Shown here piece after piece: positions 1 through 64,000 of a DNA stretch of 64,000 nt. The stretch's first letter is position 1. Each line of letters starts with the position of its first letter. The notes beneath the pieces were generated by a model. The model was not told where the DNA came from, made no database searches, and saw only the letters and a program-made list of their open reading frames with translations. The position numbers and the translations under genes are program-made. The stretch comes from a virus, in the IMG/VR virus record IMGVR_UViG_3300020202_000069, positions 1 through 64,000 of that record. The stretch is one strand, 5' to 3'.

Positions 1-245
1 CGGCGGAGAGCATCGACCCCCTCCTCGACCAGGACCCGGCGGACCCGGGCGAGAAGAGCGGCCAGGGCGTCGATCGCCTCCTCTCGGGAGAGGATCGGGC
101 CCGACCCCACCCGATAGCCGAAGAGAGATGTCCTCTCGACAAACACGCCGCCAACGACGGCGGAGTCGTGCAGTACCAGGGAGACGAGGGTACGGACGAG
201 CGCGGGACGGTTGCCGGGGGTGAGAACAGGTGCTAGGGTCTGCAT
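1..245 (-). CDS. partial hypothetical protein, C-terminus beyond window
   Basis: An open frame of about 81 codons begins at ATG 245 and runs off the left edge without a stop. An excellent ribosome site (AGGAGG, 7 bases before the ATG) decides the start. The product begins MQTLAPVLTPGNRPALVR and is rich in Val, Leu and Arg; I do not recognise it. A 10-bp inverted repeat lies about 30 bases upstream in its leader. It is divergent from the gene at 394. Confidence 0.7.
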   Translation of the reverse strand, partial: MQTLAPVLTPGNRPALVRTLVSLVLHDSAVVGGVFVERTSLFGYRVGSGPILSREEAIDALAALLARVRRVLVEEGVDALR

Positions 246-274
246 GTCGGGACCTCCTTTCAGGTTCCGGCACA

Positions 275-309
275 GACCCCCGAGACGGGTGCAAGACGCC
301 TCGGGGGTC
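275..309. repeat. 10-bp inverted repeat in leader
   Basis: Arms GACCCCCGAG (275-284) and CTCGGGGGTC (300-309) match perfectly around a 15-base loop. It sits between the likely promoter and the ribosome site of the truncated left gene (start 245). No T-run follows on either strand, so a leader hairpin or operator is more likely than a terminator. Confidence 0.6.
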
Positions 310-348
310 GCGGTTTAGAGCCGAGGGCGCCTTCGGCATCCCCGACCC

Positions 349-376
349 TTGCGACTCTAACCAGCAGCCTTATTGT
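349..376 (+). promoter_or_regulatory. putative sigma70-type promoter
   Basis: TTGCGA (349-354) and TATTGT (371-376) are separated by 16 bases, 18 bases before the ATG at 394. Four of six bases fit consensus in each element. The local DNA is AT-richer than its surroundings. Confidence 0.4.
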
Positions 377-393
377 TGTCTACGTAAAAAGAC

Positions 394-708
394 ATGAGCC
401 ACGATAATTACTCGAATTGCCCCGAAAAACACGAGGGCGTACCGTGGCCCATGCCCCGCGGTAGACCGAGAGCTGACGCCCCAAAGACGCGGATCCTGAC
501 CACCCGCGTGACCGACCAGGAGGGCGCGATCTTCGATCAACTCCTGGCGCAGCGCCGGCAGGTCCTAGGCGTGGCCGAGGACGAGTACACCGAGAGCCAC
601 TTCCTTCGCTGGCTCATCCGCGAGCGTGCGAAGGAGGCAGGGCTGGTGCAGGACGAGCCAGCGAAGTCGAAGGTGCGAAAGCGTCGCACCTCGACACCCC
701 GCGCCTAG
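394..708 (+). CDS. small basic hypothetical protein, possible DNA-binding
   Basis: 104 residues. The N-terminus is short and polar, followed by a charged segment (residues 35-85) with an alternating strand then two predicted helices (TTRVTDQEGAIFDQLL and the SHFLRWLIRERAKEAGL stretch). That layout resembles a ribbon-helix-helix protein, but no family is certain. The C-terminus is Lys/Arg-rich. A promoter-like sequence lies just upstream. An internal start at the Met of MPRGRPRADAP (451) is possible. Confidence 0.6.
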   Translation: MSHDNYSNCPEKHEGVPWPMPRGRPRADAPKTRILTTRVTDQEGAIFDQLLAQRRQVLGVAEDEYTESHFLRWLIRERAKEAGLVQDEPAKSKVRKRRTSTPRA

Positions 709-868
709 CGATCCCCCGCAGGTGTCCTGCCACGTCCAGTGGGTCGTCGACGATCGCTACGGTGACCCCATCTCGAGCAAGGACCAGGACGAGATCCTCT
801 GGGTCGACGAGCAGCGTAGCGGACCAGGGGGCGGGGAGAGGGATGCGGGCGAGGATCGAGAGGGCCAT
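614..868 (-). CDS. doubtful small ORF convergent with the 394 gene
   Basis: 84 codons with a protein-like N-terminal half (alternating hydrophobic segments, residues 1-50) and an Arg/Ala/Pro-rich tail where it overlaps the 394-708 gene in antisense. There is no strong ribosome site. It may be a real gene in the 709-984 gap, or a shadow of GC-rich DNA. Confidence 0.25.
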   Translation of the reverse strand: MALSILARIPLPAPWSATLLVDPEDLVLVLARDGVTVAIVDDPLDVAGHLRGIARRGVSRCDAFAPSTSLARPAPALPPSHARG

Positions 869-984
869 GCCTGTCTATCGACGCGAGCCCGGGGAGAGTT
901 GCGTGGATGGCGGTCGATTTTCGGGACCGTGGTCGAGCCGCACCGGCAGCCCCCGGAAGCCGTAGGCGTGGTACCCTCCTCGGC

Positions 985-1371
985 GTGAGCGACTCGAAGG
1001 GTAACGGGCACGATCCCCTGGCGGCGCAGATGGTGGCGGTCCTCGAGCGGATCGAGGGCGAGATCCGCGGCATGCGCAAGGATCTGACGCAGCGGATCGA
1101 CCAGACGAACAAGGACCTCACTGAACTCCGGTCCGAGCTCGTCGCCTTCAAGGATGAGGTTCGTGGGGAGCTGACGGACATCCGCGGCGAGCTGCGCGAG
1201 ATCCACCACGAGATCGCCGAGACCAACACGCGGGTGAGCCGCACGAACGAGGCGCTCACCGAGCTGCGCACCGATGTGCATGAACTACGCGGCGAGGTTC
1301 GGACGATGAGCGACTACGGCGCGCGCATCCTGCGGCTCGAGGATGCCGTCTTCAAGCGGACCGGCACGTAG
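985..1371 (+). CDS. coiled-coil hypothetical protein
   Basis: 128 residues from GTG 985 (VSDSKGNGHDPLAAQ). From residue 15 to about 115 it is a nearly continuous heptad repeat rich in Glu, Arg, Leu and Thr, with repeated ELR and EIR turns, so it should form a long parallel coiled coil. I chose the GTG because the longer upstream frame is Arg/Pro-rich and not protein-like. No catalytic motif or membrane segment is visible. Such short coiled-coil proteins are frequent in myxobacteria and are usually unassigned. Confidence 0.7.
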   Translation: MSDSKGNGHDPLAAQMVAVLERIEGEIRGMRKDLTQRIDQTNKDLTELRSELVAFKDEVRGELTDIRGELREIHHEIAETNTRVSRTNEALTELRTDVHELRGEVRTMSDYGARILRLEDAVFKRTGT

Positions 1372-2031
1372 TACCCAGGCCGGGATGGCGTGAGTAGCCG
1401 CCCACGGCTCATGGATTGCATGGGCCGAACGGGGCGGAAACCCGACGGCCGGCGAAGCCGCTGCATATGCATAAAAGCGCCGATTTTGGCTGGAATTTGC
1501 CCGATTTTACCTGAGGCAGCCCAGTTCCTGCAGGTCGTCGTCGGCCCGTGGGGCGGGGGGTCTTGGATGCCCAGCGCGGCGCGGGTGGTCCACAGACAAC
1601 CGGGGCATTTTGACCGATCGACGCGAAGCCGTTTACCAAGGATAAATCCTCGGAATTGTTATCTTTTGACCGATCGATGCAGGGCGCACAGGTAAGGGCT
1701 ATTACAGGCGATGGCTGCTTCGCCCTTAATGCGCCAGTGCCCTCCGTAGCGGGTAGCGGGCCCCTGGAGACGCCCCCCGGCCCGCTCGACGTGTGCTGCT
1801 ACCTGCTGGTGATCAAATGCGCAGCGCAGTAGCACGCTGGCCTTGACTCGTGCCACCGTAGCGGTCATGACATCGTCCAAAGGAATTCAACCCACGGAAG
1901 TGAAAGGCCTGGCTTGACCCGAGCATCCCACCATCTCTTACCCGGCTAGGCACTGGACCTGGGTCAAGGGGATGTGTCGGCTTGTCTTGCTCGTGGCGGG
2001 AGAGGCGTGCTCCCGAGGGTTGGGAACACCC
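1372..2031. other. intergenic region, mostly empty
   Basis: About 660 bases with locally lower GC. It holds two 17-base direct repeats (given separately). One weak minus-strand frame (1659-1868, about 69 codons, starting MTATVARVKASVLLRC) lacks a clear ribosome site, and I do not call it. Otherwise I see no gene, tRNA or terminator. Because it is the least coding stretch on the left side, it is a candidate zone for a prophage/host junction. Confidence 0.5.
1608..1680. repeat. pair of 17-bp direct repeats
   Basis: TTTTGACCGATCGACGC (1608-1624) and TTTTGACCGATCGATGC (1664-1680) differ at one base and are 56 bases apart. Each contains the palindrome CGATCG. They lie in noncoding DNA, so they could be a regulator's binding sites or part of an attachment region. 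Confidence 0.6.
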
Positions 2032-2478
2032 ATGTTCATCGATGATTACGCCGATTTTCTGGAGGAGGCTCGTAGGAGCCTTCTCCCTGACGCTGTTCTC
2101 GTGTTCAAAGATTACGCTCTGATGCAGGCTACGCGGCATATTAATGCACTCCGCGCTCAGCCACTTGCTGCGCTTCGGTCGATGAGCATCGTCGACCACG
2201 CAAACCGCATGGCCACCCAAGCGAGAGCCGCGACCCTGAACCTCCGACAGGGGAGTATGGCCAAGGTCATCGTGGGGCCCGGGCTGGCCATCACGAAGGC
2301 AAAGACGGGGCTCCGCGTGCCTCTGATGCTCGAACGAGAAGAGCCAGAGGAGGAGCCGACGCGGGAACTCGTGGAGCCACGGCCGGCGCGTCTCGTCGTA
2401 TCGGTGGAGTGTCCGACGTGCCGCCGTAGGCGACAGGTCCGGGTGCGAACCCGGGGACGGCGCGGCGGGAGAAGGTAG
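2032..2478 (+). CDS. hypothetical protein with CxxC and basic tail
   Basis: 148 residues from ATG 2032 (MFIDDYADFLEEARR). The first 90 residues look helical. The centre (residues 90-120) is Glu/Pro-rich, and the end has a CPTC pair followed by an Arg/Gly-rich tail that could bind nucleic acid. The longer in-frame start at 1972 adds a Cys-rich leader that looks non-native. I do not recognise the family. It converges on the small minus-strand gene ending at 2506. Confidence 0.5.
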   Translation: MFIDDYADFLEEARRSLLPDAVLVFKDYALMQATRHINALRAQPLAALRSMSIVDHANRMATQARAATLNLRQGSMAKVIVGPGLAITKAKTGLRVPLMLEREEPEEEPTRELVEPRPARLVVSVECPTCRRRRQVRVRTRGRRGGRR

Positions 2479-2505
2479 AGCTAGCGCGGATGCAGCCGCC
2501 GGTCC

Positions 2506-2700
2506 TTACCGCGACAACAGGGTCGTCGAGGTAGATGCCGACGCCTGGAAAGAGGGTTCGGCGCTGTAGAGCTGGAAGGCGCGCATCTGCTCGGCATAGC
2601 GATCGTAGAGCTGAAACATCGCCTCGATGCCGGTAGCGCGCGGCTCCATCTGGATGGCCTCCACCGTGTCGGGCGGTTCGCCTTGCTTCGGTTCTGACAT
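2506..2700 (-). CDS. small protein, paralogue of 3011-3190
   Basis: 64 residues from ATG 2700, preceded by AGAGGGACTC, a good ribosome site. It begins MSEPKQGEPPDTVEA and is acidic and probably helical. Its leader plus first residues are nearly the same as those of the gene at 3011-3190 (GAGGGACTC-ATG, then M-x-x-PKQ-x-E), so the two arose by duplication. Function unknown. Confidence 0.55.
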   Translation of the reverse strand: MSEPKQGEPPDTVEAIQMEPRATGIEAMFQLYDRYAEQMRAFQLYSAEPSFQASASTSTTLLSR

Positions 2701-2720
2701 GAGTCCCTCTTGATCATGAA

Positions 2721-2900
2721 TCATACACCACAAGGACTCCGCATGCCAGCAATCTTCGTGACGGCGTATACGCCACCATCGCGGGCCATAAAGGCGCGAG
2801 CCCCCTCCGAGATCGGCTCGTCATAAACGAACGCCACGGGGTCTCCGTCGGACATCCTACGAACCACCCTGACACCAACAGCGGCCCCCGCTTTCAGCAT
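2721..2900 (-). CDS. small hypothetical protein (59 aa)
   Basis: 59 residues from ATG 2900 (MLKAGAAVGVRVVRRM) to TGA 2721, filling the space between the two paralogous small genes. An internal ATG (MSDGDPVAFVYDE) is an alternative start. A 31-codon frame (2857-2952) with a fair ribosome site overlaps its 5' end in another phase. No family recognised. Confidence 0.4.
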   Translation of the reverse strand: MLKAGAAVGVRVVRRMSDGDPVAFVYDEPISEGARAFMARDGGVYAVTKIAGMRSPCGV

Positions 2901-3010
2901 CGAACCAGAGCCCCATTTTCATCATTCGCTGACACGCTGTGATCTCGCTCATGTGTACCTCACGACCCTGGAACATGGGGGGCGCAGTCCGCGAATTTGG
3001 TCAGTAACGC

Positions 3011-3190
3011 TCACACTTCATCCGGCGCCCGCTCGAACCCGTACTCTTGATCTTTTTGCATCAATATCTCGAACACCCCATGGGCATCGGCTGGCATGTT
3101 TTCCACGAACTGACTCACGAAGTTTCGCTGGCCATCGCCATCATACAATGGCATCGTCTCGCGCGATTCATCTTGCTTCGGTTTGGGCAT
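3011..3190 (-). CDS. small protein, paralogue of 2506-2700
   Basis: 59 residues from ATG 3190 with a strong AGGAGGGACTC ribosome site. It begins MPKPKQDESRETMPL; the rest is acidic with a helical C-terminal half ending ERAPDEV. The start region matches that of the 2506-2700 gene. Unknown function, possibly phage- or plasmid-borne. Confidence 0.55.
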   Translation of the reverse strand: MPKPKQDESRETMPLYDGDGQRNFVSQFVENMPADAHGVFEILMQKDQEYGFERAPDEV

Positions 3191-3314
3191 GAGTCCCTCC
3201 TGCGATTCCCCGGCGAATACTAGCACAATTGCAGATCTGAGCCCAATGACCTCGTATGCTTACAAGCCAACCAGTGCCAGTGTCCCGGCGCGATTGGTAT
3301 AAGCGAACCACCTA

Positions 3315-3359
3315 CTGACCACGGGTCAGCTATCTGTCGGATCCTGATCCTATGATCAG
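3315..3359. promoter_or_regulatory. two short dyads upstream of the GYF gene
   Basis: CTGACC-ACG-GGTCAG (3315-3329) and CTGATC-CTAT-GATCAG (3344-3359) are perfect 6-bp inverted repeats 37-80 bases before the GTG at 3396. Their centres are about 29-30 bp apart, which would place both on one DNA face. Operator function is inferred. Confidence 0.35.
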
Positions 3360-3395
3360 CTACACGTGGCAGACGGGGCGGCGTAGCCTCGGACC

Positions 3396-4019
3396 GTGCG
3401 GTGGGAGCTACACGACGGGCGGGAGCAGGTCGGGCCGGTAGACGAGGAGCACGTGCTCCGAATGATCGGCGAGGGCCTACCAGAGGCGACCCTTGTCCGA
3501 CCGGAGGGGAAAGAGAAGTGGAGGGGGATCCGAGCGCACGCGCCGTTTGCGCTGGCCCTGGAGCAGCGGACCGCGGCCAAGCCGGCGGCGCCTGCTCCTC
3601 CTGTCCAGGCGACCCCGGCCCCAACCCCAGCACCGTCGGGTGAGCGGGTTTTCCTCCAGAAGGCCGACGTCCTGATCACGTCCAGTCGCGCGGTTCTGCG
3701 CGGGACAACCTACGCGCTGGCCAACCTCACAAGCGTGCGGGTGTACATCGAGCCGCGCCCCATGAACTGGCTGCTCCTCGGAATCCTGCTCATGGCGCTG
3801 GGGCTCATGTGCTTCGTCGTGCTCGAGTGCACGATCATCGGCTGGATCGGTACACTCGGTGGATTCGGCCTCATTCTGGCCTATCTATGCACCCCGGTGA
3901 AGCACTGGGTACGGATCGGTACGGCTGGCGCTGAGACGAACGCCGTATGGTACCCTCGACCGGAGGAGGCGCAGACCGTTTCCGGGGCCTTGTCGCAGGC
4001 AATCGTGAGCCGCGGGTAG
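3396..4019 (+). CDS. GYF_2-like / DUF6232-like membrane protein
   Basis: 207 residues from GTG 3396. Residues 1-50 (WELHDGREQVGPVDEEHVLR and following) look like a GYF_2 domain, which binds proline-rich peptides. A Pro/Ala linker follows (about 60-80). The C-terminal part resembles DUF6232 (LITSSRAVLRGTTYALANL) and contains two hydrophobic membrane segments (about 127-147 and 151-168). This architecture is common in myxobacterial chromosomes, so it hints that the left flank may be host DNA. Two short dyads lie upstream. Confidence 0.65.
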   Translation: MRWELHDGREQVGPVDEEHVLRMIGEGLPEATLVRPEGKEKWRGIRAHAPFALALEQRTAAKPAAPAPPVQATPAPTPAPSGERVFLQKADVLITSSRAVLRGTTYALANLTSVRVYIEPRPMNWLLLGILLMALGLMCFVVLECTIIGWIGTLGGFGLILAYLCTPVKHWVRIGTAGAETNAVWYPRPEEAQTVSGALSQAIVSRG

Positions 4020-4114
4020 CAGTAGGATCTCGGAAGATCCACCTACCGCGATCGCACTCGCGGGGCGTAGTCGGGTATTGCGACCCGCGGGGCCCGGCCT
4101 TACCATCGCGCCCC

Positions 4115-4678
4115 ATGCGAGCGGCGTGGATACTGGTAGGCGTTTTTTGCCTTGGCGGCTGTAGCGAATCCGGGGACGTGTTCTTTACTTCCGTCGGCTC
4201 CACCGGGAGTACCGGGAGCACCGGGACCGGGACCGCCTCGATATCCAGCGCGAGCTCCACCGGGGGCGGCGACGGAGGGGCGACGTCCAGTTCCGCGAGC
4301 ACGGGGGGCGGTGGTGGTGGCGGTGGAGAGGGGGGCGAGGACGCGGGCACTGATGGGCCCTGCGTCCCGAATCCGGACCCGTGCGCCGCGAACCCGGCCG
4401 GCCACTGCGCGCCCCAGGATGACGGGTGCGGGACCACGGTCGCCTGCATGGACCAGTGTGGGATGGAGCTTGCGTGTGCAACGCTCACCTATACGTGCGT
4501 ATGCTCGTTTGCTCCCGGCGGCGCCCCAAAGAGCATTTGCGCAATCGTCGGCGATGGCATGGGCGAGCCGTACTACTGCGGGCCCGATAACGGGAATCCG
4601 AACAAGCCGCCGGAGTGCGAGTTTAGCGGCAAGCAGGACCAGGGCGAGTGGATCTGGTGCTGCAACTTCGAACCTTAG
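4115..4678 (+). CDS. Ser/Thr/Gly-rich, Cys-rich lipoprotein
   Basis: 187 residues from ATG 4115. The N-terminus is a lipoprotein signal (MRAAWILVGVFCLGGC, lipobox LGGC, lipidated Cys 16). It is followed by a low-complexity Ser/Thr/Gly linker (about 20-80) and a Cys-rich C-terminal domain with about 14 cysteines that probably form disulfides outside the inner membrane. This layout is typical of myxobacterial surface lipoproteins. Its TAG stop overlaps the TAA of the convergent last tail gene. It could therefore be a phage-carried lysogenic conversion gene or the first host gene. Confidence 0.75.
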   Translation: MRAAWILVGVFCLGGCSESGDVFFTSVGSTGSTGSTGTGTASISSASSTGGGDGGATSSSASTGGGGGGGGEGGEDAGTDGPCVPNPDPCAANPAGHCAPQDDGCGTTVACMDQCGMELACATLTYTCVCSFAPGGAPKSICAIVGDGMGEPYYCGPDNGNPNKPPECEFSGKQDQGEWIWCCNFEP

Positions 4679-5754
4679 CGGAAGCCGTACCGAGCCACGT
4701 TCGCCAGATCGCCGGGGTTCTCCCCCGTGGGCGTCGTGGGTGTCGCGTTCACGTAATACTTTAGTATCTCGATGATCGCGGATGTTAGAGGCTTCGCAGC
4801 CGTCAGCGGATTGTCCGCATCGGAGTTATTGTGCACTTGCCCCGTAGTCGCTGACGTCCGAACTCGATGCGTCTCGTAGACGCGCTGCATGTCGGCGATC
4901 AGCACCGTGGCCGTCGCCTCATCTCGAGCCTTGGCCGCTACGGGCCACGAGAACAGGTCGGGATTCAGGTGCCAGCCGCCGGTGCCCTGGATGTGGTCCA
5001 CGTACTTATCGCGTATCCGGTTGAGCTCCTGGATGGCGGAGATTTTCATGCCCGCTCGACCGGCCGTGAGGTCGTTCACCGCATCGGCCATGGCATGCGC
5101 AACGACGCTGGCCAGGTGTCCGTTGAACCGATCCCGGAGTTCCACCGTCTTGCTTTGGATGTCCTCCCCCAGCGCGGATACAGCCACGCCCACCAGGGCC
5201 GCCACGGCAGCGAGCACCGTCGAGTCGAGCGACGCCATCCGCGCGATCGTGTCGGTTGGGTTCACCAGCGAGGCGGCGCGCACGGTGCTGTCGACCGCGA
5301 TGACCTGGATATCGACCGAGTGCCCAAGCGCGGCCACCGTGAGCTTCTGTTTCGACCCCACGTAGACCGATCCGTCGACGAACTCCTCTACGATCCGGCG
5401 GTACTCGCCGAGTGGGTCCCCTTCGTAGCTCCCCGCCGCGGCGCGCTCTCGGATCACGGTAGCCCGCACACCGTAGACACCTGCGACGTCCGGCGTGAAG
5501 GTGGTGGCCCGAGGGCCGACCACGTACCCGCTCGCCGTGATCCCGAGCTCCGATAGCCGTGAGCCCGTGAACTGTGTGGGGACTACGATCCGACCACGCG
5601 TGTCCTTAATGGGCCCGACCTCGATCGCGCTTTGGTCCGGCACCGACGTGATCGCGAATTCTGCGATCCTGCCCGCGATGGCGCCCGTGATGTCCAGCGA
5701 GATGGTGTCGCCGGGAGAGACGGCGGTAGGAGACGTATTGATCGAGACAGCCAT
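4675..5754 (-). CDS. distal tail protein with Ig-like N-terminus and duplicated H-D-N motif
   Basis: 359 residues, the last gene of the late operon. Residues 1-110 look like a beta-sandwich (TSPTAVSPGDTISLDITG). The helical C-terminal half has two copies of a motif with His, a second His, Asp and Asn before LTA: NGHLASVVAHAMADAVNDLT (about 212-231) and ETHRVRTSATTGQVHNNSD (about 302-320) followed by NPLTA. Position after gp48-like and two fibre-like genes suggests a tail-tip or receptor-side protein. Exact role unknown. Confidence 0.6.
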   Translation of the reverse strand: MAVSINTSPTAVSPGDTISLDITGAIAGRIAEFAITSVPDQSAIEVGPIKDTRGRIVVPTQFTGSRLSELGITASGYVVGPRATTFTPDVAGVYGVRATVIRERAAAGSYEGDPLGEYRRIVEEFVDGSVYVGSKQKLTVAALGHSVDIQVIAVDSTVRAASLVNPTDTIARMASLDSTVLAAVAALVGVAVSALGEDIQSKTVELRDRFNGHLASVVAHAMADAVNDLTAGRAGMKISAIQELNRIRDKYVDHIQGTGGWHLNPDLFSWPVAAKARDEATATVLIADMQRVYETHRVRTSATTGQVHNNSDADNPLTAAKPLTSAIIEILKYYVNATPTTPTGENPGDLANVARYGFR

Positions 5755-5757
5755 GGC

Positions 5758-6351
5758 TCACCAATTCAGCAGGCCGATCCCGTTCACGCGCATCGAGGCC
5801 CCAACGGCGTCGTAGGGGAGCGTGACCGAGAGGACGATCGATCCGTAGGCGAACCAGCGAGCTTTGAGCGTGTCCACGATCCCTGCGGGGGTCAGGTTCG
5901 CCGTGACCGAGGTGACGAGGGTGCTCGTCCAGTCCGAGCCGTTCGAGGCATGGGCATCGGTCACTGTCGAAGACACGGCCTCGAAGGTATCGTTGCCGTT
6001 CGAGAACGACGTCCAGGTAGCCGTGTTGATGGACGGACACTCGAAGTAATAGAGCGTGTACGTGGCGCGCGTGATGGGCGCTGCTCCTGTGGCCACGCCC
6101 GTCGTCACGATGTGCACGCTCGACGTCGGGTTCGTGACCGGGCTGTACGCTGCCGTCGGCGAGTTCTGGATGTACCTCGGCTTCGGTAGCTTGATGAACA
6201 TCCGGCCACCGGAGGCGTTCAGCGAGCGCGTCTGGATGCGTGGAAAGGGCGTGCCGCCCGTGATGTCGGACCACGCATCGGGCGCAAGTGGATTGCCCGT
6301 GCAGGCGAGGAGTTCAGCCGGGATCGTCTGGACGATGGTCGGAGCAGCCAC
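5758..6351 (-). CDS. distal tail protein, beta-rich
   Basis: 197 residues, Thr/Ser/Ala-rich with alternating hydrophobics and no charged coiled coil. This is typical of all-beta tail-fibre or receptor-contact domains (YTLYYFECPSINTATW at about 101). It lies 1 base from the upstream gene and 3 from the downstream gene, within the tail-fibre end of a Mu-type operon. No family identified. Confidence 0.6.
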   Translation of the reverse strand: MAAPTIVQTIPAELLACTGNPLAPDAWSDITGGTPFPRIQTRSLNASGGRMFIKLPKPRYIQNSPTAAYSPVTNPTSSVHIVTTGVATGAAPITRATYTLYYFECPSINTATWTSFSNGNDTFEAVSSTVTDAHASNGSDWTSTLVTSVTANLTPAGIVDTLKARWFAYGSIVLSVTLPYDAVGASMRVNGIGLLNW

Positions 6352-6352
6352 G

Positions 6353-7108
6353 TTAGAACCTGTGCGAAGTAACGGTGTAGCGACCGGTCACGGAGTAGAC
6401 CCGGAATTGCGAGCCGCTGGTGGCGTCAAAGGGATTCTTCACGAGCACCCCGTAGCGGTAGGTCGCGATCTCGATCGTCGTCGACGCGTTGACCGTGAGC
6501 GTCTGCGCCACAACGTTGGTCAGGTAATTCCCCGCGGTATGGGTATCAGCAATGTCCACCGTCGAGATCGCGGCAGGCGAAGACGTGGAAGTCCACCGGA
6601 CCACGGTGTAGGCGGGTAGATTCGAGGTACCGCCCGCGACTCCCTTCGTCTGGAGCGTGACCTGATCGAAGGTCGAGGCATCCGGCGGGCGCTCGATCTC
6701 GAGGATGAAGTACCCCGCCTGCGTCTCGGTGGTGGCGAAGCCAGGGCTGATGATTGAGCCCCGTGGGATGGTATCGCCGCCGATGGTCGCGGTGACATCC
6801 GAGTCGATGATCCGCGCCGATGGCTCGTTTCCAATGGGCCCAACGTATGGGATCACCATCGCCAGCACGAGCGGGTGCTCGATGACGACCGTGCGCGAGG
6901 AGAGCTTCAGCCAGGCGGCGCTCCCGGTGCCCGAGATCCGCAGGCCCGAGGTCCCTGCGATCGCGATCTCGCTCGTCGGCGTGTACGTTCCTCCGCCGCT
7001 GCCGTCGATTGCAAGCGATTGGTTCGTGTCGATCTGGTTGATCTGCGTCGCGGTGATGGTGTCGACATCATCCGTCCAGCCGGCTGGTTTCGCTCGTGTG
7101 AATGCCAC
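6353..7108 (-). CDS. putative tail fibre / appendage protein
   Basis: 251 residues. The start (MAFTRAKPAGWTDDVDTITATQINQID) resembles N-termini of phage fibre proteins that begin with a short helix. The rest is beta-rich with many Thr, Ser, Val and Gly. Located directly downstream of the gp48-like baseplate gene, where tail fibres sit in Mu and P2 relatives. Confidence 0.6.
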   Translation of the reverse strand: MAFTRAKPAGWTDDVDTITATQINQIDTNQSLAIDGSGGGTYTPTSEIAIAGTSGLRISGTGSAAWLKLSSRTVVIEHPLVLAMVIPYVGPIGNEPSARIIDSDVTATIGGDTIPRGSIISPGFATTETQAGYFILEIERPPDASTFDQVTLQTKGVAGGTSNLPAYTVVRWTSTSSPAAISTVDIADTHTAGNYLTNVVAQTLTVNASTTIEIATYRYGVLVKNPFDATSGSQFRVYSVTGRYTVTSHRF

Positions 7109-7119
7109 AGATCACCCGC

Positions 7120-7773
7120 TCACAGGAACGTCTGACCGACAATCCCCTGGTTGACGATGAAGCCTGTCCCGACGCCGATCTGAAAGGTCATCCAGGCAGG
7201 GACCAGCGCGTCGAGCATCTGAAAGCAGCGGTTTCGCAGGCTGAGGAACGCGGTATCGCTCAGGCCCGACTTGCTCATCCGGACCCCGATGATGGCGCGA
7301 TTGCTTGACCATTCGTATCCAGGTGGACCCGGGTTCATGCCGGGCCAGTACGTGATCTGGTTCGCTGCGCTCACGGACACGAGCCCGAGGAATTGGGCGT
7401 CGAGGAGTTCTGCGCAGGCGTCGTAGATGTCGCTGATGGCATTGCCGACGAGGCCGCGAAACTTGGCGGCAACACGTCGCCGTCGGTCCTGCACGGTGTC
7501 CGTCGGCGTCGGGCGCAGGTTGCACGCCTCTTCCCACGTGGTCAGCGTGTCGAGCATCTTGAGCGGTTTGAGGCTGTTTCTCAGCCGCCCATTGATGCGC
7601 CAGATCGCGGTGATGGCCACCGCGTCCGCGTATGCTTCCGCATACACCAGCGTGTCGGTCGTGACGTCCCACCCAGGAGCGAGGGCGTCGAGCATGGCGA
7701 TGTGCTCAGCCTCGAGCGTGGAAAGCCCCCCGCCATAGCGCTTCGGGTAGGGATTCCGACCGAACTGCGGCAT
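7120..7773 (-). CDS. DUF2313 (Mu gp48-like) tail protein
   Basis: 217 residues, about the usual length for Mu gp48 / P2 gpI-type proteins. The N-terminus (residues 1-45) and the long helical region ITAIWRINGRLRNSLKPLKM, together with the TWEEACNL stretch and the RRRRVAAKFRGLVG helix, are characteristic of DUF2313. In the family it occupies the baseplate periphery next to gp47/J and links to tail fibres. Neighbours in the expected order support the call. Confidence 0.85.
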   Translation of the reverse strand: MPQFGRNPYPKRYGGGLSTLEAEHIAMLDALAPGWDVTTDTLVYAEAYADAVAITAIWRINGRLRNSLKPLKMLDTLTTWEEACNLRPTPTDTVQDRRRRVAAKFRGLVGNAISDIYDACAELLDAQFLGLVSVSAANQITYWPGMNPGPPGYEWSSNRAIIGVRMSKSGLSDTAFLSLRNRCFQMLDALVPAWMTFQIGVGTGFIVNQGIVGQTFL

Positions 7774-7774
7774 A

Positions 7775-8260
7775 TCACATCGCCCAGACTACAACCGAGA
7801 CGCTGCCACCCAAATCGGTAGCGACGCCGGCAGGGTCCACCACGTACGCAGTCACCACGTTGCTTGCAACGACGCACTGGACATGACCGAACTGCGACGC
7901 GTGCATTACCGCGCCCGCGGCGAAGGTGAACGTCCGTGTTTCCGAGACGCTCAGACTATCCGTGAACGATGCGGCCCACGTGATCTGATAGACGCCTGTC
8001 CCGGTCTTCGAGATCGTGGGGAGGTCCGCACCACCTGTGCCCGAGTGCGATCGTCCCGCAGAAGGTGTAACGGCAACGGGAGCGCCGGCAGCGCTGGTCG
8101 GGAATGCGACGATCGCCTTGATCGTCGTTCGAGACATCTGCGCCGTGTCTTCGTGGAGTCGATTGGCGTACGAGGAGCTTTGCTCGACGGTCGGGTCCTC
8201 GACCGGATACTGGTCGGAGAAGACGCCCCCGAAGCTGTCGATCGTGCGAGGTGTGGTCAC
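7775..8260 (-). CDS. baseplate-region hypothetical protein
   Basis: 161 residues inserted between the gp47-like and gp48-like genes, spaced by 1 and 3 bases. The first 50 residues are polar; the remainder is a beta-rich domain (SLSVSETRTFTFAAG at about 101) ending with Val/Ala strands. Mu itself has no gene here, so this looks like an extra baseplate or fibre-adaptor domain. Not recognised. Confidence 0.6.
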   Translation of the reverse strand: MTTPRTIDSFGGVFSDQYPVEDPTVEQSSSYANRLHEDTAQMSRTTIKAIVAFPTSAAGAPVAVTPSAGRSHSGTGGADLPTISKTGTGVYQITWAASFTDSLSVSETRTFTFAAGAVMHASQFGHVQCVVASNVVTAYVVDPAGVATDLGGSVSVVVWAM

Positions 8261-8263
8261 GGC

Positions 8264-9736
8264 TTACGCCTTCCGGATCGCGAAGTGCCGCACTACCAGG
8301 ATATTGGGCGGATCCGCGGTCGTGCTGGGCACAGAGGGGCTTGTGCGTGTGTTCGTGGTGCCCGTGTCGTAGGTGTTGGCGTACTCGAGATCCAGGATCT
8401 CGTCGTACTGCTCGATCACCGCACGGCGCTGCTGAATCGTGAGGTCCGTGGGGGCCTGCACGTCCGGGCCTGGTTGACGTCGACCCCGAGGAATGATGTC
8501 GACGTTCGTGGTCTTCTGGCCAGGGCCGAGTTCGGCAAATGCCTCCATCGCCGCTTCGGTGTAGCCGACGAGGTTGACAGCCCCGGCGCTCACGTAAGCA
8601 TTCGTCGGCGTGAAGCCGAAGCCGTTCTGCACGCCGAAGGTCCACGCGCCTGCACCACCGCCGATAGGACCGACGATCGTGTATTCGCGCATCGTCTCTC
8701 CGGCATAGTCCCAAATCCCGATGTTGGCGCCGACCGTTGGAGCGGTCGTGGAGTTGACCGTCGCGATCCCGGTGCCCACGTTGTAGGCCGTGATCTTCGC
8801 GTTCTCCGCGGGCCAGGGGGCGGCATCGCGCCAGCCTCCGCCCGCTCCACCCGCATTCACTGGGAGCGGCAACGTCGCCTTGAGGATCACGTCCACGTAC
8901 TGCGCCGTGACCGAGGTCAGATTGAGATCGTTCTGCCCCGGCATCTGCGCCAGGATGTAGGCGCGCACAGCGTTGATCGTGGTCGAGTTGAGCGTTCGAT
9001 CGCCCCCCGCCTTCGTGATCGCGACGTCGTAGCTTGCAGGCCCACGGACCGCTGCATAGACATAGGCGGCTTCGACGCTGGACGTGCTCTCCTCGGCCCA
9101 TCCGACGACCTGGCTCCAGTTCCCACCCACGGCGGGGAACGAGAGCCGGCGGATGAGCCGAGCGCGAAGTCGATCATCGTTGTCCTCGTCGGCACCGCCA
9201 TCGAGGCCACCGACCTCCACCGTGCAGACCTGATTGAGCGCGCCGATGGAGGCCGAGTCCCAGGTGAGCTTCGTCCCCTCGTCCTGGTCGGTATCGAGTC
9301 CTGCATCGACGGCGATCAGCTCGACCGAGGCGCCATTCGCGTAGGTGCCCGCGGTGATGGTCTTGTACTTCTTCCCGTTCGGCGCCGTGGCGCGGAAGTC
9401 GGCGGGGATGGTCACCGTCGCGGTGGTGACGATCTTGACGGTCCCTGTGGCAGATGCTGCGGGGCGCCGAGTGACCCCAAAGATGCCCGCAAGCTCCTCG
9501 AGTGCGTCCTCGGTTGCGTCGAGAGGACTGGAGTCCTCCAGCGCGATCTTGTTGTTGGCGATCGCGATGGCGACACGGGCGGCGAACGCATCGGCTCGGA
9601 TGTACGCATCGGACCCGGGCTCGACGTTGATCGTGAGTCCGCGCCGATTGCACAGTACGCGCAGCGTGCGCAGGATCGCGTCTCGTACCTCGCCGGGAGT
9701 CGGGTACGAGGAGTCGCCTACGGCGGGGAGAGCCAT
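8264..9736 (-). CDS. baseplate J-like protein (Mu gp47-like)
   Basis: 490 residues, slightly longer than typical for baseplate J/gp47 proteins. The N-terminal pattern (residues 10-60), the insert with TVTIPADFRATAPNGKKYKT (residues 107-126) and the GGADEDNDDRLRARLIRRLS segment (188-207) are hallmarks of the family. It forms the wedge arms of the contractile-tail baseplate. Overlaps the gp46-like gene by one base. Confidence 0.9.
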   Translation of the reverse strand: MALPAVGDSSYPTPGEVRDAILRTLRVLCNRRGLTINVEPGSDAYIRADAFAARVAIAIANNKIALEDSSPLDATEDALEELAGIFGVTRRPAASATGTVKIVTTATVTIPADFRATAPNGKKYKTITAGTYANGASVELIAVDAGLDTDQDEGTKLTWDSASIGALNQVCTVEVGGLDGGADEDNDDRLRARLIRRLSFPAVGGNWSQVVGWAEESTSSVEAAYVYAAVRGPASYDVAITKAGGDRTLNSTTINAVRAYILAQMPGQNDLNLTSVTAQYVDVILKATLPLPVNAGGAGGGWRDAAPWPAENAKITAYNVGTGIATVNSTTAPTVGANIGIWDYAGETMREYTIVGPIGGGAGAWTFGVQNGFGFTPTNAYVSAGAVNLVGYTEAAMEAFAELGPGQKTTNVDIIPRGRRQPGPDVQAPTDLTIQQRRAVIEQYDEILDLEYANTYDTGTTNTRTSPSVPSTTADPPNILVVRHFAIRKA

Positions 9737-10143
9737 CAGAGTTCAACCGTCTGCTGTGTATTCGTCCGCAGGTTGGTGTACGTGATCCGCTTCTGGAGCA
9801 GACCGTAGCTCGGGTTCGTGAACTCGATTGCCTCGATGCGGATCGCGGGTGTCTTGCCCGAGGTCAGAACCGAGAGTGCAGCCTCGATGCGCTGGCGCGA
9901 AGTCTCATTGTCGCGGTCCGTGATGAACTTGAACTCCGTGTCCGCATAGGAGACCAGGAGCAGCACCCGCTGAGCAATATCGTCCATCCCCTCGAAGTTG
10001 CCGTCGCTGTCGAGCACGTAGCGCCGGGTCACGCCGTTGATCTCGCGCGATGAGTGCAGGATCTTCGGCTTCGGCTCCTCAGGCGGAAGGACCGCCTTAC
10101 CAAAGGGGCCGAGCCCGTACGGGCCAGTGCCAAAGCCGCTCAT
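9736..10143 (-). CDS. gp46 / gp25-like baseplate wedge protein
   Basis: 135 residues. After a Gly/Pro-rich start it has the MDDIAQRVLLLVSYADTEF and SRQRIEAALSVL helices and a final beta strand pair (EFTNPSYGLLQKRITYTN), fitting the Mu gp46 / T4 gp25 lysozyme-like wedge fold. It sits between gp47-like and the spike region exactly as in Mu. Overlaps the upstream gene by 4 bases (ATGA). Confidence 0.75.
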   Translation of the reverse strand: MSGFGTGPYGLGPFGKAVLPPEEPKPKILHSSREINGVTRRYVLDSDGNFEGMDDIAQRVLLLVSYADTEFKFITDRDNETSRQRIEAALSVLTSGKTPAIRIEAIEFTNPSYGLLQKRITYTNLRTNTQQTVEL

Positions 10144-10481
10144 ACAATCGAGAGGAACTTGTCCGAGGCCGGGCGCGTCGTCGGGTTGCCAGCAGCCTGC
10201 GAGGTCTGGAGCCCGTCGCCGTCCGCGGTGTTTGGGATCTTTGCCTTCGCGTTCGTCGTCAGCTCCGTGACGAGCCAGGAGGCGAAGTCGTTGGCGGTCG
10301 CTGCAATCCCTTGCAGGATGGGCGCTGCCTCCGAGCCAGTCGGGAAGGGCTGGCCGAATACTGCCGTTTGCGTCTGCGCACGTGCCTTTAAGAGGGTGTA
10401 GAGCGCAGTGGCCGCGGAGCCGGCAGGGAGGGTCTCCGTGCCGTCGTCGGCCACCGCCACGGGCGTCGAAGAGAGGGCCAT
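10140..10481 (-). CDS. baseplate-region hypothetical protein
   Basis: 113 residues, mostly alpha-helical and Ala/Thr-rich, with no Cys. It overlaps the gp46-like gene by 4 bases and follows the hydrophobic repeat gene by 1 base, so it is translated with the baseplate set. No Mu counterpart known to me. Possible assembly partner or cap. Confidence 0.6.
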   Translation of the reverse strand: MALSSTPVAVADDGTETLPAGSAATALYTLLKARAQTQTAVFGQPFPTGSEAAPILQGIAATANDFASWLVTELTTNAKAKIPNTADGDGLQTSQAAGNPTTRPASDKFLSIV

Positions 10482-10482
10482 G

Positions 10483-10803
10483 TTAGTCGAGGGGGCAGAA
10501 GCCGATGTCGAGGCTCGGTAGCGCGATCGTCGGCAGCGTGAAGCCCGGTAGGGGGAAGCTGAACGAGAACGTCGGGAGCGAGATCGAGAACCCGAGGTCG
10601 ATATCGAAGCTCAGCGACGGAAGGCTGATGCTCGGGAGCGTGAACCCGGGAAGCGGGAAGCTGAACGAGAACGTCGGCAAGCTCAGGCTGATCCCGAGGT
10701 CGATCTCAAACGAGAGGCTCAGCGTAGGGAGCGCGATCGTCGGCAGCGAGAAGCCTGGGATCGGCAGGCTGAACGAGGGCAGCGTGAACGAGCAGGCGCT
10801 CAT
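10483..10803 (-). CDS. hydrophobic tandem-repeat protein, candidate spike-tip component
   Basis: 106 residues built of about three copies of a 32-34 residue unit that alternates Ser/Phe/Leu/Pro (core LPTFSFSFPLPGFTLP, then IALPSL and (E/D)IDLG). There are almost no charged residues except paired Asp/Glu, and two Cys at the ends (residues 4 and 103). Only a regular beta-helix or beta-prism would explain it. Position directly after the gp45-like spike gene suggests a spike tip or membrane-inserting needle. Not a family I can name. Confidence 0.7.
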   Translation of the reverse strand: MSACSFTLPSFSLPIPGFSLPTIALPTLSLSFEIDLGISLSLPTFSFSFPLPGFTLPSISLPSLSFDIDLGFSISLPTFSFSFPLPGFTLPTIALPSLDIGFCPLD

Positions 10804-10804
10804 G

Positions 10805-11470
10805 CTACGGCGCGATCGTTACGGACTTCGAGGCTATGCCCGCCATGCCGCTCACTCCGATCAGGGCCGAGGTGAGACCTGGAGGAGGCGGGACGCCCGC
10901 AATCAGCCCGAGCGTGACGGTCGAGCATGCGGCCACGAATTGCTGCCCCAGCACCTGCACGCCGTTCGAATCGATGACGATGGCGCCACCACCGCTCACC
11001 CCCAGGGTGATCTTGTCTTTCTCGATGGCGATCTGGGCGCCGCTGTTGAGGATCGTGATCTTACCCTTTGCCCCGGCCAGATCGACGATCATCGCCTTGT
11101 CCCCATCGGTCTCGTTGACCGTGTAGAGCGTGATCCCATTGTTCGCCTTCTTCAGGAAGAGACGAGCGTCGCAGTCGCTGAGGATCGCACGGTCGCCGGG
11201 CTTGAGCGCACCGGCCTTGCTCGCGAAGCGAACATCCCGCGAACAGATCGCGCGCTTCGAGTTGCCCGAGGAGAGATAGATGGCCTGCGCACAGCCAGCA
11301 TCGTCGGGGTCGTTGGGGCAGGAGACGAAGCCATCCACGCCCCAGAGCGAACACTCCGCCCCGAAGCCGGTGCCGTCGCTGAGGTCCCCGAGATTGACCC
11401 GCACCTCACCGCTACTGACGCTCGACAGAAGCACGTCGGCCACGGATGCATCCACGCCTAGGAATGCCAT
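10805..11470 (-). CDS. baseplate spike protein (Mu gp45-like)
   Basis: 221 residues. The middle has an OB-like region with SKAGALKPGDRAILSDCDAR, and the C-terminal half is a series of short beta strands ending in a Pro/Gly-rich tail. This fits the trimeric gpV/gp45 spike that pierces the outer membrane. Several Cys in residues 40-80 are unusual for this family. Located between the hub-side gene and the repeat protein. Confidence 0.75.
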   Translation of the reverse strand: MAFLGVDASVADVLLSSVSSGEVRVNLGDLSDGTGFGAECSLWGVDGFVSCPNDPDDAGCAQAIYLSSGNSKRAICSRDVRFASKAGALKPGDRAILSDCDARLFLKKANNGITLYTVNETDGDKAMIVDLAGAKGKITILNSGAQIAIEKDKITLGVSGGGAIVIDSNGVQVLGQQFVAACSTVTLGLIAGVPPPPGLTSALIGVSGMAGIASKSVTIAP

Positions 11471-11471
11471 G

Positions 11472-11930
11472 CTAGGATCCCGCGTACACGTACGCCCACT
11501 GAATCGCCTTGTCGCTTCGGCGCTGCACGTAGATCGCTGCGTGCTTGCAGATTAGGGCCAGGTTGTGGTCGGACACGTAGTCAGAGGAGTTCACGCCGGG
11601 GAGCAGGTTCGCGACCTGTCCGGTTACATCAAGGGTCACGGTCCCCGACTTGTTCGCGACCGCGGCGAGGGAGAGGTACTGGATCGCCGGGGTGTCGGTC
11701 CGCTGGCTCAGATACCAGTCATACTCATCGACACCGGCCACTGCATCGCTTGCCTGTGCGTTGCAGGTAATCGTGATCGGGAAGCTCTGAATGACCGGGA
11801 TCGACAGCGAGGACGAGAACCCGGAGGCTCTCACACGTCCGACAGGCCATTCCTTGAAGCCGTCGTTGGCCGTAGCGGCTCCCACGTCGGCAAACGCCAT
11901 GCGGAAGTCCTGGTAGCGCTGGAGGATCAC
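11472..11930 (-). CDS. hub-adjacent baseplate hypothetical protein
   Basis: 152 residues from GTG 11930, which overlaps the stop of the gpP-like gene by 4 bases (GTGA). The product (VILQRYQDFRMAFADVG) is beta-rich with a Ser/Val/Thr pattern and no recognisable motif. It occupies the slot between the gp44 hub and gp45 spike, which in Mu has no gene. It may decorate the hub or be an accessory carbohydrate-binding domain. Confidence 0.6.
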   Translation of the reverse strand: MILQRYQDFRMAFADVGAATANDGFKEWPVGRVRASGFSSSLSIPVIQSFPITITCNAQASDAVAGVDEYDWYLSQRTDTPAIQYLSLAAVANKSGTVTLDVTGQVANLLPGVNSSDYVSDHNLALICKHAAIYVQRRSDKAIQWAYVYAGS

Positions 11931-13102
11931 TTCGGCGGGTCTCCAAGCACCAATGCGCCCTTGGGGATGAGCTTCAGGCGCGTCCTCTGGCCTCCGCGGG
12001 TGTCCTGCACGAGGACTCGCTCCAGGACCCACATGTCTTCGTGGAATCCGATCGCCGCGATGTCCACCGTCGCGATCGTGTCCACGGTCCACACGCGCCC
12101 CGTCTGCGCGATCCAGCCGTCGACCTCGCCGCTGATGACGAACGCCTTCGAGGCCGGTACACCCAACTCGAGCTTGGCCACGCTGACCGCACGCTCGTGG
12201 TCACGGCTCGACTTGTCCCGTACGAACTTGGGCTTGTAGATGGCTGCGCTGCTCGACTTGTAGGGCGGTCGGTCCGGGAAGAGTTCCGCCGAGGTCACGC
12301 GACCGATCGGTCGATTCGTCTGTGTCTGCGCCGCGGCATCGATCGGCTCTCCGCGCACGGTGCACTCGGAGAATTGGTCATCGTTGGTATCCTCGATCTC
12401 GATGTCCCCGATCAAATAGTCCCCCTGCCTCGGACCGCCGAAGCCGTCGACCAGTGTATAGGATGGGTCCTGGTCGTAGTCGGGTGCCTGGATCAGCAGT
12501 GTGCCTTCCGAGTCGGCGGTCATCCGGAGTTGCACGCCGAGCCTCGTGACGATCCGCTTGATGTAGTCGTACGCCGTCTCGCCTTCATGGACGTGGGCAT
12601 CGCGGATCTTGAGCGCACTCGTGGTCAGTGACGGCTTGGGGCCTCCGATGGGGCGCCCCGAGATCGCGTCCACGTGCGCGCGCGAATCGGCCACGATCTT
12701 CGTGAACCCGAACGGGCGCAGGATGTCGAGGATTACCTGCTCAACCGGGGTGTCGGCCTGTTGCTTGATCGCGTAGTCTGGATTCGCGCTCGCCTGGTAC
12801 GGCGTCACGAGCGGCGTATGGCCGTGGACCGCGAACCCAATCCCGTGCTGTCCGATCGTTGTCTGGACCGCCTGGATCAGGAAGCCGCCCTGGGAGACGC
12901 CGTTGATCAGGACGGTCACGAGCTCGCCCTTCTGGAGGCGACTATAGTATTCCTTGGCCTTGTCCCGCGTGGGGCGCGTCTCGAGCCGCAGATCCCCGAG
13001 CGGGTCGGTGTACGTGTCTCGGAGCGAGACCGCTTGCCACTGGTCGATCACGGTCCCGTCGCCGAAGTGGACCTCGACCTTTCCTCGATTCGCGAGCGTC
13101 AC
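11927..13102 (-). CDS. baseplate hub protein (Mu gpP/gp44-like, late control D family)
   Basis: 391 residues, normal for the family. The beta-rich N-terminal domain (VEVHFGDGTVIDQWQAVSL, DLRLETRP), the GETAYDYIKRIVTRLGVQLR segment (residues 172-191) and the beta-rich C-terminus with a TGRVWTVDTIATVDI strand match gpP/gp44 hub proteins. It forms the trimeric platform on which the spike sits. One base separates it from the gpN-like gene. Confidence 0.85.
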   Translation of the reverse strand: MTLANRGKVEVHFGDGTVIDQWQAVSLRDTYTDPLGDLRLETRPTRDKAKEYYSRLQKGELVTVLINGVSQGGFLIQAVQTTIGQHGIGFAVHGHTPLVTPYQASANPDYAIKQQADTPVEQVILDILRPFGFTKIVADSRAHVDAISGRPIGGPKPSLTTSALKIRDAHVHEGETAYDYIKRIVTRLGVQLRMTADSEGTLLIQAPDYDQDPSYTLVDGFGGPRQGDYLIGDIEIEDTNDDQFSECTVRGEPIDAAAQTQTNRPIGRVTSAELFPDRPPYKSSSAAIYKPKFVRDKSSRDHERAVSVAKLELGVPASKAFVISGEVDGWIAQTGRVWTVDTIATVDIAAIGFHEDMWVLERVLVQDTRGGQRTRLKLIPKGALVLGDPPK

Positions 13103-13103
13103 G

Positions 13104-14000
13104 CTACCTCCCGACGTAGTAGGTCAGCGTGGTGCCCCTGCGTACGATGGGCGACCGGAGCGCCTGGAGGTTCAGGCCCATGACCTCGCTCAAGGTGTTC
13201 CCGACGCTCCTCGCGAACGCTTCCAGCGTCGTGTCGACGCTGATCGTGGCCTGCGCTGTCGGTCGCGCCACGGTGGCCTCGAGTTGCGACCGAAGGTCAA
13301 GCGACGACGCGTACAGTGCATTCAGCGCATCGACGGCGGGGTAGTCGAGCGGGTCATCGCGCGTCCGAAAGATGTCGAGGATCGACTCGATGACCCCAAA
13401 GACCTTGTTGAACGCGCCCAGGATCGAAAGCTTGGCGCTGAAGATCGCGCCCTTGATCTGGTTGATCAGGTCGAAAAGGCTGCTCGTGCTCTCCCCGGTT
13501 GGGTACGGTACGCCGCGCGCGGCCATGGCCTTGTCCGCTGCACGCGCGAGCGTCACCACGTCGAGTTTCTGCGGGACGAGTCCTTGCGGTCCCGCGGGAT
13601 CGTCCAGCGTCTCGACCCATGTAACATCGATGATGATGCCCGATCGGATCTCGGCGCGGACATCGAACTTGCCATTGAGGACCCGCGCACGCACCGGCCC
13701 GAGGAGCGGATGAACCAGATCCCCCGCAGAGCTGTCCAGCAGGGCATCGCGCCACTGATTCCAGAAGCCGGGGAAGACCGTCCCGTCGCCCGTGGTGTTG
13801 ATAAAGAAGATCCGAGCCATGAACTGGAACGGCATCCGACCGGTGTTGTCGTGGATCGCCCCGTCGATGTACGGGATCCGGCGCTCCGCCTGCTCGTGCT
13901 GGAACTCGCAGCCAACTAGAGAGTAGTCTGGAGCATCGAGTCCGCGCCAGGTCAGGATCGGTAGCGCCGCAATAACGTTGGCGCCGGAGACGTTGGCCAT
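13104..14000 (-). CDS. gpN-like DNA circularisation / tail protein
   Basis: 298 residues. The N-terminal domain (about residues 15-125: YSLVGCEFQHEQAERR, IPYIDGAIHDNTG, FFINTTGDGTVFPGFWNQW) matches the DNA-circulation N-terminal domain of Mu gpN. Mu gpN is a tail protein joining the tape measure to the hub. The rest is helical. Gene order (tape measure, gpN, gpP) is as in Mu. Confidence 0.85.
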   Translation of the reverse strand: MANVSGANVIAALPILTWRGLDAPDYSLVGCEFQHEQAERRIPYIDGAIHDNTGRMPFQFMARIFFINTTGDGTVFPGFWNQWRDALLDSSAGDLVHPLLGPVRARVLNGKFDVRAEIRSGIIIDVTWVETLDDPAGPQGLVPQKLDVVTLARAADKAMAARGVPYPTGESTSSLFDLINQIKGAIFSAKLSILGAFNKVFGVIESILDIFRTRDDPLDYPAVDALNALYASSLDLRSQLEATVARPTAQATISVDTTLEAFARSVGNTLSEVMGLNLQALRSPIVRRGTTLTYYVGR

Positions 14001-14004
14001 GGGA

Positions 14005-16212
14005 CTAACGACCGTTCACGGTGCTCGGCTGGTTCGCCGCTGCGAGTCTCTGGAGTGCACGCGTCGCATCCTCCGCGGCATTGGATAGACTGGCCATCTT
14101 GGAGTCTGCATCCATGGGAGCGCCGGTGCGGTTCTTCTCGTTGATCCTCTGCGCCGTGATCTGCTCCTGGAACTTGTGGCGCAACTCCCGTTGCTCCGAC
14201 GTCTCATCGCCCATCAGGCCGTGCAAGTAGTCGTTGGAGACAATCGGGTCCGCCGGGTTCTTTGCGAGCTTGCTTGCAACGAACTTGGCCCTGAGTTCTG
14301 CGTCCTCGGCTGTAGGGTTCAGCGCCGCGTACTGCTGCGCAAAACCCTCCGGGGTCATATAGCTGAAGACATCGGCCGCTTCCCCGGTCGCCTTCTCCTT
14401 CTCGTTGAAGATGGTCGTCCGGAGATCGCGTAGTTCCTTCTGGCTGCTCCCGATCTTCTCCAGATCCTTGGCGCTGGCGGAGAACTCCGAAAGACCACGT
14501 GGAGCAAGGCGAGCATTGATGCGGTCGAGTTTCTTCTGCGCATCGGCTGCCTTTTCCGCGTGCGTCTTCTCCCGCTTGGTGATGAACCCGCTGTCCTTGA
14601 GGAATCCAGCGAACGCCGTAAGCGCCTCGACGGCGAGCCCCACGGCCTCGATAAACGGGTCCATGGCCGAGGTGTCCTCGGCTAGCTTCGTCGCGAGTTC
14701 CATGAGCGACGGCAGCACGTCCGCTGCAACCTTGGACTTGATGGACTCCCATGCGGCGTTCAGCCGACTGCTTGCGCTGCTCTGAGCTTGCGCCGCATCG
14801 TCGACAACGCCGGCCCAGGAAGCCGGAGCATTGATCGCGGCATCAAGTTGCTCTCGGAGTGCCCTGACACCGGCCGCGGTCTTCTGCTCCTCGGTAGCCT
14901 TCTGGTTCTCCTTGCCGTGTCGCTCGCGCGCCTCGTTGAACGTGGAGATCAGCGGGCTGACCGCGCGGATGCCCTCCTCGTCAAAGATCTTCTGGAGCGC
15001 CGGCAGGCTGCCCTTGTTCTTGGCGATCGCGTCCACCAGGATGTCGCGTACGTCGCGCGTCTTGCTCGTGGACCCCTTCTCGAAGACGTCGGCCCCTACG
15101 GCGCTGAGCTTTGCGGACTTTTTGATAAGCTGCCGGAACATGGCCTCTGTTGCCGTCGCGGCTTGCTCAGGCGATCCCGTAGCAGAGCGTGCGATCTGGG
15201 TGAGACCACCCAGGATCTTGAGCCCTTCAACGCCTTTATGGACACCGAATCTCGATGCAGCGGCACCGACACGTGCGAATTGAGACGCGGCGTCACGCAG
15301 CTCGAAGGCACCGGATTTTCCCTGAAAAGCAAGGGCCGCGAGCGCTTCGCGCATCTCCTCCAGACTCGTCACGTCGAATTTCTGAAAGATGTCTGCCGCA
15401 GCATTGCTAATGTCCTCGACCTTGGCTCCGGTCGCACTGGCCACGGTCGCGAACGTGGGTGAAAACCTGCGTGCGAGGTCGAGCCGTCCAGTCTTGGCCA
15501 CGAATCCGGCGGCGCCCTCAGCAATGTCCGCCGCGGCAACACCGGGGTTCGCGATAGCCGCAGCCTCAAACTCTTTGCGCAGCGTCGTGGCATTAACGAA
15601 TGCCTCACCGGCACCACGCGCGTTGATGCTGACGCGGTTCACCGCATCCTGGAGCTTCATTGAGTCGCGCGCGGCAAGCCCAATCGAGGCAAGGATCCCC
15701 CCGGTGCCAGCGAGCACTCCATGACCAGCGGCGCCCTTGATGTCGGAGAAGAGCCGTCCGATGCTCTTCTCTCGAGCAGCCCTTGTCTTGGCGGCGAGCC
15801 GAGCCGCAGCAGCCTCGCGCCGCTCCTCGAGCCGCTGCTGCTCGTTGAAGTGCCGCTGCTGGATCCGATAGACGAACCGGGACGCGCGCTCCTCCTCCCG
15901 GATCTTGGCGTCAGCCGCGCGCTTTGCCGCCCTGCTCTGCGCCTGCGCTTGGCGTTCAGCGGCTCGGCTAGCGGCTGTTGCAGCGCGCTCCTGATCGGCT
16001 GCTACGCGCTTCGCCAGGCGCTCCAGTTCCGAGACCGGACGCTTCGCCTCGCGCACGCCACGCGTTGCCGTCGATCGTGTCGCCGCGACCGTGGACGCGA
16101 CCGAGGCTTCTACCGAGCGAGCGGACGCCTTCGCGGCGCGATCGATCGTCTTGAATGCGTCGGCGATCGAAGACGCGCCGGTGGCGACGAATTGGTAGCG
16201 GACAGTCGGCAC
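14005..16212 (-). CDS. tail tape measure protein
   Basis: 735 residues. The first 150 residues are a long Arg/Ala/Glu-rich coiled coil. Then comes the conserved tape-measure domain (about 160-420) with AAIANPGVAAADIAEGAAGF, FATVASATGAKVEDISN and a long set of helices. By the usual tape-measure rule (about 0.15 nm per residue) it suggests a tail near 110 nm, assuming the whole protein is measured. Preceded by the chaperone pair, as expected. Confidence 0.9.
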   Translation of the reverse strand: MPTVRYQFVATGASSIADAFKTIDRAAKASARSVEASVASTVAATRSTATRGVREAKRPVSELERLAKRVAADQERAATAASRAAERQAQAQSRAAKRAADAKIREEERASRFVYRIQQRHFNEQQRLEERREAAAARLAAKTRAAREKSIGRLFSDIKGAAGHGVLAGTGGILASIGLAARDSMKLQDAVNRVSINARGAGEAFVNATTLRKEFEAAAIANPGVAAADIAEGAAGFVAKTGRLDLARRFSPTFATVASATGAKVEDISNAAADIFQKFDVTSLEEMREALAALAFQGKSGAFELRDAASQFARVGAAASRFGVHKGVEGLKILGGLTQIARSATGSPEQAATATEAMFRQLIKKSAKLSAVGADVFEKGSTSKTRDVRDILVDAIAKNKGSLPALQKIFDEEGIRAVSPLISTFNEARERHGKENQKATEEQKTAAGVRALREQLDAAINAPASWAGVVDDAAQAQSSASSRLNAAWESIKSKVAADVLPSLMELATKLAEDTSAMDPFIEAVGLAVEALTAFAGFLKDSGFITKREKTHAEKAADAQKKLDRINARLAPRGLSEFSASAKDLEKIGSSQKELRDLRTTIFNEKEKATGEAADVFSYMTPEGFAQQYAALNPTAEDAELRAKFVASKLAKNPADPIVSNDYLHGLMGDETSEQRELRHKFQEQITAQRINEKNRTGAPMDADSKMASLSNAAEDATRALQRLAAANQPSTVNGR

Positions 16213-16218
16213 GGGGGA

Positions 16219-16587
16219 TTACAGGCTGTCGATCTGATCGCCGAGACCATCCACGTAGTATTCGAGTTCACGCTCGGCGTTCTCGATGGCGTCTTCCATC
16301 GCCGTGAGGCTCACGTGACGCTGCGATGTGCCGCCCTGCATGAGGTAGGACGCATGCGGAACGTCGATGGTGACCACGGTGTACGCATCACCGCCGAAAG
16401 ACTGACTCTCGGCAAAGGTACGTGCCTGGGTTCTCCCGGTCCGATTCTGGTACAGGTGATTCTCGCGGCTGTACTTGGCAGCGTCTTTCCCGATCTTGTC
16501 GAGCGCTTGTGGAACTCCGCGGAGCAGCTTGGATGCAGTGGATGTCGCCTCCAGAACATCCGTGATGTCCACCGACACGGTGATCAT
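16219..16587 (-). CDS. HK97-gp10-like / minor tail or neck protein
   Basis: 122 residues. The NRTGRTQARTFAESQ segment (residues 48-62) followed by a beta strand pair and an acidic helix resembles tail-terminator or HK97-gp10-type proteins. Its place between the chaperone genes and the tape measure is unusual for that family. It overlaps the upstream gene by ATGA. Assignment is tentative. Confidence 0.5.
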   Translation of the reverse strand: MITVSVDITDVLEATSTASKLLRGVPQALDKIGKDAAKYSRENHLYQNRTGRTQARTFAESQSFGGDAYTVVTIDVPHASYLMQGGTSQRHVSLTAMEDAIENAERELEYYVDGLGDQIDSL

Positions 16588-17198
16588 GCTGGCTCAACCT
16601 TGTCTTCGGAAGCCGCCGCTTCCACGAGGAGACGAAGCTCGGAAACCTTCAGGCTCAGCAGGACGACCAACTGCGTGAGCACTTCCCGAGGGAAGGTGGC
16701 CATCATCGTCTCCGGGATCGAACTGCCGGCCGTCTTGGTGCACGCCTCGATGATCTGGTCGATGCGCTCGTCGTCGATGGTCTCGGGTGCTGGGCCCAGC
16801 TTTGCGCGCGCCTCGTTTGCAAGGTTGATCAGGACCCCGATGCGCTCGGTCTCGAGGTGCTGGCACATCCACTTGGGGCCAGGGAACGCGGGGTAGTTGG
16901 GGTTCGTGACGTCGCGACAGAACTCGAACGCGATGAAGGCCCCCTTGGTATCCTGGAGGATCTCCTCGTCCGACTTTACCTGCTCGATGTCCCCCGCCAA
17001 CTCCTGTACGTACTTGTGCGCTCCAGCGAGCGCGCGGTCCTGCTCCAGCTTGGTCGGGATCCGGATCGCGATCTGCCGGATTGAATTGCCCCCGAGCCCC
17101 ATGAACCCGGACACGTCGAAGACCATCGTCGGGCGCTCGCGTGCCTCGATGGCTCTGGCTAGCTCGCTCTTTCGTTCCTCGGGCTGCTGTTTGTTCAC
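16584..17198 (-). CDS. tail assembly chaperone, downstream (T-like) frame
   Basis: 204 residues from GTG 17198 (VNKQQPEERKSEL), overlapping the upstream stop as GTGA. The alternative is translation only as a -1 frameshift extension of the 17195-17791 gene (see the CAAAAAG site). The protein is mainly acidic helices after a VFDVSGFMGLGGNSIRQI segment. Two overlapping genes between tail tube and tape measure are the hallmark of G/GT-type chaperones, which coat the tape measure during assembly. Confidence 0.65.
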   Translation of the reverse strand: MNKQQPEERKSELARAIEARERPTMVFDVSGFMGLGGNSIRQIAIRIPTKLEQDRALAGAHKYVQELAGDIEQVKSDEEILQDTKGAFIAFEFCRDVTNPNYPAFPGPKWMCQHLETERIGVLINLANEARAKLGPAPETIDDERIDQIIEACTKTAGSSIPETMMATFPREVLTQLVVLLSLKVSELRLLVEAAASEDKVEPA

Positions 17199-17791
17199 TG
17201 GGTGCTCTTTTTGGCAATGCGACCCGCCACGGCACACGCCGCCCTGTAGGCCATCCACTGGCCGTCGGTGAGGTCGCAGAGAGGGATTCCGAAGTACAGA
17301 TCCGGGCGCTCTGCCGCGTGCCCGAGGCCCACCTCAATGCACCGCCCCAGCGACATGGTGATGGCGATGTTGGCGGGTGCGCCTGCGCCCTCTTCTAGGC
17401 GCTTCATCCAGGTGGTGAAGTGACTCCGGGCGTACGTAGGCGACACGCGGAGGAGGGCGTCTTCCACGGCCCTGGACAGGGCATCGAACTCCCGCGGCGC
17501 GAGCAGGAGCGGCTCGTCCGCAGAGCGGAATACGAGACCCTCCTCCGCGCACAGGGCGAGGTAGATCCGATGACTCCGAAGGCGCGAATAGCGGACCTCG
17601 AGAGACTCGAAGCTCTCTGCCGTATCGACGGCATCGGCCTCCTCGAGACCGCGGAGCCCGCGCACATGGAGCGGCCCGTGCTCGACTCCCGGGATCTCGT
17701 AGTTGACCGGCCACGTGGGGCGCGGCGTGCGGATCAGCAGCCGAAAGAGCCGCGCTGGAGCGACGTCAGCCGGCGGCTCGCCACGCATCAC
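17195..17791 (-). CDS. tail assembly chaperone, upstream (G-like) frame
   Basis: 198 residues from GTG 17791 or the adjacent ATG 17788. The C-terminal half contains the WMKRLEEGAGAPANI and ITMSLGRCIEVGLGHAAERP segments. It lies directly after the tail tube gene and overlaps the next gene by 4 bases. A CAAAAAG heptamer 10 bases before its stop codon could shift ribosomes into the next frame. Confidence 0.65.
   Translation of the reverse strand: MMRGEPPADVAPARLFRLLIRTPRPTWPVNYEIPGVEHGPLHVRGLRGLEEADAVDTAESFESLEVRYSRLRSHRIYLALCAEEGLVFRSADEPLLLAPREFDALSRAVEDALLRVSPTYARSHFTTWMKRLEEGAGAPANIAITMSLGRCIEVGLGHAAERPDLYFGIPLCDLTDGQWMAYRAACAVAGRIAKKSTQ
17207..17213 (-). other. putative -1 programmed frameshift site
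   Basis: On the minus strand the codons are GCC AAA AAG AGC ACC CAG TGA. Slipping back one base after AAG gives GAG CAC CCA GTG AAC, which is the frame of the next gene. The heptamer is C-AAA-AAG, one base off the strong A-AAA-AAG. Location (end of the first chaperone gene) and direction (-1) are those used by tailed phages. Confidence 0.55.
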
Positions 17792-17793
17792 GG

Positions 17794-18174
17794 TCAGTCA
17801 AAGTTGCCCGGTCCGCCATGGAACTCGAAGGAGAACTCCACGGTCTTACCGACCCCCGAGGAGATCTTCGGCTTGCGGATGAAGCCTTCGCTGATCAGCG
17901 ACTTCCCGGTCGCGGCGCTCTGGAACTTCATCTCTACGATCTCCGAGTCGTTGGCCTTCTGAAAGGCGTCGAACTCGAAGCCGCTGGACGGCACTACGTT
18001 GGTCAGGTTGGCCATCACCTTCTTAGGGCTCGGGGTCTGCCCGGCGAAGCCCTTGGCAACGGTCATGACGTCTTGATCGTCGCTCTCGAGGGTGAGTTCG
18101 ACCTGTTGGTTCTCCGAGAGGAGCGCGCCATTCGCGAACACGAAAAATTGATCGTACAGCGTGACCGACGCCAT
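17794..18174 (-). CDS. tail tube protein
   Basis: 126 residues, close to Mu gpM length. All-beta pattern (FVFANGALLSENQQVELTLE at about 10-29), then MTVAKGFAGQTPSPKKVMAN, and a final beta strand KTVEFSFEFHGGP. Located between sheath and chaperones as in Mu. It polymerises as the inner tube of the contractile tail. Confidence 0.8.
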   Translation of the reverse strand: MASVTLYDQFFVFANGALLSENQQVELTLESDDQDVMTVAKGFAGQTPSPKKVMANLTNVVPSSGFEFDAFQKANDSEIVEMKFQSAATGKSLISEGFIRKPKISSGVGKTVEFSFEFHGGPGNFD

Positions 18175-18183
18175 GGGAGGACC

Positions 18184-19740
18184 TCACTGCGCCGCGCTGA
18201 CGTCGCGCAGCGTGAATTCGGCCTTGTTGTTGTGCTCGACCGCGACGAGATCGACCTGGACGCTGATACCGCCGGTGATCTTCCGCGCGACGATCGAGTT
18301 CTTTTGCTGGGTCACCGTACTGGGATCCAGAATGGGCCCCAGGTACGTTCCACCGACCGGCGCAGCGCTCGTGAGGTCGTCGATCACCGAGGCGACAAGC
18401 CCACGAACCGAGCTCGGGTACGTCGTCTTCGGGAGCGGCTTCTGCCCCTGAGGAGGATCCGCGGCGAGGAAGGGTTGACGCTGGGCGGCGTACTTCGCCT
18501 GGATCTGCTCCCAGGCAAAGTCGATCGCGCTCGGGATATGCCCCTCGCGAACCCGGTAGTCGTTGGTAGTCGTTCCAGGCACGAGGCTCTTGCTCGTGAC
18601 CTGACGAACGATGAACGGAGCGCCGAGCGTGGTGAACGAGATCGGGCAGATCCCGTTGTTGAGGGCGTTCCGGATCTCGGTCGTGGTCGGCACGTCGTTC
18701 TTATCGTTCGGCGGAGGAACGAAGAAGGGTGTCGAGTCGCCGTTCGCGTAGCCGGTGAGATTCGCGCTGGGATGCAGGATCTGCTGCTGGCGCATCACCG
18801 CGGTGCAGTGCGCTGCGAGCATGCCGGGGGTCCAGTCGTTATTTTCTTGCCACCAGAAGAAGGCGCGCGAGCTGTTGGCCGCCGAAGAGGTTGCGACCGC
18901 GATGGCCTGGGAGTTGGTACCGACCAAACCGAAGCACACAAGCTGGCTCCTGCCATTGATCGGCAGAGCTTGTGTGGTGATGTTCGTGATGTGCTCGCCG
19001 ATCCCGTTGTCGGTCGCTGTCACGGCGCCCGTCGCGTGCTTCGGGCTGATCTGGTAGTAGAACGTGCCCGCAGTCACAGCCGCAGCGAAGGCGTTCGTGA
19101 AGTCGTCGGTGCCGCTGCCATTGGTGACCGAGCCCTTGGTGCAGGTCGAGCCGACGCTCTTGCGGTAGGTGACACGCAGACGGTTCAGGACCAGATTACC
19201 GCGGTCCCCCGTATTGGCGCAGGTGACGTCGACGATCTTGGCATCGCCGCCATTGACGGCCGCCGTGAACGGCCAGGTGCCCTGCTCGGCGTTGTTGATG
19301 GTCGAAACGAGGTTCGTGGCCTGTGTCTCAGGTGAGTCACCGGATGCGACAGCAAACGAGGCTGTGAATCCACCCCACTTGACATCGACCGTCGTCGTGT
19401 CCGTGGCTGCTGTCGCGAAGGTGAACTGCACCGTGCCCGCTGATCCGCCACCGGGCTCCGCCACCGCGATCGCGTAGATGGTCGCATTCTGATCGACCAT
19501 CGTATAGGTCCGGTATTGCTGGTAGATCTCGGAGCGAGCCCCGAAACGATCCTTGCAGTCCTGATCGCTCTGGATCGGGTCTCCGATCGTGGTGGCGGTT
19601 TCGCTGCCCGCGCTGGTCTTGTTCCCATAGATCAAGACGTAGCGTTCGCCACCTGCACCGAGGGACTCGCCTGCGCCGAGGATGATCTCCCGGCGGATAC
19701 TCGGGGTCGGATCGTTGGGATCGACGCCTGTGAGAGGCAT
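18184..19740 (-). CDS. contractile tail sheath protein (Mu gpL-like)
   Basis: 518 residues. The N-terminal segment (RREIILGAGESLGAGGERYV) with NKTSAGSETATTIGDP (residues 40-55) is typical of gpL-like sheaths. The C-terminal part with the RVREGHIPSAIDFAWEQIQ helix matches the subtilisin-like sheath domain. This shows the tail is contractile. Four bases separate it from the upstream 90-residue gene. Confidence 0.9.
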   Translation of the reverse strand: MPLTGVDPNDPTPSIRREIILGAGESLGAGGERYVLIYGNKTSAGSETATTIGDPIQSDQDCKDRFGARSEIYQQYRTYTMVDQNATIYAIAVAEPGGGSAGTVQFTFATAATDTTTVDVKWGGFTASFAVASGDSPETQATNLVSTINNAEQGTWPFTAAVNGGDAKIVDVTCANTGDRGNLVLNRLRVTYRKSVGSTCTKGSVTNGSGTDDFTNAFAAAVTAGTFYYQISPKHATGAVTATDNGIGEHITNITTQALPINGRSQLVCFGLVGTNSQAIAVATSSAANSSRAFFWWQENNDWTPGMLAAHCTAVMRQQQILHPSANLTGYANGDSTPFFVPPPNDKNDVPTTTEIRNALNNGICPISFTTLGAPFIVRQVTSKSLVPGTTTNDYRVREGHIPSAIDFAWEQIQAKYAAQRQPFLAADPPQGQKPLPKTTYPSSVRGLVASVIDDLTSAAPVGGTYLGPILDPSTVTQQKNSIVARKITGGISVQVDLVAVEHNNKAEFTLRDVSAAQ

Positions 19741-19743
19741 GGG

Positions 19744-20016
19744 CTATCCCTCCGCGTGCGCAAGAGCCCTGGAGGCCTCTGCGTGGTTGATGGCGATGGT
19801 CTCTCCCAGGATCTCGAGCTCGCCTTTCGAGGCGGCGCTCCGGAGGTCCTGGTGATCCGTCACGATCTCGACCGTCGGCTCGAAGAGGTCGACGTAGTTG
19901 GCATTCTTCGGCGGATCGACCTTGCGCTTCTGGCCGATGTGACGATGGCGATCATCGATGTGGGGATTCGGCACGAGCGTGCCGACCTTCCCCCGCACCT
20001 TTAGGTATCGAGGCAT
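19744..20016 (-). CDS. small conserved tail-region protein before sheath
   Basis: 90 residues. Basic first half (MPRYLKVRGKVGTLVPNP) and a helical, acidic end. It takes the position of Mu gp38 / DUF2635, the short gene just upstream of the sheath, but clear sequence identity to DUF2635 is not obvious to me. Probably a neck or sheath-assembly protein. Confidence 0.55.
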   Translation of the reverse strand: MPRYLKVRGKVGTLVPNPHIDDRHRHIGQKRKVDPPKNANYVDLFEPTVEIVTDHQDLRSAASKGELEILGETIAINHAEASRALAHAEG

Positions 20017-20056
20017 GGGTGTTTCCGCAGCGCCGCGAAGGGGCGACGCAAAAGGG

Positions 20057-20569
20057 TCAGAGCATCAGATGGGAGGCGCGGTGCAGCCAGTTCGTCCCGT
20101 CGAAGTAGCCGACGAACCGCGCGCGCTGGGAGACAGGCATCGTGCAGAGCGTGCCAGCACCAGGACCACCGTTAACGATCGCGTAGGTGTAGGCACCCAC
20201 GTCGAGCCGTACAACCTCGATCCAATCTCCGTTGACGGCACCGGTAGTACCGAGGGTGAGTTGTGCGTTTCCGGTGAGCGTGCTGGCGGGGAGTACGCGG
20301 TAGCGATTTCCGCTGACGTAGATCGTGGCATTTCCGGCAGCGAGATCAGCGCCCTTGTCGGGTCGACGCTGCCGAATCCATGTGCCCGGCGTGCCGCCCG
20401 TGTGCTCGAGGACGTTGATGTGGTCGACCGTCTCCGCGGAGCCCGGCACCCATCGGAAGACCTCGGGTAGGTCAAGCGGTATGGCGTAGTGCTCGACGCC
20501 TGGACCTTGGGCGCTCTCGATAGTGGCGATCGAGGGGAAGATGGTCGCGGCTCGACGCGGGTAGGTCAC
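20057..20569 (-). CDS. neck-region beta-rich protein
   Basis: 170 residues from GTG 20569, overlapping the upstream stop as GTGA; the longer frame upstream is Arg-rich and not protein-like. The product (VTYPRRAATIFPSIATIE) has many short strands and a Gly-rich C-terminal half (VGAYTYAIVNGGPGAGTLC). Such beta domains occur in neck or decoration proteins. Family not recognised. Confidence 0.6.
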   Translation of the reverse strand: MTYPRRAATIFPSIATIESAQGPGVEHYAIPLDLPEVFRWVPGSAETVDHINVLEHTGGTPGTWIRQRRPDKGADLAAGNATIYVSGNRYRVLPASTLTGNAQLTLGTTGAVNGDWIEVVRLDVGAYTYAIVNGGPGAGTLCTMPVSQRARFVGYFDGTNWLHRASHLML

Positions 20570-21366
20570 AGGTCCTCGGAGCCGTCCGGCGCAGGCAGGT
20601 AGCCCTGGAGGTAGTCCGCAGCGTTGAAGAGATCGCCGGTCTCCTCCGTGCGAACCGTCACGAGGATGTCGGTCGCCACATCCTGCTCCTCGAACGTGTC
20701 GAGCCGTATGGGCTCTAGGACTCTCACGGATGCTCGTAGACACGGATGCCCGGATTGGACCCCGTACGATGAGCCGGTCCGTGGCCGTGAAACGCCGTCG
20801 CGGCCCGTGGTACTGGCAGCACTGCGCACTCCAGCTTGCACGATCTCGCTCAGGAGCCCCTCGTCTCCACCTAGATATTCTAGTTTGATAAGGTCCAAGA
20901 CCTGGGCGATACCAAGACCGTTCTGATAACTCGGGTGGCCCATGCGAGAGACGGACCTTGCGAGCGCAGCATCGACGGACGTAATCAGACCCGAGTACGT
21001 GCGCACCTCGTCAATGGAGACGATCCGATCGTACACATAGAGCAGGGTGAAGTTTCGCTGGCGAGCATCGCGAGTCGTGGTCCACTCGACGAACTCCGAT
21101 CGACCTTCCTGCCACAAGAACAGTGCGGGCAGATTATGTGCAGCGATGACCGATGCCGGATTGAACGCATATCGATTTCCGGTCGGACATGCGTCGGCGA
21201 CTGGGCGCTTGGTCATCGTTGCCAACTTTGCGTCCAGTGCCCACTTGATCCAGAACCCGAAGTAGTCGAGGAGCCCCGTAGTTGTAGGATCAGGGAATGC
21301 CGCGTCCGCCAAGCCGGCGGGGACCGGCAGCGCCAGATCCGCAACAGTGCTCGCGGGGTTGGGCAT
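20566..21366 (-). CDS. head-tail joining region protein (position of Mu gp37)
   Basis: 266 residues. Mixed alpha/beta with ALFLWQEGRSEFVEWTTTRD (residues 80-99) and NFTLLYVYDRIVSIDEVRTY (105-124), which suggest the beta core of a tail-completion protein. It follows the gp36-like gene and a 59-residue gene, where Mu has gp37. Mu gp37 is shorter, so equivalence is positional only. Confidence 0.55.
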   Translation of the reverse strand: MPNPASTVADLALPVPAGLADAAFPDPTTTGLLDYFGFWIKWALDAKLATMTKRPVADACPTGNRYAFNPASVIAAHNLPALFLWQEGRSEFVEWTTTRDARQRNFTLLYVYDRIVSIDEVRTYSGLITSVDAALARSVSRMGHPSYQNGLGIAQVLDLIKLEYLGGDEGLLSEIVQAGVRSAASTTGRDGVSRPRTGSSYGVQSGHPCLRASVRVLEPIRLDTFEEQDVATDILVTVRTEETGDLFNAADYLQGYLPAPDGSEDL

Positions 21367-21369
21367 GAC

Positions 21370-21549
21370 TCAGATCCGGATCGTGCTTGCGTCTTCGTCG
21401 CGAAAAGTTGTCGGGGACTCACGACGCCTGCCCAGCCCTCGTATCGCAGCCCATCGCGCAACCTCGGCATCCGTCAGGATGGCCGCGTCGCGGCCATAGA
21501 AGGCACGGAGGTCGGGTGCGTAATGGGCACGGATCTCGTTTACATTCAT
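21370..21549 (-). CDS. 59-residue protein between gp36-like and gp37-position genes
   Basis: Starts at ATG 21549, three bases after the gp36-like stop, and ends at TGA 21370, three bases before the next ATG. This exact tiling marks it as a real gene. The product begins MNVNEIRAHYAPDLRAFYG and continues with a DAEVARWAAIRG helix and a basic RRR segment. Function unknown. Confidence 0.7.
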   Translation of the reverse strand: MNVNEIRAHYAPDLRAFYGRDAAILTDAEVARWAAIRGLGRRRESPTTFRDEDASTIRI

Positions 21550-21552
21550 CGC

Positions 21553-22020
21553 TCAGAATCCTGCACCATTGTCAGTCCCGTCTGCACTTGGGATCGAGAG
21601 TCGAGGTCCGGTATCAAGCACGACCCCACCCACGTTCTTGGGGGCCGTGGTTGGGTTTGGCTGATCCGGAAGCTTCTGGATCGCTGCCTGGATCCGAAGC
21701 ATCAGCTTGTCAGCACGATCCGCGCGATCCTTGGCTGCGAGTTCAAGCTTGAATTCGCGCATATAGTCCGGGTTGCGCTCATAGGAGTAGGCAACCGCGT
21801 ACTCAAGAGCCGCATGCTTGACCAATTCGTCGACGGATTGGGCAAGGGGCATCCCGTAGAAGCCGATCAGGAAGCTGCGCACCATGGCCTCTGCGCGAGC
21901 GATCACTGCGGCCACGGCAGTTGTGCTCACAACACGAGTATTCGTGTCGTCGAACAGCGCCAGCATCGTTTCTGGCGACAGCGCGTTCTCGAGGTCCGTC
22001 TGGGAGATGTACGTGCCCAC
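21553..22020 (-). CDS. DUF1320 (Mu gp36-like) head-tail connector protein
   Basis: 155 residues. MGTYISQTDLENALSPETML, the RAEAMVRSFLIGFYGMPL segment (residues 43-60), and YSYERNPDYMREFKLE are the signature of DUF1320/gp36. It connects the portal ring to the neck in Mu-like phages. Placed two genes before the neck protein and just after the capsid gene. Confidence 0.85.
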   Translation of the reverse strand: MGTYISQTDLENALSPETMLALFDDTNTRVVSTTAVAAVIARAEAMVRSFLIGFYGMPLAQSVDELVKHAALEYAVAYSYERNPDYMREFKLELAAKDRADRADKLMLRIQAAIQKLPDQPNPTTAPKNVGGVVLDTGPRLSIPSADGTDNGAGF

Positions 22021-22086
22021 GATCGTATCCGCGTCCGAGAGTCGTGGCGCATCAACTCGAGCTGAAGCGTCACGACCCTCCTACGA

Positions 22087-23193
22087 TTACTGGATCGCGC
22101 CCTTGATGTAGCCGCCGACGTTCTGGCTGATGAACTGCTCGGCGTCGTTGTGGGTGACGATGATTACCTGCGAGCCGCGGGGGCCCTTGAAGGGATTGAA
22201 GAAGGCCCGCACCGTCCAGCCGTTGGTGACGGTGCCGCCGAACTCCGTCGGAAGGCTGTTGCCCCCAGCACCGTTCCAGCGGAAGGTCTTCATGGTGGCG
22301 ATATCCATCTCCGAGACATCCTGAGGAGGACGACGCCAGAGGATGACGTCGTTGGCCCAGACATAGGGATAGGCGCCGGTTGAGGGGTTCTTGGCGCGAA
22401 CCTCGCAGACGTGGACGCGAGGGATGTTGAGGAAGGCTGCGAAGGCAGCGCGCTGATCGGGGGTCGGGAGCCCCTGCACGGCCTGCTTGAAGCCGGTGAA
22501 CTTCTGCACCGCGGCGTTGCGGGTGAAGGCGTTCCAGGTGATGAGGTCCATCCCCATGTCCGTGATGGGCATCAGGGCCGCTTCCTGGAGCATCTGGATA
22601 TCCTTGATGGGATCGCTGCTCGAGCCGCCGTTCCACTTGAGGGTGGAATCACCCGAGAGGTCGCGGAGGTGCGTGCTCGTGAAGTTCGTCGCGCTGAACG
22701 ACATGTTCTTCACGCGGACTTCCCGGTTCAGCATCAGCTTGTCCTTGACCATGCGCATCGCCGTGAACTGGATGTTCAGCGGCGCGTCCTGGTTCGAAAG
22801 GACCTCAGTCGGGATGAAGCTCCCAAGGCTGTAGCCGAGGGTGCTGTACCGAGTATTGCTCATCTTGACGCTCACCATGGGCACGTCGGCACCAGGAGCG
22901 ACAACGGTGTTGTCCACCGTGGCGAGCGCATTGTCTGGATCGAACTGGTAGTAGTAGTTCGATGCGTGGTTGACCATCACGGGCGGCGCCACGGCATCGG
23001 CCATGAACTCGGCCGGAGCGTAGCCGTTGATGTAGTTCGAGAGCGCGGCGTCGATGTGCACATCGGAGACGCCGAGATCCATTTTTACGAGCTGACCGGA
23101 AGCGTCGGTCAGCGTGACCGTATTGTTGTGCAGGTCGACCTGCCCGCCGGTGTAGCCGTAGCCGGGCGCGATCGGAATCACGTGTCCATCCAT
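22087..23193 (-). CDS. major capsid protein
   Basis: 368 residues. The order (protease/scaffold, decoration, capsid, gp36) and size fit the HK97-fold shell protein. Features are an N-terminal strand region, a spine-like stretch (YINGYAPAEFMADAVAPPVM at about 53) and an A-domain with SGDSTLKWNGGSSSDPIKDI. Sequence differs from Mu gpT. A good AAGGAAT-type ribosome site lies upstream. Confidence 0.8.
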   Translation of the reverse strand: MDGHVIPIAPGYGYTGGQVDLHNNTVTLTDASGQLVKMDLGVSDVHIDAALSNYINGYAPAEFMADAVAPPVMVNHASNYYYQFDPDNALATVDNTVVAPGADVPMVSVKMSNTRYSTLGYSLGSFIPTEVLSNQDAPLNIQFTAMRMVKDKLMLNREVRVKNMSFSATNFTSTHLRDLSGDSTLKWNGGSSSDPIKDIQMLQEAALMPITDMGMDLITWNAFTRNAAVQKFTGFKQAVQGLPTPDQRAAFAAFLNIPRVHVCEVRAKNPSTGAYPYVWANDVILWRRPPQDVSEMDIATMKTFRWNGAGGNSLPTEFGGTVTNGWTVRAFFNPFKGPRGSQVIIVTHNDAEQFISQNVGGYIKGAIQ

Positions 23194-23226
23194 GATCAGA
23201 ATTCCTTTGGTTCGGCGCTCGGCCGA

Positions 23227-23646
23227 TCAGGCATTGGCGGCATGAGCGATGAGGACCGGCACGGGCTCACCGTCCGAAGCGGTGGCGAGGGCGAGTCCGA
23301 TCTGACGAGTCGCTGCGCCGCAGGTCTTGACCCATCCGAGCTTGGCCGTGGTGTCGGAGGCCTGGAGGAGTTGGCCGTAGGTCACGGCGCCATTGGCCTT
23401 GACGGAGCAGACACCGGCCACGCGGACACGGCCGACTCCGCCGGCTTTGATGGTCTCAACGGTGATGCCGAGGGTACCCGCGACTCCACCGGAGGCCGTG
23501 GGCAGGACGACGCCACCCGGCTCCTTGGTGGGCGGCACGTTGGAGCCGTCCACGAGGACGACGAGGTTCGCGGCGATGTCCGAGGCGCCGTAGTTTTTGA
23601 ACGTAAGATCGATGTTCGGGATGCTCCCGAATTCGGTCGCAGGCAT
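23227..23646 (-). CDS. head decoration protein (DUF2190-like)
   Basis: 139 residues from ATG 23646, 8 bases after AGGAG; the longer frame is leader. The GGVAGTLGITVETIKAGGVG and GAVTYGQLLQASDTTAKLGW strands are typical of DUF2190-type capsid cement proteins. Expected slot between protease/scaffold and capsid. Confidence 0.7.
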   Translation of the reverse strand: MPATEFGSIPNIDLTFKNYGASDIAANLVVLVDGSNVPPTKEPGGVVLPTASGGVAGTLGITVETIKAGGVGRVRVAGVCSVKANGAVTYGQLLQASDTTAKLGWVKTCGAATRQIGLALATASDGEPVPVLIAHAANA

Positions 23647-23779
23647 CTTGCAATCTCCTGTGAGGGGTCGATTGGCCGTCACCCCTCACGGGGTTTGGCG
23701 GAGAACGGACTCATCCCTTCGCCGTCGCGTCGAGAGCGGGCGTTGGGACGAGACAGGTAGTCGTGGAGGAGCGCGCCGC

Positions 23780-25825
23780 TTACTGCGTGCGGAGCGAGCC
23801 CTTCGCGGTGACGAAAGCGAGGTTGAGCGCCTGCTCCCTCGAGATCCCGCGCTCCTTCTGGAGGCGATCCGCGAGCGTGAGCATCTCGATGTGGCTCATC
23901 GCCTGGCCGCCGAGGGCGCCGGGGGCATCCACTGCCACGGGTTGCTGGCGCATCGTGGTGGCGCCTTGATGGGCCGCCGCACCGCCCATGAGCGCCGTGG
24001 CGCCCTGGGTCTGCGCCGGGATGCCCTGGCGCTGCGTGGCGACATTGCGAAGGAGGTGCTGCTGGGACGGCGGGACGGGCGGGTAGAGTTCGTCAAAGGT
24101 CGCGCGGTCCGCCTTGAGCAGGATCCGCATCGCCTTCTTCTCCGCGTCTCCGAGCTTCTTGACGTCCTTGTACGTCTCGAAGGCGGTGTTCACGCGCTCC
24201 TCGACGGCCTGGTCGTCACGCCTCGCGATCTCATCACGGAGGGTCTTGACCTCGGCCTCGGCCGTTGCTGCGCGCTGCTCGGCCAGGGCGACCTTGCTCT
24301 CAGCGTCCTTGAGCTTCAGCGACAACGCAGCGCTCTGCTCTTCGAGCTTCCTGTTGGCATCGGTCAGGGTCGTGACCTTTGCATTGGCCTCGCCGAGCTT
24401 CACTGCGATCTCGGCGCCGTTCTCGGCGGTATCTGACATGGGATGATACTCCTGTTCATGGCGCTCGAGCGCCTGTTCGATCATCTCCTCGACAGCATCG
24501 AGGATGTCGCCGATGGTCGACGTGACGGGCAGCGACATGCATGCCCGCAGATCGGCGCAGTAGGGTTTTAGGTCGACCACCTGGCCGTCCGTCTCGGCCA
24601 TCAGGTCTTCGGTCGCGCATTCCGCCATGGAGCGAAGACGCGCGACCATGCACTTCATGTCGGCGTACTCCGCGAGTTCGCCCATGCGGAGCGCAGCGCG
24701 GAGACGTGCTTTCATGTCGCCTGGAGGGGCGGTCTTGTGGATCATGGTATCTCCGAGTGCGGCGGTGGTAGTTGCCGGCGAGGAGGCTTGGGTGTCTTTG
24801 GCGGCAAGCGGCACCATGCCGTCGAGAAAGGGCTTGTTCGTGAGGCCGCCGCTGGTCATGCGGGCCCCGATCGGTTTGGCTGTCACTCGGTCCTTGGCGC
24901 CGAAGCGGATGGCCGGAGAGAAGTAGCGGTACTTCTTCTGCCGAATGTAGGTCCGAGCCGGCTCGAGCCATTCCACGAGCCCCCAGAGACCTGCGGCGCC
25001 ACGGTTCTCGAGCCGTAGGATCCAGCCCTGCGCCGGAGCGCCCTCGGTTGGAATGCTCCCCTCGGCCGGCTCGGACTCGGAGGCGTGCTCGAAGTCGATC
25101 GGAATACGTCGGTTCTCGGTGGCGTCGAAGTTCCGGACGATCTCATCGAAGATCGCTGGGGTCAGCTCGAAGGGGCCAGCAGGATGCCCCCTGAACGTCC
25201 CGACCTTGGCCACCTGGATCCAGACGAGATGGCTCGCGGCATCGCTGGCCCGGAGGCTCGCTGCTTCCGCGCGGAGAGCTGTCGCCTTGTCGGCATCGCC
25301 CGTGGTCTCGGCCTCGCTCGCCTGCACCTCCAACGCGGCAACCCGCTCGGGGTCGAGGCTCTCGGTGATAGTCTCATCGAGCTCGATGCTAGGCAGCCGA
25401 ACGTCCACGCCATCGGAGCCGTGCATCACCTCGACCCGATGCCCCCCACCGGGGATCAGATCGAACCGCATGTGAAGCCGCCCGCGCCGGAGAGGAGCAG
25501 CGCTGTTCTTCGACTCCTCGTGCTGGATACCGAAACGACGGTACGCCTTCAGGATGTTGCCCCTAATGCGCTCGTAGGTAGCGCGAGGAAGGGAGGCTTT
25601 CTGCTGCTCGAGCCTCGCCATGGCATTGCGCGCATGGGAGGCATCGTGAACCGGGTAGGCCCGCTTCTCCGGCCAGGCGAAGGCGTTCTGGGGCAGCGCC
25701 TTGCGCTTCTTCGTGGAGAGCGGTTTCATGGTCTTTGGCGGAGCCATGGCGGCTTTCTTGGGGCGTACAGCGGCCACCGGCGCATCGACGTGGACGTCGC
25801 CGGGGCCGAGGTTGAACGCGGGCAC
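23780..25825 (-). CDS. Mu gpI-like prohead protease fused to scaffold, with extra N-terminal domain
   Basis: 681 residues, nearly twice Mu gpI (about 361). Residues 30-100 form a basic helical domain (KRKALPQNAFAWPEKRAYPV onwards) resembling DUF6582-type sequences. Residues 195-340 are the gpI-type protease with IPIDFEHAS (catalytic-type His 247) and APAQGWILRLE. Residues 478-560 are a long coiled coil, the usual scaffold part, followed by a Gln/Ala-rich linker and a terminal helix. It should cleave itself and head proteins during maturation. Confidence 0.85.
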   Translation of the reverse strand: MPAFNLGPGDVHVDAPVAAVRPKKAAMAPPKTMKPLSTKKRKALPQNAFAWPEKRAYPVHDASHARNAMARLEQQKASLPRATYERIRGNILKAYRRFGIQHEESKNSAAPLRRGRLHMRFDLIPGGGHRVEVMHGSDGVDVRLPSIELDETITESLDPERVAALEVQASEAETTGDADKATALRAEAASLRASDAASHLVWIQVAKVGTFRGHPAGPFELTPAIFDEIVRNFDATENRRIPIDFEHASESEPAEGSIPTEGAPAQGWILRLENRGAAGLWGLVEWLEPARTYIRQKKYRYFSPAIRFGAKDRVTAKPIGARMTSGGLTNKPFLDGMVPLAAKDTQASSPATTTAALGDTMIHKTAPPGDMKARLRAALRMGELAEYADMKCMVARLRSMAECATEDLMAETDGQVVDLKPYCADLRACMSLPVTSTIGDILDAVEEMIEQALERHEQEYHPMSDTAENGAEIAVKLGEANAKVTTLTDANRKLEEQSAALSLKLKDAESKVALAEQRAATAEAEVKTLRDEIARRDDQAVEERVNTAFETYKDVKKLGDAEKKAMRILLKADRATFDELYPPVPPSQQHLLRNVATQRQGIPAQTQGATALMGGAAAHQGATTMRQQPVAVDAPGALGGQAMSHIEMLTLADRLQKERGISREQALNLAFVTAKGSLRTQ

Positions 25826-25828
25826 GGA

Positions 25829-27298
25829 CTACGCCCGGTTCTTGATCACGTAGTCGACGGTGCTGGTCTCGTTCCCGGTCGATGTGATCGTGAACGAGCC
25901 GTCCCCCTGGCCCGCCGTAAGGGTCCCGAACGAGAGATCGCCGGTCGTGCCGGCCGGAGCTCGACGGGTGAGGATCACCGTGGAGCGGGTGGCGTGCAGA
26001 ATCCACAGATTGGAGATCGCTGCCGTGCCGGGAGTGCCCGAGAGCGCCGCGGAGGTGCCCCAGTATTCGCGCGGGTAGAAGGCAGGCGACGTGGTGGCGA
26101 CGGTGATCGCTCCAGCCACGGTGGCGACCCAGACGGTACCCGCGAAGGTGGTGCCCTCGTTAACGAGAACCTCGGTGCCCGCCGCGAGCACCGCAGCAGC
26201 CGCCCAGTCCGATGCGCGAGTGAGCGGGGCATTGCCACCGCTTACGGCACCGACGGTGTAGATCCCATCTTGAGCGCCGGTCGTCTGGTGAGCCAGGAGG
26301 ATCCGATCGCCTTCCACGAACGTGAGACCGTCGTGGGTGGCGACTGCGAACGAGTTCAGATCGGCCACGTTCGACTGGACGACGCCGCGGACCGAGCGAA
26401 TCGCGCCGGCCTGCGCCGGGAGCGCGTGGACGTGATCGCTGCGCGCTAGCGAAGTGGCCGAGCCCTCTGCGTTCGCGTAGGCTACGGTGGTTGCTGCGGC
26501 CGTCGTGATGTCGTGCTTGTGGTCGGCACGAGCAAACGTAGTGGCCGCACCCGCAGAGGCAGCAGCCTTCGTCACGTTCGCCGGGGCCGCAGGTGCGGGC
26601 ACAGCGTGCACGTGGTCACTGCGTGCGAGCGAGGTGGCCGAGCCTTCCGCGGCGGCATCGCCGATCGCGATCGTCCCCGCCACTGCCGTGGAGATATCGT
26701 GCTTGTGATCGCTACGGGCCAGTGTCAGCGACGTGCCGACAGCAGCAGCAGCTTTCGTGACGTCGGCGGGCGCCGTGGTGGCAAGACCTCGATGCTGCAC
26801 GAACGTCAGTGTCGTGGTGTTCAGCGTGATCGCGCTGTCGACGTCGAGGATCCACTGCGTATCCGCATTGACGGAACCGCGCTCCACATAGACGATCATC
26901 TCCGGCGTCACCTCGGCGCTGGAGTCGGCGTCGGTGGCGCGCGTGAGAACCCACGGCGTGGACCCAGAGCCGAGGTTGGTCGCGGTATAGATACCGTTGT
27001 CCGCGCCGGTGCTCTGGTTCTTCACCAGGATGCGATCGCTAGCGACCACGGTGTAACCATCGATCGCGCCGAGGGCGCCATTGCCGGTCGCGGTCAGCAC
27101 GTTGCCAGACCGCGTAGCGTTGAGGTTCGCGGTCGTGGCGCAGACGACGGAGTTCTTGAAGTCCTGAGCGCCGATCGAGGCCTGGAGCGCCTCGATATCG
27201 ACAACCGCAGCATCGCGAACCGACTTCAGGGTGGCGGCGATCTCGGGCGGGTAGTTGCCGATACGCTGGGTATCGACGGCAGCAATCGTGGAAGCCAT
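25829..27298 (-). CDS. fibre-like protein with HxH repeats in the head module
   Basis: 489 residues. Two related beta domains (residues 45-170 and 305-410; both contain (S/G)DRIL...Q(S/T)TGA(D/Q)(N/D)GIYT) flank a central repeat region (about 175-300). That region has four copies of a unit ending ARSDH(K/V)H. HxH motifs in phage fibres commonly coordinate metal in a trimeric stalk. Yet the gene lies between portal and protease, not with tail fibres, so a capsid or neck fibre is likely. Confidence 0.75.
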   Translation of the reverse strand: MASTIAAVDTQRIGNYPPEIAATLKSVRDAAVVDIEALQASIGAQDFKNSVVCATTANLNATRSGNVLTATGNGALGAIDGYTVVASDRILVKNQSTGADNGIYTATNLGSGSTPWVLTRATDADSSAEVTPEMIVYVERGSVNADTQWILDVDSAITLNTTTLTFVQHRGLATTAPADVTKAAAAVGTSLTLARSDHKHDISTAVAGTIAIGDAAAEGSATSLARSDHVHAVPAPAAPANVTKAAASAGAATTFARADHKHDITTAAATTVAYANAEGSATSLARSDHVHALPAQAGAIRSVRGVVQSNVADLNSFAVATHDGLTFVEGDRILLAHQTTGAQDGIYTVGAVSGGNAPLTRASDWAAAAVLAAGTEVLVNEGTTFAGTVWVATVAGAITVATTSPAFYPREYWGTSAALSGTPGTAAISNLWILHATRSTVILTRRAPAGTTGDLSFGTLTAGQGDGSFTITSTGNETSTVDYVIKNRA

Positions 27299-27301
27299 TG
27301 C

Positions 27302-29062
27302 TTATTCCTCGTGGGAATCGGTGGTCGGTTGTATGGGGAGAGCCGGCGACCGAGGAGGCGCGCCGTTCACGGGGTCGGACTGGGGTGTCACGATCGGTGC
27401 CGACGAATCGGCAGAGGACTTGGCGGCGGACATCAAGAGTTCACGGAGGAACTGGGCAGCGCGCTCTCGCGAAAGGGCAGCCACCGCGTTCTTGACAGTC
27501 GGTGTGAGGGTGATCCCAAGATGGGCCGCAAGCGCTTGAATGCCTTCCGCCACAGAGTCAGCAGTCTCTTTGGGCGGGTCGAGCATCCCGATCTCAACCG
27601 GCTTGATGGGGGCCAGTCGGCGCGCGCCCTCCTCCGTGAGGTCAGCCAGTTTCTGGCCCAACTTGTCGGCGAGCCACTGAGCATCGGGGCCCGCGCCGAG
27701 GGCGGCCATCTTTGCTGCGCGCTCGAGGATCTGCTCCGGAGAGACCTGCTCGACGTGGATCTTGACCCCGGGGCAGAGTCGCTCTTCGCCGGGGCAATTC
27801 AGGTGGACGATCCACCAGACCAGATCCTCTTTGAGGGCTTGCGCCAGGATCGAGGCGTCGTAGCGAGCGTTCCGGAGATCGCCCTCCTGGTGCACCTGCC
27901 CAAGGGATCGAGCGCCCTTTTCTCCAGCGTCGGTAGTGAGAGTGCCACCGCGCACCGCTTTGGAGACCTGATCGTCACAGAGCTTGACCAGGGTGAGTTG
28001 GTTGATGCTGCTACGACCACCGCCGCTCCCGCCGACCGCGGGACCCTGGAGTTCGACTCGGACGCTGGAGGGGAGTGCGGCACTCGCGAGGCCGCCTATC
28101 CCGAGTCCTTTCAGCGCAGCGTCAAGTGCGGTCCTATCGCTTTCGCCAGCATCGCGATCCTTCCCATCGGGGCCCTTGGTGTTGTAGTAGCCGAGCGCCC
28201 ACGGCTTCGCGAAGCGCTCGACGTATTGGGTCGCGCCTCGCACAGCCATCTGCTTGATGGCCATGTAGTAGTCGACCTGGCGGCCAACCCCCTCACGGGT
28301 CGGATAGTCGCCTCGGTACGAGGGCCCGTCCCCGAAGATCAGGAACTTGCCCGGGTAGTCTTTGACTCGAAGACCGTAGAGACCCTCGGTTGGAAAGGCG
28401 ACGGGAGCGAAGGGCAGAACGGCTCCCTGATCCCAGACGTGGAGATCCCACGCATTCTGATCCGGGTAGTTGAGCCGCCGGCTGTGGATCATCTCCAGGC
28501 CGGAGATCCACCATCCATCGTTCCGGCGATCCCACTGGATCTCCGCCGCTGTCAGCCCGTAGTAGATGCCCCAGAGGAGCGCGAAGAGCGCCTGCGACAG
28601 CGCGGGGATGGCTTGGATGCGCTGCTCGACCAGCGAGCGGATCTCTTTGGCGCGATCCTTCTCAGCATCGTTCGCATCCTCGGGAAGCTCGGCTGCCGTA
28701 ATCTCGACAGAGCCTCCAGAGACCGCCAGGATCCGTTGGGCCAAGACCGCATAGGCGTGCGGGTCTTTCTCCAGCAGCTCATTGAGGACATCGACGTACT
28801 GCTGTCGATAGCCTTGCTGGCAGAGTCGCCGAACCGAGGCGAGGTACTGGAAGGTGAGATTCGACCCGAGAAGGATCGGCCAGCGATCGATCTGGGGCCA
28901 CGGCGCAACCGTGCGCTCGAGGTCATGAGTCCCATCGCGTTCCTTGCCGGGGATGCCAGAATTCGCGGGGAGGAAGCGACCGGCAAAGAGATGGCCGATT
29001 CGCTCCCCGGCCACCGAGTAGAGCTCGGCGAAGGTGGAACGTAGATTGTCGAAGAGGGCCAT
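27302..29062 (-). CDS. portal protein (DUF935, Mu gp29-like)
   Basis: 586 residues, somewhat longer than Mu gp29. The helix PHAYAVLAQRILAVSGGSVE, the AEIQWDRRNDGWWISGLEMI strand pair and the ERFAKPWALGYYNTKGPDGK segment match DUF935. A Gly-rich loop (VGGSGGGRSSINQL) lies near residue 348. The dodecameric portal is the DNA entry and exit port and the terminase docking site. Confidence 0.9.
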   Translation of the reverse strand: MALFDNLRSTFAELYSVAGERIGHLFAGRFLPANSGIPGKERDGTHDLERTVAPWPQIDRWPILLGSNLTFQYLASVRRLCQQGYRQQYVDVLNELLEKDPHAYAVLAQRILAVSGGSVEITAAELPEDANDAEKDRAKEIRSLVEQRIQAIPALSQALFALLWGIYYGLTAAEIQWDRRNDGWWISGLEMIHSRRLNYPDQNAWDLHVWDQGAVLPFAPVAFPTEGLYGLRVKDYPGKFLIFGDGPSYRGDYPTREGVGRQVDYYMAIKQMAVRGATQYVERFAKPWALGYYNTKGPDGKDRDAGESDRTALDAALKGLGIGGLASAALPSSVRVELQGPAVGGSGGGRSSINQLTLVKLCDDQVSKAVRGGTLTTDAGEKGARSLGQVHQEGDLRNARYDASILAQALKEDLVWWIVHLNCPGEERLCPGVKIHVEQVSPEQILERAAKMAALGAGPDAQWLADKLGQKLADLTEEGARRLAPIKPVEIGMLDPPKETADSVAEGIQALAAHLGITLTPTVKNAVAALSRERAAQFLRELLMSAAKSSADSSAPIVTPQSDPVNGAPPRSPALPIQPTTDSHEE

Positions 29063-29097
29063 GGCGGAGGGCCCTGGGCCCTATCGGCACAATCGAA

Positions 29098-29988
29098 TCA
29101 GCGGCGCCTGCGACCGTTCTGCGCGTTCAGCGGCACACCCGTGGCCTGTGTCGAGGTCGAAGAGAGTGCAGCCGGACCCTCGACCCTCTTGGAGAGCCCG
29201 CATTCCTCCGCGGCTCTCAGCACAAGTTCATCGGCATCCAGACCCCGGATCTGTTCGATGTCCACATCCCAGGCTCGTCCCTGAGCCGCGAAGTGGAGCG
29301 AGGGGACCATGCTGTAGTAGGCGCCCTTGTAATGACCCGCAGCGGGGTAGACCTCGGCGTCTGTGCCCGCGACCTCGCCCCATAGCCGAGTGACCTGTTC
29401 CAGTGTCCACCGAGGCAGACGGAGCGCCGAGGCTGCTTCGGCGACAAGCTCGGTAGCACTCCGCTCCTGCCAGCCATTGGAGGCAATCCAGGCGTGTGCC
29501 GTCGATCCCCAAGGGTCGGGCGCCATCAGACTCAGCGAATCCTCACTGGCATCTGCTCGGTGCAGGGCAATCGCTGCCGACCCAGCGCGCTCTTTCCAGA
29601 GGAGCTCGACCTCGGAAACCACGGAGGCGCGGCGCGTCTTCGCGGCTGCCACGAAGAGGGAGGCATAGCCGACCGAGAGACCCATCGCGCGCATCCGAAG
29701 ACTCGACGGGTCGTAGACGACCTCGGCATGGACCTCGGCGGTCGTGAGGCGGGTGCGCACCGCCTGGATCAGGCTCGGCATGCAGCCGTCCGTCGGCTCG
29801 ATCAGCAGGAAGCCGATTGCCTCCGGGTCTCGCCCGCGCCCCTGCGCCGCCCGCTCAGGAAGACGCATCAAGACCCGATCCACCTCGGCTGGGTCCACGG
29901 GCGCGGAGACGGCAGACGCAGAGCGCCTGGCGGCATCCTGGGCCGCCTGAGCGGCATCAGCGAGAAGGGTGGCGAGGTGGAGGGGCAT
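29098..29988 (-). CDS. unknown protein between terminase and portal
   Basis: 296 residues. N-terminal half is alpha/beta with RDPEAIGFLLIEPTDGCMPS and a strand TAEVHAEVVYDPSSLRMRAM; the C-terminal half has GWQERSATELVAEAASALRL, LEQVTRLWGEVAGTDAEV and a Gly/Tyr loop. It is not gpF-like. Mu's gp30 minor head protein is otherwise absent here, so this may be a replacement or an accessory packaging protein. Not recognised. Confidence 0.6.
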   Translation of the reverse strand: MPLHLATLLADAAQAAQDAARRSASAVSAPVDPAEVDRVLMRLPERAAQGRGRDPEAIGFLLIEPTDGCMPSLIQAVRTRLTTAEVHAEVVYDPSSLRMRAMGLSVGYASLFVAAAKTRRASVVSEVELLWKERAGSAAIALHRADASEDSLSLMAPDPWGSTAHAWIASNGWQERSATELVAEAASALRLPRWTLEQVTRLWGEVAGTDAEVYPAAGHYKGAYYSMVPSLHFAAQGRAWDVDIEQIRGLDADELVLRAAEECGLSKRVEGPAALSSTSTQATGVPLNAQNGRRRR

Positions 29989-30027
29989 GCGGTGGTGCGT
30001 TCTCTACTTGTAGGCTACAATCAACGT

Positions 30028-30279
30028 ATGCGTCAGGGACTTGGGCCGGGGCAGAACCCCCGAAACGCTCTCAGCCATCACCGGGAGCGCGGAGAGGAGG
30101 CGCTCCTCGTGGTGCGGTTCTCGACCATCGCCGCCGCAGCGGGCTGCTCGGTGGCCACCGTGAAGAAGGCCGCCGTTCAGCGCCGGCTGAACCCGAGGGA
30201 TCTGGCCAGCGTGGCGGCGTTCATCATCGCCCGACGGCCCGACCTGAGGGGCTCGCCGTCAGCCGAATCCGATCGGTGA
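30028..30279 (+). CDS. small helix-turn-helix protein opposite to late operon
   Basis: 83 residues on the plus strand, in the 270-base gap before the terminase gene end (21-base antisense overlap). TACAAT, a good -10 element, lies about 10 bases before the ATG. Residues 31-60 (STIAAAAGCSVATVKKAAVQ) form a helix-turn-helix and the tail is Arg-rich. A short antisense-oriented regulator inside a virion operon is unusual. I cannot exclude a chance frame. Confidence 0.45.
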   Translation: MRQGLGPGQNPRNALSHHRERGEEALLVVRFSTIAAAAGCSVATVKKAAVQRRLNPRDLASVAAFIIARRPDLRGSPSAESDR

Positions 30280-31824
30280 TTCGTCCAGGTGGACGAGCAT
30301 AGGCGGGGGCGGAGGGGGTGCGGGAGGCGGGAGCTTGCGCACCTCGTCGTAGGCATCGCTGAGGGCATCTGCGATGTCATCGTGGCCGCCCTCGGGGAAC
30401 GCCTCGAGTTCGTCGATGAGTTCCTTGTTCCAAGGGCCGCGAACGAGGCAGACGCGGCCCTGGACTCCGCCTGTGCTCTGCGGAGCAGCTTGCGAGGAGA
30501 AGCCGCCGAACCGGGTCACCTTGTCGCCCGTGACCCGCGCTGTCACGACGGTGAATCCGTCGAGCTTCTGCACGTCATCCGCTGCATCGGCCTTCCCGGC
30601 CTGGCCCGGATCCTGGGCGAGACGGATCAGGACGTCCTTGCCATCAAGCTCGGCGGTGTTCCTGATCAGCGCCTTTACGACGCCGGGGGCCGCTTGTGTA
30701 CTCGCGAGATCGGCGATGTAGTACCGGCCCGTGCTGTGCGAGTAGCCGAGTTTAACGCCTCGCGTCCAGTCAGGATCCGGATTCTGTGGGGTGGGCTCGG
30801 TGGCGGCCTTGTCCCAGGCTCGAACGAAGCGCGTGTCGGATGGGCACGCGTCAACGATCGTGACCCACTCCAGGCGGAAGTAGCGACCCTTTCCGGGTTT
30901 TGCTAGCCAGTCGCCGCGCTCCAATTGCGCCCTCCGAACCGGGTCGAAGTCCCGGAGTTTCGTGCGGTAGGTGGGATCCTCAGCGAGGAGAGTGGGGTTG
31001 TCCTCGAGCCGCGCCGGGATGAAGGTGCGCGAGGTCGCGTCCGGATGGCCCGGTGGAACCACGTGCTCTTCCCCGTGCTCATCGCGCCAGATCCACAGCA
31101 CTTCGCCGGGCGCCGCGGGCGGGAGGGGCTTCCCGTCAGCACCTACACGAGGGGCCCGTCCGGGGATCGTGGCCTCGGGATTGAGCCACCACCGCCACCG
31201 CTTGAACACCCATTCGTGCCCGGTGCCGCCGGGGTTCGTGGTCGCTCGGACAAGGCGCGGAAGACCGGGCGAACCGGAGCGCAACCGCGACTTGATCTCG
31301 AGGTACTGGCGCTCAGTGAACTGCGTCAATTCCTCGAAGACGATGATCTGGTACTCCTGCCCTTGGTACTTCTCCCAGTCGTTCGCGTCCTCGCAGTGGT
31401 TGAAGTAGATGATGCCACCCGCGGGGAAGCGACACTCATAGGGCGGGGAGTTGATGAAGTGGGCGTCGGGGCAGGCGGGCGTGAAAGGTCGAACGCCCGT
31501 CTTCTGGCCGTACTTGTAGACCTTCTTGGCCTTGTCGAGCAGGTCTCGAAGGTCGTCGGTTCGTCGCCGAAGTACCAGCGACCGAAGATCGCTGTGACCT
31601 ACCCACGGAATGGGAAGCGCCACGGCGGACATGCTCTTCCCACCCCCAGCCGCACCGCCGAACAACACCTCATCGGCGGTCGATGTGTAGAAATCCTTCT
31701 GCGGACCCTCGTGGGGTTGCCAGATAGGAGGGCCAGCGGCCTGGGCTAGCCGCTCTCGGGCCTTGGCCAAGAAGTCGTCGGCAATGGACGGCCCGGACCT
31801 CGTGGCCCGCTTCGATGCCGCCAT
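30259..31824 (-). CDS. terL: terminase large subunit
   Basis: 521 residues. Walker A GGAAGGGKS (56-64), Walker B IIVFEEL (about 160), motif III ATTNPGG (about 200), and the nuclease domain with RAWDKAATEPT, then DPGQAGKAD and the final GGHDDIADALSDAY acidic cluster. ATP-driven packaging motor and headful or site nuclease. Three bases after the small terminase stop. Confidence 0.95.
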   Translation of the reverse strand: MAASKRATRSGPSIADDFLAKARERLAQAAGPPIWQPHEGPQKDFYTSTADEVLFGGAAGGGKSMSAVALPIPWVGHSDLRSLVLRRRTDDLRDLLDKAKKVYKYGQKTGVRPFTPACPDAHFINSPPYECRFPAGGIIYFNHCEDANDWEKYQGQEYQIIVFEELTQFTERQYLEIKSRLRSGSPGLPRLVRATTNPGGTGHEWVFKRWRWWLNPEATIPGRAPRVGADGKPLPPAAPGEVLWIWRDEHGEEHVVPPGHPDATSRTFIPARLEDNPTLLAEDPTYRTKLRDFDPVRRAQLERGDWLAKPGKGRYFRLEWVTIVDACPSDTRFVRAWDKAATEPTPQNPDPDWTRGVKLGYSHSTGRYYIADLASTQAAPGVVKALIRNTAELDGKDVLIRLAQDPGQAGKADAADDVQKLDGFTVVTARVTGDKVTRFGGFSSQAAPQSTGGVQGRVCLVRGPWNKELIDELEAFPEGGHDDIADALSDAYDEVRKLPPPAPPPPPPMLVHLDESPIGFG

Positions 31825-31827
31825 GGG

Positions 31828-32706
31828 TCAGGCTGCCTGCGTTTCGATCACCACGCCGCCTCCGCCATCGTCGCCACCGTTCTGGACACGCTCGATGGCG
31901 GCCACTACAGCAGCAAGGGCATCCGGAAACGGGATGAGCGTGTCGAGGATCACGTCGCGAAGCTTCTGCCAGTCCGGGGATCCGAAGAGGTTGATCGTGG
32001 TGCTTGGCGGCTGGATCTGCCCCAGAATCTTGGCCTCGAGTTCCAGGTTTCCCCGAGCCTCGCGGAGCATCAGCCCCGCGGCCTTGTAGTCGACGACGAG
32101 GACGCCCTTGCCGTTGTCGCTGCCCGCGAGGACCTGTTCGAGCAGGTCCATGGCTCGGCCTCGAAGGGCTCGAGCATCGTCGGCCAAATCGGTGGCATCC
32201 TTCTCGGCTCTTAGGGCCAAGCGGATCTGTACGCGCTCCAAGGCATCGGCCACGGTCGCCGGTGCCACTTGCAGCTTCCGGGCGATGTCGGCGTTCGACC
32301 ATCCCTTCTTCCGGAGCGCCATCGCCGAGGCTTCCAGCTCGACCTGAGCGATCTTGCGAGGTGCCGTCTTCGGGTCGTCGCCAGGGTTCGGGACGTGGAG
32401 CCCCACGATGCCTGTTCCAGAGCCCGTTCCAGCGGCGTTCCGAACCGTCTTGGAACGTTCCGGCGCTCGTGGAACGGGGCGTTCTGGACGCGAGGAAGGG
32501 GGCTCTTCCTGGCCCTCTGAGGGCACCCCACCGGCTCCCCCGAGGCAATCGTTTCGGTGCCTCGACAGGCTCGACTTAGCGAGGCCGGTCCGACGCGCAA
32601 TGGCGCTCAGGCTCTCGGCACCGTCCTGTCCAACCTGGAGCAAGGCGGCGTTGAGTTCCGCAGCGTCGTGGCGACCGCCGACGGGACAGCAGGGGGCGTC
32701 GGCCAT
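31828..32706 (-). CDS. terS: terminase small subunit, DNA-binding
   Basis: 292 residues, longer than typical. An N-terminal helix-turn-helix (SLSAIARRTGLAKSSLSRHR, 32-51) and a second one (GWSNADIARKLQVAPATVAD, 140-159) are joined by a Pro/Ser/Arg linker, followed by an acidic helical oligomerisation region and a Gly-rich tail. It recognises the phage pac/cos site and hands DNA to the large subunit. Assignment rests on position and helix-turn-helix content. Confidence 0.75.
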   Translation of the reverse strand: MADAPCCPVGGRHDAAELNAALLQVGQDGAESLSAIARRTGLAKSSLSRHRNDCLGGAGGVPSEGQEEPPSSRPERPVPRAPERSKTVRNAAGTGSGTGIVGLHVPNPGDDPKTAPRKIAQVELEASAMALRKKGWSNADIARKLQVAPATVADALERVQIRLALRAEKDATDLADDARALRGRAMDLLEQVLAGSDNGKGVLVVDYKAAGLMLREARGNLELEAKILGQIQPPSTTINLFGSPDWQKLRDVILDTLIPFPDALAAVVAAIERVQNGGDDGGGGVVIETQAA

Positions 32707-32749
32707 TGGTTAGGGTAGAGGGTGCGCCGATCGTCTCGGCGCCCGTGTG

Positions 32750-33082
32750 TTAGGCCACCGCGGAGGGTAGACGTTCTCGACGGGTCTCTTGACGTACTTC
32801 CAGGGTTCGGAGGCGCTCGTTATTTCCTTCGGCGAGTCGGTCGAGGATCTCCACGAGATCAGCTCGCTGGAGAGCCAGGTCGTCCAACGAGAATTCCTTG
32901 ACCGCGAGAACCCTCAGATGCACACCATGAACTCCGATACGGACCTCCGTCGAGGTACGGAAGAGCGGGTGCGACCGGATCGCCAGGAGGACATCGGCGC
33001 CATTCATGTCACTACATCGCCACCAGCGCGGCGTGATGTCGAGGTCGACCGTGGTTTGAGGATGGTAACATGTGAGGGTCAT
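32750..33082 (-). CDS. hypothetical protein upstream of terminase
   Basis: 110 residues. N-terminal beta region (VDLDITPRWWRCSDMNGAD) and C-terminal helix rich in Arg/Glu/Leu (LVEILDRLAEGNNERLRTLE). It may be co-transcribed with the terminase. Not recognised. Confidence 0.6.
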   Translation of the reverse strand: MTLTCYHPQTTVDLDITPRWWRCSDMNGADVLLAIRSHPLFRTSTEVRIGVHGVHLRVLAVKEFSLDDLALQRADLVEILDRLAEGNNERLRTLEVRQETRRERLPSAVA

Positions 33083-33440
33083 AGAGGCTCGGATAGGGAT
33101 AGGTCGCCCTGGGGTCAGAAGAGGGTGCGCCGGTCTTCCCCGGAGGGCTGTGGGGTCTTCGGCGCGTAATGGGTTCTGGTCTACCAGGCGGGTCGGAGCC
33201 CCTGGTAGGCTCGGGTAGCTTCTCGCTGGATCTGGACCTGCTTACGATCCTCGAGCCAGGCGATGGCTTCGTCGCTGGTCATCGGTGAGGGCCGCGTGCA
33301 AGCGGGTGACAACGCGGCTCGAGCCTAGTAGCGATGTACGAGTGTTTTCGAGCGTGTGCAAGCCGCATGGTGCCGCATTGGTCGATTTTCTTCGTGAGGG
33401 ATTTCGCGAGGTTACAGCGCATGGGCTGCACTGGACCGCA
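33083..33440. other. mostly noncoding stretch at the early/late boundary
   Basis: Between the HTH gene ending at 33441 and the 32750-33082 gene. The only open frames are a 33-codon minus-strand frame (33181-33282, MTSDEAIAWLEDRKQVQIQR) without a clear ribosome site and a Ser/Arg-rich frame overlapping the HTH gene. A weak promoter-like TTGCAC-N17-TACATC (minus strand, about 33326-33354) could drive the virion operon. No terminator or repeat found. Confidence 0.4.
33181..33282 (-). CDS. possible 33-residue peptide
   Basis: ATG 33282 to TAG 33181. The helical, charged peptide MTSDEAIAWLEDRKQVQIQR continues to REATRAYQGLRPAW. No convincing ribosome site. It lies alone in a 360-base gap on the coding strand of the operon. 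Confidence 0.3.
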   Translation of the reverse strand: MTSDEAIAWLEDRKQVQIQREATRAYQGLRPAW

Positions 33441-33743
33441 TCAGGATCGGGCTCGTACTCTCTTGGCGATGGCACGCGGTGGACGTTTCCGTGGAGATTC
33501 GCCGCGAGCGCGCCGTTGACCCGGGAGCTGACCGATCGCCTTGAGAGCGTGGTAGGAGTGATAGAAAAGGCTCTGCCGATCGATCCAGGCAGCTACAGCG
33601 TCCCGCCGAAGACAGGGCCTCCCGGCGTGGTCGTAGTACACGGGCAGGGGATCGAAGGGGCGGGCAGCATAGCGCTGGGCCGTGTCTTCGGAGACCTCAA
33701 GCGCTGCGGCGATATCGATCCATTCGCGAAGGATATCGGTCAC
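33441..33743 (-). CDS. HTH_17/excisionase-like DNA-binding protein
   Basis: 100 residues. IDIAAALEVSEDTAQRYAAR (residues 9-28) plus YYDHAGRPCLRRDAVAAWID (36-55) is the MerR/excisionase-type winged helix. The C-terminus is Arg/Lys-rich. It overlaps the zinc-ribbon gene by 4 bases (ATGA) and precedes the noncoding gap before the virion operon, so it is a candidate late regulator. Confidence 0.7.
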   Translation of the reverse strand: MTDILREWIDIAAALEVSEDTAQRYAARPFDPLPVYYDHAGRPCLRRDAVAAWIDRQSLFYHSYHALKAIGQLPGQRRARGESPRKRPPRAIAKRVRARS

Positions 33744-35137
33744 AGGTGGTTCTCCGAAGCGAAGGAGGGACGGAGGGGAGCGGGCGGGGAGGCTGTGACG
33801 TCACGAGAGTCCTTGGCCTTTCGAGGTTTCGGCGGGATGCGTGGGATGAGTCCCCAGGCTTCAAGGGCTTCGGCGGCAGCGGCTCGAGCTCGAGCCACCA
33901 GCGCGGGAGCCTCCCCCAGGAGCAGGCGGCGGGCTTCGGGGAAGACCCAGGCCCCACCGCGGCGGAGGTGTTGGGCGCGTCGGAGCGCCTCGGTAGGCTT
34001 CAGGCGGACCCAATCTCCAGCCTCAGAGACACCGACGTCGCAGAGTTCCAGGAGGTAGCGCTCCAGGGGAGTGAGGGGGCGGCCTCCCGTGCAGATGGCG
34101 GGGCGCTCCACGGTGCCATCGGCCTTGAGTCGAACAGGGATCCACTGGCCACCCACGCGAGCAGTTTCGGCACAGGCCGTCGCATCGAGGTGGCCCGTGG
34201 GTCGATCGCTGCGGGCGAAGGCTGGCGAGGGGGGCGTGGGGTGGACAGCGATACGCCCGAAGACGACGCCCGAAGGGAGTCGGTGCTTGTACGGGACGGA
34301 GGCGATGGCAGCCAGAGGACTGGAGCCTCCGCGCGATGTCGCCTCGGGATTGACCACACCCAGGGCTGGAGCGATGGCACCTCGATACGATCCATAGGGG
34401 GTGGCTCGTACCTGCCGAAAGCGGACGATCTCGCCGAAGTCGCTGTACGTGCTCCCCCGGCGCAGCACGGCGTTGACGAGAACCGCGACGAGATCTCCGA
34501 GTACTTCGCGGAGAAGCGTCCAGACGCGAGCGGCGAGGAAGCGATACCATCGTGGGCCCGCTTTCGGGAGCGGAGGGGATCGGCGTATCGCCTTGGCGAA
34601 GTCGTCGAGCGCGGCTTTCATCTCGTCGCATCGCCCCTCGTTGTCCGACCGCTCCGCATCGAGGTCTTCATCGCGACGGCCCAGATGTCCAGGCGCGGCC
34701 CACATCCCCAGGAAGACTCCGTTCCTGTCTCGCTCTTCGACCAGCGGGCCTGGGGCGCCCCACTCCTCCGCAAGGAGCCCCGACCGCGCGTACCGATCCC
34801 AGGACCCGACTCCACGAAGGCCCCACGCCTCCGGCGTCTCTCGGGCCGCCGCTTCGGTGTGGCAGGCCTCCCATGCTGCTGCGGGCTCGTGGTGAGCCGT
34901 GGGGACCGGTGGACAGTTCGCGGGACAGGTCAGGGCACCAGCCTCGAAGCGCGCACGGGCCCCGCAGTCCGGGCAGCGAACGACGAAGCCCGGGGAGACC
35001 ATAAGACCACAGAAGGCACAGGCGAAGACGCGCCGGCCCTCGCGGAGCGATCGTGGGATAACGACGGCGGCGCACTCGGGGCAGCGACCGGGGCAGCGAC
35101 CCACGTAAACATGATCGGGCGGCGAGATAGGCTGCAC
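33740..35137 (-). CDS. large zinc-ribbon protein of unknown function
   Basis: 465 residues from GTG 35137 with a strong GAGGAGG ribosome site. Residues 14-75 hold three or four Cys pairs (CPGRCPEC, CAFC, CPDC) in zinc-ribbon spacing. A helical middle (160-220) and a beta/helical C-terminus (from 315, ACAETARVGGQWIPVRLKAD) follow. No catalytic motif recognised. It might be a transcription or nucleic-acid-processing factor. Confidence 0.65.
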   Translation of the reverse strand: MQPISPPDHVYVGRCPGRCPECAAVVIPRSLREGRRVFACAFCGLMVSPGFVVRCPDCGARARFEAGALTCPANCPPVPTAHHEPAAAWEACHTEAAARETPEAWGLRGVGSWDRYARSGLLAEEWGAPGPLVEERDRNGVFLGMWAAPGHLGRRDEDLDAERSDNEGRCDEMKAALDDFAKAIRRSPPLPKAGPRWYRFLAARVWTLLREVLGDLVAVLVNAVLRRGSTYSDFGEIVRFRQVRATPYGSYRGAIAPALGVVNPEATSRGGSSPLAAIASVPYKHRLPSGVVFGRIAVHPTPPSPAFARSDRPTGHLDATACAETARVGGQWIPVRLKADGTVERPAICTGGRPLTPLERYLLELCDVGVSEAGDWVRLKPTEALRRAQHLRRGGAWVFPEARRLLLGEAPALVARARAAAAEALEAWGLIPRIPPKPRKAKDSRDVTASPPAPLRPSFASENHL

Positions 35138-35259
35138 AGCGACCTCCTCTTGCCGGATGGATCCCGGCAGGGTAGTATGGGGTCGCTGGCCCGGTGACCT
35201 GGGTGAGTGAATGCGCCCTCCATTGTTCGCGCGATGGGGGGCGCTGGTGTTTCTTGGGT

Positions 35260-35613
35260 TTAGCGCAATGTGCCCGCCTTGATCCGCTGCGTCTTGCTTA
35301 GGCTGAGGAGCACAATCCCCAGGGAGAGCCCCTCGAGGTCCTCTCGATCGATAGCGTTTTCGATGCAGAACCGAACACTATCGTCGTCCATATTGTTGTC
35401 ATCCAACACGATGTGCAGGCTTCCGCCTGCGCAATTCCCAAGGTCTTCGTAGTAGCGGCGGACAAGAGGCGCCACGTCACGGGCCGTGGGCCGATAGGGA
35501 TCCAGCCGCATCCCGCGAGCCCATGCGAACAATCGACCGAGATGCACGAGAGCAAGGCGAGCGAGGACCTCTTCCGGGGATCGCGGCACCTGACAGAGGA
35601 GTGGGTCGATCAT
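35260..35613 (-). CDS. hypothetical protein
   Basis: 117 residues, alpha-helical N-terminus (RSPEEVLARLALVHLGRLFA) then an acidic DDNNMDDDSVRF patch at 72-83. ATG 35613 overlaps the upstream gene by ATGA. Unknown. Confidence 0.65.
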   Translation of the reverse strand: MIDPLLCQVPRSPEEVLARLALVHLGRLFAWARGMRLDPYRPTARDVAPLVRRYYEDLGNCAGGSLHIVLDDNNMDDDSVRFCIENAIDREDLEGLSLGIVLLSLSKTQRIKAGTLR

Positions 35614-35801
35614 GATCTTCTCCCCGGAGTCTCAATCAAGGCTTTCCGCACGAAGGTCTTCTCGAGGAAGTCGCGAAGCGCAACGAGTTCCGACCTGGGA
35701 AGCTTCCTCAGCGCGGCGTGCAATCCGGCGGGCAACGTGTGCCCGGACTGCGCCGCGATGGCCCCGAGAATGTTTTCCTTGCTGCTCGGTTTCTTTGCCA
35801 T
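35610..35801 (-). CDS. small helical hypothetical protein
   Basis: 63 residues: MAKKPSSKENILGAIAAQSG, then LHAALRKLPRSELVALRDFL, ending basic. Translationally coupled to the next gene (ATGA). Possibly a small DNA- or protein-binding factor. Confidence 0.6.
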   Translation of the reverse strand: MAKKPSSKENILGAIAAQSGHTLPAGLHAALRKLPRSELVALRDFLEKTFVRKALIETPGRRS

Positions 35802-35814
35802 TGGTCTTCCGAAT

Positions 35815-36027
35815 CTAGTTCGCCTTCAACTCCTCACGGAGTGCCTCAGCCATCGGGGCACCATGAGCCTTTCCGAGGCAGGCCACCGCGACCTCCCGCA
35901 ACTCCGCAGGATCGACGCCTTCCTCATCCTCCAGGGCTCTCCGGACGACCATGGTGAAGAGTCGCAGGAGTCCTCGGCCTGTATCGGACCGTGGGTCAAG
36001 AGGTCGATCGCGATCGCGTGTCTTCAT
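35815..36027 (-). CDS. small helical hypothetical protein
   Basis: 70 residues, basic start and acidic helices (RALEDEEGVDPAELREVAVA). Overlaps the upstream gene by ATGA. Unknown. Confidence 0.6.
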   Translation of the reverse strand: MKTRDRDRPLDPRSDTGRGLLRLFTMVVRRALEDEEGVDPAELREVAVACLGKAHGAPMAEALREELKAN

Positions 36028-36251
36028 GAGGGAGCCTCCGTGGTATGGACGGCGCGGCTCTTCAGTCTACGGACCTCCACCGGCTCTTTCAGATCGGCCG
36101 AGAGGGTTGCAGCGGCTCGCTTGGCTTGCGATCGATCGGTGTACCGACAAGCCAGAGCAAGCCGATGGGTCCAGCCTCTTCCTGAGGCGTAGTAGGGGCG
36201 TTCGGGAGAGAGTCGTCGGACGATGTAGAGAGGGTCGTCAGTCATAGTCAT
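36024..36251 (-). CDS. small basic hypothetical protein
   Basis: 75 residues with many Arg, including the strand segment LYIVRRLSPERPYYASGRGW and a helix SQAKRAAATLSADL. A perfect 6-bp hairpin, AGAATC-GAAG-GATTCT (36256-36271), lies just before its start and may affect translation. A TTGACA element is at 36299-36304 with no well-spaced -10. Confidence 0.6.
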   Translation of the reverse strand: MTMTDDPLYIVRRLSPERPYYASGRGWTHRLALACRYTDRSQAKRAAATLSADLKEPVEVRRLKSRAVHTTEAPS

Positions 36252-36342
36252 TGCAAGAATCCTTCGATTCTACCACCCCCACACCAAGCACGAATTCATG
36301 TCAAACCACAGGGGCGATGCTCCCTTGTTCGTAGGATCGAGG

Positions 36343-36723
36343 TCATCGCTCTTCTCTTTCCCAGTCTGCGTTGGGCATGAGATCGTACGCCAGATCGTAG
36401 ATGGCTCCAAGGAGCACACCGATCTTCGTCGCGTCGCTCTTGCCGCAGAAGTGCATCTTGGAACCGTCGTAGCACTCGTCGATGCACAGATTCGAGCAGC
36501 CGTCCCACTTCACATGGCCACTCAGAAATCGTTCAGCATTCTCCAGGTCCTCGATATATCGGTCTTTCGCCGTGGAGGAGTTCTTCTTGCGAAAGAGAAC
36601 CGGGTTACTCGCGGACATTTCATACGCTTCCACTTCGACGTAATACCCATTCTCGTCAAGACGACCCCGGATCGTGTATCCAATCTCGTGGAGGGTTCTG
36701 GTCGTCCATGCAATGTTACTCAT
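36343..36723 (-). CDS. hypothetical protein with Cys pairs
   Basis: 126 residues, beta-rich N-terminal half (GYTIRGRLDENGYYVEVEAY) and a CSNLCIDECYDGSKMHFCGK segment (residues 76-95) that could bind metal; the helix KIGVLLGAIYDLAYDL follows. Codon use is less GC-biased than its neighbours, suggesting recent gain. Unknown. Confidence 0.65.
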   Translation of the reverse strand: MSNIAWTTRTLHEIGYTIRGRLDENGYYVEVEAYEMSASNPVLFRKKNSSTAKDRYIEDLENAERFLSGHVKWDGCSNLCIDECYDGSKMHFCGKSDATKIGVLLGAIYDLAYDLMPNADWEREER

Positions 36724-37037
36724 CGCGCCTCCGCATCGATAGCCGCATACTCCAGGTCACTCTCTTCGGTGCGGCGCTCTCGGAACTCGACTCCGAGAGC
36801 CTGTTCCAGGGCCGGCTTCACTCGCTTCAGGAAGCATTCGGCGCAGCAGTCGAGTTCGTAGTGCTGGCGCATATCCCCTTCGGGGAAGAAGTCGCCGATA
36901 TTCGCCGCGATGGTGACCTCGGACATCTCCCACCTGCGTCGGTCCTTGCTGAGGTCCTTGTGACAGAGATCGCGGGTCGCGCGGCTGATTTTCCAGTACT
37001 CCTCGACATGCTTGGGGACCATCTGCTTGTACTTCAT
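36720..37037 (-). CDS. hypothetical protein
   Basis: 105 residues: basic N-terminus (MKYKQMVPKHVEEYWKISRA), CCAEC at 84-88 region of a short metal-like loop, acidic C-terminus. Overlaps both neighbours by 4 bases. Unknown. Confidence 0.65.
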   Translation of the reverse strand: MKYKQMVPKHVEEYWKISRATRDLCHKDLSKDRRRWEMSEVTIAANIGDFFPEGDMRQHYELDCCAECFLKRVKPALEQALGVEFRERRTEESDLEYAAIDAEAR

Positions 37038-37567
37038 TGGGACCTTGCTCGCTCATATCGAGCGATAGCGATGTCCACATATCCCTCACCATCAAGCCTG
37101 AAGGCCAGTGAGTGGATCGCCTGCGCGTGCCCCCTGGCTCTCTTGATGGGCTCTCTGAATCCGTACGCGGGCCGGGTCGATTCGTACACCGTTAGAGCCT
37201 CCGCTGCGGCCAGAATAATGGGCTCAGTGGGCGTACGGATCTGTCCTGCCCCCGCCGACATGGCTCGCAGTGCCGCTTCTCGCTGTTCACAGAACGGGAC
37301 TCCGCGCCGTCTCTCCTCTCGCACAAGAGAGTCGATCCTGGCCCTGGAAAGGCCTACGAGAACAGCCTGCCCATCGGGCGAGAAGATGTGGGCCAGTGCA
37401 GCGGCGAGATCGACCAGGGGGCGGAGAGGATGAGGCTCACCGTGAAGACTGACCAGCCGATCCGGATCCTCCCCTGTGGCTGTCACTGGGGGATAGTGCT
37501 TGAGGATGCCGTCGATGGCGTCCTCATGCTCATCGAGTGCCTTGCGAATCTTGTCGAGCATGCCCAT
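37034..37567 (-). CDS. hypothetical helical protein
   Basis: 177 residues, entirely helical by pattern (LDKIRKALDEHEDAIDGILK; SRARIDSLVREERRRGVPFC). No motif recognised. Couples to the downstream 105-residue gene by ATGA. Confidence 0.65.
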   Translation of the reverse strand: MGMLDKIRKALDEHEDAIDGILKHYPPVTATGEDPDRLVSLHGEPHPLRPLVDLAAALAHIFSPDGQAVLVGLSRARIDSLVREERRRGVPFCEQREAALRAMSAGAGQIRTPTEPIILAAAEALTVYESTRPAYGFREPIKRARGHAQAIHSLAFRLDGEGYVDIAIARYERARSQ

Positions 37568-37573
37568 GGCTTG

Positions 37574-37909
37574 CTACCCTTCCCCGAGTTCTCGCTGGAG
37601 TTGCTTGAGTTGCTCCAGCTTCGCCGCGCGTTGCTGCTCCCGCCAAGCTTGGATGTCTTCCTGTACCTTTGACTCGATAGCAGCGCTCAGATCGTGCTCT
37701 TCTGCCACGGCAAGAAGCTGGATGGACTCGATTTCGCGGGTCGGCTGTCGTTCGTTGGACACTTCGAAGTCGGTAATATGTACACTCGTAAGCGCCTCCT
37801 GTGTAGCCTCCTCCAGCGTGGTGGCCTCCAGCCGTTTCCAGTTGCGACCACAACCGATCGTGTAGTCACAGCCTTCGCCCACCTGCTTGATCAATGCGTA
37901 GTAGATCAT
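37574..37909 (-). CDS. hypothetical protein, glutamine-rich end
   Basis: 111 residues from ATG 37909 with ribosome site GGAGGAGTCAGC. MIYYALIKQVGEGCDYTIGC is beta; residues 68-111 form a Gln/Glu/Lys-rich helix. The longer frame to 38041 lacks such a site. Unknown. Confidence 0.6.
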   Translation of the reverse strand: MIYYALIKQVGEGCDYTIGCGRNWKRLEATTLEEATQEALTSVHITDFEVSNERQPTREIESIQLLAVAEEHDLSAAIESKVQEDIQAWREQQRAAKLEQLKQLQRELGEG

Positions 37910-38142
37910 GCTGACTCCTCCGCGATGCATCCGAGTGCTCTCCGGGCCACGGGCTCGAGTCCCGTATCGTCCGGCCATGTGTACCCAGTCTCTCCAGGAA
38001 GCAGCGACCCGACGTGGATCTCGAGTCGATGTCCTGTGCATGGGCGGCCATCACCATCGCCGTAGTCACAACCTGAAGCAAGGTCGCTCCGATCTCGATT
38101 GACAGGGGATCCATCGCAGTAGCGATCCACGAGAACCTTCAT
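37906..38142 (-). CDS. small hypothetical protein with three Cys
   Basis: 78 residues from ATG 38142 (ATGA overlap with the methyltransferase). MKVLVDRYCDGSPVNRDRSD, with Cys at 9, 28 and 39 and an acidic GDGDGRPC loop. It may be a small metal-binding protein. Unknown. Confidence 0.6.
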   Translation of the reverse strand: MKVLVDRYCDGSPVNRDRSDLASGCDYGDGDGRPCTGHRLEIHVGSLLPGETGYTWPDDTGLEPVARRALGCIAEESA

Positions 38143-39008
38143 GCTGTCTCCCTCAGCCCTAGCCGCTCTCGCGACACGCGGACCGCCAAGGGGCTTATAT
38201 CGATACCGATGCCGGTTCGTCTGAGCCGCTTGGCTACGACAAGGGTGGTGCCGCTCCCGCAGTAGGGATCGAGCACCGTGTCCCCCTCGTGGGAGCACGC
38301 GGAGATGATGCGTTCGAGCAATGCCTTGGGCTTCTGCGTCGGGTAGCCGGTGCGCTCTCGAGATACTGGTGCGATGATCGGGATATCCCATACGTCGGAC
38401 ATGCGAGATCCCGGAGATGGTTCATCGGTAACCACTGAGCGTACACGATCGCCGTCGTTGAACTTGTACTTCTTTCGGTCGCCAAATCTGGCCATTGTGG
38501 ATGGCGTCAGCGGCTCATAGAGCTGCGTCCAGCGAGGCTCCGCCTTCGGATTCCTACGATAGAGGAATAAGGCGTCATGCATGCGCTGGAACGACCGTGC
38601 CGGCGTCGGCCAGCGCCGGTAACGCCAAATGATCTCGTTCGCGAAACACGCCGGGCCGAATACGCTATCAAGCACTCGCCTCACCTCGTGGCCGTGGGTG
38701 GGGTCTACGTGGAGCACGAGGGACCCGTCCTCGGTTAGAAGATCGCGCGCGGCCACGAGCCGCTCCCGGAGCGCGGTCAGGTAGGCGTCGAGTGAGGGCC
38801 AGCGATCCGAGAAGGCGAATTCGCGGGGCCCTCCGCCACGAGGCTTGAAGTAAAAGTCGTCGCCCGTCTTGTAAGGCGGATCGGCGTAGGTCAGGTGGAC
38901 GCGTTGATGATCATCGAATAGCCGGCGCATCACGTCAAGGTTATCGCCGAGAAAGATACCGCCGGCCCGGGAGTGAGCGGCAACAGCGCAAGCGCGGAGA
39001 TCCGTCAC
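38139..39008 (-). CDS. DNA methyltransferase, beta class (N4/N6)
   Basis: 289 residues from GTG 39008 (GTGA overlap with the previous gene). Motif IV is DPPY (residues 43-46, preceded by YA), and the SAM-binding motif DPYCGSGTTLVVAK is near the C-terminus, giving the order IV...I of beta-class N6-adenine/N4-cytosine enzymes. It probably protects phage DNA or sets host-like methylation. No restriction gene is adjacent, so it is orphan. Confidence 0.9.
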   Translation of the reverse strand: MTDLRACAVAAHSRAGGIFLGDNLDVMRRLFDDHQRVHLTYADPPYKTGDDFYFKPRGGGPREFAFSDRWPSLDAYLTALRERLVAARDLLTEDGSLVLHVDPTHGHEVRRVLDSVFGPACFANEIIWRYRRWPTPARSFQRMHDALFLYRRNPKAEPRWTQLYEPLTPSTMARFGDRKKYKFNDGDRVRSVVTDEPSPGSRMSDVWDIPIIAPVSRERTGYPTQKPKALLERIISACSHEGDTVLDPYCGSGTTLVVAKRLRRTGIGIDISPLAVRVSRERLGLRETA

Positions 39009-39694
39009 CGGCCCTCCCGGATCTTCTGGGCGCCCCGGAGAACGTGATCCATGCCAGCCCTGAAGAGGATCTCTCCGATTCGGCAGTATTCCTCCCGGAG
39101 ACCCCTGTGGAGCTTGCTCCATAGGGACAGATCCCCGGGGCCATCGACGAGGCCGGAATGGATCGTTGCGTTGTGAACCATCCGCCCGAGCGTCTCCCGG
39201 TCGGGCATCTCGAGCGGCGCCTCGATCCTCGGCTCCTCACGGCGCGGCCCTGCGGCGACAGGAGCCCCGTCGGACACGGGCTGTTCGCGGGCGATCTCCT
39301 GCGCATCGGGCCCGATCTTCTCGACCTTGTAGCCGCTCGCTCGATAAGCGTAGGCCTCCTCCTCGGTGCAGGTTGCGACGTGGCGCCCTGCTTCGGGGGT
39401 CGTGACGAGGTAACCGCGATCCTCCGTGGACGAGAGCAGATTACGGACAGTCGCCTCCAGTTCACGGACTCTCGCGATCAGGTCGGGGATGTCCTCGTAA
39501 GCGTGAGCGAGGAACTTGGCCGTGTCGAACGAGCCCGCTCCGCGTGCATCGAACTCGGCAATCGTGCGACCGTCTGCCGTCTGTACGATCAGGTCCGGCT
39601 GTGAACTCCACACGCCCCACGGCCCCGGCGCCGAGGCCTTCTTCGCTGCCTCTGCTCGCGCCTCGATCGCTGCAAGGTCGATCGTTTTCTTCAT
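39005..39694 (-). CDS. phage Ead/Ea22-like hypothetical protein
   Basis: 229 residues. The start (MKKTIDLAAIEARAEAAKKA, PGPWGVWSSQPDLIVQTADG) resembles the many phage proteins with an 'A.A....PGPW' opening and a mid-protein helix (DIPDLIARVRELEATVRNLL). The C-terminal third is a separate Arg/Leu-rich domain. Coupled to the methyltransferase by GTGA. Confidence 0.7.
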   Translation of the reverse strand: MKKTIDLAAIEARAEAAKKASAPGPWGVWSSQPDLIVQTADGRTIAEFDARGAGSFDTAKFLAHAYEDIPDLIARVRELEATVRNLLSSTEDRGYLVTTPEAGRHVATCTEEEAYAYRASGYKVEKIGPDAQEIAREQPVSDGAPVAAGPRREEPRIEAPLEMPDRETLGRMVHNATIHSGLVDGPGDLSLWSKLHRGLREEYCRIGEILFRAGMDHVLRGAQKIREGR

Positions 39695-39774
39695 GGCTCA
39701 CCCCTGACCTGAATCGGTTGAATACAAAGCACGAGATGGCGTGCATTCGGGTTGGCCACTCTCTTGTTGCTCAT
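39691..39774 (-). CDS. 27-residue leader-like ORF
   Basis: ATG 39774 with ribosome site GGAAA at 8 bases; stop TGA overlaps the ATG of the next gene (ATGA). Peptide MSNKRVANPNARHLVLCIQP plus seven residues. Coupling arrangement supports translation, but length makes it uncertain. Confidence 0.4.
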   Translation of the reverse strand: MSNKRVANPNARHLVLCIQPIQVRGEP

Positions 39775-39804
39775 GTCGAAGTTTCCGTTGTTACAACCGG
39801 TTGG

Positions 39805-40260
39805 TCATACGGGCTCGTAGACAAGGGCACGGGCCTCTGGAAGCGCATCGAGTGCCACAACGATCAGGCGTCGGACCGCGCTCCAGTTAAGCCCACCAAG
39901 TCCACACCCGAGCGCGGGGATCGCAAGTGACCGGAGGCTCAACCGCCGCGCCTCGACAACCAACGCCTCGAGCCCGCTCTCGATGTCCGCCATGCGGCTC
40001 ATCCCCCTCCAGTGGCGCTTGGTTGGGAAGTTGATGATGTAGCGTGGGTTCGCATTCCCCCGTCCGAGATCGACCGTATACATGCGCCCGGGCTGCACCT
40101 CTTCGCGCTTGCACGCCTCCGCGTAGGCACGAAAGTTCTCAGGGAAGGCACGCTTGAACTCCAGCGCTAAACCGCGCCCCATGACGCCGACGCAGTTGAC
40201 CGGATTGACCAGCGCCTCCGCTTCGGCTTTCAGTATGTCGCCGCGGATGAACTCGACCAT
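39805..40260 (-). CDS. DarG/TARG1-like macrodomain, orphan
   Basis: 151 residues, a single macrodomain. It contains NPVNCVGVMGRGLALEFK (Asn 19 region), INFPTKRHWRGMSRMADIES with Lys 81 (in DarG/TARG1 enzymes a Lys at this place helps to remove ADP-ribose from thymidine), and IPALGCGLGGLNW (114-126). No DarT-like toxin is next to it. Likely role: reverse DNA ADP-ribosylation by a host DarTG system. Function is inferred from motifs. Confidence 0.85.
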   Translation of the reverse strand: MVEFIRGDILKAEAEALVNPVNCVGVMGRGLALEFKRAFPENFRAYAEACKREEVQPGRMYTVDLGRGNANPRYIINFPTKRHWRGMSRMADIESGLEALVVEARRLSLRSLAIPALGCGLGGLNWSAVRRLIVVALDALPEARALVYEPV

Positions 40261-40350
40261 GCAGCCCCCATGTCAGCGGTCCGGGGTGACCGAAGACCGA
40301 TCACCCCGTGACCAGGATCGCGAGATGAGGCAGGGCGATCCTTGCAGGGA

Positions 40351-40974
40351 TCACTCCGCCGCCACCTCGTCGGACTCCATGCCGTTGCTGGTCGACTCCA
40401 GGTCGGGCTCGTAGCTCCTTGCGCCGGGAGCCTTGCGCATGATTCGGGCTGCCCCGTTGGCCTTTCCGGAGACCGGGTAGTACCGAGTTGCGCGCTTTTC
40501 GCCCTCGGTTCGGATTCTTCCCTCCTTCAGGAGCTTCTTGATCGGGAGGACGAGATCCTTGGTGGGGATCACGAGTCCCTTCCCGATCTGCTCGATGCCC
40601 TGGCCTGGGCTCGTCTTGATGTGATCGAAGAGCTGCTCGATGAGGCTGGCGAGCTCGTCGGGGTCGCGCTTCTGCCCCTTGGCCTTCGGTGCTGAGGACT
40701 TAGATGCGCCGTTGGGCTTGGACACTGGAGCGACCCCGTTTGCCTTTGCGGGGCGTGCCCGAGCCACGACGGGGGCAGCGGCCGTGGTAGCGCGAGGCTT
40801 CGGGCCCGGCTTCCCCCGCGGGGCAGGGGCAGGTATCGAGGCGCTTCCGAACCCTGAGAGGGCGGCCAGCCCGATCTCCTGGGCGACCTCGACCTTGATA
40901 TCGTGGTCGGCCCCGGAGATGAGGCGCTCAAGCGTCGAATCGGGAAGTTTGCGAACGATGTCAGCGATGTTCAT
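40351..40974 (-). CDS. hypothetical DNA-binding protein with winged-helix C-terminus
   Basis: 207 residues. Residues 1-45 helical; 45-100 an Ala/Pro/Lys-rich linker (histone H1- or HU-like); 105-170 a likely winged helix (LIEQLFDHIKTSPGQGIEQI, LPIKKLLKEGRIRTEGEKRA). The basic linker could bind nucleic acid broadly. Stands alone by gaps of 90 and 110 bases. Confidence 0.65.
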   Translation of the reverse strand: MNIADIVRKLPDSTLERLISGADHDIKVEVAQEIGLAALSGFGSASIPAPAPRGKPGPKPRATTAAAPVVARARPAKANGVAPVSKPNGASKSSAPKAKGQKRDPDELASLIEQLFDHIKTSPGQGIEQIGKGLVIPTKDLVLPIKKLLKEGRIRTEGEKRATRYYPVSGKANGAARIMRKAPGARSYEPDLESTSNGMESDEVAAE

Positions 40975-41085
40975 GATGATGAATGATCTCCTGTCAGGTC
41001 AGGCTCGGGGCCGCTACGAGCGGCGTCTCCGGCCAGTGATGTCTCGGGTGAGTCCCCCGCGGTCGTATGCGGGGGGGCAATGCAT

Positions 41086-41397
41086 CTACGTCTGCGCCTC
41101 CTGCGGGCCCAGGGATGGCCTAGGAAGAGCTTTCCCCCGCCGGATGAGCTCCTGGACCAGCTCCTCGAGCGGGATGCGCCGAAGGGGCATTCCCGGCGCT
41201 GGGATAGCCATTCCCCCGGTCAGGGCTCGGGCCCGGTCGAGGTCTGCGAGCACCATCGTCAGCGGGTGCTGGTCCCCATAGCGATGGACCAGGACCTGCG
41301 AGCGTACCTCCGCCTCTACGGCCCGTAGAGCAATCATCTCTACGATCAGCGCTATCGTTGCGCGCGCATCGGGATCATCGTCGTCGGTCTGAGTCAT
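41086..41397 (-). CDS. hypothetical protein
   Basis: 103 residues: acidic start (MTQTDDDDPDARATIALIVE), helix, then a Pro-rich region and a basic end. Unknown. Confidence 0.55.
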   Translation of the reverse strand: MTQTDDDDPDARATIALIVEMIALRAVEAEVRSQVLVHRYGDQHPLTMVLADLDRARALTGGMAIPAPGMPLRRIPLEELVQELIRRGKALPRPSLGPQEAQT

Positions 41398-41494
41398 GGT
41401 CTGCGTCTCCGTCCGGTACCACGAACATGGTACCGGGCTTCACGTCTCCTCCTGCGTACCGGGCACACCCACCGGCACAGCCATTCTATCCAGG

Positions 41495-41761
41495 CTAGTT
41501 CTCTGCGCCAGAGGAATCATGCTTCTTAGTGCTCTTTTTCTCGGTCTGGAGAGGTGCAACAAGACACCTCGGGCATGACCGCTCCCCACGTCCCTCGACA
41601 GGAAGAGCTTCGTCCGAAGGTCCGCTCCAGGAGCAGACCGCGCAGACAAGGATCGTTATTGGGGTACCTCGACGAGGTGGAGCCGAAGCCTCGGGCCCGA
41701 TCGATCCAGTGGCAGCCACAGCGGCGCCGAGATCGGGATCGGCGCGATCCGCCTTACCCAT
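41495..41761 (-). CDS. small zinc-ribbon protein
   Basis: 88 residues with two Cys pairs (CAVC and CPRC, residues 40-43 and 62-65) typical of a zinc ribbon; the end is Lys/Glu-rich. It follows an intrinsic terminator (41777-41825). Possible transcription or translation modulator; not identified. Confidence 0.6.
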   Translation of the reverse strand: MGKADRADPDLGAAVAATGSIGPEASAPPRRGTPITILVCAVCSWSGPSDEALPVEGRGERSCPRCLVAPLQTEKKSTKKHDSSGAEN

Positions 41762-41776
41762 GAGCTCGACCTGTGC

Positions 41777-41825
41777 TAAAAGAAAAAAGCCCTGGGCATT
41801 GCTTTGGCCGGCACGCCCAGGGCTT
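41777..41825 (-). terminator. intrinsic terminator (minus strand)
   Basis: Perfect 11-bp stem AAGCCCTGGGC (41787-41797) / GCCCAGGGCTT (41815-41825) with a 17-base loop. On the minus strand it is followed by a T-rich run (TTTTTTCTTTTA, 41776-41787). It would end transcripts coming from the RNA-ligase side and so isolate the downstream zinc-ribbon gene. Confidence 0.8.
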
Positions 41826-41906
41826 CAACACGGAGACAGAGCGTTGGTAGCACGCTGGACTTTTTCTAGCAAGCGCCCGAGTATCGTTGCGCGTCATTTC
41901 GCGGTG

Positions 41907-42296
41907 ATGCGCGCGATCGCGGCGTCGAGCCTCACGCACGTTGAGAAGCACGTCTTGATCGCCATCGAGATGCATGCTGACAACCTGACCGGGTGGGCAT
42001 ACCCATCGATTCACACACTCATGCTCGACACGAGCCTCTCCCGCAGCGCCGTGGAGCAGGCCATCCTGGACCTGCGCGGACCCCATGCGGACCAGGGTCG
42101 GAAGAAGAAGGGGCGCGACAGGCCGTGCTGGATCGAGTACCGGCCTTGCGCATCCAAGTACCGGACGAACCTCTTTCGGGTGCGCCCTCCGGGGCTGGAC
42201 CTTGCCGCGTTCGGCATCCCCGCTGCGGGGGAAGAGGATCCGCTGAAAGCGATGGCCCGAGCCCGAGGAGAGCCTCTTGATACCGCGGCCGAGTAG
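41907..42296 (+). CDS. HTH_36-like DNA-binding protein on plus strand
   Basis: 129 residues from ATG 41907. LTHVEKHVLIAIEMHADN (residues 9-26) and IHTLMLDTSLSRSAVEQAIL (35-54) match the HTH_36 replication-initiator/regulator N-domain. A basic RKKKGRDRPCWIEY wing and an acidic C-terminus follow. It opposes nearly all other phage genes and lies beyond the terminator that closes the minus-strand unit. A small accessory cassette or repressor is likely. Confidence 0.8.
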   Translation: MRAIAASSLTHVEKHVLIAIEMHADNLTGWAYPSIHTLMLDTSLSRSAVEQAILDLRGPHADQGRKKKGRDRPCWIEYRPCASKYRTNLFRVRPPGLDLAAFGIPAAGEEDPLKAMARARGEPLDTAAE

Positions 42297-42382
42297 CGGC
42301 GGGGCGTTCTGGATCCCCCATGGTATGGACCCAATCTGCTCAAGAACTCGGTCGCGCACTCCTGTGCTCTCCCTCCGAGGTG

Positions 42383-42399
42383 CCGGGGGATCCCCCCGG
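42383..42399. repeat. 7-bp GC-rich inverted repeat
   Basis: CCGGGGG-ATC-CCCCCGG in the 200-base gap between the HTH_36 gene and the RNA ligase. No T-run, so a terminator is not proven; it could still stop the plus-strand transcript. Nothing else was found in the gap. Confidence 0.4.
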
Positions 42400-42493
42400 A
42401 GCCCCCGATAGCCGACCGTTGACGTGGATCTCATCGGGGTGCCTTGGTTTCCGCGTGGGCCAGGGGGGGTACTTCTGACAACAGACGTCTCGG

Positions 42494-43498
42494 TCATCGG
42501 CTCTTCTTCCCACGGAGCAAGAAGCCCTCTCCGTGGAGCTTCAGGATCACCCGCCCGATTGCTGGGTCGAAGCGCTCTTTCGCCGGCCGTATGACGATGC
42601 CCTCACGCACGTGATCCGCGAACGTGCTCTTCCCCTCAGCCAACTCGCGAAGCGATGTCTTCCAGGGGCCGCGGTAGAGGATCGGTACCACGGGGAGTTC
42701 GAGCCGCGCAGCGAGCGCGAGAAAGGTGTCGAAATCGACATACGCTCGGCGCTTGCAGTCGATCGCATCGAAGAGCCGGAATCCGCGACGATCGCTCGTG
42801 GCGTCGTACTTCACCCCGCGCTCGTCGCCATAGACCTCGCCATAGATACCGAACCCCTCGACGGATCGGAGCCGCTCCTCAAGCCCGAGTCGGCGGCCGA
42901 CCTCCCACCAGTGCTGACTCTGTTGGACGGTGCTCGCTGGATCTTTCCAGCACGTTCGGCTCCCGCAGTAGAGCCGACCGTAGCCGTACGTGTACCGAGC
43001 CGACTCCCCGTGGATCTTCTCGGTGATCACGACCTCTTCGCCCTCAGCAAGGACATGGGGATAGGCACGGAGCGCCGGGAGATCGGTATAGACCGGCATC
43101 AGCCCTGGGTCGCGCTCGTTCCCCTCGGTGGGCTCAGGCGCTTCGGCGCGCGTGATCCGGAGCTCGGAGGCGACGTCGCGTCCTACCTCCCACGATGGAT
43201 CGGCAGGCGTGAGGATGCCCATCGAGAAGACGCCGCGAAGCTTCTTCGCCTCGATCTCGATCCATGTCGGATTCGCGTCGGTGCCCTTCGGGAGCAGGAA
43301 CGACCAGCGTGGATCATCGGCCGGCACGACGGCCGTGACAGGCACGTAGACGGCCTTGTCGCCTTCCCGAAACTCGCCGGTGCGCAAGATGACGGGGTAG
43401 CCGCCCTCGCCCCCGATCCGGGTGATTGAGAGGTTGTCGGCGTTCGGGTGGCGCTCGATGGCGCCGATCTGGACAACGCGAACCTGGAACTCGCTCAT
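42494..43498 (-). CDS. RNA ligase, Rnl5 (DRB0094-like) family
   Basis: 334 residues. Residues 1-120 form an OB-like domain preceding the ligase. Motif I EKIHGES (Lys 161 as the adenylated residue), motif III GFGIYGEVYG (215-224), motif IV EGIVIRP (about 297) and motif V VILKLHGEGF (about 317) follow in the right order. The N-terminal OB domain before the ligase is the layout of Deinococcus DRB0094-type enzymes, which seal nicked RNA. In phages such enzymes may repair tRNA cut by host nucleases. Confidence 0.85.
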   Translation of the reverse strand: MSEFQVRVVQIGAIERHPNADNLSITRIGGEGGYPVILRTGEFREGDKAVYVPVTAVVPADDPRWSFLLPKGTDANPTWIEIEAKKLRGVFSMGILTPADPSWEVGRDVASELRITRAEAPEPTEGNERDPGLMPVYTDLPALRAYPHVLAEGEEVVITEKIHGESARYTYGYGRLYCGSRTCWKDPASTVQQSQHWWEVGRRLGLEERLRSVEGFGIYGEVYGDERGVKYDATSDRRGFRLFDAIDCKRRAYVDFDTFLALAARLELPVVPILYRGPWKTSLRELAEGKSTFADHVREGIVIRPAKERFDPAIGRVILKLHGEGFLLRGKKSR

Positions 43499-43552
43499 GG
43501 TGTGTACCTCCGTTCGGTCATCGATTCTTGGCTCTAGTCTTGAGCTTCATGG

Positions 43553-43888
43553 TCATTCATCTGGCATGCACTTGGTGCACCAGCCTCCGCTCCAGTTGAT
43601 GTGCAGAAAGCCCAGCGAGAACGAGCAATGCGGTCCATCGTAGTAGGCGTGGTGACTGCCGATCGCGAAGTGCCGCGTCAGAGAGACGGTGTAGTAATGG
43701 TTCGCTGGTCTCCACGTCTCACCATGTCCCCCGGAGAGGATTTGGTGGGTGAACCCGATGCCCACGCCAAAAAGCGCCGACTCATCTCTCCAGAGGTCGG
43801 TCTCGAGAACCCAGCGCCAGGATCGGCGACCCATTTCCGGATACTCGGGCTCGTCTTCCTTGGTGACCTCGGATGTCCACAGAATCAT
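43553..43888 (-). CDS. hypothetical aromatic-rich protein
   Basis: 111 residues with many Trp, His and Tyr (WSGGWCTKCMPDE at the end; CTKC Cys pair). Compact beta pattern. Low-GC codons relative to its neighbours. Unknown. Confidence 0.6.
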   Translation of the reverse strand: MILWTSEVTKEDEPEYPEMGRRSWRWVLETDLWRDESALFGVGIGFTHQILSGGHGETWRPANHYYTVSLTRHFAIGSHHAYYDGPHCSFSLGFLHINWSGGWCTKCMPDE

Positions 43889-43894
43889 GTCGGT

Positions 43895-44206
43895 CTACCT
43901 CGAAAGGGCTTGCACGATCTGCATCCAGCGATCGGCGTGGTGGGTGAGCGTAAAGTCGACTCCCTTGCCGTAGGGGGTCTGCACTTCGCGCATGGCTTGG
44001 ATGGATCCGTAGAGCGCGCGGGCCTTGTCGCGAAGGTTCGCGGCCAGTTGGTGGGACTCCCAATAATGGCAGTCATCTGCGCGGATTGCCTCAGCAATCA
44101 GTGCTTCGATCTCGTCCATGGCGCGCATGGTCTCAATGTAGGCACGGATCCCCTCGATTTGCTCGAACGTGAGGTCGAAGAGGGTCGGCGCATCGTTGCT
44201 GTTCAT
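43895..44206 (-). CDS. hypothetical helical protein
   Basis: 103 residues from ATG 44206 (ATGA overlap with the upstream gene). LTFEQIEGIRAYIETMRAMD is helical, then a HYWESHQLAANLRDKARALY helix and a His-rich segment. Unknown. Confidence 0.6.
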   Translation of the reverse strand: MNSNDAPTLFDLTFEQIEGIRAYIETMRAMDEIEALIAEAIRADDCHYWESHQLAANLRDKARALYGSIQAMREVQTPYGKGVDFTLTHHADRWMQIVQALSR

Positions 44207-44631
44207 GCTACATCCATCGCGCCGCATGGGCGCCATTGCCCGAGCCACACCGATACCTCGTAGCGCCCTGCTCGGCGCCCAGGATCGTCATCGCTCGCAA
44301 AGAACCCGGCCCACCATCCGAGCTTCCACAGGGTCCACGCGTCGGACCCAAACCCGTAGGGGTTCTGCCAGAGACTCGCAGCCAGGACTTCATCGCGGGC
44401 AGACCCCATACCTGCCACGATGCCCGCCCTGAGTGCGGGGCGTAGTTCGGTCGGTGGGCACGAGGAGCAGAACCCGAGCTCTGCGTCGAGGTAGGTCGTC
44501 TCGGGCCCGTGGAGGATCTCGGTCCCACACCAGCGACATGACGCCGCTACGGGGCAAAGCTCCGGGGTGAAAGCGTTGTCGGCTGCTTCTCTACTCATTC
44601 GATCCCTGCGCGGAATGGGTGAGTCCTCCAT
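44203..44631 (-). CDS. hypothetical protein with zinc-ribbon-like Cys
   Basis: 142 residues (or 131 from the Met of MSREAADNAF). CRWCGTEIL and CSSC (residues 32-35 and 55-58) are spaced like a zinc knuckle; the C-terminus is Trp/Gly-rich. Unknown. Confidence 0.6.
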   Translation of the reverse strand: MEDSPIPRRDRMSREAADNAFTPELCPVAASCRWCGTEILHGPETTYLDAELGFCSSCPPTELRPALRAGIVAGMGSARDEVLAASLWQNPYGFGSDAWTLWKLGWWAGFFASDDDPGRRAGRYEVSVWLGQWRPCGAMDVA

Positions 44632-44638
44632 CCTGGGG

Positions 44639-44914
44639 TCAGTTCGCGGGCGTCACGAGTTCGGCCACCATGGGCGCGAATATCTCGCGGGCCGCCTCGC
44701 GGAGGGTGTCGTCCGTGGCCCGCGACAGTCGCTCGACGCGCTCGGGTGGCATACCGGCGACAACGCGAGGAATCGACGCCTGAAGGCTCTTGAGCACCTC
44801 GGGCGGGGGCTCGCCCATGCGCTGCTCGCGGCCTCGAGCACGGATCATGTCGAACGCCTCTTCTGTGAGAATACGGGCGATACGGGCACGGGGATCGGTG
44901 GTCTTGGTGGACAT
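44639..44914 (-). CDS. hypothetical helical protein
   Basis: 91 residues from ATG 44914 with ribosome site GGAGTGAT. MSTKTTDPRARIARILTEEA plus a helical, Glu/Arg-rich remainder. The longer frame begins with a leader. Unknown. Confidence 0.55.
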   Translation of the reverse strand: MSTKTTDPRARIARILTEEAFDMIRARGREQRMGEPPPEVLKSLQASIPRVVAGMPPERVERLSRATDDTLREAAREIFAPMVAELVTPAN

Positions 44915-44984
44915 GGTTATCACTCCGATTCTGATGATAGGCAGGCAGGTGGAACCTGAATCAATAGAGAGTAGGATCATCGTA

Positions 44985-45200
44985 CTAGACCAGTCTCTCA
45001 AGACGTCCCGCGCGATGATCTGCCACGGCGCATGCTACGACTCGCCGGACGAGGATCTCGTCCCCCCGACCCATAGGCCGGAACCTGGCGCACATCTCGA
45101 CGGCCTTCCGCGCGACGAATACCCGCTCCTCTACCGCGGATAGATGCTCTTCGGGGATGCCTCCGGCCGTGGCGAGTTCGCGAGCGATATTCACACTCAT
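44985..45200 (-). CDS. small hypothetical protein
   Basis: 71 residues: helical, MSVNIARELATAGGIPEEHL, with Cys 37 and 56. ATG 45200 overlaps the upstream stop (ATGA). Unknown. Confidence 0.55.
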   Translation of the reverse strand: MSVNIARELATAGGIPEEHLSAVEERVFVARKAVEMCARFRPMGRGDEILVRRVVACAVADHRAGRLERLV

Positions 45201-45334
45201 GCTACCCTCTTCCTTTCCGCGAGTTCATTCCCCGCATACGCGAGCAGTCCGCGACCATTGAGCCGCACCCATTCACCACGCCAGTGAACCGTGGTTCTGC
45301 CGTCGCAGAGCAGTCCAACCAGTGGTTCCGTCAC
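45197..45334 (-). CDS. small hypothetical protein
   Basis: 45 residues from GTG 45334, overlapping the previous stop as GTGA; an upstream ATG at 45382 would overlap that gene by 52 bases. VTEPLVGLLCDGRTTVHWRG, then GEWVRLNGRGLLAY. Beta-rich and basic. Unknown. Confidence 0.5.
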   Translation of the reverse strand: MTEPLVGLLCDGRTTVHWRGEWVRLNGRGLLAYAGNELAERKRVA

Positions 45335-45627
45335 CCGCTTCCACTCCTCGAGCCGTGGGGCTGGTCCGGGCTCCCGAGGCAATGCGGGTCATCGTCCTCG
45401 ACCAGCATGAAGGCCTCGATCGCTGCGCCGGGTTTCGAGATGGTTCGCCAGCGAGCACGAGTAGTCGGCACATACCCAGCATTGCGAAGCGCCTGCTCCA
45501 GGTCGTCCGAGAACTCCGCGTCGACCTCGCGCCTTCGCTGCGCGTACTCCCAGAGAAGATCCTGCGCGGTCGGATCCTTCACGCTCAGTATGACCTCGCC
45601 TCGCAAGGTATCCAGGGGCGTGCTCAT
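45331..45627 (-). CDS. hypothetical protein
   Basis: 98 residues from ATG 45627 (ATGA overlap). LRGEVILSVKDPTAQDLLWE and AQRRREVDAEFSDDLEQALR are helices with a Gly/Ser-rich tail. Unknown. Confidence 0.55.
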   Translation of the reverse strand: MSTPLDTLRGEVILSVKDPTAQDLLWEYAQRRREVDAEFSDDLEQALRNAGYVPTTRARWRTISKPGAAIEAFMLVEDDDPHCLGSPDQPHGSRSGSG

Positions 45628-45863
45628 GTGCTCACCCCGGCCGCCGCAAGCTGCTCCATGCAGCTCTTGCAGAACGGCGTATCGAGCGCCACCCGCACCA
45701 CTCCGCAGGCGTTGCACACAATCGAGGGCCCGTTCTCGACCTCGGGCGCCTCGTGCTGGATCTCGTCGCCGGGCTCCGTTGGGTGCCATTGATTCGATTC
45801 GTAGAAGGCTCGGATCTCCGAGTAGGTCGCATTGGGGTCAGGCCATTGGATCGAGTTGCTCAT
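45624..45863 (-). CDS. small protein with two Cys pairs
   Basis: 79 residues from ATG 45863 (ATGA overlap). C-terminal CNACG and CKSC (residues 50-53 and 67-70) form a likely zinc ribbon; the N-terminal half is acidic. Unknown. Confidence 0.6.
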   Translation of the reverse strand: MSNSIQWPDPNATYSEIRAFYESNQWHPTEPGDEIQHEAPEVENGPSIVCNACGVVRVALDTPFCKSCMEQLAAAGVST

Positions 45864-46300
45864 GCAGCCTCCTTCTGAGGGCGCTCGCCGCGCAGCTCGG
45901 CGCCAAGCTTTCCAAGGATCTCGGCGAGCAGAAACCGGTGGCAGTGCGAGGGGTGGACGCAGGTGCAGCACAGCGTGACCTCGGCACGTGCAAGTAGTGC
46001 ATTCCAGGCAGCTCGATACCGCTTGTACGATCGGCGCATCTCCTCGACGTACGCAGGCGCGTAGCGCTCCCAGAGCGCCGACTCTTCGGTGAGGGCAACG
46101 ACGAGGTTGCCGGCCTCGGCCCATGCCTTCACATGCTTGCGAGCTTCGAGCGCCGGCCCGAGAATCTTCCACGAGGGTGCGAACGGCTCGCCAGGCGAGA
46201 GCTGCCCCGCCTTCCGCGCTCGGTCGGCGCCGGCGCGGGTGATGTCGAGGCGGTCGGGGCCGACGTAATCGACGCGCGCGGTGTAGACCTGGAGCGGCAT
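45860..46300 (-). CDS. DUF488-like protein
   Basis: 146 residues from ATG 46300. The end (TLCCTCVHPSHCHRFLLAEI, residues about 111-130) matches the Cys/His-rich signature of DUF488. A YAPAYVEEMRRSYKRYRAAW stretch precedes it. The family is often in phages or defence loci and is poorly characterised. Coupled to both neighbours. Confidence 0.75.
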   Translation of the reverse strand: MPLQVYTARVDYVGPDRLDITRAGADRARKAGQLSPGEPFAPSWKILGPALEARKHVKAWAEAGNLVVALTEESALWERYAPAYVEEMRRSYKRYRAAWNALLARAEVTLCCTCVHPSHCHRFLLAEILGKLGAELRGERPQKEAA

Positions 46301-46302
46301 CG

Positions 46303-46968
46303 TCAGGGACCTCCCCTCGCGTCGAGCTGGAGGATGGCTCGCAGACACGGGGTCACCACGTCGAGCAGCTCTGCCCGGACGCGCCCGGGGTCCGTCTCGG
46401 CGCCAAGCTCCGCGACCTCTTCGGTGAGCACGCGCCAGAGCGTATTGGTGCCGGCGCGGTGGGCTTCGTCGCACTTCGCCTGCCACGCTTCGACCTCGGC
46501 GCGGGTGACCACACCCGTACCCATCCCGCCGGGGAAGCCGTTGCCGTGCTTGGTGATGGCCTGCTGGAGCAGCTCCCGAACCTCTGCGAGCAGATTATCT
46601 CTCCGGAGCTCAGTGTTCTGCATATCGGTTGTTCCTAAAGTTTCGATCGCGCCGCGTACATGCAGGGCGAGCCGCAAGGCATCCTCGTAAAGATGACGAA
46701 CTGGCAGGCCTTCCTCGAGCGCCTGTCGGAGGTAGACGACGCCATCGAGGTACTCCTGGTAGGCATCGACGAGCGGGGCGCGGCCGTTGTGCGCCATCAG
46801 GGGCATGCCGTAGCGCTGGCGCCCGATGGCGTCGCGCTCGCACATGTCGGCGAGCATGAGCCGCGCGCTCGGTTCGTTCGACATAGGTCGGCGTTCGACA
46901 TCCTCGATCACGATTTCCCAGATGGGTCGACCGATTGACGGCTTGGGAGGGGGCTGGTCCTGGATCAC
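46303..46968 (-). CDS. MazG-like / phage nucleotide-related protein
   Basis: 221 residues. The N-half resembles the phage domain ERDAIGRQRYGMPLMAHNGR with AYQEYLDGVVYLRQALEE; the C-half has NTLWRVLTEEVAELGAETDP and a final ELLDVVTPCLRAI helix, as in MazG-type pyrophosphatases. It could hydrolyse dNTP or (p)ppGpp-type substrates; the acidic residues fit metal binding. Assignment from pattern only. Confidence 0.55.
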   Translation of the reverse strand: MIQDQPPPKPSIGRPIWEIVIEDVERRPMSNEPSARLMLADMCERDAIGRQRYGMPLMAHNGRAPLVDAYQEYLDGVVYLRQALEEGLPVRHLYEDALRLALHVRGAIETLGTTDMQNTELRRDNLLAEVRELLQQAITKHGNGFPGGMGTGVVTRAEVEAWQAKCDEAHRAGTNTLWRVLTEEVAELGAETDPGRVRAELLDVVTPCLRAILQLDARGGP

Positions 46969-47465
46969 GAACCGTCTCCTTGTTTGAGAAGTGGGGTTGA
47001 TCGACCCGTGAGATACGTCTGGTGAATGCCGGCCTCTATCCGCTCGTACACGGTCTCCCCGTTTTCAAGCAGCAGGTTCGAGAGGAACTCCTGCTCGAAG
47101 CTGGAGGTGCCGAGTTCGATCAGCACGAGCTTCGCCTTAACCGCCAGGACGAGCGCTCTCCAGCGCTCGCGGCAGGCCTGCTCGTGAGCCTTTCGTGTCT
47201 CCTCAGGAGAGCGTGTGACGACCCGGCCGGTGCGCCTCGATCGCATCCTGGCGATGTCCTCCAGCTTGGGGAGCTGGAGGACAATCCGGTACTGCCTCAC
47301 CCGTTCGAGGCCCCCACCCGAAACGATCGTGAATTGAACTGCCACGGCACCCTTTTCTACGTCGTGGCTAGTGCTGTACTGAAGCGCACCAGCGCGCATC
47401 AACATCTGCTCGAGTTCAGCCCGGCTCTTCTCGACCGGAACTGTGGTGTTCTCTGCGTAGGGCAT
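46965..47465 (-). CDS. conserved phage hypothetical (PVEKSRAE family)
   Basis: 166 residues from ATG 47465. MPYAENTTVPVEKSRAELEQ is typical of a widespread prophage family; its C-terminal half has ERWRALVLAVKAKLVLIELG and FLSNLLLENGETVYERI. Function unknown; often found in small operons with anti-defence or replication genes. A perfect palindrome lies upstream. Confidence 0.75.
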   Translation of the reverse strand: MPYAENTTVPVEKSRAELEQMLMRAGALQYSTSHDVEKGAVAVQFTIVSGGGLERVRQYRIVLQLPKLEDIARMRSRRTGRVVTRSPEETRKAHEQACRERWRALVLAVKAKLVLIELGTSSFEQEFLSNLLLENGETVYERIEAGIHQTYLTGRSTPLLKQGDGS

Positions 47466-47484
47466 GGGCCCTCCTTCCCGAGGC

Positions 47485-47518
47485 TCACACTTGTGGCTCA
47501 CAAGTGTGAAAGTTTTCA
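47485..47518. promoter_or_regulatory. perfect 11-bp palindrome plus second dyad
   Basis: TCACACTTGTG-GCT-CACAAGTGTGA (47485-47509), then GTGAAA-GT-TTTCAC (47506-47519). The two dyads overlap and lie 20-55 bases before the start of the 47465 gene. AT-rich compared with the flanks; consistent with an operator. A short terminator for the 47555 gene is less likely as no T-run follows. Confidence 0.6.
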
Positions 47519-47554
47519 CTTTTGTTATGCGCCGCCTTTCGCGCCCATGGTGAC

Positions 47555-47983
47555 TCACGCGACCTCCGTCCGGGTGCGCCAGATCCGAGCCTTACCGAAC
47601 TCCACGCCCTGCCTTCGGGCCCACCTGGCGAAGCGCGACCATCGGCGCCGGCAGCGTTTGATGATCTTGGCCGTAGGCTCCATGCGACGCATCTCCGCGA
47701 ATGTCATCGCGAAAAATCGGTGGCTCTCTGCGTTGTCGTAGTAGCCGTGACAAACGTAGAACCCGACAAGATCGTCGGGCTCGGCGTCGTCGGGGTGGGG
47801 GTACTCCGGCACGAACGCTTGCCGGGCGAGACCCCAACTGTGGTTTGTCCGCCCGTGGAGCCGCGCCTCGTAGGCTTCCACCTTGGGGCTGATGTGCCTC
47901 TCCCACTTCATGATGAGTTTCGACAGTTCGAGACCATCGGGAACGCGGACACCGTACAACAGCACATTGATCGACTGGCCCAT
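47555..47983 (-). CDS. hypothetical protein
   Basis: 142 residues: INVLLYGVRVPDGLELSKLI, DLVGFYVCHGYYDNAESHRF, and a basic RCRRRWSRFARWARRQG end. Aromatic-rich; might bind nucleic acid. Unknown. Confidence 0.6.
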   Translation of the reverse strand: MGQSINVLLYGVRVPDGLELSKLIMKWERHISPKVEAYEARLHGRTNHSWGLARQAFVPEYPHPDDAEPDDLVGFYVCHGYYDNAESHRFFAMTFAEMRRMEPTAKIIKRCRRRWSRFARWARRQGVEFGKARIWRTRTEVA

Positions 47984-47998
47984 GTCATCCTCCTCCGC

Positions 47999-48370
47999 CT
48001 ACTTCATTGACTGGTACCGACCGCGGGAAACTTTGCCGACCCTTCGGCCCTCGGCGTGGGCGAGCCGCGCAAGGGTCGTCCTGACGGAAGCGAGTTTCTC
48101 TATCCGTCCGCGTGCTTCGAGGCGAAGCACGCAGTCCTTGGCGGTGAGCGCTACTCCTGGCTCGCCGTCGAGGACTGCGCAGAGCCGATCTGGAAGCGTA
48201 TCGCCGCCGCTTGTGGCGGTCTGGGGTTGAGCTTTGGACAGATCCTCTTCGGCGATGAGCCGATCGACCTCCATCTCCAGTTCGGCAAGGAGGGCGGTCA
48301 ACGCCTGTGCCTTTTGGCGGTAGGCCTGGATCGCGGCGCCAAGCTGGATGATATGCTCGCGGCGGTTCAT
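47999..48370 (-). CDS. hypothetical protein with winged-helix-like end
   Basis: 123 residues. N-terminal coiled helix (MNRREHIIQLGAAIQAYRQK to about 45), linker, then LTAKDCVLRLEARGRIEKLA and VRTTLARLAHAEGRRVGKVS (residues 75-115) resembling a winged helix. Possible DNA-binding regulator. Confidence 0.55.
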   Translation of the reverse strand: MNRREHIIQLGAAIQAYRQKAQALTALLAELEMEVDRLIAEEDLSKAQPQTATSGGDTLPDRLCAVLDGEPGVALTAKDCVLRLEARGRIEKLASVRTTLARLAHAEGRRVGKVSRGRYQSMK

Positions 48371-48419
48371 ACGCCTTCTCGTCTACTCTGTGGGCCCATG
48401 ATACGCTGAATATCCCAGT

Positions 48420-48644
48420 TTATGACCTTCTCCCTGCAAGCGGCTTGATCCGATCGATCAACTCCGCGATCATCATCTCCCGCCGAATTTGATTGGGTAG
48501 GCTCTTGTCGATCGTGGCATTCACGGCGTCGATGTTCTCACGAACCATTCTGAGGCACCACGTGTAGTTCTTCTTTTCAAGAGCTGGGTCTGTATCAATC
48601 GCGTCCTGAATGGCCCGCGCGTACTTCTTCATCTTGTCGCTCAT
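48420..48644 (-). CDS. small helical hypothetical protein
   Basis: 74 residues: MSDKMKKYARAIQDAIDTDP, then a helix with IRREMMIAELIDRIK. Overlaps the methyltransferase by ATGA. Unknown. Confidence 0.6.
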   Translation of the reverse strand: MSDKMKKYARAIQDAIDTDPALEKKNYTWCLRMVRENIDAVNATIDKSLPNQIRREMMIAELIDRIKPLAGRRS

Positions 48645-49543
48645 ACAGTTCTCTCCAAACGGGCGAGGTCACGCGCGGAACACTCCGAGATACCATGTCG
48701 AGGCCCGGCGCCGATCGGGACGCTGCTGGTCATCGTCTGGTAGTTCATCACGACGAGTTCCGTGACCTCCCCTCTGCTGGTGCTCTTCGCCGATACCGAT
48801 CGCTGGACACTGGCCGTCAGGATGTTCCATCCGGCGTAGAGCGCGCGCGTCTCCGGCGTGTCGGCGTTCGTGAGCATCCACCGTACTCCGCGCCGGTCGA
48901 GAACAGGCAGCCACTCTGCAAGCGCTTGCTGCTCTTTCGGTCCGAACCCATTCGCCTGGTAGCCCACGAAGTTCGCGGTCTTGCTGATCGGTACGTAGGG
49001 CGGGTCAAGGAACACGAACTCGCCCGCCCGAGCTGCGTCGAGCGCCAACTCGAACGGCATCGACTCCAGCGTCACCCCTTGAAGCAGTCGTGATGCCTCC
49101 CGGATCTTCTCCGCGTTGCAGATCGTGGGGTTGGTGTACTTGCCAAAGGGCACGTTGAACTCACCCCGCCGGTTTACGCGGTAGAGCCCGTTGAAGCAGG
49201 TCCGGTTGAGGTAAAGGAACCAGGCGGCACGGAGCGCACGAGGAGCCTCCCGAGCCGCGTTGAAGAGCATCCGCACGCTATAGTAGGTCTGCTCGGCGTA
49301 CCGCAGCGCGGAGAGCTCCTCGATCACCGCCTCGGGATCATCTCTCACCGCCTGGTACATCGCGGTCAGGTCGGCGTTCAGGTCGCTCAGGTAGCACGGC
49401 GCTCTGCCGAGGTAGTGCCGAGCGACCGCGCCCCCACCAAGGAACGGCTCACGATAGCCAGTGACGACATCGGGCGATGGTAGTAGGTGGGCGTACTGCT
49501 CGGTCAGCCAGCGCTTAAAGCCTGCCCATTTAAGGATGTTCAT
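48641..49543 (-). CDS. D12-class DNA adenine methyltransferase
   Basis: 300 residues. LKWAGFKRW (4-12; the usual FGGK/AGGK loop has Phe here), REPFLGGGAV (31-40), DPPYVP at 180-185, and Dam-like C-terminal half. Family members methylate adenine in GATC or other sites. The Phe in the SAM loop is unusual but the other motifs look intact. Phage-type orphan enzyme. Confidence 0.9.
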   Translation of the reverse strand: MNILKWAGFKRWLTEQYAHLLPSPDVVTGYREPFLGGGAVARHYLGRAPCYLSDLNADLTAMYQAVRDDPEAVIEELSALRYAEQTYYSVRMLFNAAREAPRALRAAWFLYLNRTCFNGLYRVNRRGEFNVPFGKYTNPTICNAEKIREASRLLQGVTLESMPFELALDAARAGEFVFLDPPYVPISKTANFVGYQANGFGPKEQQALAEWLPVLDRRGVRWMLTNADTPETRALYAGWNILTASVQRSVSAKSTSRGEVTELVVMNYQTMTSSVPIGAGPRHGISECSARDLARLERTV

Positions 49544-49591
49544 GACGCGATCCCTTCAAGTGGATCTCGCTGGAGCCACCGCAGCCATGGA

Positions 49592-49783
49592 TCAAAGCCT
49601 ATGACCGTAGGCTTCGTCGACGGCGCGCGCCACGATCTCGATCGTAACATCGTCGTTCCCGATCTTGGTGTTCCCGTAGGCCCAGTCGATCATCTGCTCG
49701 CGAGTCGGTCGGGCCGGCAGGCGACCCTCGGCACGCATGCGATCGACTTCAGCCAGAAGCTCCTCGTAGCTTCGCTCTTTCAC
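49592..49783 (-). CDS. small hypothetical protein
   Basis: 63 residues: MKERSYEELLAEVDRMRAEG, a helix, then REQMIDWAYGNTKIGNDDVT. A compact acidic helical protein of a type common in phage replication regions. Unknown. Confidence 0.65.
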   Translation of the reverse strand: MKERSYEELLAEVDRMRAEGRLPARPTREQMIDWAYGNTKIGNDDVTIEIVARAVDEAYGHRL

Positions 49784-50061
49784 GGAGTCCTCCGATTTGT
49801 ACTAGTGGACCAAGACCGGGGGCAGCCGCATGACCGCCCGGACAAGCAGTGATCCCACCCAACACCCAAAGCCCTGGGTCGGCGTTTCTACCGCCGATCA
49901 CCAGAGCCCGGGTGTGCGCCCGTTCTCGCTAGGGGACTCCTCCTTGTGTGGTTGGTGGGCGCCCAACTCTTTCTACGGTGGAGCGAACTGCACTCCGTAG
50001 TTAGCGCATTATGCGCTTTGACGTCGATTCGCGCAAGCGAAAGCGCTCCTGATCCTCGTCG
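49784..50061. other. 278-base noncoding region with dyads
   Basis: Contains TCGGCG-TTTCTAC-CGCCGA (about 49880-49898) and AGCGCAT-T-ATGCGCT (about 50002-50016), plus an imperfect CTACGG...CCGTAG dyad. No tRNA or gene found. It separates the accessory block from the RusA operon and may contain a promoter; no clear -35/-10 seen. Confidence 0.5.
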
Positions 50062-50547
50062 CTATCTGAGCCTCTTGGAGGCTCGCCTGGATGCGGTTAC
50101 CTCGCGCCTCAGTCTGCGCTGGAGCTCCTCTATCGTCTCGCTTCCCGTCATCTCGATCACGACCTCTGCTCGTGGCTGCGCTGGATCTTCGTGGACCTCG
50201 ACGAGGGCATGCACGATCCTAGCATCGTCATGATAGGCGACGCCGTTGAGCCCGTCGGTCACGCTCTTTGCGAGGTTGTCCCAGTCGCCCCGGCGCTCGG
50301 CTCGATAGAAGCGCAGGGTCACCGAATAGGCTCCCCAGTCGGTGCGCCAGCCCTGTGTCTGGTAGACAGCGACTCGGGCCAGGGTGCGGACGTGGGCCTC
50401 GTAGGAGGCCGTCTTCTCGGGCGTGAAGGCATGAGCCCGAGTGCGCCCGTGGCTCCTGCTCACGACTATGCGAGCCCGTGCGCAGGGCACGGGAGGACCG
50501 GGGATGGTGAAGCGTAGAGAAGGCAACGGCACGGGCTTCGCGGTCAT
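50062..50547 (-). CDS. rusA: RusA-type Holliday junction resolvase
   Basis: 161 residues. GDWDNLAKSVTDGLNG (residues 87-102) with Asp 88, Asp 90, Lys 94 and Asp 98, and a DD pair at 107-108, matches the RusA active site. FTIPGPPVPCARARIVVSRS is the N-terminal signature. It cleaves four-way junctions during phage recombination and replication. Confidence 0.9.
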   Translation of the reverse strand: MTAKPVPLPSLRFTIPGPPVPCARARIVVSRSHGRTRAHAFTPEKTASYEAHVRTLARVAVYQTQGWRTDWGAYSVTLRFYRAERRGDWDNLAKSVTDGLNGVAYHDDARIVHALVEVHEDPAQPRAEVVIEMTGSETIEELQRRLRREVTASRRASKRLR

Positions 50548-50550
50548 GTC

Positions 50551-50823
50551 CTACGGATCCTTTCCCGCCGTACCTCGAGCTGCGACCTGCTCCCGGATCC
50601 ATGCGTCCGCTCGCTCCTTCGCATCAGCCACCTTGGCAGCGGTAGCGGTTCGCTGGGTTCCGTCGGGGAGCATGGCCGTCCATCGGACATTGGGAGCTCG
50701 CCCGCGCACGGTGATGGCATCGTGGATCGCGGAGTCTTTCTGCCACTTCCTGAACCAGCACCGCTGGACGATCGGTGTCCAATTCGTGAGCCTGTAGCCG
50801 TCGAGGATGATGGGCTTGCTCAT
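50551..50823 (-). CDS. small hypothetical protein
   Basis: 90 residues: MSKPIILDGYRLTNWTPIVQ, with an aromatic-rich centre (RCWFRKWQKDSAIHDAI) and a helical end. Lies 3 bases from rusA; possibly a partner. Unknown. Confidence 0.55.
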   Translation of the reverse strand: MSKPIILDGYRLTNWTPIVQRCWFRKWQKDSAIHDAITVRGRAPNVRWTAMLPDGTQRTATAAKVADAKERADAWIREQVAARGTAGKDP

Positions 50824-50830
50824 GGCGCCG

Positions 50831-51262
50831 CTATCTCCGTATCGCCTCTTCGATGCTCAGCACCTCAATCCCGCCGGATCTGAGTAGGTCTAGCCCCGAG
50901 GAGTCGCGGTACTGGACCCCATACACCACTCTGGCGATTTCGGCGTTGACGATCAGCTTTGCACAGTCGCGGCACGGGCTGTGCGTCACGTACATGTGCT
51001 TCTTCTTGCCGAAGTTGTAGTCGCACTTAACCAGTGCGTTGACCTCGGCGTGGATGAACCCGCTCTTGCCTGGTTCGGTCGACTCGTGCTCGTGCGGGCC
51101 GCCCTTGTAGTTGCCATTGTAGCCGACCGACAGCATCCGGGTGTTATCGGCGGAGATGATAATGGCACCCGCCTGCAAACGCGGATCGTACGACCGGCAC
51201 GCTATCGTCCGGGCGACAGCCATCCAGGTCTCGGCCCACGTCGGTCGCGTGTGCCCTGTCAT
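50831..51262 (-). CDS. deoxycytidylate (dCMP) deaminase
   Basis: 143 residues. HAEVNAL (71-77) with the catalytic Glu and zinc-binding His, and PCRDC (96-100) with two zinc Cys. It converts dCMP to dUMP for thymidylate synthesis. The gene couples to the next by ATGA. No thymidylate synthase was seen in the window. Confidence 0.9.
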   Translation of the reverse strand: MTGHTRPTWAETWMAVARTIACRSYDPRLQAGAIIISADNTRMLSVGYNGNYKGGPHEHESTEPGKSGFIHAEVNALVKCDYNFGKKKHMYVTHSPCRDCAKLIVNAEIARVVYGVQYRDSSGLDLLRSGGIEVLSIEEAIRR

Positions 51263-52014
51263 GCGTTTCTCCCCGTGATCGGATCGACGTCGGAGAGGGC
51301 GGATGGTTCAGTACCTGTAGCCTCTTTTCCAGACCTCTGGAGCCGGGCGATCTCTGCGTTCGCTTCCTCCAGCCGGCGCGCGAGTTCCGGCATCAGGACC
51401 CGAGACCCCTCAATCCAGATCCCATCCTCCCGCTTCGGCCAGTCAGGAGCATAATCGTCGACGAGAACGACCCGTTCCTCGTCGGGGCCCACGATGCCGC
51501 CACAGCAATCCGTCGGGAGCATTTCATCGTCCTCACGCAGGATAGCCTTCCACGGCGGCTTCGTGGCGATGCGATCGAAGTCCTTCACCTTCGCGATCAG
51601 ATCGGCGTCAGAGAGGTCTCTGACCTCTTCAGGGTCGGAGAGTCTTGCGGGGATCATGGCTCGGATTCCTCGGGGCTCTTGGCGGGCTGCGTCTCCAGCC
51701 ATAATCCGGTGGATCTCCGCGTCGAGGATCTGTCCCACTTCCTCGAAGGCATCTTCGCGCGCGCTTTCTCGGTCGCACCCAGCCCAATCACGACGATCGC
51801 CGTAGTCCTGGTTAGCTCGCTGAGCTGCCAGGCGAAGGATCTCGATCCGGTCCTTCAGGTCTTGAAGCACCTGGATCACGCCTGCGCTTGGCGCTCGAGC
51901 ACGTCGATCCTCGTGGACAGCCGCTGCGATGGCAACTCGGAGCGCCTGAAGGATCGGATTATTCCCGCCACCGATCAGGTGTTGGGCAATAGCTTCGAGA
52001 GTCTCGAACATCAT
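51259..52014 (-). CDS. hypothetical phage protein
   Basis: 251 residues, helical (MMFETLEAIAQHLIGGGNNP), a segment with Cys pair TDCCGGIVGPDEERVVLVDD (167-186) and an acidic, coiled C-terminus. Located between nucleotide-metabolism and replication genes. Unknown. Confidence 0.65.
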   Translation of the reverse strand: MMFETLEAIAQHLIGGGNNPILQALRVAIAAAVHEDRRARAPSAGVIQVLQDLKDRIEILRLAAQRANQDYGDRRDWAGCDRESAREDAFEEVGQILDAEIHRIMAGDAARQEPRGIRAMIPARLSDPEEVRDLSDADLIAKVKDFDRIATKPPWKAILREDDEMLPTDCCGGIVGPDEERVVLVDDYAPDWPKREDGIWIEGSRVLMPELARRLEEANAEIARLQRSGKEATGTEPSALSDVDPITGRNA

Positions 52015-52080
52015 GAGTCAGCCGTCCTCCACCGCTAACTCGTCTGTCTGAGGTTGTAGGTCTTGTCGCTCATAGGCGGC

Positions 52081-52929
52081 TCACTTACCGCACTCGCCGT
52101 GGACCACAGCGCACGCGTCGATCCCGCTGAGACCCTGGCCGTCTGACGTCATGACCCACGACGGGCACCACCCAGCATCGACGAACCTCCGAGCGCCCAA
52201 CTCCGAGCAACCCTCAGCATCGACAAGCCATCGCACGACTTCCTCCGCGCTCGGAAAGACAGGCGAGATCGGCGATCCCTCCGAGACCGTCTCCCAAACC
52301 TGCCACCCATCTCCACTAGGCGGATCCTCCGCCTGCCAGTTCTCGTAGACTTCTTTCACGGCAGGATCCAAGCCCTCCCCACCGCAGACCTTGCAGATGC
52401 CCCACGTTTCTACGTCAAGGCCGGCTGCACCGATCAGAGTCTTTCGGATCCGGTAAGCAGCCATGCCTCCGATAGAAGAGAGATCCTCACCGGGTGCTAG
52501 CCCCTGTACAAGCGTCGCCAACTCGTCATCGAGTGCAAGAAGCTGGGGCGGATTCTGCTGAAGATACACGTGGAGCGCTCGCATTCGCTCGCCTTCGTCC
52601 TTGATCCCGCGGATGCGAACCATCGTGTCACGCGAGACATCGGTCCACGGCGCTTGGCCCCACTCTCTCAGGTATGGATGCGGGTAGATGCGGCCGGCTC
52701 TCTTGAAGTGCGCCTGATGATCAGGCGCACACTGCGCCGCCTCCTGGCCGAGCATAGCAATCAGACGGCACACGGCGTCGAGCCACTTGCCGGCGTTCGT
52801 GTAGCCACCATGGCAGTTGTTCTTTGTCGCCTCTGGACACTCTCGGTAATGGGGATTAACGAATCCCTTCCAGACCTTGTTCAGCGGCCAATTGAATTCT
52901 AGTGGTACCCTGCGAATCTCGCGACCCAT
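52081..52929 (-). CDS. conserved phage protein with Cys/Gly motif
   Basis: 282 residues: MGREIRRVPLEFNWPLNKVW, and the CKVCGGEGLDP zinc-ribbon-like motif near residue 180 followed by WQAEDPPSGDGWQVWETVSE. It matches the look of a very widespread family of phage proteins of unknown role. Next gene down from the nuclease. Confidence 0.75.
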   Translation of the reverse strand: MGREIRRVPLEFNWPLNKVWKGFVNPHYRECPEATKNNCHGGYTNAGKWLDAVCRLIAMLGQEAAQCAPDHQAHFKRAGRIYPHPYLREWGQAPWTDVSRDTMVRIRGIKDEGERMRALHVYLQQNPPQLLALDDELATLVQGLAPGEDLSSIGGMAAYRIRKTLIGAAGLDVETWGICKVCGGEGLDPAVKEVYENWQAEDPPSGDGWQVWETVSEGSPISPVFPSAEEVVRWLVDAEGCSELGARRFVDAGWCPSWVMTSDGQGLSGIDACAVVHGECGK

Positions 52930-53001
52930 GCTCTCCTCCAGCGAGCCTCATCGCTCCCATAAGCGACAGGCGCGGACAATTACCCTATCACGTCTCACCG
53001 A

Positions 53002-53757
53002 CTACGCCACCGAATCCAACTCTTCTTTCGACGCTTCCAGCACGGATCGCCAGTAGACCCGATCCTGTTTGCTTCCCCTCCGCAGAGCTTCGGCGACCAT
53101 CTCTAGCGCCGCGGGGCCACCTGCCTCGCACTGATAACAATGCACCGCATGCTGCACGCGGGCCCCCTTCACCGCTTTCCTGAGCAGGTCGGCCGCAATC
53201 CGATGCTCGCACGTCGAGAGGACCCCCTCGCCATTGACGATCTTGACCACGTTGCGCATGTAGGGATCGTGGTAGGCCTCGGTTTCCGCGTAGCCACTTG
53301 CCCGCTCGATCGCGAGCCAGAAGTCCTCATCGGGAGGTTCGGCCTTGCGCATTGCTGCGCCTCGCACGAATGGGCTCTTGCCACGCACGTCGATCAGGCT
53401 CACGTCGATCACGCCCCAGCCCTGCGTGCCCGGGTAGTCGTCGACCTCGCCGGGGCTCGATAGGATTCGGCTCCAGTCGTTGACCACGAGGTAGCTCTGC
53501 GAGCAGTAAACCCGGATCTTGGCACCCTTCGAGGGGTCCGCGGACTGTCGCCGAAAGTCGGCGCGCGAGTCCTTGATCTCGAATTCCGTCTGCGTATCGC
53601 CAGACTTGCGGCTCGAGGGCCACAACTGGATCGCCAAAGCGTCGCACCAGCCCTTGTTGGCGAAGCCGGTAGCATTCCCGACATGGCCCACGAACCTGTA
53701 CTGCGGCGGCCTGTACAGGGTCGCGAGCTTGCGACGGATCTCGGCTTCAGCGCTCAT
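53002..53757 (-). CDS. PD-(D/E)XK-like nuclease (MmcB-like)
   Basis: 251 residues from ATG 53757 (ATGA overlap with dnaB). Residues 38-70: CDALAIQLWP (Asp 39), FEIKDSRADFRRQS (Glu 60, Lys 62), the pattern of DNA-repair nucleases such as MmcB. A C-terminal helical region with Cys pairs (HCYQCEAGG) follows. Likely DNA end-processing or restriction-like nuclease in phage replication. Call by motif only. Confidence 0.65.
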   Translation of the reverse strand: MSAEAEIRRKLATLYRPPQYRFVGHVGNATGFANKGWCDALAIQLWPSSRKSGDTQTEFEIKDSRADFRRQSADPSKGAKIRVYCSQSYLVVNDWSRILSSPGEVDDYPGTQGWGVIDVSLIDVRGKSPFVRGAAMRKAEPPDEDFWLAIERASGYAETEAYHDPYMRNVVKIVNGEGVLSTCEHRIAADLLRKAVKGARVQHAVHCYQCEAGGPAALEMVAEALRRGSKQDRVYWRSVLEASKEELDSVA

Positions 53758-55292
53758 CGGGTTCCCTTCTTTCCTCGCCGCTCCTCGGCCGCGGTGCGGC
53801 GCTCCTCGATAATTCGGTCCCGATCCTCTCGGGACATGTTGTCGAAGCGGACAATATGCGGTGTAAACCACGCGAGGACGCGCCCGCATTCGCCTCCGCC
53901 GCGGCACTTGTCCACGAGCAGATCAGCCGCCTCCGGGTCAAACACGGCGCCCGGTTCGCGGAACGTATGCGAGCGCTCGAACGCGCTCTCATTCCAGATC
54001 AGGATCACCTTGTCCGCGTCGTGGACGATCGCCTTGCACTCGCGGAGGTCTTCCTTGCGCGGAAGGCGCCCCTTCTGGTGCGCGTCGTCGTTGAGCTGCG
54101 CAAGCACGATCACGGGCACACCGAGCTCTTTTGAGAGGCCCTTGAGTCCTCGTGAAGCCGCGGCAAGCTCCTGGTCGCGCCGCTCATGCGACTGCCCGGT
54201 GTCGTCCGCGCCCATGAGTTGGATGTAGTCCACGAGGATCACGCGGAGCCGTTGCCCGTGTTTGCGCGCTTGTGCGGCGACACGGCGCGACTTGGCGCGG
54301 ATCTGGAGCGGAGAGAGCGCGGGGCGATCGTCGAAGTACACACTGTCGATCGGAAGCCGCTGGGCCGTAGCGGTGATCTCGGCCCACTCCTCCCGAGATA
54401 TCTTCGACATCTGCGAGGACTTCGACCCATGGATCCTCGCCTCAGAGAACAGGGCTCGCGTTGCGAGCTCGTGCGCCGTCATCTCGTGCGAAAACACAAG
54501 CGCCGCTTGTTGATACTCCGTCGGCTCGTCCCGGTCGTTCAGGAGCATCACCTTGTGCGCCGCAGCATGGAGCACGATCTGCATTCCCATCGCGCTCTTG
54601 CCGATTCCAGAGTGCGCCGCGATGATCGCCATCTGGCCCGGCCTGATGCCGCGGATCAAGGCGTCGAGGTCCACAAGGCCGGTCTGGATCCCGGTGTCCG
54701 GCGATTCCGACGTTAGATCGCGAAACACCTCCGCGAGAACGATGCGCAGCGTCGGGGCCTCCGTGTCCTCAGCGGCGTCGTTTGATACTGACTGAATATC
54801 CGCCTCAACGCTGTCGAGGAACGTGGCGACGTCACCGACGCCGACGTACACCTGAGCCTGCGCGTACTGGCACTTCGCCGCGAGTTGCCGGAGGCGCCAT
54901 GTATCGCGCACAATGCGCGCGTGATCGAGTACGTTCGCGACCGCCGGGGTCGCGTCCACGATCTCGGCGAGGTAGCTTGATCCGCCGATCTGCTGGAGCC
55001 GCCCGTGTTCGCGGAGCCATGCTGCGACGGCAACGATATCGGTCGGCTTCCCTTCGGTGCTCAGGGCGTAGCAGGCGCGCGCGATCCACTGGTGGGCATC
55101 GGAGTAGAATCGATCGGCCGGGAGCAAGACGGCGACCTCGGGAACCGCCTCCGGCCACAGCATACACGCGGACAAGACGGCCTTCTCGGCGCCCATGTCA
55201 TGCGGTGGGATGCGCCCCTCAATCGAGGCGGGCGCATTCGGGCGGCGCTCGCCCTGCCCGCTGCGGCGGCGCTCGTCTCGGGGTGGATTCAT
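53754..55292 (-). CDS. dnaB: replicative DNA helicase DnaB
   Basis: 512 residues. N-terminal DnaB domain (residues 30-130), RecA-like core with Walker A AAHSGIGKS (225-233), Walker B VILVDYIQLM (about 365) and the C-terminal motif. Loader or initiator probably is the adjacent 55289-56383 gene. It unwinds DNA at the fork. Confidence 0.95.
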   Translation of the reverse strand: MNPPRDERRRSGQGERRPNAPASIEGRIPPHDMGAEKAVLSACMLWPEAVPEVAVLLPADRFYSDAHQWIARACYALSTEGKPTDIVAVAAWLREHGRLQQIGGSSYLAEIVDATPAVANVLDHARIVRDTWRLRQLAAKCQYAQAQVYVGVGDVATFLDSVEADIQSVSNDAAEDTEAPTLRIVLAEVFRDLTSESPDTGIQTGLVDLDALIRGIRPGQMAIIAAHSGIGKSAMGMQIVLHAAAHKVMLLNDRDEPTEYQQAALVFSHEMTAHELATRALFSEARIHGSKSSQMSKISREEWAEITATAQRLPIDSVYFDDRPALSPLQIRAKSRRVAAQARKHGQRLRVILVDYIQLMGADDTGQSHERRDQELAAASRGLKGLSKELGVPVIVLAQLNDDAHQKGRLPRKEDLRECKAIVHDADKVILIWNESAFERSHTFREPGAVFDPEAADLLVDKCRGGGECGRVLAWFTPHIVRFDNMSREDRDRIIEERRTAAEERRGKKGTR

Positions 55293-56383
55293 GCGGCGCC
55301 CCGGAGGAAAGAACGAGCCGGCATCCCGATCGCGCTGAACAGGAGCGCGGCACGCTCCGCTGGGCTCACAGCAGGCTCGGGCAGAGCCTCGGAGATGGGC
55401 TCCGCTCGCCGCGCCCCGATGCCCGCGAGAGCGGTACGGCCAAGCGCTGCGACCGTGGCCCGGTAGCGCTGCGACGCGGCCCCGGTGGCATGCATCTCCT
55501 CGTCCTCAGCCCGGACCTCATCAAGCTTGGCTTTCTGGTCGGGCGACATCCGGACGCGGCCCGTGCGATCGAACTGGTCGAGGAGCCCACGGCAGAAGTT
55601 CCGAGCGTGGCCCCCCGGGGGGCCGGCGGCCTTCCGACGGATCAGGTCGATGTCGGACTCGCGGCCCTCGTTCGGAGCCCGGATGCTGGCCAGCATGGGG
55701 CCCGGTTTGCCATCCGGTTTGCCATCCGGTTTGCTATTTTTGCCATCCATCGCGCGCGCGGTTTCAGGTAGCGCCTCGCCCTCTTCACCGTGATTTCTCT
55801 TTTCTTTTTCAATATTTGAAGAAGAGAGAGAAGGAAGATCATGGTTACCGGAGGCGTCTACGGTTTTGCCATCCGGTTTGCTATTTTTGCCATCGGTTTT
55901 GCCATCGGTTTTGCCATCCGGTTTGCTATTTTTGCCATCGTTTGCCATCCGGTTTTGCCATCGCCGGAGGGCTCCGGCGCGACCGGCGGCGGCACGCTTG
56001 GCGGACACATCGGGGCGGTTCGACCCGATTCGACGAGACGGACGCGACACCTCCACGAGGGGCGCCTCGGTGGACTCGGCGGCGGTCGTCGGTAGCGGGC
56101 TCGCGGTGGCACTCCGCGGGCCGTTGTAGACGTCGAAGTCGTGGATCTGAAACCCGCCCTCTACGAGGTGGGCGAGCCCGTGCTCGTGGCCAGCACGGGC
56201 CTCTACGAGGCGCTTCCAGGTCTTCGCCCCACCGAAGTGGGCGATCATGTCCTTGGGGATAAACCCCTGCGTTCCGCGCTCGTCGCTCCATGCACCAGCG
56301 CGCACGAACGCGCCGAAGGCGGCATCACCAGCAGCAGCGATCTTCTCATGAAACGCAGCACCTGTAGCGATCTGGAAAGCCAT
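55289..56383 (-). CDS. replication initiator / helicase loader candidate with embedded iterons
   Basis: 364 residues from ATG 56383 (ribosome site GGGAGG). N-terminal winged-helix-like domain (residues 1-100: AFGAFVRAGAWSDERGTQGF, IPKDMIAHFGGAKTWKRLVE). The middle (140-230) has repeats of GKNSKPDGK/GKTD encoded by TTTGCCATC iterons and a polar linker. The C-terminal domain (about 265-360) is helical. This layout (HTH, repetitive linker, helicase-binding end) next to dnaB resembles lambda O. Direct proof of binding is lacking. Confidence 0.75.
   Translation of the reverse strand: MAFQIATGAAFHEKIAAAGDAAFGAFVRAGAWSDERGTQGFIPKDMIAHFGGAKTWKRLVEARAGHEHGLAHLVEGGFQIHDFDVYNGPRSATASPLPTTAAESTEAPLVEVSRPSRRIGSNRPDVSAKRAAAGRAGALRRWQNRMANDGKNSKPDGKTDGKTDGKNSKPDGKTVDASGNHDLPSLSSSNIEKEKRNHGEEGEALPETARAMDGKNSKPDGKPDGKPGPMLASIRAPNEGRESDIDLIRRKAAGPPGGHARNFCRGLLDQFDRTGRVRMSPDQKAKLDEVRAEDEEMHATGAASQRYRATVAALGRTALAGIGARRAEPISEALPEPAVSPAERAALLFSAIGMPARSFLRGAA
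55706..55962. other. candidate replication origin: iterons and AT-rich segment
   Basis: Ten copies of TTTGCCATC: starts at 55706, 55718, 55739, 55865, 55886, 55898, 55910, 55931, 55941 and 55954. Spacings are 10-21 bases within each group. Three lie on one side and seven on the other of an AT-rich run (55791-55825) with TTCTCTTTTCTTTTTCAATA. Some copies are joined by the degenerate TTTGCTATT. Resembles oriLambda inside its initiator gene. Evidence is pattern and position only. Confidence 0.65.
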
Positions 56384-56461
56384 CACGTGCCCTCCCGGGA
56401 CTACCGATCGGCGCCCCGATTACTGTCCATTCACACCGATCCGCGGTACCTCGCCATGCGC

Positions 56462-56611
56462 CTACGCCGCTTCCTGGAGCGCAGCCAGGACCGCTTCGAC
56501 GTCTTTGATCTGGATCATGTTGGTGGTGATCCGGCCGGCGCGGATCGCTTCGGCTAGGCGCCGAATCCGCTCGCGCTCAGCGCGTTCCCACGCAGTAGAA
56601 TCAAAGATCAT
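56462..56611 (-). CDS. small hypothetical protein
   Basis: 49 residues from ATG 56611 with a good GGAGG site and ATGA overlap with the next gene upstream. MIFDSTAWERAERERIRRLA, then an acidic/hydrophobic helix. The track's longer frame adds a leader. Unknown. Confidence 0.5.
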   Translation of the reverse strand: MIFDSTAWERAERERIRRLAEAIRAGRITTNMIQIKDVEAVLAALQEAA

Positions 56612-56913
56612 GCACTCCTCCGCGAAAGACACGTCTCCAGCACGTAGCGTCGACCCACATAGGTCCTGCCTCGGTAGGTCATACCGGGCCGGATCAGGTA
56701 GCCGCCCTTCGTGGCAAGGTGCTCCCACGGCATGGCGGGCTCGTAGTATTCACACCCCTTGACCTTCCAGACATGGACCAGGACGAGGAACGGGTCCCTC
56801 AGGGGCCTTGAGGTCTTGACCGGGTGCGTGGGTCTCTGGAGTGGCACCTGAGCGGCTCCAGAGGCGCGGAGACGATATGCCGGCCAGTGATCCTCATGCA
56901 GCGGGGGCAGCAT
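56608..56913 (-). CDS. hypothetical protein
   Basis: 101 residues: FLVLVHVWKVKGCEYYEPAM, a beta region, ending Arg-rich. Begins one base after the next gene's stop. Unknown. Confidence 0.6.
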   Translation of the reverse strand: MLPPLHEDHWPAYRLRASGAAQVPLQRPTHPVKTSRPLRDPFLVLVHVWKVKGCEYYEPAMPWEHLATKGGYLIRPGMTYRGRTYVGRRYVLETCLSRRSA

Positions 56914-57207
56914 CTATCTCTCCTTTTTGCGGAAGGCTGCGATCTGTTCTCGGAGGCTCTGGTCTGCGAGCCGCTCTGCGTCCTGGCGATCGCGACCGTT
57001 GCCACTCTGTCGACGGGCGTCGGGTAGGCCTGCTGCCCACCATGTACCGTCGAAGCCGCCCACGAAGGAGGCGGTCTGCTCTAGGTCGGGCTTGCGCCAA
57101 GTTCGGCGGGGGTAGTCTCCCCAGAGTTCATCGTGGGGGGCATGGTGCCATTCCGAGAGCTTCCAGCCGTCGACCACCGTGCCCGTAAGCTTTGCCGGCT
57201 TCTTCAT
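56914..57207 (-). CDS. hypothetical protein
   Basis: 97 residues: MKKPAKLTGTVVDGWKLSEW, then an aromatic-rich (TWRKPDL, FVGGFDGTWW) and helical, basic end. Overlaps the next gene by ATGA. Unknown. Confidence 0.6.
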   Translation of the reverse strand: MKKPAKLTGTVVDGWKLSEWHHAPHDELWGDYPRRTWRKPDLEQTASFVGGFDGTWWAAGLPDARRQSGNGRDRQDAERLADQSLREQIAAFRKKER

Positions 57208-57503
57208 GAAGCCTCGTCAGCGGTGCGCACCGTAGAGGTAGCGCTGCTTCTCTTCGGGTGGCTGAGGCGCCATCGGATCCTGTCCTTGGGTCGATTCGCT
57301 TCTCGACACTTCTGGCACCTCGAGTGCCCATACCCAGGAGCTCCACAGGATCCGCATCGACCCGTATTCACGCGGCTCCAGTAGGAGCAGAAGGATCGCC
57401 CCTTGTTCCGCTCGACCTTCCAGAGAGAGGGAGGCGGATAGAAGATCCGAAGGCCACAGGCTCGGGCGATTCGGACTCGGAAGGGAGGGAGGATCAGGGG
57501 CAT
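57204..57503 (-). CDS. zinc-ribbon protein
   Basis: 99 residues. CGSCGAPGYGHSRCQKC (residues 50-66) is a C2-type ribbon; the rest is basic. It could be a DNA or RNA-binding accessory. Overlaps the methyltransferase by 10 bases and the next gene by 4. Confidence 0.65.
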   Translation of the reverse strand: MPLILPPFRVRIARACGLRIFYPPPSLWKVERNKGRSFCSYWSRVNTGRCGSCGAPGYGHSRCQKCREANRPKDRIRWRLSHPKRSSATSTVRTADEAS

Positions 57504-58606
57504 TCGTGGGATCCTCCCGGAGTGCTGAGTCCGAAGAGGGAGTACTGCTTGGGCGACTCAGGTCGAAGGCAATGTGGCGAGAACCAGATCCGCTCACGGT
57601 ACGGATTCCCATTATCAGAACCGTAGCCGCCCTGGGCCTTCCAGGCGACGCAGGTCCATGAATCCGGCATCTGATGCTCACCCTCATATCCGCATAGAGC
57701 AATGCGCAGACGTGGATGGTCACCGTGCTCGATTGCCCATTGTCGGACCTTAGTCGAGAGTTCCTTATCGTGGTTGGCGTAGAGATCGTCGGCCCCTTCG
57801 GAGTAGGGCGGGTCCAGAAGGACACCGGTCAGACCATGGTCTGTGGTCACGGCCGGTGACAGGATACGGATCCAGTCACCGCAGGCGACCCGCACGCGGC
57901 GGAGGCGCGCATGTAGCTGGTTCATGACTGCTATGATGTTTGCGGTGATGTCGCCCTGGCCCACGGTGCTCGCGTTGGCACCGCGGCCCGCATTCCATAA
58001 ATGAGGAAGTTGCTCACTCGGGCCAAGGGTGCGCGCGGAGAGAACTCCGCGCGCACCCTTGGCGAGCATAGGCAGCTTCTCCGGCGGAGCATAGAACCGT
58101 GCGCCATGAATGCCTTGGCCAGCACCGCTCAAGTGCCGCACTTGAGCGGTGCTGGCCCCCTTGACGCTGCACCAGCCACTACCGATCCAGGCGCAGAGCC
58201 CCCATACCCACCAGCCCGCAATCTTGGGATCGAAGAATTCCGGATCGCAACGCATACGAGTGCGGAACTCCTCCCTAGCCAGGAGCCACTTGTGTCGCGC
58301 ATGCAGATCGGCCTCATTTACGGGCCAGTCACACCAGCGCGCCACCTCCTCGGCAATCAACATTCGTCGTCGTTCGCATTCCACGGGCTCGGGCCAGGCA
58401 ACGGCTCGCCAAAAATTGGCCAGGTAGCAGTCAAGGTCGTTGACCGTCTCGATTTTTGGCTCCGTCGGTCGAGCCAGGAGAACCGCAAGACTCCCCGCGA
58501 AAGGCTCACAGTAATTACGGACGTCGCCAAGGCGCTTCCAGATCAGATCGGCCGCTCTGGACTTGCCACCGAACCAGGGGAATGGAGCGCGTAGGACCGA
58601 ACTCAC
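57494..58606 (-). CDS. D12-class DNA adenine methyltransferase with hairpin-rich insert
   Basis: 370 residues. PFPWFGGKSRAADLIW (8-23; SAM loop), EPFAGS (34-39) and LLDPPYSEG (about 263-271). Between them, residues about 150-220, is an insert with three modules of the LPHL-x-NAGRG type (STAQVRHLSGAGQGIHG; KLPMLAKGARGVLSART; QLPHLWNAGRGANASTV). The DNA for these modules forms three hairpins. I recall similar modules in other phage D12 enzymes but cannot check. Ends in the DNA-binding helical region. Confidence 0.85.
   Translation of the reverse strand: MSSVLRAPFPWFGGKSRAADLIWKRLGDVRNYCEPFAGSLAVLLARPTEPKIETVNDLDCYLANFWRAVAWPEPVECERRRMLIAEEVARWCDWPVNEADLHARHKWLLAREEFRTRMRCDPEFFDPKIAGWWVWGLCAWIGSGWCSVKGASTAQVRHLSGAGQGIHGARFYAPPEKLPMLAKGARGVLSARTLGPSEQLPHLWNAGRGANASTVGQGDITANIIAVMNQLHARLRRVRVACGDWIRILSPAVTTDHGLTGVLLDPPYSEGADDLYANHDKELSTKVRQWAIEHGDHPRLRIALCGYEGEHQMPDSWTCVAWKAQGGYGSDNGNPYRERIWFSPHCLRPESPKQYSLFGLSTPGGSHECP
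57958..58157. repeat. three tandem hairpins in the D12 methyltransferase
   Basis: Hairpin 1: 57958-57969 / 57978-57988 (imperfect, core CGGTGC/GCACCG). Hairpin 2: 58023-58040 / 58045-58062, perfect 18-bp arms around AGAA. Hairpin 3: 58117-58135 / 58139-58157, perfect 19-bp arms around CCG. Each lies within one coding module. This is too much for chance. Confidence 0.8.
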
Positions 58607-58917
58607 GCCGCTCTCCTCCTGATCTCCCGCTCCCTACACGTGAGATACCCACGGGCCCACTCGCCCGCCCTCTCCCGGATGGCTGCTATATCTGCGTACG
58701 TGGTCGCTCGCTCCCCCAGAGCTCGCACCAGGATGCTCTCGGCGGCTGCCCATACCTGTACCAGGGAATCCCCACGGGCCCATGCAGTGTGCGCATGGGC
58801 GAGGGCATCGAGACCTTTGCCGAGGTCGAGCAGGACGGCGAGGGCGAAGAGCTCGGCTTGGGTCGATCCTCGCTGGTTGGAGGCGAGGGCACGGAGGCGA
58901 TCGGAGGGTAGCGTCAC
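58603..58917 (-). CDS. hypothetical helical protein
   Basis: 104 residues, all-helical (ELFALAVLLDLGKGLDALAH, AAESILVRALGERATTYADI). ATGA overlap with both neighbours. Unknown. Confidence 0.65.
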   Translation of the reverse strand: MTLPSDRLRALASNQRGSTQAELFALAVLLDLGKGLDALAHAHTAWARGDSLVQVWAAAESILVRALGERATTYADIAAIRERAGEWARGYLTCREREIRRRAA

Positions 58918-59642
58918 GCGATCATCCTCCCGCCCAGGCGCTTGTAGTGCATCATGAACTTCTCCAGGACCTCGTTCTCGTCTTGTGGATAGAAGGGCTC
59001 ACGAAGGGGCTCCACGGGAGCGCGTCGGACCCGATCATCGTGGGTCGGCATTAGGTGGATCCGCTCGGTCTCCAGGAGCACGAGATCGGCATTGTGGACG
59101 ATGGGGCCGAGATCGAGTGGCACGCCGATCGCCTCTCGCAGCGCGGCTTTTGCTTGCTGCTCCATGGTGCGGAGTGCAGCGGCGAAGGGGCTGGTCTTAT
59201 CGTGCAGCACCGGCCCCGGCACATCATAGGGCGGATAGATCTCGTGCAGGTCGTGGACGAGCCCCCAGAAGACCGTGGTCCCATCGTAGCCCTCTCGTTC
59301 CAGGTACTCGGCGACTCGAATGCTGTGCTCGGCGACCGAATAGGGGACGATCGTCTGCCCGCCCCATCGAGGGATCCGAGCGAGGGTCACGAAGTCGACG
59401 GATCGGACATCGGCCGGAGAGGGCGCTGCCGGATACCAGAGGGCGCCGCTCTTCATGGTGATGGGCCTGCCACGATCGCCTGCCCTTCGAGGCGCAACTA
59501 GATCCGCGATCTGGCGCAGGGTATCGGCCAGGGACAGACGATCCTCCTCAGTGGCCTGATACGTCTCGACTTGGCCGAGCAGAATGGCGGCGAGAGAGGC
59601 AGCATCGCCGCCAAGGATCTGATGGGTCACAGATGGGGTCAT
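58914..59642 (-). CDS. HD-domain phosphohydrolase
   Basis: 242 residues from ATG 59642 (ATGA overlap). Catalytic pattern: His 106 (YSVAEHSIRVAEYL, 101-114), HD at 130-131 (GLVHDLHE) and Asp 140, as in YfbR-type 5'-nucleotidases and related phage proteins. Likely removes phosphate from nucleotides or hydrolyses dNTP. Substrate is not determined. Confidence 0.85.
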   Translation of the reverse strand: MTPSVTHQILGGDAASLAAILLGQVETYQATEEDRLSLADTLRQIADLVAPRRAGDRGRPITMKSGALWYPAAPSPADVRSVDFVTLARIPRWGGQTIVPYSVAEHSIRVAEYLEREGYDGTTVFWGLVHDLHEIYPPYDVPGPVLHDKTSPFAAALRTMEQQAKAALREAIGVPLDLGPIVHNADLVLLETERIHLMPTHDDRVRRAPVEPLREPFYPQDENEVLEKFMMHYKRLGGRMIA

Positions 59643-59974
59643 GCTAGTCCTCCCGATGTCGGCGACTGCCCATGGTTCGGGCAGCGAATCCCGTTGATCA
59701 CGGTTCGATTCCCGCAGGCTCCACAGAGCCCGAACGTGGTGCCACACCCATCCTCGATTCTCACAACAACAGCTCCCGCCCCATGGCATCGTGTGCAGTC
59801 CGGATGTCCACGGGTCGGGTTCTTTCGGGGCCGCTCACAGGTGCAGCGCTCGAAGAACCGGAGTTCCGTACAGGTCGCCACGTTCTCTTCGTCGATCGAC
59901 CCATAGCCGACATGCGGGAGTTCATTCCGAAGAGGTGCAGGGGATAGATGGGCGGCAAGGGCGATGATGTTCAC
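59639..59974 (-). CDS. protein with several zinc-binding Cys clusters
   Basis: 111 residues: CTCERPRKNPTRGHPDCTRC (about 44-63), then CGTTFGLCGACG and CPNHG; two or three possible zinc sites. It overlaps the HD gene and the sigma-like gene by 4 bases each. Role unknown, perhaps chaperone-like (DnaJ zinc-finger style). Confidence 0.65.
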   Translation of the reverse strand: MNIIALAAHLSPAPLRNELPHVGYGSIDEENVATCTELRFFERCTCERPRKNPTRGHPDCTRCHGAGAVVVRIEDGCGTTFGLCGACGNRTVINGIRCPNHGQSPTSGGLA

Positions 59975-60504
59975 CGCGACCCACCCTCCGGAATCAGGTC
60001 AGGTCTCCGAAGCTCCAGCTTCCGCTTCAGCTTCGCTCCCGCAATCATCTCGAGCTGGCGAACCCGCTCCCGGGTCAATCCGAGATGGCGACCAATTCGC
60101 TCCAGCTTCATCCCGCCACGATCCGCCATGTCGAGCGCACAGGTCGCGGTCATCACCTCGAGACAGACATCGCCGAGGATGCGACGGGGTTGGCCATCGG
60201 AGAAGAAGCTCCCGTTCCTCCGGAGCGGACCCTGATAGACGTACTCCACGATAGCATCAGGGCGCTCGATGTGAGCCTCCCCGTTCTCGTCCACGTAGAG
60301 GGCGAGATGGTACCGGCACCCAACCCATGGACAGGGACGTGGCTGACCTTCGCATTCGCCTCGGGTCTTCGGTCGATCGTACCCCATCAGTTCCTCGTCC
60401 TGAGACGAGAAGTCCAGGGAGAGCTGCATGGGCTTCCTCCGCACCCCTGAGGGCGGTGCGAGAGGAGGCACTGGAGCGAGAACAGGGAGGCGACGGGGGG
60501 TCAT
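59971..60504 (-). CDS. sigma-70 region-4-like protein
   Basis: 177 residues from ATG 60504. The C-terminal part (about 130-165) LERIGRHLGLTRERVRQLEM and IAGAKLKRKLELR is a region-4 helix-turn-helix. A GRCxVGCRYH-type Cys/Trp segment (CEGQPRPCPWVGCRYHLALY, 50-69) is upstream. Likely recruits or redirects RNA polymerase. No region 2 was seen, so it is not a complete sigma factor. Confidence 0.7.
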   Translation of the reverse strand: MTPRRLPVLAPVPPLAPPSGVRRKPMQLSLDFSSQDEELMGYDRPKTRGECEGQPRPCPWVGCRYHLALYVDENGEAHIERPDAIVEYVYQGPLRRNGSFFSDGQPRRILGDVCLEVMTATCALDMADRGGMKLERIGRHLGLTRERVRQLEMIAGAKLKRKLELRRPDLIPEGGSR

Positions 60505-60515
60505 GGGCCCTTCTC

Positions 60516-60791
60516 CTACGACTCTGTGATCACCACATCGGTCCCGATCTGCCCGCACGCCACATCTGGAGCCATCCACGCGGCCCCCATGGGCCCCTCG
60601 CTCCAGAGGGGGATACCGATGCTGCTCTCCTCCGGATCGGGTCCCAGGATCGCCTCGAGTTCCTGGTCGGTCACAGGATCTTCGCCAATGGCGACCAGCC
60701 GATCCGAGATGCGCTCTCGCAGAGCACGGCGATCGAGACCGGGGCCAGCGTGTCGAATCTGAGATTCGATAGCGAATCGACGTGAGTTCAT
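60516..60791 (-). CDS. small hypothetical protein
   Basis: 91 residues from ATG 60791 (ATGA overlap). MNSRRFAIESQIRHAGPGLD, an acidic helical part with GEDPVTDQELEAILGPDPEE, and a Gly/Pro end. Unknown. Confidence 0.6.
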   Translation of the reverse strand: MNSRRFAIESQIRHAGPGLDRRALRERISDRLVAIGEDPVTDQELEAILGPDPEESSIGIPLWSEGPMGAAWMAPDVACGQIGTDVVITES

Positions 60792-61420
60792 CTGCGCCCC
60801 TCTTTCTCGAGTCGCTCTCGCTCCGCGTGCCCTGTCCCGAGGAGAGCCATCCCGATCTCGACCATCGCGCCACCCAGTCGAACCAGGGCATCGGCGTCGC
60901 GAGACTCGAGCCTCCAGCCCTGTCCCGAGAGCTTGGCGACGAGTTGGGCAAGGCTCGCCACGGTCGTCATTCCGCGACCGGAGAGCTGGGGTACCCCGGA
61001 GACAGGCGTCGCTTCCGTGCGGGTCACAGCCTGCTGGCACGCGCTGAAGAGCATGAAGGCCGCTGCGCGCTCTTTCGCGCGACCCTCGAAGGCCAGGCGG
61101 AGACCATCCACGATCGTGGGCGGCACATCCCTCCGGGTCGGGTCGGCCTTGAGCCCCACGCGCTGCTTGTTCGTACCGAGGACCTCAGCGGCGTCCTGGT
61201 ACGAGAGCCCAGCAGCCCGAAGAGCGAGACCGAAGAGCTCGGCAGCGACAGCGACAGCATCCCGCGCCTCGCCTCTGGGGTCGGGTGCTTCCCGACTCCT
61301 GACGTGGCTTTCACCGAATGACGCTAGACCGGCATCGTCATCTACTGGATCCGAACACGCAGCCGCATGCTGCGAGCCATGAACGACAAACGAAGGAACC
61401 GAGCGAAGAGCAGCGGTCAC
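60788..61420 (-). CDS. hypothetical protein with helix-turn-helix-like segment
   Basis: 210 residues from GTG 61420 with a strong GGAGGAGG ribosome site. LSYQDAAEVLGTNKQRVGLK (residues 73-92) resembles a helix-turn-helix; a long helical region follows. May regulate early genes. Unknown. Confidence 0.6.
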   Translation of the reverse strand: MTAALRSVPSFVVHGSQHAAACSDPVDDDAGLASFGESHVRSREAPDPRGEARDAVAVAAELFGLALRAAGLSYQDAAEVLGTNKQRVGLKADPTRRDVPPTIVDGLRLAFEGRAKERAAAFMLFSACQQAVTRTEATPVSGVPQLSGRGMTTVASLAQLVAKLSGQGWRLESRDADALVRLGGAMVEIGMALLGTGHAERERLEKEGRR

Positions 61421-61423
61421 GGT

Positions 61424-61678
61424 CTAAACCTCCTCCAGAGTCGGGGTCGTATCAGGGTTGATCTCGACGGCGACAGCCGCGAGGGCTGCGTGGACGTCGA
61501 GGTTTTGGGTAGTGGCTCCGCGCATCGCGCACACCGCTGCATCCTCCCGGCGCTGGTCGCGCCGAGCTTGCAGGATGATCTCGTGAAGCGCGGAGGCAGC
61601 GTCGTACTCGTGCCTATACGCCCGGAGAGCGCGAACCTGCTCCAGCACACGTTCAAAGATCGGGCGATCGATAGTCAT
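61424..61678 (-). CDS. small helical hypothetical protein
   Basis: 84 residues: MTIDRPIFERVLEQVRALRA, helical and Ala/Glu-rich to the end. Three bases before the next gene. Unknown. Confidence 0.6.
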   Translation of the reverse strand: MTIDRPIFERVLEQVRALRAYRHEYDAASALHEIILQARRDQRREDAAVCAMRGATTQNLDVHAALAAVAVEINPDTTPTLEEV

Positions 61679-61951
61679 TCAGTGGCTTTCTCCAGCAGGC
61701 TCAGGGCGCCGGACCTCAACGGCAGTGGCACGGCTTGGATCATGGCGACGGACGACCGGGTGCTCCGCGAGGTCGAGCGCGCGCGCCGGGCGTGCTTCCG
61801 ACGGAATCTGGTATGGATCGGTACTCCGATCGGTCCGGCCAACGACAACGCGATCGCTCCTCCGCCTCAAACCCCTCAGCAGCAAGCGGATCTCGAGGAG
61901 TACCCGAGCCGCGACGGGCAGGGGTGGTGGCAGGACGCAGGGCCGATCCAT
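61679..61951 (-). CDS. Arg/Pro-rich hypothetical protein (uncertain)
   Basis: 90 residues. It starts on the base after the upstream stop and ends one base before the next ATG, so it tiles the space exactly. The product (MDRPCVLPPPLPVAARVLLE) is Arg/Pro-rich and not very protein-like. In the opposite strand there is a tempting frame. Uncertain. Confidence 0.35.
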   Translation of the reverse strand: MDRPCVLPPPLPVAARVLLEIRLLLRGLRRRSDRVVVGRTDRSTDPYQIPSEARPARALDLAEHPVVRRHDPSRATAVEVRRPEPAGESH

Positions 61952-62158
61952 CTACACCCCCTCCTCGGCGAGCCGCGCCCGCACGCCGTCGATGCAGACT
62001 CCGTTCTCCAGCGCTCGGGCAGCAATCTCCCAAGCACGATCGGCCCGATCTCGGGACAGGGGCGGCGAGAGGACTGTGCGCAGTCCGTCATGCTCCCGCA
62101 GCGAGACCTCGAAGCGATCTCGATGGGGCCAGAGATGGAGGCGATCCTGAGTTGCCAT
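61952..62158 (-). CDS. small hypothetical protein
   Basis: 68 residues: MATQDRLHLWPHRDRFEVSL, helical with a final acidic helix (ALENGVCIDGVRARLAEEGV). One base from each neighbour. Unknown. Confidence 0.55.
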   Translation of the reverse strand: MATQDRLHLWPHRDRFEVSLREHDGLRTVLSPPLSRDRADRAWEIAARALENGVCIDGVRARLAEEGV

Positions 62159-62392
62159 CTACGGCCTACCTCCCGTGGGTCGACCGAGGACCCACCAGTC
62201 CCCGCAGCGATGGATCGCGCCAGTCACTTCCATTGTGACGGCGGCCGTAGAAATGGCGGCGTCTCGAAGAGACTTTGGAAGCCCAGCGACCCACAGGCGA
62301 TCCCCGGTGCGTCGTTGTACGAGCGCCGAGAGTTGACCGCGCGGCACCGCGGTTCGCTCGCGAAGTATCTCGAGAATGGCGGCGTCCAGCAT
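62159..62392 (-). CDS. small hypothetical protein
   Basis: 77 residues: MLDAAILEILRERTAVPRGQ, then a winged-helix-like GLPKSLRDAAISTAAVTMEV and a final strand with WWVLGRP. Possible DNA-binding. Directly adjacent to both neighbours. Confidence 0.55.
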   Translation of the reverse strand: MLDAAILEILRERTAVPRGQLSALVQRRTGDRLWVAGLPKSLRDAAISTAAVTMEVTGAIHRCGDWWVLGRPTGGRP

Positions 62393-62767
62393 CTACTTGG
62401 CCCTCTGGCGGAGAACCTCATCGGCGCCGCTGCACGCTCGATACCGGACGTCATTGCGCCTGGTCTCTGCCAGTCGGCGATCGAGCAGGCCGAGCCGGGC
62501 CACAAGGATCGCTCGCTCGGCCTCCAGGCTCTCCCGCTCTCCGCAATTGACTGGCGCTCTACTGAGGCGCCGCAGTCGCACGCACAGGGCGCAGGAGCCG
62601 GGCGCCTCGCAGGTACCGCACCAGAGATGCCCATCGGGACCCATGCGGATCGCGTTGTAGGTGGCGCGAAGCCCTGGGTCCGCGAAGGCTCGCGCGAATG
62701 CAGGTACTACGACCGGAGCGTCGTCGTCCTCTTCGGGAGAGGTACCGTCCGGGATCAATTCAGGCAT
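62393..62767 (-). CDS. hypothetical protein with Cys pairs
   Basis: 124 residues: acidic start (MPELIPDGTSPEEDDDAPVV), CGTCEAPGSCALC zinc-ribbon-like (residues 50-62), then a long helix. Unknown. Confidence 0.6.
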   Translation of the reverse strand: MPELIPDGTSPEEDDDAPVVVPAFARAFADPGLRATYNAIRMGPDGHLWCGTCEAPGSCALCVRLRRLSRAPVNCGERESLEAERAILVARLGLLDRRLAETRRNDVRYRACSGADEVLRQRAK

Positions 62768-62770
62768 GGC

Positions 62771-63172
62771 CTACCTCCCCCCGGTTCTGCGGGCCTCGAT
62801 CACGAGGCCAAGTGCACGATTGAGATCATCCTCGAGATTCCGGAACGCCTCAAGTTCAGCCGCCACCCACAGGAGTTGCGCCTCGGCTCGGTCCGCGCGT
62901 TCCCGCTGCGCGGCTCGGTCGCTCTCGATGGTGATGAGAGCCTCTTCCAGCGCGCGTACCTCGTCGCGCAAGCCATCGCGCTCCTTGCGCAACTCCAGGA
63001 GCGCCGAGTCGATCGCGTCACCCGCGACGACTATGGGCTCTTCTGGAGCGTCGGCGGGTTCGCTCGTGATCTGCGGCGGCACTGCTGTAGTGTGGTGCTG
63101 CAAGAGGCGCTGGTGCTCTGCGTGGCGAAGGATCCCGAGGTAGGGGCGTGGTTCCTGAGCTTGGTCGTCCAT
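62771..63172 (-). CDS. coiled-coil hypothetical protein
   Basis: 133 residues. Residues 50-125 form a long Leu/Glu/Arg coiled coil (LELRKERDGLRDEVRALEEA). First gene of the early operon after the regulator. Unknown. Confidence 0.6.
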   Translation of the reverse strand: MDDQAQEPRPYLGILRHAEHQRLLQHHTTAVPPQITSEPADAPEEPIVVAGDAIDSALLELRKERDGLRDEVRALEEALITIESDRAAQRERADRAEAQLLWVAAELEAFRNLEDDLNRALGLVIEARRTGGR

Positions 63173-63315
63173 GGATTGCCTCGTGGTCTCAGGGGCGCTC
63201 GTGGAGCGCGGTCTCTTTCTCTGCCGTGGATCGACACGGCGGATCGCAACGCGATCACCAGAAGCGCTGGCGAAGCGACAAGCGCTCCTGCGCTCAGGAC
63301 CGCCGAGGAACTCAG
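63173..63315. other. gap between regulator and early operon
   Basis: No gene or terminator recognised; it contains GC-rich sequence overlapping weak frames on both strands. A promoter for the early operon could be here, but none is clear. Confidence 0.3.
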
Positions 63316-63600
63316 CTATGCAGCATCCTCGCGCAGAGAACTTTTCCTGGCTGCCTGCTCAGGCTTGAGCCGGCCCTCCAAGAGGGCGCTCAGTGTCTCG
63401 AGCGTGACTCCCAGACCATGGGCCAGCGCCAGACGGAACCAGTAGCTGGTGAACCGGCTCCTGCCCCTCTCAGCGTGGACGACGCGATCGCGACCTATCT
63501 GGCCGCGATTCGCGACATCTTCCTGCGTCAGGCCCAACAGCTTCCTCAGGTCCCGGAGCCGCTCCGCAGGCGCGCCCCGGTTTTTGATCTGTGCACCCAT
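63316..63600 (-). CDS. XRE-family transcriptional regulator
   Basis: 94 residues from ATG 63600. Residues 14-65 contain ERLRDLRKLLGLTQEDVANR and IGRDRVVHAERGRSRFTSYW, a Cro/C1-type helix-turn-helix. Promoter TTGACA-N17-CATAGT on the minus strand lies 8-36 bases upstream. It is divergent from a second XRE gene, so it is likely Cro-like or the repressor itself. Confidence 0.85.
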   Translation of the reverse strand: MGAQIKNRGAPAERLRDLRKLLGLTQEDVANRGQIGRDRVVHAERGRSRFTSYWFRLALAHGLGVTLETLSALLEGRLKPEQAARKSSLREDAA

Positions 63601-63607
63601 GCTCGGG

Positions 63608-63652
63608 ACTATGAGCAGTATTGATACACGTGTCAAGGTACCAGTGTAAAAT
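63608..63652. promoter_or_regulatory. divergent promoters with shared operator
   Basis: Minus strand: TTGACA (63631-63636), 17 bases, CATAGT (63608-63613). Plus strand: TAAAAT -10 (63647-63652) with TTGATA at 63621-63626 as a weak -35 (20 bases). Between them TTGATACACGTGTCAA (63621-63636) is a near-perfect palindrome over both -35 regions, suitable as an operator. Confidence 0.6.
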
Positions 63653-63664
63653 AGGCCGCTTTTC

Positions 63665-64000
63665 GTGAAAAATCCGCCGCATACGGTGTGCACCGTGCAG
63701 AATGACACCCCCCGCGATCGTGTCCGTGCTCTCCGTGCTGCCCTGGGTCTGAGCCAGGAGCGGCTCGCGGCTGCTACGGGCGGCGAGCTGGTACGCGACG
63801 ACATCGTCAAGCTTGAAAAAGGGCAGAACCAGGGGACGTCCTCACGGGTCCGACGCGGCCTTGCGATTGCCGCGGGCGTCGATCTCGTGGTGATGGACCA
63901 GTACATGGACGGAAAGATCGAACTCGAGGAACTGATGGCGAGCCGCGCCACCCGTCCTGTCGAGCCAACGCGTCCGATCCTGCGCCAGCACCCGCGCTGG
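63665..64000 (+). CDS. second XRE-family regulator, cut by window end
   Basis: 112 codons from GTG 63665 (alternative GTG at 63686 or 63695, protein VQNDTPRDRVRALRAALGLS) to the end of the window with no stop. HTH: LGLSQERLAAATGGELVRDD plus LEKGQNQG. It is followed by an acidic DQYMDGKIELEEL and a helical end. No ribosome site; the -10 at 63647 puts the start near the transcript's 5' end, so it may be leaderless. Likely repressor counterpart of the divergent gene. Confidence 0.75.
   Translation, partial: MKNPPHTVCTVQNDTPRDRVRALRAALGLSQERLAAATGGELVRDDIVKLEKGQNQGTSSRVRRGLAIAAGVDLVVMDQYMDGKIELEELMASRATRPVEPTRPILRQHPRW

Follow-up and report, generated by a model that had tools for sequence, protein, structure and literature searches.

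The replication initiator gene of a contractile-tailed phage probably contains the phage's own theta-type origin. According to this reading, which is based on sequence comparison, 13 short sites would be bound by the initiator, an AT-rich stretch between them opened and DnaB brought in, with a short basic helix of the protein reading the sites. The same repeat occurs together with one short helix in initiators that are otherwise unrelated, which suggests a swappable module of helix and repeat for starting DNA copying. The phage is an IMG/VR virus record of 69,592 bases, of which 64,000 were analysed (hereafter the window). Its tail sheath, tape measure, baseplate hub and terminase are all recognised. 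The same phage encodes an RNA ligase-like gene (window 42494-43498; PHROG 968, 5.8e-29), and two ORFs of the window, 26513-29044 (843 aa) and 33746-35197 (483 aa), are without any PHROG match.

The initiator gene and its iterons

The initial annotation proposed an iteron origin embedded in an initiator gene with a winged-helix-like N-terminus and a C-terminal helical domain, next to dnaB. The description of the gene and its neighbour is borne out by PHROG, AlphaFold and Pfam (Table 1). The N-terminus of the protein (residues ~1-90) matches the PHROG 2447 'replication initiation protein' profile with E 1.4e-12, residues 4-158 match PHROG 3926, also a 'replication initiation protein', and the end of the gene overlaps full-length dnaB by 4 bases. 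Searches with the initiator protein gave no match in Pfam up to E 0.1 and none in NCBIfam up to E 0.01. The proposed origin itself is supported by the iterons and the AT-rich stretch, the initiator-type domains, the adjoining dnaB and the relatives, from which activity can be inferred. A GC-skew check showed no switch at 55.8 kb and gave it no support.

Ten exact copies of TTTGCCATC, all on the + strand, lie inside the initiator gene near dnaB, starting at 55706, 55718 and 55739 and at 55865, 55886, 55898, 55910, 55931, 55941 and 55954. As originally described, they are split 3 + 7, with 10-21 bases from start to start within the groups; from one group to the other the distance is 126 bases. 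Three additional copies of TTTGCTAT (55730, 55877 and 55922) had been missed and bring the total to 13 sites, in groups of 9 and 4, whose neighbours start 9-13 bases apart. On the coding strand, TTTGCCATC takes the form ATGGCAAA and TTTGCTAT the form ATAGCAAA, a variant also used by relatives. The core is the 8-bp ATRGCAAA, which is without dyad symmetry. A scan of both strands found a single other exact 8-mer core elsewhere in the window, and no second iteron array was found in the 69.6-kb record. The AT-rich run flanked by the repeat groups proved to be the only 40-bp stretch with at least 75% A+T among 63,960 window positions.

Table 1. Features of the initiator gene and its surroundings (window positions).
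Feature	Position	Strand	Basis and remarks
dnaB replicative helicase, 512 aa, next gene	53754..55292	-	Pfam DnaB_C 1.7e-56, DnaB 7.8e-26
Initiator gene, 365 aa	55289..56386	-	ORF; PHROG matches; start GTG at 56386 or ATG at 56383
C-terminal helical domain, residues 245-364	55295..55654	-	AlphaFold helices, moderate confidence; no family match
Iteron group 2: 3 TTTGCCATC + 1 TTTGCTAT (55730)	55706..55747	+	Exact-match search
AT-rich stretch, putative unwinding element	55793..55832		Sole 40-bp stretch with at least 75% A+T in window
Iteron group 1: 7 TTTGCCATC + 2 TTTGCTAT (55877, 55922)	55865..55962	+	Exact-match search; overlaps motif codons
Isolated motif helix, residues 125-151, AGRAGALRRW	55934..56014	-	AlphaFold pLDDT 85-90 over 131-150, disorder on both sides
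Winged-helix-like N-terminal domain, residues 1-95	56102..56386	-	AlphaFold pLDDT 85-98; helices, then strand, two helices, two strands

The motif helix and a proposed mechanism

The AlphaFold models describe the protein alone. The linker that follows the motif helix and is encoded by the iterons is disordered in them. AGRAGALRRW is the class A form of RSxAGKxGAxxRW, a motif common to DUF1376 and DUF6291 initiators. In a DUF6291 protein, the motif forms the end of a long helix, and the model confidence drops there. Sequence and fold searches of the PDB gave no significant relative, and no structural relative of the motif helix. Basic-region helices sit in the major groove. The A, G and S residues interleaved with basic ones in the motif recall such helices, which is only an analogy.

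These features allow a mechanism to be inferred in which the helix binds DNA, the duplex is melted, DnaB is loaded and the site acts as an origin. The initiator would coat the two clusters of ATRGCAAA sites, 13 in all, through its motif helix, and would open the AT-rich stretch between the clusters; the phage's own DnaB, encoded by the next gene, would be recruited to the opened strands, possibly with the C-terminal helical domain as the helicase contact. The iteron reader would be the motif helix, located just before the iteron-encoded linker, and it is most likely this basic helix, rather than the winged-helix N-terminus, that recognises the iteron. Helix and iteron would form a module across initiators with unrelated N-terminal domains, in which variants of the helix track variants of the iteron.

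Conservation of the repeats as DNA

The repeats had been described as forming a GKNSKPDGK linker in the protein. This is correct for eight of the exact copies, which are read as D-G-K, and does not hold for the copies at 55941 (M-A-N) and 55954 (W-Q-N), read in the other two frames. Since the exact copies occupy all three reading frames, it is the DNA and not the protein that is conserved. All eight in-frame DGK triplets are written GAT-GGC-AAA, each with an expectation of about 0.025 from the codon use of neighbouring genes, the eight not being independent if duplication produced them. GAT and AAA are rarely chosen together in the neighbouring genes. Of the 20 genes that have at least two copies in relatives belonging to this motif class, 17 use more than one frame. 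At five loci (L094, L115, L021, L040 and L057), some of which are related to one another, the protein ends just past the motif and the array lies after the stop codon.

Two further arrangements were observed. After the initiator stop of L115 and L021, ATGGCAAA arrays are located between inverted TTTGCCAT copies in a palindromic layout, followed by ACGTACGAACGTACGAAC repeats. The winged-helix region of L071/L228, L080 and L549 contains the peptide MANAMANAMAN, iteron copies having also invaded the coding sequence of the N-terminal domain.

Motif and array among viral relatives

Viral contigs were scanned for three spaced copies of TTTGCCAT, which gave at least 121 loci, the window included. Because a reversed control pattern also yields 99 loci, raw array counts mean little and only the content of the loci is informative. 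The peptide G[KR]x[GAS]xxx[RK]W occurs in the array-bearing ORF at 59 of 121 loci among the matches listed, compared with 1 of the 99 control loci and 7 of 1556 background ORFs; the sole motif-positive control locus, L169, itself contains ATGGCAAA copies. Proteins that combine motif and array have several types of N-terminus, including the winged helix (PHROG 2447), DUF1376 and DUF6291, and ATGGCAAA arrays accompany the peptide RSxAGKxGAxxRW in phage initiators whose N-terminal domains are unrelated.

In relatives without ATGGCAAA repeats, the RSxAGK peptide generally differs in form or is absent, often with a different repeat at the same place. Relatives that keep the protein and lose the repeats while the origin stays in position had been named in the initial annotation as evidence against an origin. 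The comparison is favourable to the origin in this respect: arrays persist when they are noncoding, and loss of ATGGCAAA generally goes with an altered or absent peptide. As a point against the proposed reading, the winged-helix class A proteins of L288 and L299 have no ATGGCAAA array. In the first relatives, L002-L008, the winged helix is kept without the motif and without a ATGGCAAA array. In its place, GGAATCC/GGATTCC repeats follow the stop codon in L005 and L008, and L002, L003 and L006 have mainly simple repeats.

Other repeats are also found in these genes. Winged-helix relatives without the RSxAGK motif (L254, L255, L262, L295 and others) have arrays of CCCGTACC, CACGTGAC, ACGCGTGA and CCGGAACG in or after the initiator gene. 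In very many relatives (L308-L467 and others), hexanucleotide tandem repeats, which encode dipeptides (SPSPSP, VNVNDN, SQSQ, TETETE, EPEPEP), lie directly downstream of the iterons. These tracts occupy the place expected of the unwinding element; in the window, a TC-rich tract together with the AT-rich stretch is found there instead.

Searches of genome contigs gave no relative with the window protein and no usable pattern with A1, and viral contigs searched with DnaB as bait gave nothing. YdaU of the Rac prophage (DUF1376) contains AGKASVQARR and has no clear array; the position of oriJ in this prophage was not found in the open-access literature.

Prediction of the iteron from the motif class

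The discovery set consisted of 240 loci chosen by N-terminal domain only, which avoids selection on repeats; 172 remained after removal of near-duplicates. Five classes were set after inspecting this set, but before the hold-outs: class A, GA..[RK]W with ATRGCAAA; class B, GG..SG..R or GGRPKKQ with AAGCAAA; class C, SA..[RK] with TCAACAA/CAACAAA; class D, GNLK[RK][WY] with TCGCAAA; and class E, other GGRP with AACCCA. Versions of the peptide outside class A pair with other iterons, namely GAAGCAAA (class B), TCAACAAA, TCGCAAA and AACCCA. The window has the class A module, G[KR]xGAxx[RK]W plus an AT[AG]GCAAA array spread over more than one frame, with GRAGALRRW followed by 13 sites in three frames.

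The predicted iteron ranks top in 63 of the 81 discovery proteins, compared with a mean of 23.6 and a maximum of 38 in 20,000 shuffles of iterons within N-terminal families. None of the five iterons is present in 17 proteins, and a different class is on top in one only, L256, which was scored C by the expression, yet has a motif of the GG type and iteron B. A class-free test on pairs across N-terminal families gave r=0.27, with a permutation maximum of 0.15 (2000 permutations). When iteron-encoded residues were removed (motif cut before RW, region from 12 codons on), r was 0.21, above all 2000 permutations (maximum 0.12).

Among the hold-outs, bacterial genomes with DUF6291 had the predicted iteron in 11 of 13 cases and none in 2. 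The viral DUF1376 'PPAFQFY' family gave 7 of 27 as predicted and 20 with none; its class C fails the strict rule and has TCAACC-like repeats instead. For gammaproteobacterial DUF1376, with at least 2 copies as the rule, 2 of 6 were as predicted and 4 had none. The genome-wide DUF6291 hold-out was left out because it comprised largely the same genomes again. Pooled, the predicted iteron is on top in 20 of 46 proteins, 26 have none clearly and 0 are wrong; by the strict rule it is absent from class C and from many 'PPAFQFY' members. As no non-predicted iteron is on top in any of the 46, the rule is specific wherever one of the five kinds of array exists, although not every member falls under it.

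Third positions of the class A motif codons agree between families at 33%, compared with 35% expected at random, so the pairing of motif and iteron is not a recent exchange of a DNA piece. The peptide is thus conserved as protein over saturated divergence and the iteron as DNA, which is the pattern expected of a binding pair.

Comparison with known systems

The region had been likened to the lambda O/oriLambda arrangement. The comparison holds for the mode of action, with origin-like repeats and an AT-rich unwinding region inside the initiator gene and helicase delivery encoded next door. It does not hold for membership of the lambda O family, which is ruled out by three differences. In lambda there are four iterons, each of 18 bp and with inverted-repeat symmetry, and an AT-rich region of 39 bp lies to one side (PMC6022878), whereas the window has 13 non-palindromic 8-bp sites flanking its AT-rich stretch; the window protein has no match to the phage replication protein O family in Pfam or NCBIfam; and the next gene encodes full-length DnaB itself, not the loader P.

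In Bacillus phage SPP1, the direct repeats of oriL lie within gene 38 and are bound by gp38; there is also an AT-rich unwinding element, and the phage encodes its own DnaB-type helicase, gp40 (PMC6316719). Compared by description, the window resembles this system in its repeats within the initiator gene, its AT-rich element and its phage-encoded DnaB-type helicase. SPP1 additionally has the loader gp39 and a second origin, oriR, whereas the window record contains no second array.

PHROG 2447 proteins of Arthrobacter, Mycobacterium and Gordonia phages have a winged-helix N-terminus homologous to that of the window protein. Arthrobacter phage 1191A (gene at 30668-31426) resembles the window in its class A motif and ATGGCAAA sites, with DnaB two genes on, whereas Mycobacterium phage Xula has kept the domain with neither the motif nor a ATGGCAAA array. 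Phage proteins with DUF1376 (PF07120) or DUF6291 (PF19808) have the motif classes and the ATGGCAAA iteron in common with the window protein, whereas their N-terminal domains are different and apparently unrelated.

Alternative explanations

The iterons of an in-gene origin could instead be read by the winged-helix N-terminal domain, with the motif helix only oligomerising or binding DNA non-specifically. In lambda O, the iteron binder is the N-terminal part, and the winged helix is the best-formed domain of the AlphaFold model and a common DNA-binding fold. However, a single iteron is found with three unrelated N-terminal families, several iterons are found within one such family, and the iteron tracks the motif class, which makes this reader unlikely. 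It is quite improbable that the repeats serve in autoregulation or bind a repressor or a host factor, with the origin elsewhere. Sequence alone cannot tell binding for repression from binding for initiation, and GC skew does not mark the site, but the unique AT-rich stretch lies between the site groups, dnaB adjoins, and lambda and SPP1 provide precedents. A single host factor is also argued against by the fact that the iteron tracks the protein motif in phages of different hosts (Arthrobacter phage 1191A, gammaproteobacterial genomes).

Array-like repeats are common in viral genes, as the 99 loci of the reversed control pattern demonstrate, and the repeats could in principle encode a low-complexity linker prone to slippage and have no function as DNA. 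This is made barely credible by the use of all three frames, by arrays after stop codons, by an 8-mer conserved amid variable spacers and by the cross-family association with the motif. An in-gene origin read by the motif helix is the preferred interpretation. The wider proposal could equally well prove right or wrong: the basic helix, built around RSxAGKx[G/S][A/G]xx[R/K], would be a new kind of short element for sequence-specific DNA binding that recognises 7-9 bp iterons through a readable code, moves as a unit between phage initiators whose N-terminal domains are not homologous, and defines the replication origin of many tailed phages.

Significance

A few model phages are known to have origins within genes. 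What is new here is that helix and iteron pair in a portable way in phage initiators that are otherwise unrelated, so that the question of recognition can be tested directly. The open-access literature (subscription papers were outside the scope) contained no paper linking DUF1376 or DUF6291 with phage replication initiation, and the pairing would provide a likely function for both groups of proteins. From sequence alone, the motif-iteron rule would locate candidate origins in many phages and prophages that are uncharacterised, and would offer a small protein-DNA recognition code with natural variants that is open to direct test.
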